The notes below the pieces were generated by a model. It had not been told where the DNA came from. It did no database searches and worked only from the letters and a program-made list of their open reading frames with translations. Made by a program: the position numbers and the translations under genes. 36,953 bases of DNA. Origin: a virus. Within the stretch, counting starts at the first letter, position 1. Every line of letters begins with the position of its first letter. The stretch spans positions 1-36,953 of IMG/VR virus record IMGVR_UViG_3300045902_000374. One strand, written 5' to 3'. Shown one piece after another: positions 1 to 36,953 of the stretch.

Positions 1-67
1 GCGGGGCGAGAGCCGCGTAGAGGCGGCAAAACAAACGCTTTTCACGCAAGATTAAACGCAAAATACT

Positions 68-241
68 ATGCACAAATTCCCACAATTCTGGATTTTATTC
101 CTGCTCGCTATCGTGTTTCTAATGTTTGCCATTGGCACGGCGATACAAATGCTAATTGATTGGCTCTACACGCGGCGCAACCGCCGCGCATTGCAGAGAC
201 GCGATAACGCCGCGCCGCCTGTTGGCAGGGAATTGATATGA
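68..241 (+). CDS. Small single-pass membrane protein, unknown function
   Basis: An ATG-started reading frame of 57 residues. A hydrophobic stretch at about residues 7-33 (FWILFLLAIVFLMFAIGTA...) should form one transmembrane helix. It is followed by an arginine-rich segment (RRNRR, QRRD) that would stay in the cytoplasm by the positive-inside rule. No Shine-Dalgarno site is seen before the ATG. It stands alone, followed by a strong inverted repeat and then the promoter of the regulatory operon. I do not recognise a family. A role at the membrane during early infection, such as superinfection exclusion, is possible but only a guess. Confidence 0.55.
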   Translation: MHKFPQFWILFLLAIVFLMFAIGTAIQMLIDWLYTRRNRRALQRRDNAAPPVGRELI

Positions 242-247
242 ACGCGT

Positions 248-332
248 AGGCGCGGCGGAAGGGTGGTGTGCGTGAATTATGCTGCACTCACACAAATAAT
301 TATTTTACAACTCTGTAAGCCGCGCCTTTTTT
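248..332 (+). terminator. Long-stem inverted repeat ending in a T run
   Basis: AGGCGCGGC (248-256) and GCCGCGCCT (319-327) are perfect 9-bp inverted arms, with the second arm running into TTTTTT (327-332). Between them GTGTG (266-270) pairs with CACAC (289-293), and GTG (272-274) with CAC (285-287). The shape is an outer stem, a large internal loop and an inner stem-loop. The outer arm plus T run is what an intrinsic terminator for the upstream small gene would look like. The roughly 60-nt insulated interior is long for a plain terminator, so a small structured RNA is an alternative. Confidence 0.5.
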
Positions 333-359
333 ATTTATAATTTAAGTAAAAAATTTTTT

Positions 360-391
360 TTTGCTTGATTTACGTAAAATACGTAATTTTG
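360..391 (+). promoter_or_regulatory. Probable promoter with embedded palindromic operator for the RHH-antirepressor operon
   Basis: TTTG (360-363) is followed 20 bases later by TAATTTTG (384-391), matching the TTTG / TAnnTTTG arrangement known from Bacteroidota promoters. A sigma70 reading (TTGCTT 361-366, 17 bases, TAATTT 384-389) is also possible. Between and over these elements lies a perfect inverted repeat, TTACGTA (370-376), AAA, TACGTAA (380-386). A 7-bp palindrome between the two promoter boxes is a typical operator position for a dimeric RHH repressor, and the first gene of the operon is such a protein. A poly-T tract precedes the promoter. Confidence 0.55.
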
Positions 392-422
392 TATAAAATT
401 TTGCTTAGCTAACGGAGGCAAT

Positions 423-638
423 ATGGCACGACTTAGAAGAACTAGAAAAAATAGACGGCGCAGCCGATATTTGGGCGTTACGCTTAGGGACAACGTGGGA
501 ATCGTTGAGCATTATGCGCATCAAAATGATTGGTCATACAGCCAAGCGGCTGACAGATTGGTAAGGGCTGGAGCGGAATGTTTAGGAATTATAGGGATTA
601 CTCTTACAAAACAAACGGAGGAACAGGTGGAACAATGA
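423..638 (+). CDS. Small ribbon-helix-helix-like DNA-binding protein (Arc/Mnt-type candidate)
   Basis: 71 residues with a strong ribosome site (GGAGG, 414-418) before the ATG. The first 15 residues are almost all basic (RLRRTRKNRRRSR). They are followed by a predicted beta strand (GVTLRD, about 18-23) and two helices (about 25-35 and 38-52, ending LVRAGAE), which is the pattern of Arc/MetJ-type dimeric regulators. The stop overlaps the next gene's start (ATGA), so the two are translationally coupled. In P22 the RHH protein Arc is encoded directly upstream of the antirepressor ant and represses their shared promoter. The same order, overlap and a palindromic operator are seen here. The fold call rests on pattern only; the function is inferred. 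Confidence 0.6.
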   Translation: MARLRRTRKNRRRSRYLGVTLRDNVGIVEHYAHQNDWSYSQAADRLVRAGAECLGIIGITLTKQTEEQVEQ

Positions 639-1447
639 GCAATATTGTTTTTAAACAGTACAACAAAATTGATATACCATTTGGCATAGGCAAAAACGTT
701 TGGTTGAATGCCACCAAAGCGGCGGAGGTTTTTGGTAAACGTCCCGCTAATTTTTTTCAAACAGAAAGCACATTAGAGTACCTAAATGCACTCGCTGAAG
801 CGCATGGCTACGCTGTTACTGATTTTTCAGTAACAGAAAATGTCGGCAAATTTTCGACAAAAGAGCTTGCAAAAATGTTCCCTCAATTTATTTACGTCCG
901 TCAGGGCAACGGCAACGCGCAAGAGCAGGGCACATGGATTTCTAAGGAATTGGTTATCAATTATTCGCGCTGGCTTGACGCTAAGTTTGCGGTTTGGTGT
1001 GATGTTCAGATTCAAGAATTGTTGGATAAAGGCAACGTTAGCATACGAGCAAAATTGCCTGAAAACTATGCCGCCGCTCTCCGAGAACTAGCGGACACGG
1101 TAGAAAAAAAAATGCGCTTGGAAATGGAAAACGCTGAAATGGTTCCAAAGGCGGCTTTTTTTGACGCTGTAATGCAATCGGATGACGAATTTGATATGCA
1201 CGAAGTGGCAAAAATTCTAAATCTTGGCTTTGGTCGTAATACGCTTTTGAAAAAGCTTCGTGACGACGGGATTTTGATGGATGACAATGCGCCATATCAA
1301 AAATATGTTGATGCACATTATTTCCGTTTAGTTGAAAGCACATACGTCAATTCTGACGGCAAAAGGCACGTTAGCACAAAACCCGTCTGCACGCAAAAAG
1401 GCATTGACTTTATTTTACGTCGTTATAGTTCAAAAATTTCATCATAA
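635..1447 (+). CDS. KilA-N / KilAC (ANT) phage antirepressor
   Basis: 270 residues, started at the ATG that overlaps the upstream stop. An upstream in-frame start at 578 would run deep into the RHH gene and is disfavoured. The N-terminal KilA-N domain (about 10-130) shows VWLNATKAAEVFGKR at 22-36 and TWISKELVINYSRWLD at about 100-115. The C-terminal KilAC/ANT domain (about 169-270) shows PKAAFFDAV, FDMHEVAKILN, GRNTLLKKLRD and the ending CTQKGIDFILRRY. Proteins of this type bind DNA or repressors and switch temperate phages toward lytic growth or superinfection responses. It is coupled to the small RHH gene. A fragment resembling its last 25 residues occurs at 36814-36870. Confidence 0.92.
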   Translation: MSNIVFKQYNKIDIPFGIGKNVWLNATKAAEVFGKRPANFFQTESTLEYLNALAEAHGYAVTDFSVTENVGKFSTKELAKMFPQFIYVRQGNGNAQEQGTWISKELVINYSRWLDAKFAVWCDVQIQELLDKGNVSIRAKLPENYAAALRELADTVEKKMRLEMENAEMVPKAAFFDAVMQSDDEFDMHEVAKILNLGFGRNTLLKKLRDDGILMDDNAPYQKYVDAHYFRLVESTYVNSDGKRHVSTKPVCTQKGIDFILRRYSSKISS

Positions 1448-1465
1448 CTCCAAAGGAGGCGCAAA

Positions 1466-1633
1466 ATGCTAAGCAAGCGGTTTTTCGATGTACTTACTAT
1501 GCTAGAATCAATGACGCAAGAAGAGCGTCTTAAGCTAGCGCGATTTTTATGGTCATATTATTCTATTTCTATTTTCGACGACGAAAATTCATATAGCGCA
1601 AAATCTGTTCCTGACTCTGTCCCTGAAAACTAA
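1466..1633 (+). CDS. Small hypothetical protein
   Basis: 55 residues, ATG start 6 bases after a near-perfect Shine-Dalgarno site (AAAGGAGG, 1452-1459), which makes translation likely despite the size. The N-terminal half is amphipathic and basic (MLSKRFFDVL, MTQEERLKLARFLW). The C-terminal half is acidic, serine-rich and probably disordered (SIFDDENS...VPENstop). No family is recognised. It sits 18 bases after the antirepressor, so it is likely the last gene of that operon, ahead of a GC-rich hairpin. Confidence 0.6.
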   Translation: MLSKRFFDVLTMLESMTQEERLKLARFLWSYYSISIFDDENSYSAKSVPDSVPEN

Positions 1634-1638
1634 ACAAC

Positions 1639-1668
1639 GCCCCGCGAAGGCGCCAACCAACGCGGGGC
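1639..1668 (+). terminator. GC-rich hairpin after the regulatory operon
   Basis: GCCCCGCG (1639-1646) pairs perfectly with CGCGGGGC (1661-1668) across a 14-base loop, five bases after the stop of the 55-residue gene. No clean T run follows, only AATTTATTTTAA about 20 bases on. It may be a weak terminator, an mRNA 3-prime stabilising structure or a processing site rather than a classical intrinsic terminator. Confidence 0.45.
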
Positions 1669-1705
1669 AAACAATCAACCAACCAATTTATTTTAAGGTG
1701 CTGTC

Positions 1706-1840
1706 ATGATTACAAAAATGCAATTTTTCGACGAAATAAACAACATCACTGACGAAGAGAGCGCGTTTGAGGAACAATTGGCGCGCGCAGAATTGGCGTG
1801 GCTACAAGAGCCGGAAAGCGACGGTGATGATTATGAGTAA
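1706..1840 (+). CDS. Very small acidic hypothetical protein
   Basis: 44 residues, rich in Asp/Glu (FFDEINN, TDEESAFEEQ, ESDGDDYE). AAGG is present 9 bases before the ATG. Its stop overlaps the start of the next gene by 8 bases (ATGAGTAA), which supports translation and coupling. No family is recognised. Its acidity suggests a protein-binding or DNA-mimic role, but that is speculation. Confidence 0.5.
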   Translation: MITKMQFFDEINNITDEESAFEEQLARAELAWLQEPESDGDDYE

Positions 1841-2642
1841 CGTAATGAAATCAGAATCCGACCGCCTTTCTGTGGCTGATATGAAATTGCTAGGCGAAAT
1901 TTTCATTAAAAGCGGCTTGTTTGGCGACCAATTAAGCGAAGCGCAGGCGGTCGTTAAAATTATGGCAGGGCGCGAAATTGGATTAGAGCCGTTTGCCGCT
2001 ATGCAGGGCATTGATATAATATCCGGCAAGGTCGTAATGAAGCCTATCGTCATGGCGGCGCGAATTAAAGCGAGCGGGAAATACGACTACCGTATTTTGA
2101 CCGAAACGGCGGAACGCTGCGAAATATCATTCTACCAAAATGGACAGTTTATTGGGAGTAGCGTTTTTACGATGCAGGACGCTGTGAAAATGGGACTAGC
2201 GGACAGGGAAAATTGGCGCAAGCAGCCCGCCGTAATGCTCTATAATCGCGCTATGTCGAAGGGTGCGCGACAGTTTTGTCCGGATGTGTTTTTCGGCGTG
2301 GCTGTCTATACGGAAGGCGAAATTGAGCCGCTGCCGCCGCAGGTTATCCCAGAGGCTACCCCAGACCCACAGCCGCAAGCGTGGGAAATGGACGACAGGC
2401 GTCTCAACGACCTTATCGACATAGCCACAAGAAAAGGGTATAGCAAAGAGGATTGGAAAAAATATCTCGCTGTAAAGTTTGGCGTCGAAATTAAATTAAA
2501 GAAAGATTTAAAATCTATTGACGAATCTCAGTACAGAGAACTGATTCTAGCAATGGAGAACGACACGCTTGTCGATGAGATTCTAGCCCTGCAGCCCGAA
2601 ACGTCCGTATCAGTAACCGCGCGGGAACTAGGCATAGACTAA
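1833..2642 (+). CDS. Possible phage single-strand annealing / recombination protein
   Basis: 269 residues when started at the ATG overlapping the upstream stop; upstream in-frame starts would extend into the previous gene. The recognisable core (about 30-155) has REIGLEPFAAMQGIDIISGK, then a beta-rich part (GKYDYRI, CEISFYQNGQ), FTMQDAVKMGLADRENW and MLYNRAMSKGARQFCPDV. I know this layout from phage proteins often placed in recombination modules and loosely grouped with RecT/Erf-like annealing proteins. The C-terminal part (about 170-269) is a separate charged tail, with a helical segment near 185-215. The position before helicase and nuclease genes fits DNA recombination or replication. The specific assignment is tentative because classical RecT motifs are absent. 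Confidence 0.5.
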   Translation: MSNVMKSESDRLSVADMKLLGEIFIKSGLFGDQLSEAQAVVKIMAGREIGLEPFAAMQGIDIISGKVVMKPIVMAARIKASGKYDYRILTETAERCEISFYQNGQFIGSSVFTMQDAVKMGLADRENWRKQPAVMLYNRAMSKGARQFCPDVFFGVAVYTEGEIEPLPPQVIPEATPDPQPQAWEMDDRRLNDLIDIATRKGYSKEDWKKYLAVKFGVEIKLKKDLKSIDESQYRELILAMENDTLVDEILALQPETSVSVTARELGID

Positions 2643-2673
2643 CTATTTTTGCAACAACATAACTCCCAAAACC

Positions 2674-3108
2674 ATGCAAATTCAATCTGTACCAAAATCA
2701 TTCGGCAAATCAATTATTGCCGAAAGCGCGAACCTTCACGCGGATGAAATAATCAAAAACGGCGATGTAGTTCAATCCCTTATCGAGTGCAAACGCATAC
2801 GCGAATTTATTGACACGTTGGAAGAGCGGCTAAAGCCCGCAGTAATCAACGCCACTCCAGACGGCGGCTTGCAGGTAAAGGGCGCAAGAATAACGGTATC
2901 GCAAAAGAGGGAATACGACTATTCGCATGATACAAAATGGCTCGCCCTGAAATCCGAAGAAGCCAAGCTTGCGCAAGAGCGGAAAGACCGCGAAAAAATG
3001 TTGCTAAATCTGAATGCGCCTATGGCGGATACAGAGACAGGCGAAATTATTGAGCCGGCGAAACTTGTATCAGTGAAATCCATTGTTGCCGTAACACTCC
3101 CAAAATAG
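2674..3108 (+). CDS. Hypothetical protein of the recombination module
   Basis: 144 residues. The N-terminal half is helical, with a charged segment (IECKRIREFIDTLEERLKP, about 38-56). Next comes a short beta region (GLQVKGARITVSQKREYDYS), then a lysine/glutamate-rich helix (EEAKLAQERKDREKMLLNL, about 94-112), and a tail with DTETGEI. Proteins of similar size and makeup occur next to annealing proteins and nucleases in phage recombination modules. I cannot name a family. No Shine-Dalgarno site is visible. It begins 31 bases after the previous stop and ends 4 bases before the next start. Confidence 0.75.
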   Translation: MQIQSVPKSFGKSIIAESANLHADEIIKNGDVVQSLIECKRIREFIDTLEERLKPAVINATPDGGLQVKGARITVSQKREYDYSHDTKWLALKSEEAKLAQERKDREKMLLNLNAPMADTETGEIIEPAKLVSVKSIVAVTLPK

Positions 3109-3112
3109 CGCT

Positions 3113-3376
3113 ATGGAAAAATCCGCTATTATTGCAACCGTTTCCGTCGCTAACCACAGCACAGGCAAAATGCTAATTGTGGACGTGATAGAGGGTGAAA
3201 TGAGTTATTATGTAGGATTTTCAAAAGAGGCGAATGCGAGTCATTCGCCTCGATTGGAATACCAACTAAATACAGAGCGCGCCGCGTTGCATGAAAACAT
3301 GACGAAAATGCAGGAATTGTGCGAATACGGTATAATATGGATGCGGTCGAAAAATGTTACAATATTATCGGAATGA
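3113..3376 (+). CDS. Hypothetical protein
   Basis: 87 residues, predicted mixed alpha/beta, with an N-terminal beta-rich part (SAIIATVSVAN, GKMLIVDVIEGEMSYYVGF) and a C-terminal helix-rich part (TERAALHENMTKMQELCEYG). It starts 4 bases after the preceding gene without a visible ribosome site, so it may depend on coupling. No recognised family. Position suggests an accessory role in recombination or replication. Confidence 0.6.
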   Translation: MEKSAIIATVSVANHSTGKMLIVDVIEGEMSYYVGFSKEANASHSPRLEYQLNTERAALHENMTKMQELCEYGIIWMRSKNVTILSE

Positions 3377-3506
3377 ACGCGCCTCGCTTGCGCCTATAAC
3401 ACAGGCGGCATATATACTGCAATTCACGAATATCAATAACAGCGTTGTACGCTATTTCGCTGTCAGCGAACACGCGCAAATAATAAGGAGCGTTTTACGT
3501 GGCTAA
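3354..3506 (+). CDS. Small overlapping ORF bridging two replication genes
   Basis: An ATG-started frame of 50 residues (begins MLQYYRNERAS, ends IIRSVLRG). It overlaps the previous gene by 23 bases and the next by 8. It exactly spans the only sizeable gap in this module (3377-3498), the arrangement expected of a real compact phage gene. No Shine-Dalgarno site precedes it and no family is recognised, so it may instead be chance reading through a leader. Confidence 0.35.
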   Translation: MLQYYRNERASLAPITQAAYILQFTNINNSVVRYFAVSEHAQIIRSVLRG

Positions 3507-4026
3507 ATATCAACAAATACAGGTAAAAATGTACGACGACCTAGAATATAATACGTGGACTGCAAACGTCCGTTTTGTATGGATGGTGCTACTGACAAAC
3601 CCTAATGCGTCTTTGTGCGGCATACAGGAAAACAACGTGCAATCTCTCACACGCTACACAGGTTTGCAGCCGTCGGAGGTCGAAGAGGCATTGCGGTTTC
3701 TTGTTGAAAAGCGTAAAATAGTTATATCGAAATTCTCGCAAGAAATTGCTATTGTTAAATGGATTCCGCATAACGTAACGGCAAGCCCTAAACAAAAAGC
3801 GGCGGTAAAAAAGCAGCTTTTGGCGGTGAAAGATAAGTTGTTATTGCAACATTTAGAGGGCGTTCAGGATTATTTGCCTAGCGTGAAGCAGTCTTCGTCT
3901 CCACAATTACAACACAATCCAAACCGGAAGCTTCCAGATGAATACAGCACATTCGAGCGCCTCAAGCTCCAACAAGTTACACTTGCAGCCCTCGCACGGC
4001 ACCGCGCAACGGCTACATTCCACTGA
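3499..4026 (+). CDS. Probable replication initiator / helicase-loader-like protein
   Basis: 175 residues, GTG start with AAGGAG 8 bases upstream. The first 100 residues look like a winged-helix domain of the phage replisome-organiser type: YDDLEYNTWTANVRFVWMVLLTNPNA, then SLTRYTGLQPSEVEEALRFLVEKRKIVI, a recognition-helix and wing pattern. A basic linker (SPKQKAAVKKQLLAVKDKL) and a low-complexity tail follow. The family binds the phage origin or the helicase. Lying directly before a DnaB-type helicase supports this. Its last 89 bases overlap the helicase reading frame in another frame, so its disordered tail is partly constrained by that overlap. Confidence 0.6.
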   Translation: MAKYQQIQVKMYDDLEYNTWTANVRFVWMVLLTNPNASLCGIQENNVQSLTRYTGLQPSEVEEALRFLVEKRKIVISKFSQEIAIVKWIPHNVTASPKQKAAVKKQLLAVKDKLLLQHLEGVQDYLPSVKQSSSPQLQHNPNRKLPDEYSTFERLKLQQVTLAALARHRATATFH

Positions 4027-5356
4027 AATTGAGCGGAATATTATTGGCGCGTGTGTAGTGAGCGCGAACGCTTTGCAGCGCTGTATCGCTGAATCGGTAA
4101 CGGAAGAAGATTTTTATTTAGAAACAATGCGCATTCTTTGGACTGCTCTATCGTGGTTCAGCGCAAATTCTATACCCGTCGACCTCGTAGCAATAGCGGA
4201 GCACTTAAAAAGTATTGGTTTGGCGTTCCCACCCTCTGAGTTGGCGGATATTTCTACCCGCGTGGAAAATATTTTCATACGGAACATTGATTTGCATATT
4301 GCCACATTGAAATCATACACGAAGAAACGCCGTTTGAACGATTTTGCAAACAATCTAACACAGAATATCGAATCATACTTAAAAGAGCCTGACGCGGCGG
4401 TAATGGAGCTACAAACGCAGGTTACGCAGCTAACGATAGCCAACGGGCGCAAGAAGCGGCGTAGCTCGATGGAAATTGCAGAAAGCGCATTGAAATTGTT
4501 ACATAATCGCATTAGCGGCGTTTTTAACGGCGTCCATACAGGGATAAAATCGCTCGACAGACTTTTAGACGGCGGGCTTACAAACGGTTCTTTAACGGTA
4601 ATTGGCGCGCGCCCAGGCGTGGGTAAAAGCGTCCTTTGCGCTCAAATAGCGGCAAACGTAGGCATTCAACAGAAAAAAAATGTGGTCGTGGCGAGCTATG
4701 AAATGAAATCAGAGGCATATATCTGGCGCATTGCATCTGGGCGCACGTCCGAAAACTGGAAATATCCAACAGAAACAAGTATCCCAATCCTTACCAACGC
4801 AATAGCAGAAATATCGCGAAGCGGGGTGCAGGTTTGGGACGATAGCACGATGAACGCTGTGCAAATGCAAATTGAGTTAGAACAATTACGCCAAGTGCAG
4901 CCTTTAGATTTGCTTATTGTTGATTTTATACAGCGTATGCCAGCACATGTGCGATATGCAAATCGAAAGGACTTAGAAATAGGAGAAATCAGTATGAAAC
5001 TCAAAGACATTGCGATGAAATTTGATATTCCCGTATTGGCGGTTTCCTCGCTAAATCGCAAAACGGAAGAACGCCAAAACAAACGCCCTTTGCTGTCTGA
5101 CTTACGGGAATCTGGCAGTATTGAATCAGACGCCGACGTCGTTTTAGGTCTCTACCGCCCTGACGAAGAAAAAATTGACGGTACAACCAAGCCGTCGGAT
5201 ACCCTTATAGAAATCAACGTATTGAAAGCTAGGGACGGCGCGGCGGGCACGATAACGCTTGGATTTAATGGCGAATTTTCACAGGTTTGGGACATTGATA
5301 CGGAGCCAAATTTGCACTACGCCGCGCCGCAAATTGAGGGAGGAATACCGTTTTGA
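3938..5356 (+). CDS. Replicative DNA helicase, DnaB type
   Basis: 472 residues. The N-terminal DnaB domain begins near residue 28 (HSTEIERNIIGACV, about 28-41), and a RecA-like ATPase domain follows. Walker A is GARPGVGKS at 223-231, Walker B LLIVD at 325-329, and the DnaB signature LRESGSIESDADVV lies at about 389-402. It forms a hexamer that unwinds the phage replication fork 5-prime to 3-prime. The chosen ATG lies inside the previous gene (89-base overlap). A TTG about 45 bases later would still keep the whole conserved domain, so the exact start is uncertain. It ends by overlapping the nuclease start. Confidence 0.95.
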   Translation: MNTAHSSASSSNKLHLQPSHGTAQRLHSTEIERNIIGACVVSANALQRCIAESVTEEDFYLETMRILWTALSWFSANSIPVDLVAIAEHLKSIGLAFPPSELADISTRVENIFIRNIDLHIATLKSYTKKRRLNDFANNLTQNIESYLKEPDAAVMELQTQVTQLTIANGRKKRRSSMEIAESALKLLHNRISGVFNGVHTGIKSLDRLLDGGLTNGSLTVIGARPGVGKSVLCAQIAANVGIQQKKNVVVASYEMKSEAYIWRIASGRTSENWKYPTETSIPILTNAIAEISRSGVQVWDDSTMNAVQMQIELEQLRQVQPLDLLIVDFIQRMPAHVRYANRKDLEIGEISMKLKDIAMKFDIPVLAVSSLNRKTEERQNKRPLLSDLRESGSIESDADVVLGLYRPDEEKIDGTTKPSDTLIEINVLKARDGAAGTITLGFNGEFSQVWDIDTEPNLHYAAPQIEGGIPF

Positions 5357-5700
5357 AAACTCAAGAAGCGCAGTTGCAAGAAGCCTGTATGCGATGGGCG
5401 GCTTTGCAGTATCCGAAATTGCTAATTTGGCATTGTCCAAACGGCGGATCCAGAAACATAAGAGAGGCTGTTAATTTGAAAAAGCAGGGCGTAAGAGCGG
5501 GCGTCTGCGATATACACGTGGACAAGGCTTGCAATGGTTGGCACGGTTTGAAAATTGAACTCAAAACGCCAAACGGCAAACTGTCCCCTGCGCAAGCGGC
5601 GTATTTGCAGCAGGTTAGAAAGGAGGGCTATTTTACGGCGGTATGCTATTCGTTTGATGAATTTGTTCAGACGCTACGGGGTTATTTAGGTGAAAATTAA
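5353..5700 (+). CDS. VRR-NUC family nuclease
   Basis: 115 residues, TTG start overlapping the helicase stop (TTGA), implying translational coupling. It is a stand-alone VRR-NUC domain: QEACMRWAA near the start, then HCPNGGSRN (27-35), GVRAGVCDI (46-54) and IELKTPNGK (68-76). The PD-(D/E)XK-like metal site would be Asp53, Glu69 and Lys71, with Gln81 in the following helix. Family members cut branched or structured DNA. Here it probably resolves replication or recombination intermediates and may be the nuclease partner of the annealing-protein candidate. It is the last gene before the structural genes. Confidence 0.9.
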   Translation: MKTQEAQLQEACMRWAALQYPKLLIWHCPNGGSRNIREAVNLKKQGVRAGVCDIHVDKACNGWHGLKIELKTPNGKLSPAQAAYLQQVRKEGYFTAVCYSFDEFVQTLRGYLGEN

Positions 5701-5805
5701 CTAACTCGCATTTTCTGAAAACGCGCGAAATTGAACTAGCGACAACTCTAGTCTATCAAGAAACATTTGCCGTATTAAAAAATTTTATCTTGTCGAAAAT
5801 TTTTA

Positions 5806-5837
5806 TTAGGGATAAAAAATCAGAAGATGTATCTTTG
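5806..5837 (+). promoter_or_regulatory. Candidate promoter for the adhesin operon
   Basis: TATCTTTG (5830-5837) fits TAnnTTTG, with TTAG (5806-5809, one mismatch to TTTG) 20 bases upstream, the same spacing as at 360-391. A sigma70-like alternative is TTGTCG (5790-5795), 17 bases, TAAAAA (5813-5818). Either would begin transcription near the end of the only non-coding stretch (5701-5877) between replication and structural genes. Under the first reading, transcription starts after 5840, which favours the ATG at 5878. Confidence 0.4.
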
Positions 5838-5877
5838 TAAAATAAATTTGGGTCTATTATTATTTACAGGCGTAACA

Positions 5878-6234
5878 ATGGGATATATTATTAAAAATCA
5901 AAATCTAACCGCTGGAGTTACGCGGTACAAAATTGATATTCCGAGCCTTGAAAAGCGCTTCAATATACATTTGCAGTGGACTGGAACGGCTGCCGCCGGC
6001 ACAAACGCTCGAATCATGTTTTCAGACATGACGCTTACCGACGCAGAGATAGCAACCGCTAGCGGTGTAACAAGACCGGAATTGTACGCAGATTTGTCCA
6101 CGATTACGGATAATAATTGGTTTGCGTTTGTGTTCCCGCTCTATGCGCGGAACGCATGGTTTGAAATTACTACGACAGCGCCTTTGACAGGCGTTAGTTT
6201 GCATCTGCAGCCAATATCTAACACGGAGCGATAA
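5878..6234 (+). CDS. Small beta-rich structural protein, first of the adhesin block
   Basis: 118 residues from the ATG at 5878 (AGGCG, 9 bases upstream). A start at 5827 would add 17 hydrophobic residues but would lie on top of the candidate promoter. The sequence alternates short hydrophobic strands and turns (GVTRYKIDIP, FNIHLQWTGT, ARIMFSDMTL, WFAFVFPLYA, AWFEITTTAPLTGVSLHLQPI), typical of a small jelly-roll or Ig-like virion protein. It begins a run of eight closely spaced genes. Family not recognised; a decoration or fibre-associated protein is likely. Confidence 0.6.
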   Translation: MGYIIKNQNLTAGVTRYKIDIPSLEKRFNIHLQWTGTAAAGTNARIMFSDMTLTDAEIATASGVTRPELYADLSTITDNNWFAFVFPLYARNAWFEITTTAPLTGVSLHLQPISNTER

Positions 6235-6236
6235 AA

Positions 6237-6524
6237 ATGGCTTTTACACAATATCCGCCTGTTAACACTGGCACGGTGGGCGCTGTTACATCAACAACGC
6301 CAATAACTGGCAACCCTGCCAGCCTTGACACTTTGGGCAAAATGGCGCTAGCTATTCAGACCAACGCTAGCGGGATTAGCGTCTTATCTAGTCAAGTTGC
6401 GACGCTTTCGACTATTGTCTCTACGTTCCCGCCTGTAAATGAGCTAATGCTAAAAACCGAATATGACACGGACGCAAATTTAATCGTTGATACAGCAGAC
6501 GTAATCAATGGCGGCTTTATTTAA
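6237..6524 (+). CDS. Small structural protein, probable fibre-associated
   Basis: 95 residues starting 2 bases after the previous stop (GGAGCGATAAAAATG). It is rich in Thr, Val, Pro and Gly (NTGTVGAVTSTTPITGNPA), with a short helix that may trimerise (LGKMALAIQTNASGISVLSSQVATL). The last residues (TADVINGGFI) resemble the end of the next protein (EIDGGTI) in composition, so both may share an end-joining motif. Probable fibre or baseplate adaptor; no named family. Confidence 0.55.
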   Translation: MAFTQYPPVNTGTVGAVTSTTPITGNPASLDTLGKMALAIQTNASGISVLSSQVATLSTIVSTFPPVNELMLKTEYDTDANLIVDTADVINGGFI

Positions 6525-6550
6525 TATCTGAAAAATTCGATTTGGTCTCC

Positions 6551-6587
6551 CCTTTTTTTTATTTTTATTTTTTTTTGAGGTTTTACA
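6551..6587 (+). other. T-rich leader between structural genes
   Basis: The 63-base gap between two fibre genes holds TTTTTTTTATTTTTATTTTTTTTT (6552-6575 region) ending in GAGG, the ribosome site of the next gene. No hairpin precedes it, so it is not a clear intrinsic terminator. It may be a U-rich translation enhancer or part of a promoter. Similar T tracts occur at 354-362, 18044-18080 and 36491-36515, each before a new gene group. Confidence 0.35.
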
Positions 6588-7229
6588 ATGGCAGTTATTC
6601 GTATTCGCAGAGGTTTAGAGGCGTCTATCGTCGCCGCCAACCTTCCATTAGGCGAAATTGTCCTCGCAACAGACACAGGGCGGCAGTTCTACGGGACTGG
6701 TTCAGGCGTAGCGCCGTTCAAGGTTGATTCGGCGGACGTACTAAATACTAACGTCGCTAACGGTCTTGCAAGATTGAACGGTTCCGGTATTTTGCCTACG
6801 TCTCTTCTCCCTGCGTTGGCAATTACAGACGTTTACGCAGTGGCGGACATCCCCGCGCGTGATGCGCTTGTTGTCGAAGAGGGCGATGTGGCGATTGTCG
6901 CTTCAGACGGCAAAACGTACATTTACGACGGTTCGGCATGGCTGGAAATTGCGGCGCCGGGCGGCGTTACATCTGTGAACGGTGAAACGGGAGTTGTTAC
7001 GCTCTCGCTAGACGACATCGCCAACGTTAATGCCGCTGCCCCGTCCAATGGGCAAGCGCTGATATTCGATGGAACAAACTGGGTTGCCGGCGCCAATGGC
7101 GTTTCTGTATTCACGTCCCTTACCGATACTCCTTCGACTTATGTTGGCGCGGAAACGTATTTTGTGCGTGTGAACGCGGCTGGCACTGAATTGGAGTTTA
7201 CGAACGAAATTGATGGCGGCACAATATAA
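6588..7229 (+). CDS. Tail fibre-like protein with Mtd-type N-terminal domain
   Basis: 213 residues with GAGG 9 bases before the ATG. The first 40 residues (AVIRIRRGLEASI, PLGEIVLATDTGRQFYGTGSG) match the small beta domain found at the start of the Bordetella phage major tropism determinant and many tail fibres. It serves for trimerisation or attachment. The middle has SVNGETGVVTLSLDDIANVNA, a repeat common in phage fibres, and FDGTNW. No reverse transcriptase or template repeat is nearby, so this is not a diversity-generating target. The next gene repeats the N-terminal domain. Confidence 0.75.
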   Translation: MAVIRIRRGLEASIVAANLPLGEIVLATDTGRQFYGTGSGVAPFKVDSADVLNTNVANGLARLNGSGILPTSLLPALAITDVYAVADIPARDALVVEEGDVAIVASDGKTYIYDGSAWLEIAAPGGVTSVNGETGVVTLSLDDIANVNAAAPSNGQALIFDGTNWVAGANGVSVFTSLTDTPSTYVGAETYFVRVNAAGTELEFTNEIDGGTI

Positions 7230-7444
7230 TGGCTGTCATTAGGATACGACGCGGATTAAATGCTAATATCCCCCTTGCAACTGGTTTGCAAGGGGAATTA
7301 GCTATTTCTACCGATACGAGGGAACTCTATGTTTCCACAGCAAACAACGCAAATTTTCAGCCGATGCAAATACAGGCTGCAAACGTTCTTAACAACCCTG
7401 CGACAAGCATTGTGGCTGTGCAGCGCTCTTGGCTAGGGATATGA
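7229..7444 (+). CDS. Stand-alone Mtd-type N-terminal domain protein
   Basis: 71 residues, overlapping the previous stop by one base (TAATG). It begins with the same ten residues, MAVIRIRRGL, as the previous protein and continues with GLQGELAISTDTRELYVSTA, so it is a short paralogue carrying only the anchor domain. The ending (ANVLNNPATSIVAV) parallels SADVLNTNVANGL in the longer copy. It overlaps the next gene by 4 bases (ATGA). It could be a real small adaptor, or the head of a fibre whose remainder is now the next gene. Confidence 0.65.
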   Translation: MAVIRIRRGLNANIPLATGLQGELAISTDTRELYVSTANNANFQPMQIQAANVLNNPATSIVAVQRSWLGI

Positions 7445-8427
7445 TACCAATAGTATTAACAGGCTCGAAAACGATAGAATTACAGTCCAGTGTAGCGACT
7501 GCAAATAGTATATTGTACGAGTTTAATTACGCAGACACAGACGGCGCGACATTTATCGAGGATTCAGTACAGGGTGGCAACGTAAACAGTTCTTTTTTCG
7601 TTGCTGTCCCTGCGCCGCCTACAGGTTTTCGCCGTATTGTACGTTCTTGGAATGTGTACAACGCAAGCGGCGGGAACGTTACAATCGCAATGCGAATCAA
7701 CGGCGTATTACAGTTCTCACAATTGCGGGGCGCAGGGGAACGCATACAAGATGGGGTGTCGTATCTTGCCACAGGCGCGCAAAACACAAGCGGCACGGCG
7801 GGGACAAACGCCGTGAGTTTTGTGAATATTACAAATCCGCAAACCATTTCAATAGGCTCAAAATCCCTTACCTACCCGAATACGCCTAACAGAGGTTGGA
7901 CAACGGGCAGCCGCGTTGTTCTTGCGAGCCTCGCAAATGTAAACAACCGGATGGAAGGCACTGTAACAGGAACGCCAACAGCGACGGCGGCGACCGTGCA
8001 AGTTGATTATGTTTCTGGTTCTGGTACGTTTTCAGATTTTCGGTTGTCTATTACAACAGATTCCCGCGTACTTGTGCAGGATATTCGCACGGGCGTCGCT
8101 ATGGTAAGCAATGGGACGCTTACCATAGATTCTATCGCTAACGGCGCTTTCAATGATTACGAAATTTATACGACTGGTTTTACAGGCGGCGCAACGGAAA
8201 ACAATCTAATTGACATTATTAACGCAAACGCAGGCAATTACTATTATATTGCAATATCAAGGGACGCAACGGCGGGGACAAAAACAATAAATTTTGCCGG
8301 CGCAGGTCGCACATACAATCGCTCTTACGGCACAGGCGCGTTGCCTATAGGAGTAAATGAAAAATGGATTTTTCTTGTACACGCGCGGAGCGCCACAGAG
8401 TTTGACGTCATTTCTCAAAAGGTATAA
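7441..8427 (+). CDS. Large beta-rich virion or fibre protein
   Basis: 328 residues from the ATG overlapping the previous stop; a TTG 12 bases upstream is a weaker alternative. The whole chain is Thr/Asn/Gly-rich with alternating strands (KTIELQSSVATANSILYEFNY, GGNVTIAMRINGVLQFSQL, GTLTIDSIANGAFNDYEIYTTGF), typical of stacked beta domains. The last part (NYYYIAISRDATAGTKTINFAGAGR, WIFLVHARSATEFDVISQKV) looks like a small jelly-roll. No named family. The position inside the operon marks it as a host-contact protein. Confidence 0.65.
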   Translation: MIPIVLTGSKTIELQSSVATANSILYEFNYADTDGATFIEDSVQGGNVNSSFFVAVPAPPTGFRRIVRSWNVYNASGGNVTIAMRINGVLQFSQLRGAGERIQDGVSYLATGAQNTSGTAGTNAVSFVNITNPQTISIGSKSLTYPNTPNRGWTTGSRVVLASLANVNNRMEGTVTGTPTATAATVQVDYVSGSGTFSDFRLSITTDSRVLVQDIRTGVAMVSNGTLTIDSIANGAFNDYEIYTTGFTGGATENNLIDIINANAGNYYYIAISRDATAGTKTINFAGAGRTYNRSYGTGALPIGVNEKWIFLVHARSATEFDVISQKV

Positions 8428-8429
8428 AA

Positions 8430-8957
8430 ATGGATGTTATTGTAAAAGTAATCGAAGGCAAGGTTTATCTTGCAGAGGAGAGCGATAGCAACACGGCTTT
8501 TGTCTCGCAAGAGGAATACGAGGCTATTGACAAAGTTGCAAATTACGAAATTGTTGATGGCGCGCTTGTAAAGATACAAGAAACGCCGGAATTGCCTTCG
8601 CCTACTATAGAAAAACTATCCGAAAATGAAGTGCGCGTCAAGGTTGTCGAAGGTACTGTTTATTTAGCCTCTGACGCAAGCGAGAACACGGCTATCATTA
8701 CCAAAGACGAATGGGAATCTATTGACAAAACGAAAGAATACGCGGTAATCAATGGCAATCTTATCGAGTATGACGATACTCCAATAGAGCCGCAAAAACC
8801 CGCAAAGCCGACACTAGATGTATTGTACGATAGCGAGGGCTGCGGGCTCCGTGAGCAAGTCAATGCGCTTTGGCTCGCAATAGGCGGCGACAAGTCCGAA
8901 TATGAACGGATTGAAAAGCTCCGCAATTTAGCGCGGGAAAGGTACAAGGCGTTGTAA
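8430..8957 (+). CDS. Structural accessory protein with internal duplication
   Basis: 175 residues, 2 bases after the previous stop, with AAAGG before the ATG. Residues 3-53 and 68-118 are two copies of one unit: VIVKVIEGKVYLAEE..., NTAFVSQEEYEAIDK, YEIVDGALVK against VRVKVVEGTVYLASD..., NTAIITKDEWESIDK, YAVINGNLIE. A proline-rich linker follows, then a helical C-terminus (LREQVNALWLAIGGDKSEY...). The unit is probably a small beta-rich domain. Function unknown; it could be an assembly chaperone or fibre linker. Confidence 0.65.
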   Translation: MDVIVKVIEGKVYLAEESDSNTAFVSQEEYEAIDKVANYEIVDGALVKIQETPELPSPTIEKLSENEVRVKVVEGTVYLASDASENTAIITKDEWESIDKTKEYAVINGNLIEYDDTPIEPQKPAKPTLDVLYDSEGCGLREQVNALWLAIGGDKSEYERIEKLRNLARERYKAL

Positions 8958-8958
8958 A

Positions 8959-9615
8959 ATGGTTCGCACTATGTTCCTTGCGATGCAGAATATACCTAGC
9001 TTCGCGGGCGGGATTCAGCCTACTGGCAGCCTTGTTCTTGGGCACAATTACGAGCAAAATGGCAATGATTTAACGACAAATTTCCCGCTTGGCACGGCTA
9101 ATGGTTCGCCGGTATATGCCAATAACTGGGCTGCGCAAGGCTATGGCATTACAAATTTTGGCGTAGGCGGGTTGCTTTATTTCGTTAATGCCAACATAAA
9201 TGCAGCCTTTGAGAGTGGTACGTTTACGGTAGCGTGGCATTTCCGTACAGGCGCGAACGTAGTAAATGGCAGCGCGTATCTTATCGGCGATGGCAGTACA
9301 TTCAACGGCTGTTTTTTGCGTTTGAACGGGACTGTTTTGCAATGGAACGGCGGCGGTAGCGGTAGTTTTTCTACGTCTTTAGCGGCGAATACAAACTATC
9401 ATGCGGCTGTAACTGTTGGAAGCGGCGCGACCACTTTTTATCTTAACGGTTCTTTTAATGGCGGATACGCAAACTCTGCGATAGTAGCGGGCGGAACGCA
9501 GTATAAAATAGGCAATGGCTGCGATGCAGACTTCCAAATATACGACTACGGCGTTTGGAATATTGCAATGAATGCAGAGCAAATAACAAATATCATGAAC
9601 AATTTAGCTCCCTAA
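8959..9615 (+). CDS. Laminin-G / concanavalin-like lectin-fold virion protein
   Basis: 218 residues, 1 base after the previous stop. From about residue 75 it follows the LamG jelly-roll pattern: FTVAWHFRTGANVVNGSAYL, FLRLNGTVLQWNGGG, TNYHAAVTVGSGATTFYLNG, and the ending DFQIYDYGVWNIAMNAEQI, the YD.gVWN.aLs.eqI signature of these domains. Such domains bind sugars, so this is a candidate receptor-binding or surface-glycan-binding protein. The N-terminal 70 residues would carry the virion attachment. Confidence 0.75.
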   Translation: MVRTMFLAMQNIPSFAGGIQPTGSLVLGHNYEQNGNDLTTNFPLGTANGSPVYANNWAAQGYGITNFGVGGLLYFVNANINAAFESGTFTVAWHFRTGANVVNGSAYLIGDGSTFNGCFLRLNGTVLQWNGGGSGSFSTSLAANTNYHAAVTVGSGATTFYLNGSFNGGYANSAIVAGGTQYKIGNGCDADFQIYDYGVWNIAMNAEQITNIMNNLAP

Positions 9616-9618
9616 ATT

Positions 9619-11016
9619 ATGCCACGAAACAAATTTATACGGCTCTATACCAAACTTTCCGGCGCGTTTACGGCAAGCGAGCTTGTCGCGCGTGAAATTG
9701 CTCTTGAGGAAAGCAGTAATAGCCTCGTAACGAAAAAGACGGATAATACTATATTGCGTTTTGGTACGGGCGGTGGTTCTTTGACTCCGCAACCGTACCA
9801 AGCCTCGCCGACGCTTGCAACGTTACGCGACGCCCTTGTTGCTAGCGGCGTAATGTTGCCGCAGCCTACGTATGCAGTATCTGGAGTAATAAGCGGTTCG
9901 GTTGATGCGGGCGTAAATTTGGCGCTTGTTGGGTCAAACACTTACAACACCACAAGCGGCGCGGGCGGTATTTTCAATTTTACCGGCGTCGTAGATGGCA
10001 CATATACTCTCACGCCAACAATTTCGGGGCACTATTTTACGCCAATTAACCGCACGGTAACCGTAAGCGGCGCGGATGTTACAGGGCAAAACTTTACGGC
10101 TGCTGTTTCTAGCGCTAGCAGGACGACAACCGCTACGCACGTCATTGTGCCAACGTCAAATTCAGGTAGATTACGGGCGGTAGTAAAATCTAGCTTTACC
10201 CTAGACGCGGCAACCTTCATTAATGCCACAGCGCAAGGATATACGCCATGCGTAGAGCAAAATAGAATCTTTGTGCCAAACGCAACAGGTGTTGGCACGG
10301 TAGGCGTTTGGGACGCTACATCGTTGGCGTATGTTGGCTCGTTTACGGCGGTATCTGGGCAAAATGGATTCCGCGCCTATTTTAGCGACGGTAAAATGGC
10401 AATTGTTACCGCCGGCGGCATCAGATTTGGGACGTACAATTTTGCCACCGACGTATTTACAAGCGGGACGCTCCTTGCAAACGAGGTTTATCCTCTTGAT
10501 TCAGACGCCGCGAACGGTAATATCTACATCGCTTCTACTCTTGGCGGGTCTCCTACTCGAAATATAACGGTTGTTAATATCGCAAGCGAGACCGTTACTG
10601 CGCGGCAAACTGTAAATGTAGGCTCGGCAAATTTGATAGCAGTCCAGTATGGCGCCGGCAAACTGCTGTGCGTCCCCTCGGGTGGCGTCGTCCAGCGTAT
10701 TGTGGACGCAACTACGTTTGTACAGTTTGGAAGCGACGTGCTACTTAGCACTACCGACCCGAATCGTATGGCATTCTCACAAGGGCACTGGTTCCAAACA
10801 AGCGGCGGGACTTCCGTGCGATGGATTAATGCAAGCGACGCGACAACTGGCACAATTACAGGTTTTACGGGCGGGGCTGGCTGTGTGGCAGACGATACGT
10901 ATGTGTATGTTGCCGACGCTTCTGGCAATAGGATTGTTCGCATTGACGCGGCAACTAAGACCGTTTTTGGCACGCCTGTAACAGGGCTCGCAACTCCCGC
11001 TTTCATACGTTCATAA
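9619..11016 (+). CDS. Adhesin with carboxypeptidase-regulatory-like and beta-propeller-like domains
   Basis: 465 residues, 3 bases after the previous stop. An N-terminal part (about 1-80) with a helical segment precedes a CarboxypepD_reg-like beta sandwich at about 84-160 (VSGVISGSVDAGVNLALVG, GGIFNFTGVVDGTYTLTPTISGHYFTP). The rest (about 175-465) is a series of blades (RIFVPNATGVGTVGVWDATSLAYVG, GNIYIAST, TYVYVADASGNRIVRIDAAT), resembling YVTN/NHL beta-propellers. These folds bind proteins or glycans. It is the last and largest protein of this operon. Confidence 0.7.
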   Translation: MPRNKFIRLYTKLSGAFTASELVAREIALEESSNSLVTKKTDNTILRFGTGGGSLTPQPYQASPTLATLRDALVASGVMLPQPTYAVSGVISGSVDAGVNLALVGSNTYNTTSGAGGIFNFTGVVDGTYTLTPTISGHYFTPINRTVTVSGADVTGQNFTAAVSSASRTTTATHVIVPTSNSGRLRAVVKSSFTLDAATFINATAQGYTPCVEQNRIFVPNATGVGTVGVWDATSLAYVGSFTAVSGQNGFRAYFSDGKMAIVTAGGIRFGTYNFATDVFTSGTLLANEVYPLDSDAANGNIYIASTLGGSPTRNITVVNIASETVTARQTVNVGSANLIAVQYGAGKLLCVPSGGVVQRIVDATTFVQFGSDVLLSTTDPNRMAFSQGHWFQTSGGTSVRWINASDATTGTITGFTGGAGCVADDTYVYVADASGNRIVRIDAATKTVFGTPVTGLATPAFIRS

Positions 11017-11026
11017 AACAAAAAAA

Positions 11027-11599
11027 ATGAAAGATTTCATAAAATTAAGCGGCACAAGCATCGTGGTTGTTTGCTTAGCAATAATGACGTTTGTTGTTGC
11101 GTGTTGTATGCAAGCATTTGCGCAAGCAGGCGACACCGAAAAAATTAGCGCCGTCGGAGCGCCTTCTTCGCTTACTAAGCAAGACGCGTATCGTTTGTTT
11201 GTGCGCAACCACATCGTTAGTAAGAGCGACACTATCAGCGTTTTTGTTACTCGTGTTATTGACGGCGATACGTTTGTTTGCGTATCATGCCCTACCTGCG
11301 ATGATTCTATTCGCATTCGTGTGTTGGAACTAGACACATTCGAGAAAACGCTTATACCACGATTATACCGCCAAGCGCGAATTTGGGGCATTAGCCCCTT
11401 TGAGGCTCTTGAAGCGGGGAAGATGGCGACCATTGAAGCCAAGCGACTGCTTGAGGGCAAAGAAGTTACGCTTCATCGAGGCGAAAGACGCGATGACAAT
11501 ATAGATATTTACGACAGGGTTTTGCGGTATGTTATTTTACCAAACGGATTTGACTATTCAAAACTTATGCGCGAAAAAGGGTTCAACGCACAAAAATGA
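11027..11599 (+). CDS. Exported staphylococcal-nuclease-like (SNase) nuclease
   Basis: 190 residues. A signal peptide covers about 1-34. It could be cut by signal peptidase I after AFAQA, or by the lipoprotein peptidase, since VVAC (23-26) fits a lipobox. The SNase domain keeps the active-site pattern: VIDGDTF with Asp79 and Asp81, Arg98 in IRIRVLELDTFE, Asp103, Thr104, Glu106, and Arg164 in YDRVL. The usual proline after DT is phenylalanine here. A short CPTC (88-91) lies in a loop. It would hydrolyse DNA or RNA outside the cytoplasm. It opens the lysis region, so it may clear host nucleic acid or act against competing phage. Confidence 0.85.
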   Translation: MKDFIKLSGTSIVVVCLAIMTFVVACCMQAFAQAGDTEKISAVGAPSSLTKQDAYRLFVRNHIVSKSDTISVFVTRVIDGDTFVCVSCPTCDDSIRIRVLELDTFEKTLIPRLYRQARIWGISPFEALEAGKMATIEAKRLLEGKEVTLHRGERRDDNIDIYDRVLRYVILPNGFDYSKLMREKGFNAQK

Positions 11600-11606
11600 T
11601 GTTTTT

Positions 11607-12110
11607 ATGCGCCCCAAAAATATTTTTTACACATTCGCAGTAAGACTTCCCAAACGCGCATACAATCTTGTCTTTCGGTGCGATTGGCGACCGATACGGT
11701 TTCTCATGGCGCTTGTGTTTTTTGGGTCGGCATTAGTACAAATTAAGTTTGCCCTTTCGCCTAATATGTTGGCGCTAGCAAGTTTTGTCTATTTTTGCGC
11801 ATCAATCAGTAGCATAGTTTTTGGCGGCTTTTACCTTTTTGTCAGTACGAGCGACAGCGCCGAAAATAATTCAAGGGCGCTTGAAAAACGATACTTGGTA
11901 GAATTGTCAATGTTTCTGGTGTGGATATGGGTAGCATACATTGACTGGTATGCCTACACTAATGGTATGATAAAGATGGACCCAGTTTCGTGGCAACATC
12001 ATATTATCATCAACGTTATTATTTCGCTCACTTTATTTTGTGCGTTTTTGAACGCCATAAGTTTAGCGGAAAACGTTAAAAACCAAGAAATTGGGGAGGG
12101 AAATGGATGA
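11607..12110 (+). CDS. Four-helix membrane protein, holin candidate
   Basis: 167 residues from the ATG 8 bases after the nuclease stop. An earlier in-frame start at 11529 lies inside the nuclease gene and is disfavoured. Four hydrophobic segments are visible at about 30-50, 54-82, 99-120 and 131-154 (FLMALVFFGSALVQI, LASFVYFCASISSIVFGGFY, MFLVWIWVAYIDWYAY, INVIISLTLFCAFLNAISL). The stop overlaps the next start by 8 bases. The position directly before a TM/coiled-coil gene and an endolysin suggests a holin or pore-forming lysis protein. Four helices are more than in most holins, so this is uncertain. Confidence 0.6.
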   Translation: MRPKNIFYTFAVRLPKRAYNLVFRCDWRPIRFLMALVFFGSALVQIKFALSPNMLALASFVYFCASISSIVFGGFYLFVSTSDSAENNSRALEKRYLVELSMFLVWIWVAYIDWYAYTNGMIKMDPVSWQHHIIINVIISLTLFCAFLNAISLAENVKNQEIGEGNG

Positions 12111-12597
12111 AAAAATATGGAACTTCGCGCTTAAAGTTGGCGGGACTGGCGGGTTTTTAATTGTTTGCGCGCTTTTAGCGTGGAAAGTCGGTTTGTTTTC
12201 TTGGCTTGGCGCTTGGGTTAATCGGAATAAGAGCGGTGAGGATACCCTTAAATTGATGAATGAAGCAAGCGCCGAAATTCATAATCGCCAAAAAGAAGAA
12301 ATTAAGGCGCTGCGCGAAGAAATCAAAGCGTTAAAGGAAGACCATAATAAAGAGTTGAAAGAAAAGAAAGAGGCTTTTGCAAGCCTTGAAGCGCAATACG
12401 ACTTACTTGCTTCTCAATATCGAGAAGCAAGACGCAACATCGGTTACGACGAAGCGCGGTTGCTGGCAGAAAACAGGCAACAGCGAGAGCGAATCATAGA
12501 ACTAGAATCGGAATTAGCGAAAGCGCAAGCGGAAATCGCAGCGCTTAAAAAGATTTTAAACTCCGACAACGATTACACTCCTATTTCATCCGAATAA
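12103..12597 (+). CDS. TM plus coiled-coil protein, inner-membrane spanin or holin-like candidate
   Basis: 164 residues from the ATG with a strong ribosome site (GGGGAGGG, 12093-12100); a TTG 12 bases upstream is less likely. One transmembrane helix (about 14-36, GGFLIVCALLAWKVGLFSWL) is followed by a long charged coiled coil (about 45-152; KEEIKALREEIKALKED, RIIELESELAKAQAEIAALKK). This is the makeup of inner-membrane spanins, which bridge to the outer membrane at the end of lysis, and of some holins. No clear lipoprotein partner gene is nested in it, although the preceding nuclease has a possible lipobox. It ends overlapping the endolysin start (TAATG). Confidence 0.6.
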   Translation: MDEKIWNFALKVGGTGGFLIVCALLAWKVGLFSWLGAWVNRNKSGEDTLKLMNEASAEIHNRQKEEIKALREEIKALKEDHNKELKEKKEAFASLEAQYDLLASQYREARRNIGYDEARLLAENRQQRERIIELESELAKAQAEIAALKKILNSDNDYTPISSE

Positions 12598-13202
12598 TGA
12601 CAGCGTTGCAATTAGCATCTATAACACGTCAGCCCGTATCTGAAATGGAACGGTGGGTTTTGCCGCTAACCCAAGTTTTCGAGCGCTTTGCAATCAATAC
12701 GCAGCGGAGAAAAGAATTTTTCTTAGCGCAAGTGGCTTTTGAAACGGCGGGTTTTACGCGCCTAGAAGAGAATTTTAGATACTCGCGACAACGATTGTTA
12801 GAGGTTTTCCCAAAATATTTCACTCCTGCAATTGCAGCCCAATACGCCGTCAACCCGCAAGCTATAGCCAATAGAGTTTATGCTAATCGCATGGGTAACG
12901 GCAATGAGGCAAGCGGCGACGGGTGGCGCTATCGTGGGCGGGGATTAAAGCATCTTACAGGGAAATGGAACTACGAACAATGCGCCCGCGATTTAGGCAT
13001 TGATATTGTGGAAAGCCCTGACCTGCTTTTAGAGCCAGATTACGCCGCTCTTTCGGCGGCTTGGTTTTGGGATAGGAACAAGTTAAACGCAATTGCGGAC
13101 AAGAATGATTTTAGTCTCCTCACAAGGCGGATTAACGGCGGAGTAAACGGCTTAAAAAATAGAGAAATTTTTTTACAACGCGCAAAAGCGCATAAACTCT
13201 AA
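12597..13202 (+). CDS. Endolysin, glycoside hydrolase family 19 (chitinase-like)
   Basis: 201 residues. The GH19 core shows AQVAFETAGFTRLEENFRYS (about 44-63), with Glu49 as the likely catalytic acid and Glu57 or Glu58 as the second. Next come GNGNEASGDGWRYRGRGLKHLTGKWNY, the family signature of phage lysozyme-like GH19 enzymes, and ESPDLLLEPDYAALSAAWFW. It cleaves peptidoglycan glycan strands to release virions. There is no signal peptide, so it needs a holin. The start overlaps the previous stop by one base. Confidence 0.93.
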   Translation: MTALQLASITRQPVSEMERWVLPLTQVFERFAINTQRRKEFFLAQVAFETAGFTRLEENFRYSRQRLLEVFPKYFTPAIAAQYAVNPQAIANRVYANRMGNGNEASGDGWRYRGRGLKHLTGKWNYEQCARDLGIDIVESPDLLLEPDYAALSAAWFWDRNKLNAIADKNDFSLLTRRINGGVNGLKNREIFLQRAKAHKL

Positions 13203-13206
13203 AACT

Positions 13207-13593
13207 ATGGATGAAGACCCAAAATACGTTCCGGCAATTACGCCCGTTTTGCCTAATATTAAACCGCCGGAACTCCCGGTAATTGATGAAAAGGCGCAAA
13301 AAAGGTTGCAAGAAGCTGTGCAATTAGCAAAGGAGCACAGAAAAATTATTACACAAGAGCCAACATTGCTAGAGAATATAAGCGAAAAAATTAAATCATT
13401 GAACAACGCAAGGGAAAAGATGACAACTAGCGTTGGCTTAGGCGCGGCGGCTTTCCATTATTACGAGGCTTTTGAAGCTTTTATCACCGGTAATATGGTT
13501 GTTGGCTGGCTGAAAATAGGGCAGGGGACGGTTGCCCTTGTTATCGGCATTATTTCAAGAGACCCACAATTAATTTCTAATAAAAAAGGATAA
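13207..13593 (+). CDS. Small protein with C-terminal hydrophobic segments, possible lysis accessory
   Basis: 128 residues, 4 bases after the endolysin. The N-terminal third is proline-rich (PAITPVLPNIKPPELPVI), the middle is a charged helix (KAQKRLQEAVQLAKEHRKI...), and the end has two mildly hydrophobic stretches (about 75-95 and 98-117, VVGWLKIGQGTVALVIGIIS). It could be a second holin or a membrane-linked structural protein. The family is not recognised. No clear ribosome site, so coupling to the endolysin is likely. Confidence 0.55.
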   Translation: MDEDPKYVPAITPVLPNIKPPELPVIDEKAQKRLQEAVQLAKEHRKIITQEPTLLENISEKIKSLNNAREKMTTSVGLGAAAFHYYEAFEAFITGNMVVGWLKIGQGTVALVIGIISRDPQLISNKKG

Positions 13594-13599
13594 TCAATC

Positions 13600-13869
13600 A
13601 TGCAAAATACAACACTTGACACGCAACAACTCGACAATTTCGAGGATGCTATCGTAAAATTTCTTACCGGTCTTGCCAACGGCTGGCAAAACGGCGAAGA
13701 AATCCCAAATTTGCTCAATATCGTTATGCAAATGCCGAATGCAAGCGCTATTGTATCTCAATGGAAAAACGCATGGCTCTCTGGCGACTACGACGCCGCT
13801 AGAGAAGAAGCGAAAGAGTACATTGATTATATTTTTGATTTTCTTGCTTCTCGCAAGGCAAATCCATAA
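13600..13869 (+). CDS. Small helical hypothetical protein
   Basis: 89 residues, ATG preceded by AAAAAAGGA 9 bases upstream. It is acidic and mostly helical (QLDNFEDAIVKFLTGLANGW, NLLNIVMQM, YDAAREEAKEYIDYIFDFLAS), with no membrane segment or known motif. It lies between the lysis genes and the second adhesin group and may be a small chaperone or regulator. Function unknown. Confidence 0.6.
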   Translation: MQNTTLDTQQLDNFEDAIVKFLTGLANGWQNGEEIPNLLNIVMQMPNASAIVSQWKNAWLSGDYDAAREEAKEYIDYIFDFLASRKANP

Positions 13870-13915
13870 TGGGGTTGCCTCTTTTTCTCCTATGCGTATT
13901 TTTTGATTTGCAATA

Positions 13916-15256
13916 GTGGCAGAGCCAATATTTCATATTGCCGACGAAAGCGGGAACAATAACCGCAATCTTAAAAATACGTTAGGGGAACTGTACCCCG
14001 GCGCTACCGGCGACGTTCTAACGCTGCAATCAAATGGAGAATGGGCTGCGCAAGCCCCAGCGGGCGGCGGCGGCGCTAAGCTCTTTATGGAAAAGGTCAT
14101 AATTTCAGCCGATAACGTTATACCGCCGCTTTCTTATACCCCTGCAGACCCTTCACAAGTGCGGATGGTGGTTCGCAACGTAATACACACGCCAAAAAGC
14201 AATGATTTTAGTGTTTTGGGGAAAAACGTAACGATTGCAAATACTGGTTATGTAATTAAAGCGGGTTGGCACGTAGAATTTCACTACGAAACTCTCGACA
14301 CAATCGTAATGCCTACAATAACGTCGTTTAGTCCTACAAGCGGCACGATAGCCGAAACGGTGGTCATTACAGGCGCGAACTTTGTAAACGTTCAATCGGT
14401 AACAATAGGCGAGGTTAATCAACCATCATTTGTTGTTGATTCCCCAACACAAATAACCGTAACGCTTGTTAATGGCTCTTACGTTGGTACGGATGTAGTC
14501 GTAACAACTGGCACAGGGACAGCCTCGCAATCGGGTTTCACGTTCAACAGCCCAGCGCCAACAATTACAAATATATCGCCGTTAATCTCTGCTATTGGCA
14601 ACGAGGTTGTAATAACAGGCGTTAATTTCATAAATGTTTCAAGTGTGAAATTTGGCGGTGTTAATGCTGCTTCGTATATTGTAGATAGCTCTACGCAATT
14701 GCGAGGCGTTATAGCGGACACAGGCGCGGCGGGGACGGTAGAAATTACAACCCCGTTTGGCACGGCAACGAGCGCCCAATCTATTACGCTTGACCAGATA
14801 CTTATTTTCCCTAGGTCCGGTCGTACAATGACTAACAACCTTACGGTATTTGGCGGGCTTAATTATGTTGCTAGCGCTAGCTCTTTCGCATTTGCGGGGC
14901 GTGAGCCGTATTTGGCGTTTAACCTCGTTTATACAGATTTTTGGCTCGCAAGTAGCGGTACAAATGAATGGTTGCAAATTCAATTCCCATTACGCGCTAG
15001 AGTCCGAAGGTATCAATTAGCGACCGCGAACGTTAATAACAGCCATCACCCCCGAAATTGGCTTTTCCAAGCTTGGGACGGGTCCGCATGGGTAACGCTT
15101 GACACAAAGGTTAATCAGTTTTTATCATTTAATACTACCTATAACTACCCTATAACTAACAACGTCTATTACGACCGATACAGATTGTTTGTGCAAAATA
15201 CGCAGACAGCAGGATGGGCGGCAGCATTGGCTAACTTAATTCTTCACCCTGTATAA
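13916..15256 (+). CDS. Adhesin with two IPT/TIG domains and a C-terminal discoidin-like domain
   Basis: 446 residues from a GTG with no obvious ribosome site. The N-terminal part (about 1-50) carries SGNNNRNLKNTLGELYPGATGDVLTLQSNGEWAAQ in pieces common at fibre starts, then a short glycine hinge (GGGGA, about 50-54). Two Ig-like IPT/TIG domains follow at about 132-210 (ITSFSPTSGTIAETVVITGANF) and 214-292 (ITNISPLISAIGNEVVITGVNF). The remainder (about 300-446; FWLASSGTNEWLQIQFP, RRYQLATAN, RNWLFQAWDGSAWVTLDT) matches the F5/8 type C (discoidin) sugar-binding layout. A carbohydrate-binding tail fibre or side protein is likely. Confidence 0.75.
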   Translation: MAEPIFHIADESGNNNRNLKNTLGELYPGATGDVLTLQSNGEWAAQAPAGGGGAKLFMEKVIISADNVIPPLSYTPADPSQVRMVVRNVIHTPKSNDFSVLGKNVTIANTGYVIKAGWHVEFHYETLDTIVMPTITSFSPTSGTIAETVVITGANFVNVQSVTIGEVNQPSFVVDSPTQITVTLVNGSYVGTDVVVTTGTGTASQSGFTFNSPAPTITNISPLISAIGNEVVITGVNFINVSSVKFGGVNAASYIVDSSTQLRGVIADTGAAGTVEITTPFGTATSAQSITLDQILIFPRSGRTMTNNLTVFGGLNYVASASSFAFAGREPYLAFNLVYTDFWLASSGTNEWLQIQFPLRARVRRYQLATANVNNSHHPRNWLFQAWDGSAWVTLDTKVNQFLSFNTTYNYPITNNVYYDRYRLFVQNTQTAGWAAALANLILHPV

Positions 15257-18043
15257 ATGACACAAACACATTTTTCCCAAATAACTCCTATCCCGCCTTC
15301 GCATATTGATACAGTCGGCGCGGTAAATGGGAACAGCATAGTTTTCAACGGCACATCATACGTACCGTTGTTCCCTGTTTCGGCGTTTAATAATGGAACG
15401 CCTTTGGGTCGTGTGGAAGAAATTAATATCACGGGCGCGGGCGGTTTTGCAAGCGTAAGCGGTAAGCGCATGACAATTAACGTAGGTAGTGGATTTAAGG
15501 CGCGTTCGACCTCTCCCCTTATCCCGTATCAGGATATTACATTTTTAGACATAGGAGCGGGCTTATTAGCGGGCTTTAGCCCTAATACGCTAACAATATC
15601 AGCAAGCGCCGCAACGCCTGTCATCGGTATTTCTAACGCAGGCAGCGGGGCTGGTATTGTAGAAAATCCTGGCGCTAGCAGCTCGTTTACACTTCGTAGT
15701 ATTAGCGCCGGTTTGGGGATTACTGTAACACAGATAGGAAGCGTCATACAGATTAGCAGTAATGCAGGCGGCGGTGGAGGCGGCGGGCTTTCCGGAGTTT
15801 CTGGTAACGGTTTGACCGTTTTCCCTAATGCCGTTACTTTAGCATTAGCAAACAATTCAAGCGCGGGCGCAGCCCCAGCGCTTACGGGAATATCTACCGA
15901 CTATCTAGCAGGGGACGGCGTATATCGCGCTTTGCCTAGTTCTTCAGGCGTTACGACATTTAACGGATTTAACGGCGCGATACAACTTATGAACGGCATG
16001 AATACGATCGTTGTACCATTGGGCGGCGGTCAGTTCCGCATAGATGCAACGGGCGGCGGTGGAGGCGGCGGCGCGGTAAATCAAGTAACAAGCGGCGCCC
16101 CTTCGGTTCTTACTGTTTCGCCCACAAGCGGGAATGTTGTAATAACTCCAAACGGACAATCTGTAACGCTTAATAGCGCTTGGAATCCTAGTACGCGACT
16201 GCTTAGTATCCCCGTTGGCGTGTATCAAAACGGCATTTTAACAAGTTCCGCATTGAATCAATTTGACTTGTCCGCAACGGGCGGCTATGGTACGGTAGAG
16301 GTGCGATACAACGGCGTTACAATCAATCCAGCGGCTGCAATACTTAATTTTACAGGCGCGGGCGTTACAAACGTTTTTAACGGCGTTGGAACTGAAATTA
16401 ACATTGCGGGCGGTGGCGGTGGCGGTATAGCTGGAATTTCTGTAAACGGTATAGGCGCATACACTAATCTAATTTTTAACGGCGCGGGCGTTACCGTCTC
16501 TGGCAATCAAATCACTATTCCAGGCGGCGGAGGCGGCGGTGGAGGCGGATTAGTTGGCACAAGCGGTAACGGTCTTGTTGTAACTCCTAACAGCGTTTCC
16601 CTTAATCTGGCTAGTATAAGTAGCCCCGGCGCTATGCCGGCGCTCCCAAATAATCCCAATCTTTTCCTTAACGGCGTTGGCGCGTGGGCTGCTCCTTCAG
16701 GCGGTGGAGGCGGCGGCATAGCTGGAATTTCTGTAAACGGTATAGGCACATACACTAATCTAATTTTTAACGGCGCGGGCGTTACCGTCTCTGGCAACCA
16801 AATAACTATTCCAGGCGGTGGAGGAGGCGGCGGCGGCGCGGTAAATCAAGTAACAAGCGGGAACGCAAGCGTTTTGCAAGTTTCGCCCACAAGCGGGAAC
16901 GTTGTAATAACTCCGATAGGAACGACGGCGTCTTTCACGCCTTCCGTCAATTATTCAACGGCTGTATTAAGTCTTGCTTCTACGACGCATAACGGCGGCA
17001 TACTATCGTCGCAAGGGACGCAGTTTATTGATTTATTGCCGTTACTGGGCATAACCGTAGCAAGTTTTGCAAACCAAAACGACGTAGCCGCGAGTATGTT
17101 TTCTTCTAACACGCGAACACTTCGGCTCCGCGCTGGGACAGGCGTAACGCTGACCGGTTCAACGCCGCTACCTAATGTAGCGGATATAGTTATCAACGCG
17201 GCGGGCGGCGGCGGTGGCGGCGCGGTGAATCAAGTAACGAGCGGGAACGCAAGCGTTTTGCAAGTTTCGCCCACAAGCGGGAACGTTGTAATAACTCCGA
17301 TAGGAACGACGGCGTCTTTCACGCCTTCCGTCAATTATTCAACGGCTGTATTAAGTCTTGCTTCTACGACGCATAACGGCGGCATACTATCGTCGCAAGG
17401 GACGCAGTCTATTAATCTATTGCCGTTACTGGGGATAGCCGTAATAAGTTATCCAACTCCAACCGCTCCGGGTCCGACTACGCTTCTTTCTGGTGTAAGA
17501 ACTCTTACGCTGCGCGCTGGTACAGGCGTAACGTTGGACGCGTCGTCGTCGGGAGGAGGTGTAGCGGATATAGTTATCAACGCGGCGGGCGGCGGCAATT
17601 TGCCCCCCGCAGCGCCAAACGATTTCCTTTTTTACAGCGGACCCTCTTGGGCAGCTTCAAACGTAGTAAAATATACCCCCACTAGCGCTGTTAGCGCTGT
17701 GTTCCATCATAAAGATAGCACGCCTACAAACGGCGTAATCTTTGGCTCTTCATCAACGTCGCTGGTTAATCAAAACATATCTGTTTTGGCTTCCGCTTTT
17801 ACGGAAATAAAGGGTTCTAGCATACAAATAGCATCAACTAGCGGATATTTATACCTAGATGTAGGCGGTGGCACGTATGAAATCGGCGCTCTACCGACGC
17901 CTGGTGCAATCGTGTATGGGAATTCTGGCTCTAGGCAAGGCTTTTTCGGCAAAACTCCTATCCCGCGCCCTAATGTAACAGCCGGCAGCCTTGCCTCTTT
18001 GCAAACAGCGCTCGCAAATCTTGGACTAATCAATTTGGTTTAA
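15257..18043 (+). CDS. Giant glycine-rich tail fibre with internal repeats
   Basis: 928 residues, starting directly after the previous stop. The N-terminus (HIDTVGAVNGNSIVFNGTSYVPL) is a fibre-type beta repeat. From about residue 170 onward, runs of 5-9 glycines alternate with short beta units. Two near-identical units (about 391-423 and 488-520; AGISVNGIG...NLIFNGAGVTVSGNQITIP) and three AVNQVTSG units occur, the last two almost identical. The C-terminus (about 790-928) looks like a distal domain (VFHHKDSTPTNGVIFGSSS, GSRQGFFGKTPIPRP) ending SLQTALANLGLI. Polyglycine runs in phage adhesins can pack as polyglycine-II bundles. It is probably the long tail fibre or a side fibre. Confidence 0.75.
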   Translation: MTQTHFSQITPIPPSHIDTVGAVNGNSIVFNGTSYVPLFPVSAFNNGTPLGRVEEINITGAGGFASVSGKRMTINVGSGFKARSTSPLIPYQDITFLDIGAGLLAGFSPNTLTISASAATPVIGISNAGSGAGIVENPGASSSFTLRSISAGLGITVTQIGSVIQISSNAGGGGGGGLSGVSGNGLTVFPNAVTLALANNSSAGAAPALTGISTDYLAGDGVYRALPSSSGVTTFNGFNGAIQLMNGMNTIVVPLGGGQFRIDATGGGGGGGAVNQVTSGAPSVLTVSPTSGNVVITPNGQSVTLNSAWNPSTRLLSIPVGVYQNGILTSSALNQFDLSATGGYGTVEVRYNGVTINPAAAILNFTGAGVTNVFNGVGTEINIAGGGGGGIAGISVNGIGAYTNLIFNGAGVTVSGNQITIPGGGGGGGGGLVGTSGNGLVVTPNSVSLNLASISSPGAMPALPNNPNLFLNGVGAWAAPSGGGGGGIAGISVNGIGTYTNLIFNGAGVTVSGNQITIPGGGGGGGGAVNQVTSGNASVLQVSPTSGNVVITPIGTTASFTPSVNYSTAVLSLASTTHNGGILSSQGTQFIDLLPLLGITVASFANQNDVAASMFSSNTRTLRLRAGTGVTLTGSTPLPNVADIVINAAGGGGGGAVNQVTSGNASVLQVSPTSGNVVITPIGTTASFTPSVNYSTAVLSLASTTHNGGILSSQGTQSINLLPLLGIAVISYPTPTAPGPTTLLSGVRTLTLRAGTGVTLDASSSGGGVADIVINAAGGGNLPPAAPNDFLFYSGPSWAASNVVKYTPTSAVSAVFHHKDSTPTNGVIFGSSSTSLVNQNISVLASAFTEIKGSSIQIASTSGYLYLDVGGGTYEIGALPTPGAIVYGNSGSRQGFFGKTPIPRPNVTAGSLASLQTALANLGLINLV
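16427..16816 (+). repeat. Intragenic direct repeat pair, unit A (about 99 bp, offset 291)
   Basis: Bases 16427-16525 and 16718-16816 are nearly identical, differing at only a few positions (for example GCGCATACA against GCACATACA). They encode the unit AGISVNGIG..TNLIFNGAGVTVSGNQITIP, each copy bounded by glycine-codon runs. DNA identity this high within one gene suggests recent duplication or ongoing gene conversion. Confidence 0.85.
16837..17434 (+). repeat. Intragenic direct repeat pair, unit B (about 214 bp, offset 384)
   Basis: Bases 16837-17050 and 17221-17434 match almost throughout. They encode AVNQVTSGNASVLQVSPTSGN and the following unit up to LLPLLGI. A third, diverged copy lies at about 16074-16290 (AVNQVTSGAPSVLTVSPTSGN). 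Sequence after the unit differs between copies (ITVASFANQ against IAVISYPTP), so the duplications end at domain borders. Confidence 0.85.
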
Positions 18044-18097
18044 TTTTTTAATAATTAACATTAGTTTATTTTTTTTTAACAATTTACGATACACGCT

Positions 18098-18286
18098 ATG
18101 AAAAAATTAATAGCTCTCGGACGCGGCACAACGCAAGCGCCAAGCGAAGACGGCAAAACGATGGAAACAAAAGAAGTCGTTTACGCTCAATATGAAGAAG
18201 AAACAAAATTCGGTAAAGGCACGATGCAACTCTTGATAGATGAAGAAACCTTCAAGAAAGTTGAAGCGCTTTTAGCAGTGGATTAA
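18098..18286 (+). CDS. Small hypothetical protein before terminase
   Basis: 62 residues, preceded by a T-rich 54-base leader (18044-18097) that may hold the promoter of the packaging operon. The chain is beta-rich with a final helix (KKLIALGRGTTQAP, TKEVVYAQYEEETKFGKGTMQLLIDEETFKKVEALL). No Shine-Dalgarno site is seen. It lies 19 bases before the small terminase gene. Function unknown. Confidence 0.6.
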   Translation: MKKLIALGRGTTQAPSEDGKTMETKEVVYAQYEEETKFGKGTMQLLIDEETFKKVEALLAVD

Positions 18287-18305
18287 TTGCAAAGGGAGGC
18301 GCAAT

Positions 18306-18776
18306 ATGAACGCATGGGATAGGCAACCGAACGAGAGCGCAGCGCAATACAGGGCTTTTCTTTCGTACCTCAAAGAACGCAGTGTGGAAGCGGCGTACAG
18401 AGAATATATGAAAGGGAAAAAGCCGAAAAAAGCCGACAAGGGTACGGGCAAAGCCTCTGGCGCTTTCAAGGATTGGTATCGTTTTTTCAACTGGAAAAAA
18501 CGGGCTGAAGAATACGATTGGCATATCAATCAAAGCGCTATACAAGCAACAGTAAAGGCGCGGCGTAACGAATATGTCAAGCGCACGGAGTTATATCGTG
18601 AAATGGCAGAGCAGGCGCACGAAGCGGTAAGAAGGAAGCTAATGGGCGACAAACTCTTGGAAGGCGTTAAATTAGGCGAACTTATCGAAATGGCGCGATA
18701 TTACGACGTTGAGCATTTGGCAGAAATTGAGCGGACTAATCTTTTGGAACTGCGCGCCACAATGGAACAACGATGA
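18306..18776 (+). CDS. Terminase small subunit (putative)
   Basis: 156 residues with a strong ribosome site (AGGGAGG, 18293-18299) before the ATG. It starts WDRQPNESAAQYRAFLSYL, seen in small terminase subunits of this class. A helix-turn-helix-like region follows (about 55-75; GAFKDWYRFFNWKKRAEEYD), then a long helical part (VKRTELYREMAEQAHEAVRRKL). It recognises phage DNA for packaging and loads the large subunit. The stop overlaps the large-subunit start (ATGA), which strongly supports the assignment. Confidence 0.8.
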   Translation: MNAWDRQPNESAAQYRAFLSYLKERSVEAAYREYMKGKKPKKADKGTGKASGAFKDWYRFFNWKKRAEEYDWHINQSAIQATVKARRNEYVKRTELYREMAEQAHEAVRRKLMGDKLLEGVKLGELIEMARYYDVEHLAEIERTNLLELRATMEQR

Positions 18777-19999
18777 ACATAGCACAGCAATACAAGTCGA
18801 AAATCATACGCGACGCGTTCAAGGCGCGCCCTTTGAAAGCAGACGGGAGCGTGTTTGACAAAATTTCGCGCTCTAACCCGCACGAAGCTCAAAGAGTTTT
18901 GTTGGCGCAACAATCGCGGTTCAATGTGGCGGTATGTGGTCGTAGATTTGGCAAGACAGAATTAACGAAAGAGATATTGTTGCCAACGCTAAAACAGGCG
19001 TTACCATGCGCCTATTTTGCGCCGACGTATAAAATGCTCTCTTTGGTATGGAAGGATTTTAAGAGCAGTTTTTACGCGGCTATTGCGGCGGTAAACGTTC
19101 AAGAAAAACGTTTAGAGTTTAAGAATGGCTCTTCGTTAGATTTTTGGTCGTTGGATAGCTTTGATAGTGTGCGCGGTCGGAAGTACGCCTGCGGGGTCAT
19201 TGACGAAGCGGCAATGGTGCGAGACTTGGAAGAAGCTTGGCTTCAGGTTATCCGTCCGACGCTCACGGATTATGCCGGCAAAGCATGGTTTTTGAGTACG
19301 CCAAAGGGTATGAACTACTTTTATACATTGTATAGTAAGGGCGTCCACGGTGAAAATGGCTGGGTTTCGTGGCAATATCCAACGTCGGCAAACCCTTATA
19401 TCTCTAAATCAGAAATTGAATCTGCCAGGCAAGAATTGCCAAGTTTGGTATTTCAACAAGAGTATTTGGCTGAATTTGTCGAAATGGCGGGAACGCTTAT
19501 CAAGCGCGAATACTTGCGTACAGGCTCAATACCTAGCGGATTAGAATACTATATGGGCGTGGACTTGGCAATTTCTACAAAATCAACAGCAGATTATACG
19601 GCTATCGCTGTACTTGGCAGGGATAGCTCCGGTATAATATATCTTTGCGATGTTGCGCGGGCAAGATTGAATTTCCACGATGCTATGGATTGGATTTTAA
19701 CGTATGCCGACAAGTGGAATGTTGAAACAATTAACGTGGAACAGACGCAATACCAAGCGGCGGCGGTGCAAGAACTGTTGTTGCGTAGCCAGCACACTGT
19801 TTGGGGCGTCAAGCCCAAGAAAGACAAGGTTACGCGATTTATGGGGATGCAGGCGCGGTACGAGCAAGGGCAAGTAATTCACAGCCCATCAATTAGCGAC
19901 GAATATGAAAAGGAATTGCTTGCGTTCCCTTACGGCGAACATGACGATATGGTGGACGCGGTAAGCTACGCGTACATGAGTTTTGGGATCGGCGTATAA
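18773..19999 (+). CDS. Terminase large subunit
   Basis: 408 residues. The ATPase domain has Walker A GRRFGKT at 56-62 and Walker B VIDE at 142-145. The RNase H-fold nuclease domain shows YMGVDLAIS with Asp264, INVEQTQ with Glu323, and HDDMVDA with Asp391/Asp392/Asp395. It pumps DNA into the prohead and cuts it into genome lengths. At 408 residues it is on the short side but both domains are complete. It follows the small subunit by a 4-base overlap and precedes the portal by 29 bases. Confidence 0.95.
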   Translation: MNIAQQYKSKIIRDAFKARPLKADGSVFDKISRSNPHEAQRVLLAQQSRFNVAVCGRRFGKTELTKEILLPTLKQALPCAYFAPTYKMLSLVWKDFKSSFYAAIAAVNVQEKRLEFKNGSSLDFWSLDSFDSVRGRKYACGVIDEAAMVRDLEEAWLQVIRPTLTDYAGKAWFLSTPKGMNYFYTLYSKGVHGENGWVSWQYPTSANPYISKSEIESARQELPSLVFQQEYLAEFVEMAGTLIKREYLRTGSIPSGLEYYMGVDLAISTKSTADYTAIAVLGRDSSGIIYLCDVARARLNFHDAMDWILTYADKWNVETINVEQTQYQAAAVQELLLRSQHTVWGVKPKKDKVTRFMGMQARYEQGQVIHSPSISDEYEKELLAFPYGEHDDMVDAVSYAYMSFGIGV

Positions 20000-20028
20000 A
20001 CTGCATCTGTACACTGTCGGAATAAAAA

Positions 20029-22134
20029 ATGACAATTAAAGAGCGCTTTCAAAATTTTTTGCAGCCATCTCGAAAAAGTTTTTGGGCTGTGCAGTCTAAC
20101 GAATGGGATTTGGAACTACAAAACATTCGGCGGGCGTTAGGAGCATTTGATTTGTCGGTGCAAAACGCATACATACAAAACGATGCTGTTTTTGCTATTG
20201 TTTCGCGGTTTGTGTTACAATTCCAAGAGCCGGTTTTGCTTGTGCAGGATATGTTTGGCGAAACAATCCCTGACCATCCTATACGCGCCCTGTTAGCGCG
20301 TCCAAACGTGGATAGTAGCGAGTCCGACTTATACAGCTCGATTGCAACATTTTGGGCGACTGGCGGGATAGCGTATTTGCACAAATTACGCAACCGGCGC
20401 GGCGCTCTTGTAGGATTGCGGGCGTATTCGTCGGCTCAAATACTGCCAAAGTACAAAAGCGGCGTCGTTTCGCATTACGAGGCAAATATCAACAACAGTC
20501 CTATACGATTGCCGATAGAGGATATTATCGCTGTCCCGTTCCCTGTGAAGGATGACATGGGGCGCGGCATCCCGCCTTTTTTACCTAGCCTCTTACAGGT
20601 TATGACAGATTCGGAAGCGACGCGGTATCTGTTTTCTGTACTGAAAAATGACGCTGTCCCGCGCACTGTCATTACACAGTCAAGTGAAATTAGTCTAGGG
20701 AATGCGCAACGGGATTTGATTAAGCGGCAATTTATGGACATTTTTGGCGGCAAGGGTAGGGGCGAGCCGCTTGTATTGCCAACAGGCGCAAACATAGAAC
20801 GGGTTTCTCTTTCGTTGCAAGAGCTAACGTTGGACGCGCTAAGGAAAGTGCCCGAAGCGCGCTTGTGCGCTGCGTTGCAAGTGCCGCCCGAATTGGTGGG
20901 CTTGAGCGTGGGGCTAGAAAATAGCACATACAGCAACAAGGCAGAGGCGCGAAGATTATTCGTAGAAAATACGATGAGCGCCTTTTGGCGTTATTGCGCA
21001 GAGGCTATCGAGCGCGGTTTACGTCCTGAATTTGGGGATGAATACGAACTTGTATTTGACCTGTCGAAGGTTCTTGCGCTACAAGAAAACCAGGACGCTA
21101 AGCAGGCGCGCATCGTTACAGCATTTGAGAAAGGCATTATTACTCGTAATGAGGCGCGTTCGATGATGGGACTAGAGACATTGCCTGACCAAGACGTTTT
21201 CATTCAAGATATAGTCAAGTCCGCGCAGCAATTACCACAAGTGGGGTCTCTTGAAACTTCATCGTTTACACTCCTTGAGCAAAAGCAAAACGCCCATGCA
21301 CAGCCAGGCAACAAGTCTTTTTGCGGTGGAGATGGATGCGCAGGCGAGGGATGTACCAACATTTGCCCGAAAAATGCAGACTTTTACACGAAAGATATGG
21401 TAATGGAATGGAAAAAATGGGATGATTTAGCAGATACATTTTCAGAGACGTTGCAAAAGAGCATGAAGCCTGTGTTTGCCTCGCTAGAAAAAGAAATACT
21501 TCGTAATATCGCAAAAGCACAAAAAGACCTAAATACTGACATTGACTTGTTTGATATTGAAGATTTCCGCGATGCGCTGGCAAAAGCGACAGGCTCGAAA
21601 CTCCAGGAGTTTTTGCTTTTTATTGCACGGCAAGCCGCAAACGCTGTTAATACGTCATGGGACGACATAAAAGACGATTTTGCTAAACAGCTAGGAAATC
21701 TTTTTGGCGTATCTATTGAGCGCATTACAGGCGTGGCGGACACGCTACGCGAAGAGTTGCGGGCTTTCATCCAAACCATTGCCGACAAACCCATTGCAGA
21801 GGTAACGGAACAGTTGCAAGCGCATTTTGGGAATGTTTTGGGTAGTCCCGCGCGTGTGGCGCGAATAGCGCGAACAACAGCGACGGCGGCGACGGCTGGC
21901 TCGCAGCGCGCAACGTGGGAAATTGCAGGTTTCAAAGTGGCATGGCTTACACAGCGGGATGGGAAAGTACGCCCCGCGCATAGAGCTATGGACGGCGTAG
22001 AGGTGGATGTAGGTGAAAAATTCCGATACGTTGATGAAAACGGCAACATTGTAGAGGGCAACTATCCTGCGAACATGAGTACTGCGAGCGGGTCGGTAAA
22101 TTGTCGCTGTTATTTAAGACCAATCCGCAAATAA
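20029..22134 (+). CDS. Portal protein fused to a MuF-like head morphogenesis domain
   Basis: 701 residues, against roughly 400-450 for a plain HK97-type portal. Residues about 1-410 are the portal: NAYIQNDAVFAIVSRFV, DLYSSIATFWATGGIAYLHKL, EARLCAALQVPPELVGL, and EARSMMGLETLPDQD at the end. Residues about 590-700 are a MuF/SPP1 gp7-like domain: RVARIARTTATAATAGSQRA, AWLTQRDGKVRPAHRAMDG, ANMSTASGSVNCRCYLRPI. Between them is a helical linker with four cysteines, Cys432, Cys437, Cys442 and Cys446. The portal forms the dodecameric DNA gate; MuF-type proteins enter the head in a few copies. Confidence 0.9.
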   Translation: MTIKERFQNFLQPSRKSFWAVQSNEWDLELQNIRRALGAFDLSVQNAYIQNDAVFAIVSRFVLQFQEPVLLVQDMFGETIPDHPIRALLARPNVDSSESDLYSSIATFWATGGIAYLHKLRNRRGALVGLRAYSSAQILPKYKSGVVSHYEANINNSPIRLPIEDIIAVPFPVKDDMGRGIPPFLPSLLQVMTDSEATRYLFSVLKNDAVPRTVITQSSEISLGNAQRDLIKRQFMDIFGGKGRGEPLVLPTGANIERVSLSLQELTLDALRKVPEARLCAALQVPPELVGLSVGLENSTYSNKAEARRLFVENTMSAFWRYCAEAIERGLRPEFGDEYELVFDLSKVLALQENQDAKQARIVTAFEKGIITRNEARSMMGLETLPDQDVFIQDIVKSAQQLPQVGSLETSSFTLLEQKQNAHAQPGNKSFCGGDGCAGEGCTNICPKNADFYTKDMVMEWKKWDDLADTFSETLQKSMKPVFASLEKEILRNIAKAQKDLNTDIDLFDIEDFRDALAKATGSKLQEFLLFIARQAANAVNTSWDDIKDDFAKQLGNLFGVSIERITGVADTLREELRAFIQTIADKPIAEVTEQLQAHFGNVLGSPARVARIARTTATAATAGSQRATWEIAGFKVAWLTQRDGKVRPAHRAMDGVEVDVGEKFRYVDENGNIVEGNYPANMSTASGSVNCRCYLRPIRK

Positions 22135-22152
22135 CCGCTAAAAACTAACGCT

Positions 22153-22365
22153 ATGCCAACAAAGAAAAAATTTTCGACACGTGCAGAAATATTGCATACG
22201 ACCGATGCAATTAATGAAAAAAAACGTAAATTGCGACTACATATCTCGCAATGCCAACGCCAAGACAGGTCAACCCTTTACGGAGCATTGCAGGATTGCG
22301 ATGAAAAAACGCTCGCAACGCTCACAGATGTTTTCTCTATTGTTCTTAAAAGGCGCATATGCTAA
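22153..22365 (+). CDS. Small basic hypothetical protein
   Basis: 70 residues, 18 bases after the portal, no ribosome site seen. It is basic and helical (KKKFSTRAEIL, AINEKKRKLRLHISQC, DRSTLYGALQD, LATLTDVFSIVLKRR). It overlaps the next gene by 7 bases. The family is not recognised; it may be a minor head or regulatory protein. Confidence 0.5.
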   Translation: MPTKKKFSTRAEILHTTDAINEKKRKLRLHISQCQRQDRSTLYGALQDCDEKTLATLTDVFSIVLKRRIC

Positions 22366-22616
22366 ATGTAGCTATATTTATGCTGGTCGGACTTAGTTGT
22401 TTTTTTCTTGGTATTTTTATAGGCGCTCTTTTGATTCAAATTGCTGAATTTAAAAAGCGGGAAAAATTAGAGAAAGAAAACAAAGATATGTTGGCTTCGA
22501 AGTTTGCGGAAGCATACCAACTGGCGCAACAGCAAGCCGCTTTTATTGAAAAGCAATGCGCAGATATTAAGGAATTGCAAACAATGTTAGATATGAGAGC
22601 AGCGCGGCGCAACTAG
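22359..22616 (+). CDS. Small TM plus coiled-coil protein in the head module
   Basis: 85 residues. An N-terminal transmembrane helix (about 4-28, IFMLVGLSCFFLGIFIGALLI) is followed by a coiled coil (FKKREKLEKENKDMLASKF, QQQAAFIEKQCADIKELQTML). The layout resembles spanins and small holins and is odd between portal and protease. It overlaps the previous gene by 7 bases, so it is probably expressed with the head genes. Function unknown. Confidence 0.6.
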   Translation: MLNVAIFMLVGLSCFFLGIFIGALLIQIAEFKKREKLEKENKDMLASKFAEAYQLAQQQAAFIEKQCADIKELQTMLDMRAARRN

Positions 22617-22653
22617 CTAGCGTTTGTAATTAAGTTCAATTTTAGATAGCAAT

Positions 22654-22685
22654 CGCGCCAACGCCTCACGGCGTAAGCGCGTTTT
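22654..22685 (+). terminator. Hairpin with short T run before the protease gene
   Basis: CGCGC (22654-22658) and ACGCC (22661-22665) pair with GGCGT (22670-22674) and GCGCG (22677-22681) around a TCAC loop, with small internal mismatches, followed by TTTT. It lies in the 99-base gap before the protease. The T run is short, so it may be a partial terminator that lowers read-through, or an mRNA 5-prime structure. Confidence 0.4.
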
Positions 22686-22715
22686 CCGGAAGCCTCCTAT
22701 GCGATTTTTATTATT

Positions 22716-23522
22716 ATGAATACAAAAGACTTTTTTTTGCGAGAATACAAGGCGACCGATGAAGGGAATGGCACAATAAGCGGCTATTTCTCGGTATTTG
22801 GCAATGTTGATAGGTCGAATGAAATTGTCGTAAAAGGCGCTTTCCAGAATACGATACCGCAATTTCTGAAGAGCGGTTTTATCGCTTCAAATCATGAGTT
22901 TAGCAGCATACCAATTGCTATGCCGTTACAGGCTTTTGAGGACGAAATAGGTCTTTTTGTAACGGCGGAATTTCACAGCACGCCGAAGGCGCAAGAAATG
23001 CGGAGGACGGTGCAAGAACGCGTCGCTAAGGGCTTGGAAGTGAAAACATCAATTGGCTATCAGGTCAATGACGCGGAATACAACACAGAGGGCGTAAGGC
23101 TCTTGAAAGATTTGGAATTATTTGAGTGCAGTATTGTGAACACCCCTGCAAATCCTCGTGCCGCTTTAACCAGCGTAAAGTCGTTGCTTGCTAACGATAT
23201 GACGCTTGAAGAGCAGCACGAAATGACGCTTGCTGTCATTGACCACTATGCAAGGAGAATGAAGGAATATAAGGCGCTAAAAACGAAAGATGGGCGCGCT
23301 ATTTCTAAACGCACTAGAGAGAGGCTCTTATCGGTGCTTGAGGCTCTTGATAGTTTGGAAACGCCAAAAGCCATCTTACGGGAGTTAGTCGCTGAAAGGG
23401 ACGCTATAGAGGCGGAACTATTGGCGCAACAAGCGGCGCGCGAAGACGCCCTTAAAGCGAAACAAACGGCGCTCAACAAACTAAAAGCTGCAAGTTTGAC
23501 AGCAACACTATTATTATCGTAG
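22716..23522 (+). CDS. Prohead protease (HK97 type, S78) with C-terminal extension
   Basis: 268 residues. The protease domain (about 1-165) shows GTISGYFSVFGNVDRSNEIV, catalytic His60 in SNHEF, catalytic Ser112 in KTSIGY, and LELFECSIVNTPANPRA near the end. It cleaves scaffold and capsid N-termini during head maturation. After about residue 170 a long helical, charged segment follows (DHYARRMKEYKALK, AERDAIEAELLAQQAAREDALKAKQ), more than the protease needs. It may act as a scaffold. It lies 10 bases before the capsid gene. Confidence 0.9.
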   Translation: MNTKDFFLREYKATDEGNGTISGYFSVFGNVDRSNEIVVKGAFQNTIPQFLKSGFIASNHEFSSIPIAMPLQAFEDEIGLFVTAEFHSTPKAQEMRRTVQERVAKGLEVKTSIGYQVNDAEYNTEGVRLLKDLELFECSIVNTPANPRAALTSVKSLLANDMTLEEQHEMTLAVIDHYARRMKEYKALKTKDGRAISKRTRERLLSVLEALDSLETPKAILRELVAERDAIEAELLAQQAAREDALKAKQTALNKLKAASLTATLLLS

Positions 23523-23532
23523 AGGTTAAAAT

Positions 23533-24816
23533 ATGGGTCTCGTAGAACAAAAAAATACGGCTATTGAGCGTATGCGCGCACTCTCTGGAGATGTGAAGTC
23601 CCTTATCGAGAAAGTGGAAGCGGGTACGGCAACGGCTGAAGAACTGGCAAGCGTTGATACAAAAAGCGCTGAAATTAAGCAACTAGAATCCGAATTGAAA
23701 ACGCTCAATGCCCTTATTGAACAAAAAGAAGCGGCGGCGAAAGCGGCAAAAGAATGGGCGAAGCCGGTGAACGATTTTGGTCAAAAATTGGACAGCTTGG
23801 CAACTATGGGCAACGAAACGAAGAACGCCACAAACGCAGATACGTTTCTCTCTTCGCAAGAGTTCAAAAATATATCCGATAGTCTTGCGCAATTTAAGGG
23901 ACAACTTCCCAAAGGGTTCCGTGTAAATACGCAGCCTGTGGAGGTGAAAACCCTTATCAACACAGGCGTAAGTAGCTTTGGGAATATGATTAGCGCAGAG
24001 CGGTTGCCTGGTCTCGATACGGTTGAGTTTTCCAAACCGCTGACGCTCCTTAATCTTATCACTCGTTCACAAACGAGCAGCAACATTGTCGAATACCACA
24101 TTCATACTGGATTTACCAATAGCGCGGCGAACGTCCCTGAGGCGACGGCAACGGGTGGCGGTTCAGGCGCAAAACCTGAATCTGGTATGGGGGTAGTAAC
24201 AACGCAACAGGCGCTTGTGCGCACGATTTCCCACTACTTGCCCGTTACGCGACAAGCATTGCAGGATATACCCGCGCTGCGCACGCTTATTAACCAGGCG
24301 CTTACGTTTGGTATGCAAGAGCGCTTGGAATCCCAAATTTTGAGCGGCGACGGGTTAGGTGAAAACTTACTTGGCATCTTGAATACGCCTGGTATTACTA
24401 CTATCCCATTCAACGGCGATGAGTTTGACACGCTGCGTACTGCATTAACGGCGGTGCAAATTGGCGGGCGTACCAATCCAAATGCGATTGTTATTCACCC
24501 TAACGATTGGGAATTGTTGGAAACGAAAAAGGATACAACGGGTCAGTATTTTTCTGGCAATCCTTTCCGCAATACGACATTTTCGGCTAACATTTGGGGC
24601 GTCCCTGTCGTAACAAACGAGAGCATTACCCCCGGCGAAGCGCTTATTGGCAACTTTGCTTTTGCTACCCTGTGGGAATCTCTTTCGCCTGTCATTTTAT
24701 TAAGCGATTCACATTTAGATTTTTTCACCCGCAACCTTATTGCGCTATTGGGCGAAATGCGAGCAGCTTTCGGCGTTATTCGCCCATCTGCTTTCAAACG
24801 CGTTGCATTAGCATAA
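23533..24816 (+). CDS. Major capsid protein, HK97 fold
   Basis: 427 residues, AGAGG 8 bases before the ATG. The first 100 or so residues form a coiled-coil delta domain (EQKNTAIERMRALSGDVKSLIEK, IKQLESELKTLNALIEQKE). In HK97 relatives this serves as scaffold and is removed by the protease. The mature part shows the family pattern: TGGGSGAKPESG, ISHYLPVTRQALQDIP, LESQILSGDGLGENLLGILNT, AIVIHPNDWELLETKKD, NIWGVPVVTNESITPGEALIG and FFTRNLIALLGEMRAAFGV. It builds the icosahedral shell and follows the protease directly. Confidence 0.96.
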   Translation: MGLVEQKNTAIERMRALSGDVKSLIEKVEAGTATAEELASVDTKSAEIKQLESELKTLNALIEQKEAAAKAAKEWAKPVNDFGQKLDSLATMGNETKNATNADTFLSSQEFKNISDSLAQFKGQLPKGFRVNTQPVEVKTLINTGVSSFGNMISAERLPGLDTVEFSKPLTLLNLITRSQTSSNIVEYHIHTGFTNSAANVPEATATGGGSGAKPESGMGVVTTQQALVRTISHYLPVTRQALQDIPALRTLINQALTFGMQERLESQILSGDGLGENLLGILNTPGITTIPFNGDEFDTLRTALTAVQIGGRTNPNAIVIHPNDWELLETKKDTTGQYFSGNPFRNTTFSANIWGVPVVTNESITPGEALIGNFAFATLWESLSPVILLSDSHLDFFTRNLIALLGEMRAAFGVIRPSAFKRVALA

Positions 24817-24822
24817 CACACT

Positions 24823-25140
24823 ATGGCATACATACCAAATACAAGCATTTGGGCGTCTGAAAACGGCAAGGAAATTTACTATCAGGATGACCCGCCTAAG
24901 GGCGTCCGCGCCGTCTTAATTGCCTCGCGCGGGAAGGTAGTAAATCCGTTTTTTGTGAAAAAGTATGGTCTCAAAGAGCAGCCGCAAACGGCTGTGGTTG
25001 AGCCTGTGCCGGACGTTGAAACGGTTTCGGAGCGGCACATCGCTGAAAAGACGCATACGGAAGTAGAAACGAAAATTGTTGAGCCGGAAACGCCTGAAAA
25101 GGGTTTTAATCCTAAGCGCACAAAACACGAACGGCAATGA
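24823..25140 (+). CDS. Small head-module protein with disordered acidic tail
   Basis: 105 residues, 6 bases after the capsid gene. A small ordered N-terminal part (AYIPNTSIWASENGKEIYYQDDPP, VLIASRGKVVNPFFVKKYGL; about 1-50) is followed by a low-complexity Glu/Val/Thr/Pro tail. The stop overlaps the connector start (ATGA). Proteins of this size and position are often minor capsid or decoration proteins. Not assigned to a family. Confidence 0.6.
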   Translation: MAYIPNTSIWASENGKEIYYQDDPPKGVRAVLIASRGKVVNPFFVKKYGLKEQPQTAVVEPVPDVETVSERHIAEKTHTEVETKIVEPETPEKGFNPKRTKHERQ

Positions 25141-25685
25141 TAACTCTTGGCTATCTGAAATCACATTTGCAGATAACATCTAACGCATTTGACGGCTTGC
25201 TTAACGATTATATCGCATGGGCAACAAAGCAGATTGAAGATTACTGCGAACAGCCTGTGGCGGTAACGCTGCGAACTATCCCCGTGAAATCGTATGAAAT
25301 ATTACCTGTAAATGTGCTTTCGATAGCAAGCGTACAAGGGCGCAATAGCATACAACAGGCATGGCAAACACTGTCGTTGCTTGATTATACGCTAGTAACG
25401 CAAGATTTGACGCGTCAGTACCTAGAAATCCGTTCTAATTTTTGGCAGTACCAAGCTTCTTTGCTCGTTGGCATATCACCCGTACCGGCTCCAATAGTGC
25501 GTGTTTGCTATGAAATTTGCAAAGAAGCGGCGCAAAACGACGGCATTTTGGGCGGTGAAGAGACATTTAGAGTATCGCAAATTGCTAAATCTAAGGGCGG
25601 GGACACGCAAACTACGGTATTGGCGAATCTGTCAAACGCGCATAAGGCGCTTTTGGCTCCGTATAAAATTGTGAGGCTCTCCTAA
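25137..25685 (+). CDS. Head-tail connector protein (HK97 gp6-like)
   Basis: 182 residues. It starts with LGYLKSHLQITSNAFDGLLNDYIAWATKQIEDYCEQPVAV in short pieces characteristic of the gp6/gp15-type adaptor: paired N-terminal helices, then a beta part (RTIPVKSYEILPVNVLSIASV) and closing helices (ICKEAAQND). It forms a ring under the portal. It overlaps both neighbours (ATGA before, TAATG after). Function follows from family and position. Confidence 0.8.
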   Translation: MITLGYLKSHLQITSNAFDGLLNDYIAWATKQIEDYCEQPVAVTLRTIPVKSYEILPVNVLSIASVQGRNSIQQAWQTLSLLDYTLVTQDLTRQYLEIRSNFWQYQASLLVGISPVPAPIVRVCYEICKEAAQNDGILGGEETFRVSQIAKSKGGDTQTTVLANLSNAHKALLAPYKIVRLS

Positions 25686-26188
25686 TGGAAACACCAATAC
25701 AACGCATAGAAAAGCGGTTGCCGGAGATTATCAAAGGCGCGCTTAAGCGTGTTCCCGTGCTGTTTCAAGGGTATATCGGCGTCCAGATGGGCGACGGGCG
25801 CGGCAAAAACCTACGCAACACTACAAACCGACTAAATATACAATCTGGTCGGCTTATAAAATCGTTTTTGCCAAATTCTCCCGAAAACATTACACGATTT
25901 ACGCAATCTGGCACAAAATTCGGCATTGAGATTGGTACGAAAGTTCCATACGCGCGGATTCACGAAGAAGGCGGTATAATACCGCGAACGGAAAAACAAC
26001 GCCGGTACTTTTGGGCGATGTTTTACAAAACAAGCGACGTGAAATATAAGTATATGGCGCTTAGTAAAACCCCGTTCACGATTAGGGCGCGCCCTTATTT
26101 TAAGCCTGCGGCGGATGAATTTTTGCGAGACGGCGTGCCATTATTGCAAAAAATTATTCGACAAGCAATCATAGACGAAATGGCATGA
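25685..26188 (+). CDS. Tail completion / virion morphogenesis protein (Mu gpG-like)
   Basis: 167 residues. SGRLIKSFLPNSPENITRF, then GTKVPYARIHEEGGIIPRTEKQRR and RARPYFKPAADEF near the C-terminus match the phage virion morphogenesis family, which joins heads to tails. Position between connector and tail terminator agrees. Start overlaps the previous stop by one base and its own stop overlaps the next start (ATGA). Confidence 0.75.
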   Translation: METPIQRIEKRLPEIIKGALKRVPVLFQGYIGVQMGDGRGKNLRNTTNRLNIQSGRLIKSFLPNSPENITRFTQSGTKFGIEIGTKVPYARIHEEGGIIPRTEKQRRYFWAMFYKTSDVKYKYMALSKTPFTIRARPYFKPAADEFLRDGVPLLQKIIRQAIIDEMA

Positions 26189-26640
26189 ATAAACGCGAAC
26201 ATTTCCACAATAGTATTTATGCACGCTTACAGACTATCGCAGGTTTGGGCGTGTATCATACCTACGTGGAGCGTCGCAATTACAAACGCCCTTTTGTGGT
26301 TGTAAGCATTGACCCTGCGCAGATGCAGCCGGAATATTACGAAAATACAGAGCTGTCGCACAAGCGGGGAGAATGTATGGTAGCCATCCGGCTTTTCATC
26401 CGCGCCGCGTCTAATGACGTTGATGGGCTTGGATTGCTTCGGCAAGAGTATAATTTATGGGTACACCTAATTGAAACGGCGCTAGATAATTTTCAGCTAA
26501 CGCCTGAAAAATTCGGCACAATGATAGTCGAAAACGCTGTTTGTAGCGTGGTATCGGAAGCTCCGCTATTTGATGACGCGGAACAAGACGGCGAAGGCAT
26601 AATATTCGCTCGGATTGACTACACGCAGCGATATGAATAA
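26185..26640 (+). CDS. Tail terminator-like protein (putative)
   Basis: 151 residues with a compact alpha/beta layout: IYARLQTIAGLGVYHTYV, PFVVVSIDPAQMQPE, ECMVAIRLFIRAAS, LWVHLIETALDNF and EDGEGIIFARIDYTQRYE-like strands at the end. The pattern and the slot between the completion and major tail proteins are those of tail terminators, which cap the growing tail tube and bind the connector. The call rests mainly on order and size. Confidence 0.6.
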   Translation: MNKREHFHNSIYARLQTIAGLGVYHTYVERRNYKRPFVVVSIDPAQMQPEYYENTELSHKRGECMVAIRLFIRAASNDVDGLGLLRQEYNLWVHLIETALDNFQLTPEKFGTMIVENAVCSVVSEAPLFDDAEQDGEGIIFARIDYTQRYE

Positions 26641-26679
26641 AAAAATTGGTTTTCATATCACACTAATTGAAAGACGAAC

Positions 26680-27261
26680 ATGGCTAAATACTCACGAAAA
26701 GGCGCGGGTAACCTTTTGCGCGTTTACGAGATAGACACAGCGCATACGACGCCTGCGGGCACTCTTGAAATAGAGTTTAACCAAACGTTTGCATCGGCGT
26801 TCACAAGGCAGGATTCAGGCGCGTGGGAAATTGCTTTAGACCAAGATATGGTCAATAAAGAGTTTTGGGCGTTCCTGAAAGATTTTGCTATTGCAGGCGG
26901 GACGGCAACCGATGACGAGTTCTACGAAGATGGCACAATTGCGGAAAAAGTGGCAAGCGTTTCATCGGGAGGCTCTGTCCGGAACATTATGGTTGTATGG
27001 CACGGTGAATCGCATCCGAAAGTACCGAGCGGCAACGAGCGACGTTGTTTTATCGCGGTGGCAACCGTAGCAACTTCAAGCGGCGCGTTTACAACAAACA
27101 ACAATGACCGCACAAAGCCGACTGTTACTATTACTACAGTCCCGGCAAAAGAGGACGTGCTGTTTGCGGCGGCAAAATTTGCACCCGCCCTTGTAATTGG
27201 AGCAGACCAAACGCTTCCGAAGGGGTCATACGGTGAAATGGTATTCTTAGACATTCCGTAA
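26680..27261 (+). CDS. Major tail protein (tube)
   Basis: 193 residues, 39 bases after the tail terminator. The beta-rich chain (AGTLEIEFNQTFASAFTRQD, GSVRNIMVVWHGESHPKV, RRCFIAVATVATSSGAFT, TVTITTVPAKEDVLFAAAKF) fits a tube protein. Position before the chaperones and tape measure, and a strong terminator right after it, fit a highly expressed subunit. The homology itself is not obvious to me by eye, so the assignment is largely by position. Confidence 0.7.
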   Translation: MAKYSRKGAGNLLRVYEIDTAHTTPAGTLEIEFNQTFASAFTRQDSGAWEIALDQDMVNKEFWAFLKDFAIAGGTATDDEFYEDGTIAEKVASVSSGGSVRNIMVVWHGESHPKVPSGNERRCFIAVATVATSSGAFTTNNNDRTKPTVTITTVPAKEDVLFAAAKFAPALVIGADQTLPKGSYGEMVFLDIP

Positions 27262-27286
27262 AACGCTCAGAAATCCACCACAACGA

Positions 27287-27340
27287 GCCGGAAACAAGCA
27301 AGGCATAGGTAAATATGCCTTGCTTCGTTTCGGCGCTTTT
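27287..27340 (+). terminator. Strong hairpin terminator after the major tail gene
   Basis: AAGCAAGGCATA (27296-27307) pairs perfectly with TATGCCTTGCTT (27314-27325) across a six-base loop. The stem extends with GAAAC (27291-27295) to GTTTC (27327-27331) and GCC (27287-27289) to GGC (27332-27334), leaving single bulges. CTTTT follows (27336-27340). The T run is short but the stem is about 20 bp. It would cut transcription of the chaperone and tape measure genes relative to the tube gene. Confidence 0.75.
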
Positions 27341-27362
27341 ACGACCTTAAAACGCGGCAAAA

Positions 27363-27839
27363 ATGGCAAAAACAACAAAAGACACTATTAAAATTGTATC
27401 GTACCGCGAAGACGGGACGCAAATTACGATTGAAGCGGCGGCGCGCCCGCTTTCAATGAAAGTTTTGCACGAAGTAGAGGCGTTGCGAACTCAATATACG
27501 GATTTTGCACAGCTTGCGGCGCTTATCGCAAGCATGGCGGAGGCGGGTTTTGATGACACAGATGAAACGATGAGACCGTTCAAACAGTTAATTAAAATGT
27601 TTGAAAAGGGCATGACGGAAGAGCAAGCGGTCGCGCTCCTTCGGAAGGACATGGGTGAAACGGCGTTAAAAAATAGCGAATTAAGCGTAGAGTTGTTGCG
27701 GAAACTTATGGTTCGCGAGCAACTGAAAACATCTGAAAAAGAACTAATAGACAGCGATATACACGGAGATTTCTGGCAGAATGCAGATTTAACGCTTATC
27801 CGTGAGCAAGCTGAAGACTACTTTCGCCGCTATCAATAA
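27363..27839 (+). CDS. Tail assembly chaperone, short product (gpG-like)
   Basis: 158 residues, helical and acidic (PLSMKVLHEVEALRTQYTDF, EEQAVALLRKDMGETALKN, LTLIREQAEDYFRRYQ). The slot between the major tail and tape measure genes is that of lambda gpG. Its 3-prime end overlaps a second reading frame that has no convincing own start, so a fraction of ribosomes probably shift near codon 154 (TTT C, 27822-27825) to make the longer gpGT-like product. Such proteins coat the tape measure during tail assembly. Confidence 0.75.
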   Translation: MAKTTKDTIKIVSYREDGTQITIEAAARPLSMKVLHEVEALRTQYTDFAQLAALIASMAEAGFDDTDETMRPFKQLIKMFEKGMTEEQAVALLRKDMGETALKNSELSVELLRKLMVREQLKTSEKELIDSDIHGDFWQNADLTLIREQAEDYFRRYQ

Positions 27840-28128
27840 CGAGATTAAGCGTGTGCAGGCGCTTTCTGGTTCGCCTGTATTCTACGAAATAGAAGATTTA
27901 TTATCGGAGCAAGAAAAACAGTCTATGCCGTTTGACCGTAGCGAATTGACATTCGGCATGGTGGAAGACGTAAATAGTAAATCGTTGTGTTTTTCGCTAG
28001 CAGGGAACGCGCTAGGCATGAAAGAATTGTACGAGAACACGCCTGCAAGCGAGGTTTTTGAGATGCACGTTTTACGCACGATTGAGCAATATTACGAACG
28101 GGTATTGTCTAACCGAATGAGGCGCTAA
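27802..28128 (+). CDS. Tail assembly chaperone extension (gpT-like), probably made by frameshift
   Basis: The frame is open from 27793 (after a TAA at 27790-27792) to 28128. If started at the GTG at 27802 it would be 108 residues, but no ribosome site precedes that codon. It is in frame +1 (or -2) relative to the upstream gene, unlike the -1 shift of lambda. The likely slip is P-site tRNA-Phe moving from TTT to TTC at 27822-27825, joining EDYF to AAINNEIKR. The tail (MHVLRTIEQYYERVL) is helical. It ends 4 bases before the tape measure gene, as expected for the T part. Confidence 0.7.
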   Translation: MSKLKTTFAAINNEIKRVQALSGSPVFYEIEDLLSEQEKQSMPFDRSELTFGMVEDVNSKSLCFSLAGNALGMKELYENTPASEVFEMHVLRTIEQYYERVLSNRMRR

Positions 28129-28132
28129 CATC

Positions 28133-31100
28133 ATGGCAGAACTAAAAATAGATTTTAGTATTGACGCCTCGCAAGCGGCGGCGGCGGTTAAGAAATTGTC
28201 CGCAGATGTTACAAAGTTAGGCGACTTGTTAAAAGGCGGTAAAGATGTGCGCGTTGAAACGGGGGACGCAGATAAAAGCATTAATGCGTTAAGCGCTGCA
28301 TACAAAAACACGAAAAGCGAAGTTTCGGGGCTTGTTGATGCACAGAAACAAGCGTTGACGGCATTGGCAGCAAGCGGGAAAACAGGTACGGCGGAATATA
28401 ATTCATTGTTGGCATCCCTAAAAAAAAACAACGACGAATTACAAAAAATAGAAGCCACAGCGAAGGATGTTGATAAAGCGCTTGGCGCAACTTCAAGCGC
28501 TTCCACGCTTGGAGAAAGATTTGCTAGCCTTAACCAAACGCTATCAGGTTTCAAACAATCGGCAGACGCTTTGAACGGTCTTACGGCTGGGTTCCAACAA
28601 CTTGATACCGCAACGGCGCGCATTAAAACGCTTGGCGGCGCGGCAAAAGAGCTCGCGCCCGAATTTCGCAATGTCGCGCTAGAACTTGCAAACACATTGC
28701 CGCTTGCGGCAGAGGATATACAAAAGGCTACTTACGACGCTTTGTCGGCTGGCATTGCGCCAACAAAAGAGGCAATTACAGCTTTTATCACCGCTTCGGG
28801 GAAATTGGCGACCGGCGGCGCGGAAACGATTGGCAACTCGGTTAATATTCTTTCGTCTGTGCTCAACGCTTATGGAGAGGAAGCGTCGAAGGCAAGCGAA
28901 TACAGCGATATACTGTTTACGACGGTTAATCTTGGTAAAACGTCAATCCCTGAATTAACAAGCACACTTTCTAATGTTGTTCCAACGGCGGCGGCGGCGG
29001 GAGTATCGCTAAAAAACGTTGGCGCGTCTTTGTCGGTTCTTACAGCCAACGGCGTACCGACGGCGCAATCTACCACGAAGTTAAATCAATTATTACTAGA
29101 GCTGCAAAAACCCGCAACAAATCTTGCGCCTATATTAAAAAAAGCGGGCGTTTCAATTGAAAGCCTCAAAAACGAGGATTTACCGACAAATCTTGGCAAA
29201 ATTCAAAAAGCGCTGAAAGAAGCAGGCGTTACAGCGACTCAAGCGTTTTCGTCATCGGAAGCGGGCGCGGCGTTTAACGTTTTAACTAAGGACTTATCTA
29301 AATTTCAAGGGACGCTTGACAGTTTCAACGTAAGCGCCGGAACGACAGAAGCGGCGTATCAGGATATGGTGGGGACGATTGAAAGCCAATCCAAACTAAT
29401 GGAATCCCGTTTAGGCGCGCTGAAAATTCGCGTTGTTGATAGTCTAGGCTCGTTTGGCACGGGCGCGATTGTTGCCACAAAACAACTCACTTCATTACAA
29501 TCGGAAATTACAACATTTGCGAGCCTAAAAGCGATTGTGCCAGAGGGCGCATTTGGTTCAATAGCGACCAAAGCGAAAGAAGCGGGTTCAAAAAGCGCGG
29601 AATTTTTGAAAACAGCATTTGAGAAAGTCCCGTTAGACGGTTTAAAAACAAAAATTTCGGACGCGCTTACGAAACTCAATATTGACCCTGCTAAATTTTC
29701 AGGGCAATTTGGCAAGCTAGGGGAAACGGCGGCAAAAGCTCTTTCCGGCGGGCTGTCAAGCATTGGCGCTGTAGCGTTTAACCCTATTACGCTAGGGATA
29801 ACGGCGGCGGCGGGCGCGTTGGCGCTTTTCTTTACCCAAACGGAAGCGGGCAAAAAATCATTTGAGCAAATTAAAAAAGTTGCAAGCGAGGCATTTGCTA
29901 CGCTTGGCAAAGCGTTAGAGCCGCTAGGGAAAGCTTTTGGAGAGATATTTGGCAGCCTCGCAAGTTCAAGCGGCGGTCTTCTTACAGCCCTTACCCCGCT
30001 TTTAGAGTTTTTAGGCAAAGGGCTTGCACAAGCAGCGCAGGGTTTAGGCGCTGTGTTAGTCGCTGTTTTTACGGGCGCGGCTAAGGCAATTACGTTTATT
30101 TCTAGCGGCATTACGGCTGTTATTAGCGGGGTTCAGGCGTTTTTTACCGCTATTTCGCCCGTTACGACGCAAATAGGATTGCTGGTTTCTGAAGTGGGCA
30201 AATTTATTGCCGCATTTGTAAGCGGCGCGTTTAATAATGTTGTTGGTATATTTAGCGCAATTGGCGGCGCGGTCTCAAAAGTGGCTTCACAATTAGGCAA
30301 GTTTATTTCAGAAACGATTAAGCCCGTCGGCGAAGCATTCTCTAATATTGGCAAAGCAATAAGCGGCTTTATTGCAACGCTTTTCGGCACATCGGCAGCG
30401 ACGGCGCAAGTCTCTACCAATACGGCGGCAATAGGCGCGGCGGCGGAAGGCGCGGCGAAGAGCGTTTCAACGTTTCAACAAGTTATCAAATTTTTGACTA
30501 GTAGTATTACCAATGTTCGCGCGGCATTGAACGGCATTTCAGGCGTTTTGACTACGTTAGGCGCGGCGTTCGCTCAATTTTTGGAAGGCGTCAAAACTCT
30601 AGATTTAAGTAAGATTACAGGCGCTTTTACCGATTTAGGCTCTAATGTGCAAAAATCCTTTACGGATAAATGGAACGAGACGTGGAACGAGGCGAATAAG
30701 ACAACTGAAAAAGCTACGGAACAAATAAAAAAAGAAATTGACACAAAGACAAAGGACGCTGCGGAACTAGCAAAGTCCAATCTTTCGCAACCGATTGCAT
30801 TAAAACTTGATATTAAAAAATTAGCGGAGGATTTTTCGGCGTTGCAAACTAGCCTCCAAAACACTGCAGAGACAGGAATAAAAGGGCTAACGCAAAACAC
30901 TTTGCAGGTTGCGGAAACAAAAGAAAAAGTTTCCGCTCTTAATAAGCAATTGGCAAGAGAGACCAATGCAGACAAAAAAGCGGCGTTACAAGCTCAATTA
31001 AAAGAACAAAAAGCGCAACTAGCGCAACGAGCGGCATTCGAGGCGGAAGAGCGCAAAAAAGCGCGCGAAGCAAGTAAAGAGGCGTTTAAAAATGAAACGG

Positions 31101-33493
31101 CGCTTGCCAATGAGAAAAACCGCACCGACCGCGCAAGCATCCTAAAAGTCGAAAAAGACCGCAAAAATGCTAGCCTGGCTATACTTGCGCAAGAATTGGA
31201 AGCAAATAGGATTCTTGAAGCGGACGAACGCAAACGCAGAGAAGCAGAGCTAGCGGACAAATTCAGGATTGAAAAAGAAAAATTAAAAGCGGAACTGTCA
31301 TTCGGCGACCAAAGCGCGGCGGCGCGTGCAAACGTAAACAAACAAATTCTTGAAAAAGAAAAGCAGTTCTTGAACGAGAAGCGGAAATTGCAAATTGAGT
31401 TTCTAAAACAAGATATTGACAATGCCCTTAAAACAGCCGAATTGCAGCAAAAAGCGGACATTGCAGCCCTGCAAACACGATTGCAACGAGTAATTACGCA
31501 AGATATACAGGGAGCGGAAGAACGCCAAGCGATAAATAAACAGTTAATAGAAAAACAAAATGCGGCGGAAGAACAAGCCTACTTGAATGGGATTCCTCAA
31601 TTTGTCGCTGCGCTGACAAAGAAAAAAGAAGCTGTTTCACGCCTAGACGGTGAAACAAAAGAAAAAGCGTTAGCAGAAATTGAGAAATTTCAAAAAGAGA
31701 CATTAGCGGCGTTTTCCGCTGTAACTATTGACGCCGACGGGATTACGGTAGATATTCCAATTGCACAGCGATTAGAAAAAATCAAGAATATACTTGGATT
31801 AGACGACGCTGCGGCAAAACTTGCGCTGCAAAATTTCGATTCTTTGCAAAACAAGATTGCGCGGGAGGCGGCAGCGAAAGCGGTCGAAAGTCAGCGCGAA
31901 ATAGAAGCGGCTCGAATTCAAACAAGTTTAAATTTTGCGAAGCGCGATTTTGATTTACGCATGTTGGAACTAGAGCGCCAACGCGACAAAGAACTTGAAA
32001 TAGCCGGCACAAATTCCGCGTTGATTGCACAGGCTGAACAAAAGTTTGCTATTGCTGCATTAGAGGCGCAGGGCAAGCTTAAAATTGACCAAGCCGGCTC
32101 GATTGCCGCCCGTGAACAGCAAGCGCGGCTAAACGAATTGGAAAAGGCTTTTGCGCTAGAAATAAGCGCATTTGAGCAAGCGGAAAAGTTGAAAACAGAA
32201 AAGCAACTGCAAGCCGAAGCGATTCGTAGGCAAATTGCGGCTGGCGGTCTTGCGCCTGAAATACAAGAAAGGGCGCAAGCGGTTTTGGACGGGCTTAACG
32301 CTGAAATTGCTACATTCCAACAAAATGAAGCGTTGAAATTAGATATTGAGCGTGAATTTGCAGGCAAGCGGATAGCTCTTTTGCAGCAGCAAATGAAGGA
32401 GCGCGCCGGCGTTATCCGGCTTGGCGCTGAACAAGAGCGCTCAATATACGAGACAGTTTTTTCAGGTCTTAGTAGTATTGCCGACAGTTTTAACGCCTCA
32501 CGGAATGATTTTGAGGCGCAAAAAGCGGCGTTGCGTAGGCAGAAAGAAGAGGAATTGCGCGTTTCCGGCGCTACGGGAAAAGAACGGCTTGAAATTATTA
32601 AAAAATTTAAGCAGCAAGAAAAGGAAATTGATAGGAAGTTTAGCGGCGGCGCGGCGGCTTTAGCGCTTTTGAAAGAATCTACATCAAATATATTAAGCGA
32701 ATTTGCGGCAAAAAGCCAAAGCGCGTTTGCACAGGCGTCGGCAAATGCTAAATCGTTTGCAGACTTAGGGAGCGAGGCTTTCCTTAATCTTGGTACGGCG
32801 GCGGTTGCAACATTCGGGCAAATTGTAGTTAGTGGCGGGGATGTAGGCAAGGCGCTTGGCAAAGTTGCTTTTGACGCGTTGCAATCGCTTGTGCCTATTT
32901 TGATTGCCCAAATTACAGGTATTTCGCTCGCGCAGCCTGACTCTGTGGCAACATTCGGGGCGTCTGCTGTGGCGCGGGTAGCGGCGCTAACAGCGCTTTT
33001 GCAAGGAGCGATAAGCGTGGCGCGCGCGGCGTTAGGATTTAAAAAGGGCGGCTATACAGGCGACGGCGACCCTAACGCAGAGGCGGGCGTAGTACACAAA
33101 GGGGAGTGGGTCTCTACCTATGAAACAACGAAACGAGAACGCAAAATACTGGAGTTCCTGCACAAAGGCGGAACATCGAATGAGTATTTTGAGCGCGTGT
33201 ACTTGCCCGAAATTTTAAAAAAGCAAGGCGCGCCGGTATCGCTGCAAACCATTGTAGCGCAGCCGCATTTTGCCCCTGAAAGATTGCAAAACGTTACGAG
33301 CAACGACATTGCCAACGCAATAGCGCAGCAAACGCGGGCGTTAGATGCTCGCTTGGCAAACGTTGAAAGCGCTATGCAACGCACAGCGCGGCAATTCCAA
33401 CACCGTAGCGAAATAACGGCGCACGTTCAATTTGATGACAACAAGTATATGAAAAATTTGCATATTAGACAGAAAAGGAGCGCTTTAGGATAA
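28133..33493 (+). CDS. Tape measure protein
   Basis: 1786 residues, the longest gene. Order: an N-terminal helical start (1-150), the TP901-type tail tape core at about 165-430 (NVALELANTLPLAAEDIQKA, ASEYSDILFTTVNLG, GVSLKNVGASLSVLTANG), and hydrophobic Ala/Gly-rich stretches at about 545-790. A very long Lys/Glu/Ala coiled coil covers about 915-1490. The C-terminus has the lambda gpH-like motif GFKKGGYTGDGDP...GVVHKGEWV near 1634-1660. Using the usual 0.15 nm per residue, the tail would be roughly 270 nm. It sets tail length and enters the host on infection. Confidence 0.96.
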   Translation: MAELKIDFSIDASQAAAAVKKLSADVTKLGDLLKGGKDVRVETGDADKSINALSAAYKNTKSEVSGLVDAQKQALTALAASGKTGTAEYNSLLASLKKNNDELQKIEATAKDVDKALGATSSASTLGERFASLNQTLSGFKQSADALNGLTAGFQQLDTATARIKTLGGAAKELAPEFRNVALELANTLPLAAEDIQKATYDALSAGIAPTKEAITAFITASGKLATGGAETIGNSVNILSSVLNAYGEEASKASEYSDILFTTVNLGKTSIPELTSTLSNVVPTAAAAGVSLKNVGASLSVLTANGVPTAQSTTKLNQLLLELQKPATNLAPILKKAGVSIESLKNEDLPTNLGKIQKALKEAGVTATQAFSSSEAGAAFNVLTKDLSKFQGTLDSFNVSAGTTEAAYQDMVGTIESQSKLMESRLGALKIRVVDSLGSFGTGAIVATKQLTSLQSEITTFASLKAIVPEGAFGSIATKAKEAGSKSAEFLKTAFEKVPLDGLKTKISDALTKLNIDPAKFSGQFGKLGETAAKALSGGLSSIGAVAFNPITLGITAAAGALALFFTQTEAGKKSFEQIKKVASEAFATLGKALEPLGKAFGEIFGSLASSSGGLLTALTPLLEFLGKGLAQAAQGLGAVLVAVFTGAAKAITFISSGITAVISGVQAFFTAISPVTTQIGLLVSEVGKFIAAFVSGAFNNVVGIFSAIGGAVSKVASQLGKFISETIKPVGEAFSNIGKAISGFIATLFGTSAATAQVSTNTAAIGAAAEGAAKSVSTFQQVIKFLTSSITNVRAALNGISGVLTTLGAAFAQFLEGVKTLDLSKITGAFTDLGSNVQKSFTDKWNETWNEANKTTEKATEQIKKEIDTKTKDAAELAKSNLSQPIALKLDIKKLAEDFSALQTSLQNTAETGIKGLTQNTLQVAETKEKVSALNKQLARETNADKKAALQAQLKEQKAQLAQRAAFEAEERKKAREASKEAFKNETALANEKNRTDRASILKVEKDRKNASLAILAQELEANRILEADERKRREAELADKFRIEKEKLKAELSFGDQSAAARANVNKQILEKEKQFLNEKRKLQIEFLKQDIDNALKTAELQQKADIAALQTRLQRVITQDIQGAEERQAINKQLIEKQNAAEEQAYLNGIPQFVAALTKKKEAVSRLDGETKEKALAEIEKFQKETLAAFSAVTIDADGITVDIPIAQRLEKIKNILGLDDAAAKLALQNFDSLQNKIAREAAAKAVESQREIEAARIQTSLNFAKRDFDLRMLELERQRDKELEIAGTNSALIAQAEQKFAIAALEAQGKLKIDQAGSIAAREQQARLNELEKAFALEISAFEQAEKLKTEKQLQAEAIRRQIAAGGLAPEIQERAQAVLDGLNAEIATFQQNEALKLDIEREFAGKRIALLQQQMKERAGVIRLGAEQERSIYETVFSGLSSIADSFNASRNDFEAQKAALRRQKEEELRVSGATGKERLEIIKKFKQQEKEIDRKFSGGAAALALLKESTSNILSEFAAKSQSAFAQASANAKSFADLGSEAFLNLGTAAVATFGQIVVSGGDVGKALGKVAFDALQSLVPILIAQITGISLAQPDSVATFGASAVARVAALTALLQGAISVARAALGFKKGGYTGDGDPNAEAGVVHKGEWVSTYETTKRERKILEFLHKGGTSNEYFERVYLPEILKKQGAPVSLQTIVAQPHFAPERLQNVTSNDIANAIAQQTRALDARLANVESAMQRTARQFQHRSEITAHVQFDDNKYMKNLHIRQKRSALG

Positions 33494-33945
33494 TGCCGGT
33501 ATCGCTTACAAAACCGAAAATAACTTTTCAGTATGCTGACAATCCCACATTTTCGGCGGGGCTTGGTACGGAGGAATTTAACATACGAGCCGTGCCGCTT
33601 GGTATTGAATCCGAAGAGCTCCTTGTTTTGGCAAGCGGTCAAAAAATCAACGCTCTAACGTGGTCTTTTGAAATAGAATTTGAGCCGTTCTCGACAGTCT
33701 TGCAAACAGCGGAACACGATAGCAGCGATAAGATAAGGCTTGTGAATATGATAGCTACAAAGCATTTTTTACGAGTGCAGAGCATAACAGGTCTCCAGAG
33801 GTATAAGAGCGGCGGTATCGCAGAGGCAAAGGCTTTGCTAGAGAATCAACGTGTAACATTTAGCGGGTCGTTTTCTACATCGTTAGATAAAGAAGCGGCT
33901 ATAGAAACGGTCTCTGTAACATTCAAACGCCTAAATCCTGTATGA
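33493..33945 (+). CDS. Tail tip protein, possible distal tail component
   Basis: 150 residues, start overlapping the tape measure stop by one base. The chain is beta-rich (PKITFQYADNPTFSAG, INALTWSFEIEFEPFSTV, ENQRVTFSGSFSTSLDKEAAIETVSVTFKRL). It has the position of the distal tail protein that closes the tube, but is shorter than most such proteins (about 200 or more residues). The overlap with the next gene (ATGA) supports a joint role at the tail tip. Confidence 0.55.
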   Translation: MPVSLTKPKITFQYADNPTFSAGLGTEEFNIRAVPLGIESEELLVLASGQKINALTWSFEIEFEPFSTVLQTAEHDSSDKIRLVNMIATKHFLRVQSITGLQRYKSGGIAEAKALLENQRVTFSGSFSTSLDKEAAIETVSVTFKRLNPV

Positions 33946-35876
33946 ATGTAATTTATTACTATAATCTTACCGCTAATAACGGTTGGCGGTGGCGATTTGA
34001 GATTATTACCTCTGACACTACGCTTTTGTCTTCTCCCACTTATGTAGAGATCCCAGAGGGCGTAATACAACAAGATATTAAGTGGTCAGCGAAATTTCCA
34101 AACGTCCCAATAGGGCTTTCGGACACTCCAAGCGTAAATATTTCATTTTGCCTTGCGTATCTGGATTCATCCCCAGAGTTAATTAACCTACGCACGAAAT
34201 TAGATTCTCCATTTTTGAATTTTGACGCTCCAATCGCATTCGTTCCCGCTAGTACGACAGAGGTGTATAATTACGAAACAGGGGAGTACGAAATCGTAAA
34301 TATACCGGCTTATTCGGCGCAAGTGCCCAAAATACGGCTCTCTAACGTGTTGCGTATTATGACGAATTACGGGAACGACGCCGTAACGTTTGACAATATG
34401 CACGCTACGGACGATAACGCGATAAATACAACTATAGTATTTTCGGGCGTGCAGTCAGTTTCGCCGCCGTCGTCGTACAACCACAAGAACAAGTGCATTT
34501 CTATTGAGTTCATGCACCTAAATCGCTATGTATTGGAGCAAATAAACCCTAGTATGGTTGATGTTCAAATGGGGCAAACAGGCGCAAGGCGCGCGCGGTC
34601 TGTTATTATGCACGGATTTAAGGGCGCAACTCCATACGCAGTAGAATTGCATCAAACAAGCGGCGACCAAGAATCTTTTGAGGCGGAAAATATTTGGCTA
34701 TACAAGATAGACCAATTTTTTTCCGCTATTAACGTACTATTTACAGATATACGGAAATATATTATTAGGCAAGACGGGTTTACGTGGTATGGATTTGATT
34801 CGTACTTGCAGCATTGTCGCTTTTACCGGCAAAATTTGATGACCGGCTTGCAGGGCGCGGCGCTGAATAAGGAGGATTTGTATTTTATTGGGCGTGTTTT
34901 TGCTCCGTCCACAGACGGCAACAAACCCGAATTAATAGGCGGCACATTTTCCACAGGCAGTAAATTTTACAGCCTAAAAAATATGTTTGATTTTTTTGTT
35001 GATATTTGCGAGTGCGGCACAAAGGCAATTTATATCGAGTTCTCGCTAATACCGCAACTACTAACAACAACAACAGAATTGCCGCCTAATGGAGCGTTGG
35101 AACTCAATGCAGATAACATAGGGCTCAACGATGAATCTGAACGGCAATTTGGCGCGCTTGGCGGCTATGAATGCGATGTAGCCGGCGCAAATATAGCAGT
35201 TTCTAATTTTGGGCGTGCGCAATCAGAGGATACGTTTAATTTTGTGCCGTATTTCCACAATGTTTTCCAAGAATTTTCGTACTCGTTTTCTCCAGATAAT
35301 CAATTCAGCGCCCTTATTCGCGGCATGGCGACGGATGTAACGCAATTAGAAGGGCAACTTTTCTACGCCGACGGGAGTAAAACTATTGCTGTGCATCCCG
35401 CTTGCGACTATAAAAACAGCCCTTTTACATATACTAACGATTTATTCTCCGCTCCGTTTACCATTGACCCAAACGCCTCTACGTGGTTTTACGCCGGAAA
35501 TTTTTTAAATTTATTTTTAATGGATAAAGGTTTTTCTCGAATTACTGAAAAAATAAATGAATATATTAACAGGTGGCGCGGCGAAATAGGCGTCGCAAGG
35601 CGCATCGGCTATGAAATTATATCAAACCTGAGCAGCGATAAGCAACGGAAATTTTCGGGAACTACGATTTTGACTGGTTGGATAACCCCTACATCCGCGC
35701 CGCTCCCGCGCAACGTGGGTCGGCTTTATACCATAGGCGCGGGACTTTTTGACCATTGGCTAGACGTACCAACGAGTCGGGTTTTTTTACTGTCCAGTGA
35801 ATTAGACATTGTAAAGGGCGTGGCGCAAAACGAGTTTTTCGCGCAGGATATTCCTATCACTATTTCATTTCTTTGA
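33942..35876 (+). CDS. Large tail-tip protein, possibly tail-associated hub
   Basis: 644 residues with mixed alpha/beta content and many aromatic residues. Segments such as NDAVTFDNMHATDDNAINTT, ISIEFMHLNRYVLEQINPSM, KNMFDFFVDICECGTKAIYIEF and RNVGRLYTIGAGLFDHWLDVP are visible, but I recognise no enzymatic motif. The slot after the distal tail candidate is that of the tail-associated hub (Tal/gp27-like). Function is inferred from order only. The stop overlaps the next start by one base. Confidence 0.55.
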   Translation: MNVIYYYNLTANNGWRWRFEIITSDTTLLSSPTYVEIPEGVIQQDIKWSAKFPNVPIGLSDTPSVNISFCLAYLDSSPELINLRTKLDSPFLNFDAPIAFVPASTTEVYNYETGEYEIVNIPAYSAQVPKIRLSNVLRIMTNYGNDAVTFDNMHATDDNAINTTIVFSGVQSVSPPSSYNHKNKCISIEFMHLNRYVLEQINPSMVDVQMGQTGARRARSVIMHGFKGATPYAVELHQTSGDQESFEAENIWLYKIDQFFSAINVLFTDIRKYIIRQDGFTWYGFDSYLQHCRFYRQNLMTGLQGAALNKEDLYFIGRVFAPSTDGNKPELIGGTFSTGSKFYSLKNMFDFFVDICECGTKAIYIEFSLIPQLLTTTTELPPNGALELNADNIGLNDESERQFGALGGYECDVAGANIAVSNFGRAQSEDTFNFVPYFHNVFQEFSYSFSPDNQFSALIRGMATDVTQLEGQLFYADGSKTIAVHPACDYKNSPFTYTNDLFSAPFTIDPNASTWFYAGNFLNLFLMDKGFSRITEKINEYINRWRGEIGVARRIGYEIISNLSSDKQRKFSGTTILTGWITPTSAPLPRNVGRLYTIGAGLFDHWLDVPTSRVFLLSSELDIVKGVAQNEFFAQDIPITISFL

Positions 35877-36430
35877 TGCCATATTCTGACCCTAGACGGC
35901 GCAACAGTATCAACCCTAGACAGATTTTAGGGCGAATTTCCGGCGGAGTTTCCGTCTCTTCCGTTTTGGGGGGCGGCGGAGGCGGCGGCGCAACGTTGCA
36001 AGCGGATTACGAACTAACAACGCCCTATACAACAAACGTTTTGGCAAGAAATTGGGGATTTGTAGGATTAGAAACGGACACAGTGAACGAAAGCAACCCT
36101 CAGGTTAGCAGTCAAACGCCGTTTACGTTTACAGCTACATCAGAGGGAGAGCGCCGAATTAAAGCGCGCTGTACAATACGCCCTCAATCGGGCTTGGAAC
36201 GGTATTCGTTAGCATTGCAACACGGCGCGAATGGCGCTGTATCGGACGCTACTTTTACGTTCCATCGCGTTAAGCGCAACCCTGCGGGAGATTATGAAAT
36301 ATTTCTTGTTGGCTTGGTATCCCTAAATATTAACGATATTTTGACGCTAGAGGTACGCAGCTATAACACAAGCGACGCAACAAAAGTTTTAGGTGTGCAG
36401 GATGCAAGAATTTTTGTTTATTCGGTGTAA
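35876..36430 (+). CDS. Tail-tip protein with glycine hinge and beta-rich C-terminal domain
   Basis: 184 residues from the ATG in TGATG; the TTG three bases before is less likely. A basic N-terminus (PYSDPRRRNSINPRQILGRI) is joined by a seven-glycine hinge (about 32-39) to a jelly-roll-like domain (TTPYTTNVLARNWGFVGLETD, TFTATSEGERRIKARCTI, RYSLALQHGANGAVSDATFTFHRV, ILTLEVRSYNTSDAT). The layout is like a small attachment or receptor-binding protein. It is the last tail gene, followed by a terminator. Confidence 0.6.
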   Translation: MPYSDPRRRNSINPRQILGRISGGVSVSSVLGGGGGGGATLQADYELTTPYTTNVLARNWGFVGLETDTVNESNPQVSSQTPFTFTATSEGERRIKARCTIRPQSGLERYSLALQHGANGAVSDATFTFHRVKRNPAGDYEIFLVGLVSLNINDILTLEVRSYNTSDATKVLGVQDARIFVYSV

Positions 36431-36453
36431 AAGCAAGCCCTCTCCCATTTTTT

Positions 36454-36497
36454 TTGAAAGTGTGCCGCTGAAATGCGGCGCTTCAAGATATTTTTTT
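36454..36497 (+). terminator. Intrinsic terminator of the tail operon
   Basis: GCCGC (36464-36468) pairs with GCGGC (36475-36479) around a TGAAAT loop, extended outward by TTGAAAG (36454-36460) against CTTCAA (36481-36486). A T run follows (36491-36497). It starts 24 bases after the last tail gene, which is where the late transcript should end. Confidence 0.8.
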
Positions 36498-36546
36498 GCA
36501 TTTTTTAGATTTTTTTCTCTTGCATATCTGCAAATTATGGAGTATT

Positions 36547-36759
36547 TTGCGAAAAGTTAAGCATAAAGCGCAACAAAAATTAAAATTCATAGCAAAATAC
36601 AAGTATAAAACTCTAACAATCGAGAAGCGACTCTTGCCGCGATTAGCCGCTCAGGCTGAACGGCTAGATTTGAAAATTGGCACGTTAGCAAACAGAATCC
36701 TCCATAAATGGTTGCGGGCTGTAGAAAAAAACAGGCTCTTAAAAATGTCAATGCAATAA
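36547..36759 (+). CDS. Second small RHH-like DNA-binding protein
   Basis: 70 residues if started at TTG 36547, which has GGAG 4 bases upstream. The frame is open from 36496 but has no ATG there. A lysine-rich arm (RKVKHKAQQKLKFIAKYKYK) precedes a strand (KTLTIEKRL) and two helices (LPRLAAQAERLDL, KIGTLANRILHKWLRAV). Length and layout match the RHH gene at 423, and it is likewise followed by antirepressor sequence. It could be an Mnt-like regulator or a decaying paralogue. Confidence 0.5.
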   Translation: MRKVKHKAQQKLKFIAKYKYKTLTIEKRLLPRLAAQAERLDLKIGTLANRILHKWLRAVEKNRLLKMSMQ

Positions 36760-36789
36760 GCGGCGCAAGCGGCAACGGTCAAAATACTA

Positions 36790-36900
36790 ATGCATAAAAC
36801 CGAAAACTTGCGCTATGTTAGCACAAAAATTATCTGCACGCAAAAAATTGCACTTTGTTTCCGTCGTTACGCCCCAAATTATTCATTATTAACCGCTTAA
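36790..36900 (+). pseudogene. Fragment of a KilAC antirepressor C-terminus
   Basis: A 36-codon frame whose middle reads YVSTKIICTQKIALCFRRY. This lines up with HVSTKPVCTQKGIDFILRRY at the end of the antirepressor (635-1447), one residue shorter in the middle. The DNA also matches: GTTAGCACAAAA and TCTGCACGCAAAAA are shared. The KilA-N part and most of the ANT domain are missing, so this is a remnant of a second antirepressor gene rather than a working one. Confidence 0.75.
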
Positions 36901-36910
36901 TCAGAATCGT

Positions 36911-36953
36911 CGATAGGGTATAGATAGGGTATCGATAGGGTATCGATAGGGTA
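36911..36953 (+). repeat. Tandem 11-bp repeats at the window end
   Basis: Units CGATAGGGTAT (36911-36921), AGATAGGGTAT (36922-36932), CGATAGGGTAT (36933-36943) and CGATAGGGTA (36944-36953, cut by the window edge). They are head-to-tail with one base change in the second copy. They could be iterons of a replication origin, binding sites for the nearby small DNA-binding proteins, or the reason the contig ends here. Confidence 0.85.

Follow-up and report, generated by a model that had tools for sequence, protein, structure and literature searches.

A candidate arc-ant-like repressor-antirepressor operon at the head of the early genes of a tailed phage

The gene pair at positions 423-1447 of a tailed phage contig can be read as an autoregulated repressor-antirepressor operon, arc-ant-like in its organization and heading the early genes; we give this reading about an even chance. 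A small gene directly precedes and overlaps an antirepressor gene with KilA-N and KilAC domains, a perfect palindrome stands ahead of the pair, and a terminator-like hairpin lies upstream of the palindrome. The features of the region are as follows.

248..332, + strand: terminator-like hairpin with a U-run (stem 248-256/319-327, GGCGCGGC...GCCGCGCC, then TTTTTT)
369..397, + strand: putative sigma70 promoter (TTTACG 369-374, 17 nt, TATAAA 392-397; 9/12 consensus matches)
370..386, no strand: operator-like perfect palindrome of 17 bp (it lies over the -35 and the spacer and contains two TACGTA boxes, 9 bp apart)
423..638, + strand: 71-aa basic-armed small protein, probable ribbon-helix-helix (RHH) autoregulator (ORF; phrog_24852, E 1.2e-4)
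635..1447, + strand: 270-aa antirepressor-type protein (KilA-N about 656-1024, KilAC 1124-1426; Pfam KilA-N and ANT, PHROG anti-repressor Ant)
1466..5700, + strand: downstream early genes, same direction
1767-2642, + strand: RecT-like annealing protein
3499-4026, + strand: DnaA/DnaD-like replication protein
3938-5356, + strand: DnaB helicase
5353-5700, + strand: Holliday-junction-resolvase-like protein
+ strand: other named genes (endolysin, terminase, portal, protease, major head protein, head-tail connectors, tape measure)

The window, that is, the whole stretch of DNA that was analysed, is the complete IMG/VR record IMGVR_UViG_3300045902_000374 (36,953 bp, linear, GC 46%), and the record is a linear genome fragment. 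All named genes in the window lie on the + strand. Neither an integrase nor a CI-like repressor was found within the 36,953-bp record, and no helix-turn-helix (HTH) repressor is among its annotated genes. The initial annotation had remarked that no CI-like target repressor is visible; this is correct for the record, but it is weak evidence because the record is a linear fragment. In near-identical phages (L002-L004) and in TerL relatives the antirepressor region is absent or outside their coverage. Elsewhere in the window, positions 6588-7229 encode a tail-fibre-like protein with weak matches to the Mtd_N domain (E 0.004) and to tail PHROGs. In a 928-aa ORF at 15257-18043, for which no family match at E < 0.01 was found, a 384-bp unit is present twice in tandem (16826-17596), the copies being 85% alike. 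A strong hairpin with 12-bp arms (AAGCAAGGCATAGGTAAATATGCCTTGCTT, 27296-27325), just 5' of the ORF at 27363, is probably a terminator between structural genes.

The strong hairpin at 248-327 (RNA fold -31.3 kcal/mol, z -2.35 to -2.55) resembles a terminator and appears to separate an upstream unit from the operon of the 71-aa gene and the antirepressor. If the hairpin and its TTTTTT end the upstream unit, a new promoter is expected at 333-422. Promoters were scanned for over 300-422 by consensus match only, and the best normally spaced pair located at the palindrome is TTTACG 369-374 with TATAAA 392-397; a second pair with a 17-nt spacer lies further upstream (CTGTAA at 313, TATAAT at 336-341). 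With the TTTACG/TATAAA pair, the -35 is overlapped by the palindrome, which also fills the spacer. Its earlier placement between two promoter boxes does not stand, since that would need TTGATT at 365 with TATAAA at 392 and a spacer of 21 nt.

The assignment of the 270-aa protein as an antirepressor of the KilA-N/KilAC type was confirmed, both domains scoring above the Pfam cut-offs: KilA-N (PF04383) with E 3.9e-16 and 59.3 bits (cut-off 23.8), KilAC (PF03374) with E 2.6e-26 and 92.5 bits (curated cut-off 25.3). The overlap reported between the two genes is likewise present as an ATGA, with the stop of the small gene at 636-638 and the ATG of the antirepressor at 635. This ATG is the likely start; the first ATG of the antirepressor ORF, at 578, lies well within the 71-aa gene. 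Both genes have good ribosome sites, that of the 71-aa ORF being a good Shine-Dalgarno sequence, GGAGG, at 414-418. No + strand terminator was found downstream of the pair up to position 3500, so that the same promoter may also feed the recombination and replication genes.

The 71-aa protein is probably RHH-like, as judged from its predicted structure. Its sequence has a basic arm and a RYLGVTL segment with alternating hydrophobics. An AF2 monomer model made from the single sequence, with no alignment, has an extended stretch at 15-20 and helices at 21-34 and 39-70, with block pLDDT of 90-94. Fold matches to this model are weak, none with E < 0.001. They include the RHH chains AtaR, KacA, TacA2, CdbA and Arc, and viral Mnt/CopG/RHH entries appear at E > 0.2; because HU chains lead the VIA-align list (best Z 4.9, HU), that list is not proof of an RHH fold. 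The sole family match is phrog_24852 (E 1.2e-4), of which no members were found in 398 genomes of one phylum. Pfam and NCBIfam gave no match, PF01402 (RHH_1) and PF03869 (Arc) being negative even at E 10, and no family model places the protein in the RHH superfamily. A small RHH profile built here, partly entered by hand, ranked held-out Arc, Mnt, CopG, NikR, ParD and the proteins of loci L178 and L151 (see below) each first of 501 against shuffles; the 71-aa protein did not rise above its own shuffles with that profile. Aligned with hhalign, it falls on the RHH profile in the expected register (P 0.12). No homologues were found in viral contigs, genome contigs or phages, and plasmid matches were at chance level only. 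Of the 71-residue RHH-like gene proposed initially, the ORF at 423-638 is real and the RHH fold plausible from the model, and no RHH profile detects the protein.

For comparison, 80 KilAC loci were taken from viral contigs and 64 from a set of 85k genomes. A scan of 48 proteins, the window's own together with 47 upstream neighbours, gave 18 matches to HTH_3, and HTH (Cro/XRE-type) proteins are, by these matches, common among the KilAC partners sampled. RHH profile scoring of 143 KilAC loci brought out only two distinct elements, L178/L179 and L151; L178 and L151 are seeds of one of the two RHH profiles used, and they also lead with a profile made without them. In L151 an RHH-like gene lies in mid-operon and has the same ATGA overlap with an antirepressor gene as the 71-aa gene. 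L178/L179 is the closest KilAC match in the 85k genomes (55%). Its order is a terminator-like hairpin, TTGACA, a palindrome (TTATCAAGTTTTGATAA, TTATCAA-GTT-TTGATAA, 17 bp, 7-3-7), a gene for a 46-aa RHH protein (hhalign P 5.8e-6) and an antirepressor of the Bro-N/KilAC type. It thus shares with the window the hairpin, the 17-bp 7-3-7 palindrome, the small gene and the KilAC antirepressor in the same order, and differs from it in having Bro-N instead of KilA-N, a 61-nt gap instead of an overlap, another palindrome sequence and an RHH protein that is clear by profile. As an independent element, L178/L179 supports the pairing of RHH proteins with KilAC antirepressors. By profile scoring the RHH-KilAC association is recurrent but rare, in a comparison that was made after seeing the case. 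The upstream gene of a further locus, L239, looked RHH-like by eye, failed the profile tests and was set aside. The first bases of L178 match L179 at its position 959 onwards, after which the two share their genes; this DNA was binned in MAGs of two bacteria, Desulfobulbaceae and Geobacter, and is either a phage contig or a case of mis-binning.

Boxes like the paired TACGTA, each self-complementary and spaced by roughly a turn of the helix, are what two RHH dimers would contact, as in CopG, MetJ and Arc. Lambdoid operators, too, are typically dyads of 17 bp, and the palindrome suits a lambda-like CI/Cro operator equally well. The main rival to autoregulation is an HTH repressor of the CI/Cro/XRE type encoded outside the contig, with the palindrome as its operator. 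The genes would then form an early operon under ordinary repression, in which the 71-aa protein is a passenger or co-regulator. This is possible, and it gains from the linear state of the contig and from the predominance of HTH proteins among the upstream partners of KilAC genes. A precedent is C. difficile phage phiCDKH01, whose XRE repressor represses KilAC antirepressor genes (PMC11172241). Early modules of XRE/Cro plus KilAC, such as that of phiCDKH01, resemble the window in that a DNA-binding regulator controls an early operon with a KilAC antirepressor, but the regulator is an HTH protein and not RHH-like. An operator of such a repressor would typically be one of several, whereas a single dyad is present here, and no HTH repressor was found among the annotated genes.

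The palindrome described initially, TTACGTA-AAA-TACGTAA, is exact at 370-386, its only copy in the window. Taken simply as a dyad, it does not stand out and is only mildly beyond chance: a perfect repeat with 7-bp arms is present in 26% of dinucleotide shuffles of 242-422, and one with at least two G/C per arm in 10% of these shuffles and in 2.4% for the stretch 340-422. Of about 44 upstream regions (90 bp) of the same phage, 7 contain arms of at least 7 bp. Together with the failure of RHH profiles to match the 71-aa protein, such figures allow for an inverted repeat that is there by chance, the promoter DNA being AT-rich, beside a small protein of other fold and role. We consider this unlikely, because a dyad of the same geometry precedes the RHH-KilAC pair in L178 and because, of just five copies of TACGTA in 36,953 bp, two form the boxes of the palindrome, 9 bp apart and exactly at the promoter. 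These paired boxes are the distinctive and more telling part of the palindrome. Its own hairpin was ruled out as a terminator (-4.7 kcal/mol, two G-C pairs). The exact 17-mer was found at 23 loci in viral contigs, at none of them near a KilAC gene, and so is no marker of the switch; in other viruses the genes that it precedes are unrelated ones. At most of these loci, in many other virus contigs, TTACGTAAAATACGTAA (L245-L267) lies about 54 nt 5' of a gene whose product is a conserved protein of 88 aa (M[TA]KKTDDLKITDEELK...), where it looks like a conserved promoter element.

A toxin-antitoxin-type module, in which a small DNA-binding autoregulator neutralises or limits a KilA-like protein harmful when overproduced, has in its favour the antitoxin-first order, ATGA overlap and palindromic operator known from type II modules, the antitoxins AtaR, KacA and TacA2 among the fold matches, and the toxicity of P1 KilA and of excess P22 Ant, but is very unlikely given that KilA-N/KilAC is a regulator family (PHROG anti-repressor Ant), that PADLOC gave no match and that the pair sits at the head of early phage genes.

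In phage P22, arc and ant are transcribed from Pant, which is repressed by Arc (PMC12111858). The window resembles P22 immI in having a small gene for a putative repressor directly 5' of an antirepressor gene, and a putative shared promoter with an operator-like dyad that overlaps promoter elements, with autoregulation as proposed here. It differs in several respects. The antirepressor is of the KilA-N/KilAC type and not of the P22 Ant type, no divergent mnt is seen in the window, and the pair precedes early recombination and replication genes. The candidate operator is one perfect 17-bp dyad, and the small protein is RHH-like only by model. As the genes overlap by 4 nt in the ATGA, there is no intercistronic region and no room for a sar-type RNA between them. 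The small gene is in the right place before the antirepressor for a member of the Arc family, but PF03869 does not match it. The operon may plausibly work like arc-ant, and by no sequence test is it a member of the arc-ant family. The switch proposed in the initial annotation is partly supported: the order and overlap of the genes, a predicted new transcription unit and the operator-like palindrome are in keeping with autoregulation of the arc-ant kind, while the RHH assignment is structural only.

Beyond the tail genes, at the opposite contig end, lies a second candidate cassette.

36464..36481, + strand: terminator-like hairpin after the tail genes, 5' of the second small gene (inverted repeat; -15.2 kcal/mol for 36455-36500)
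36547..36759, + strand: second small gene, for a basic 70-aa protein that may be RHH-like (match to phrog_582, Arc-like repressor, at E 0.008)
36790..36900, + strand: relic of a KilAC C-terminus, 36 codons, directly 3' of the second small gene (frame ...YVSTKIICTQK..FRRY..)

The second small protein aligns to the RHH profile with P 0.019 (hhalign), and its single-sequence AF2 model is one long helix; BLASTP detected no similarity between it and the 71-aa protein. The KilAC relic is identical to 1370-1425 at 46 of 57 nt (blastn, E 9e-7). These matches suggest that 36547-36900 is what is left of another small-gene/antirepressor cassette, a possible second pairing that lends support to the operon reading. 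Should the genome be circularly permuted, this cassette and the one at 423-1447 would lie side by side. The very end of the contig, 36910-36953, is an 11-bp tandem repeat of four copies (TCGATAGGGTA), and a similar unit, ACTACCCTATA, occurs on the other strand at 15134-15158.

Under the autoregulated repressor-antirepressor reading, a new transcript would start at about 400-410, after the terminator-like hairpin at 248-327. It would first encode the 71-aa RHH-like protein, then the translationally coupled KilA-N/KilAC antirepressor, and would probably run on into the early recombination and replication genes. As the level of the 71-aa protein rises, two of its dimers would occupy the paired TACGTA boxes and obstruct RNA polymerase at the -35, which would constitute negative autoregulation. 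Since the protein would in this way shut its own promoter, the antirepressor would be made as a short pulse. Its target would be a repressor whose gene lies outside the fragment, whether in the rest of this genome, in a resident prophage or in the host itself. The unusual "minimal switch" of the initial annotation goes beyond the evidence. It is highly doubtful that the 71-aa protein, in place of CI, serves as the main repressor of the early operon (recT, dnaD-like, dnaB) and has the KilA-N/KilAC protein as its dedicated antirepressor, in a self-contained two-gene lysis switch with no HTH repressor.

KilAC antirepressors are common in phages, in the present sample usually beside Cro/XRE-type proteins, and the limitation of their dose is little studied. 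If the autoregulated operon is real, the arc-ant principle, in which a small autorepressor meters an antirepressor, would have been put together on more than one occasion, with antirepressors of unrelated families.
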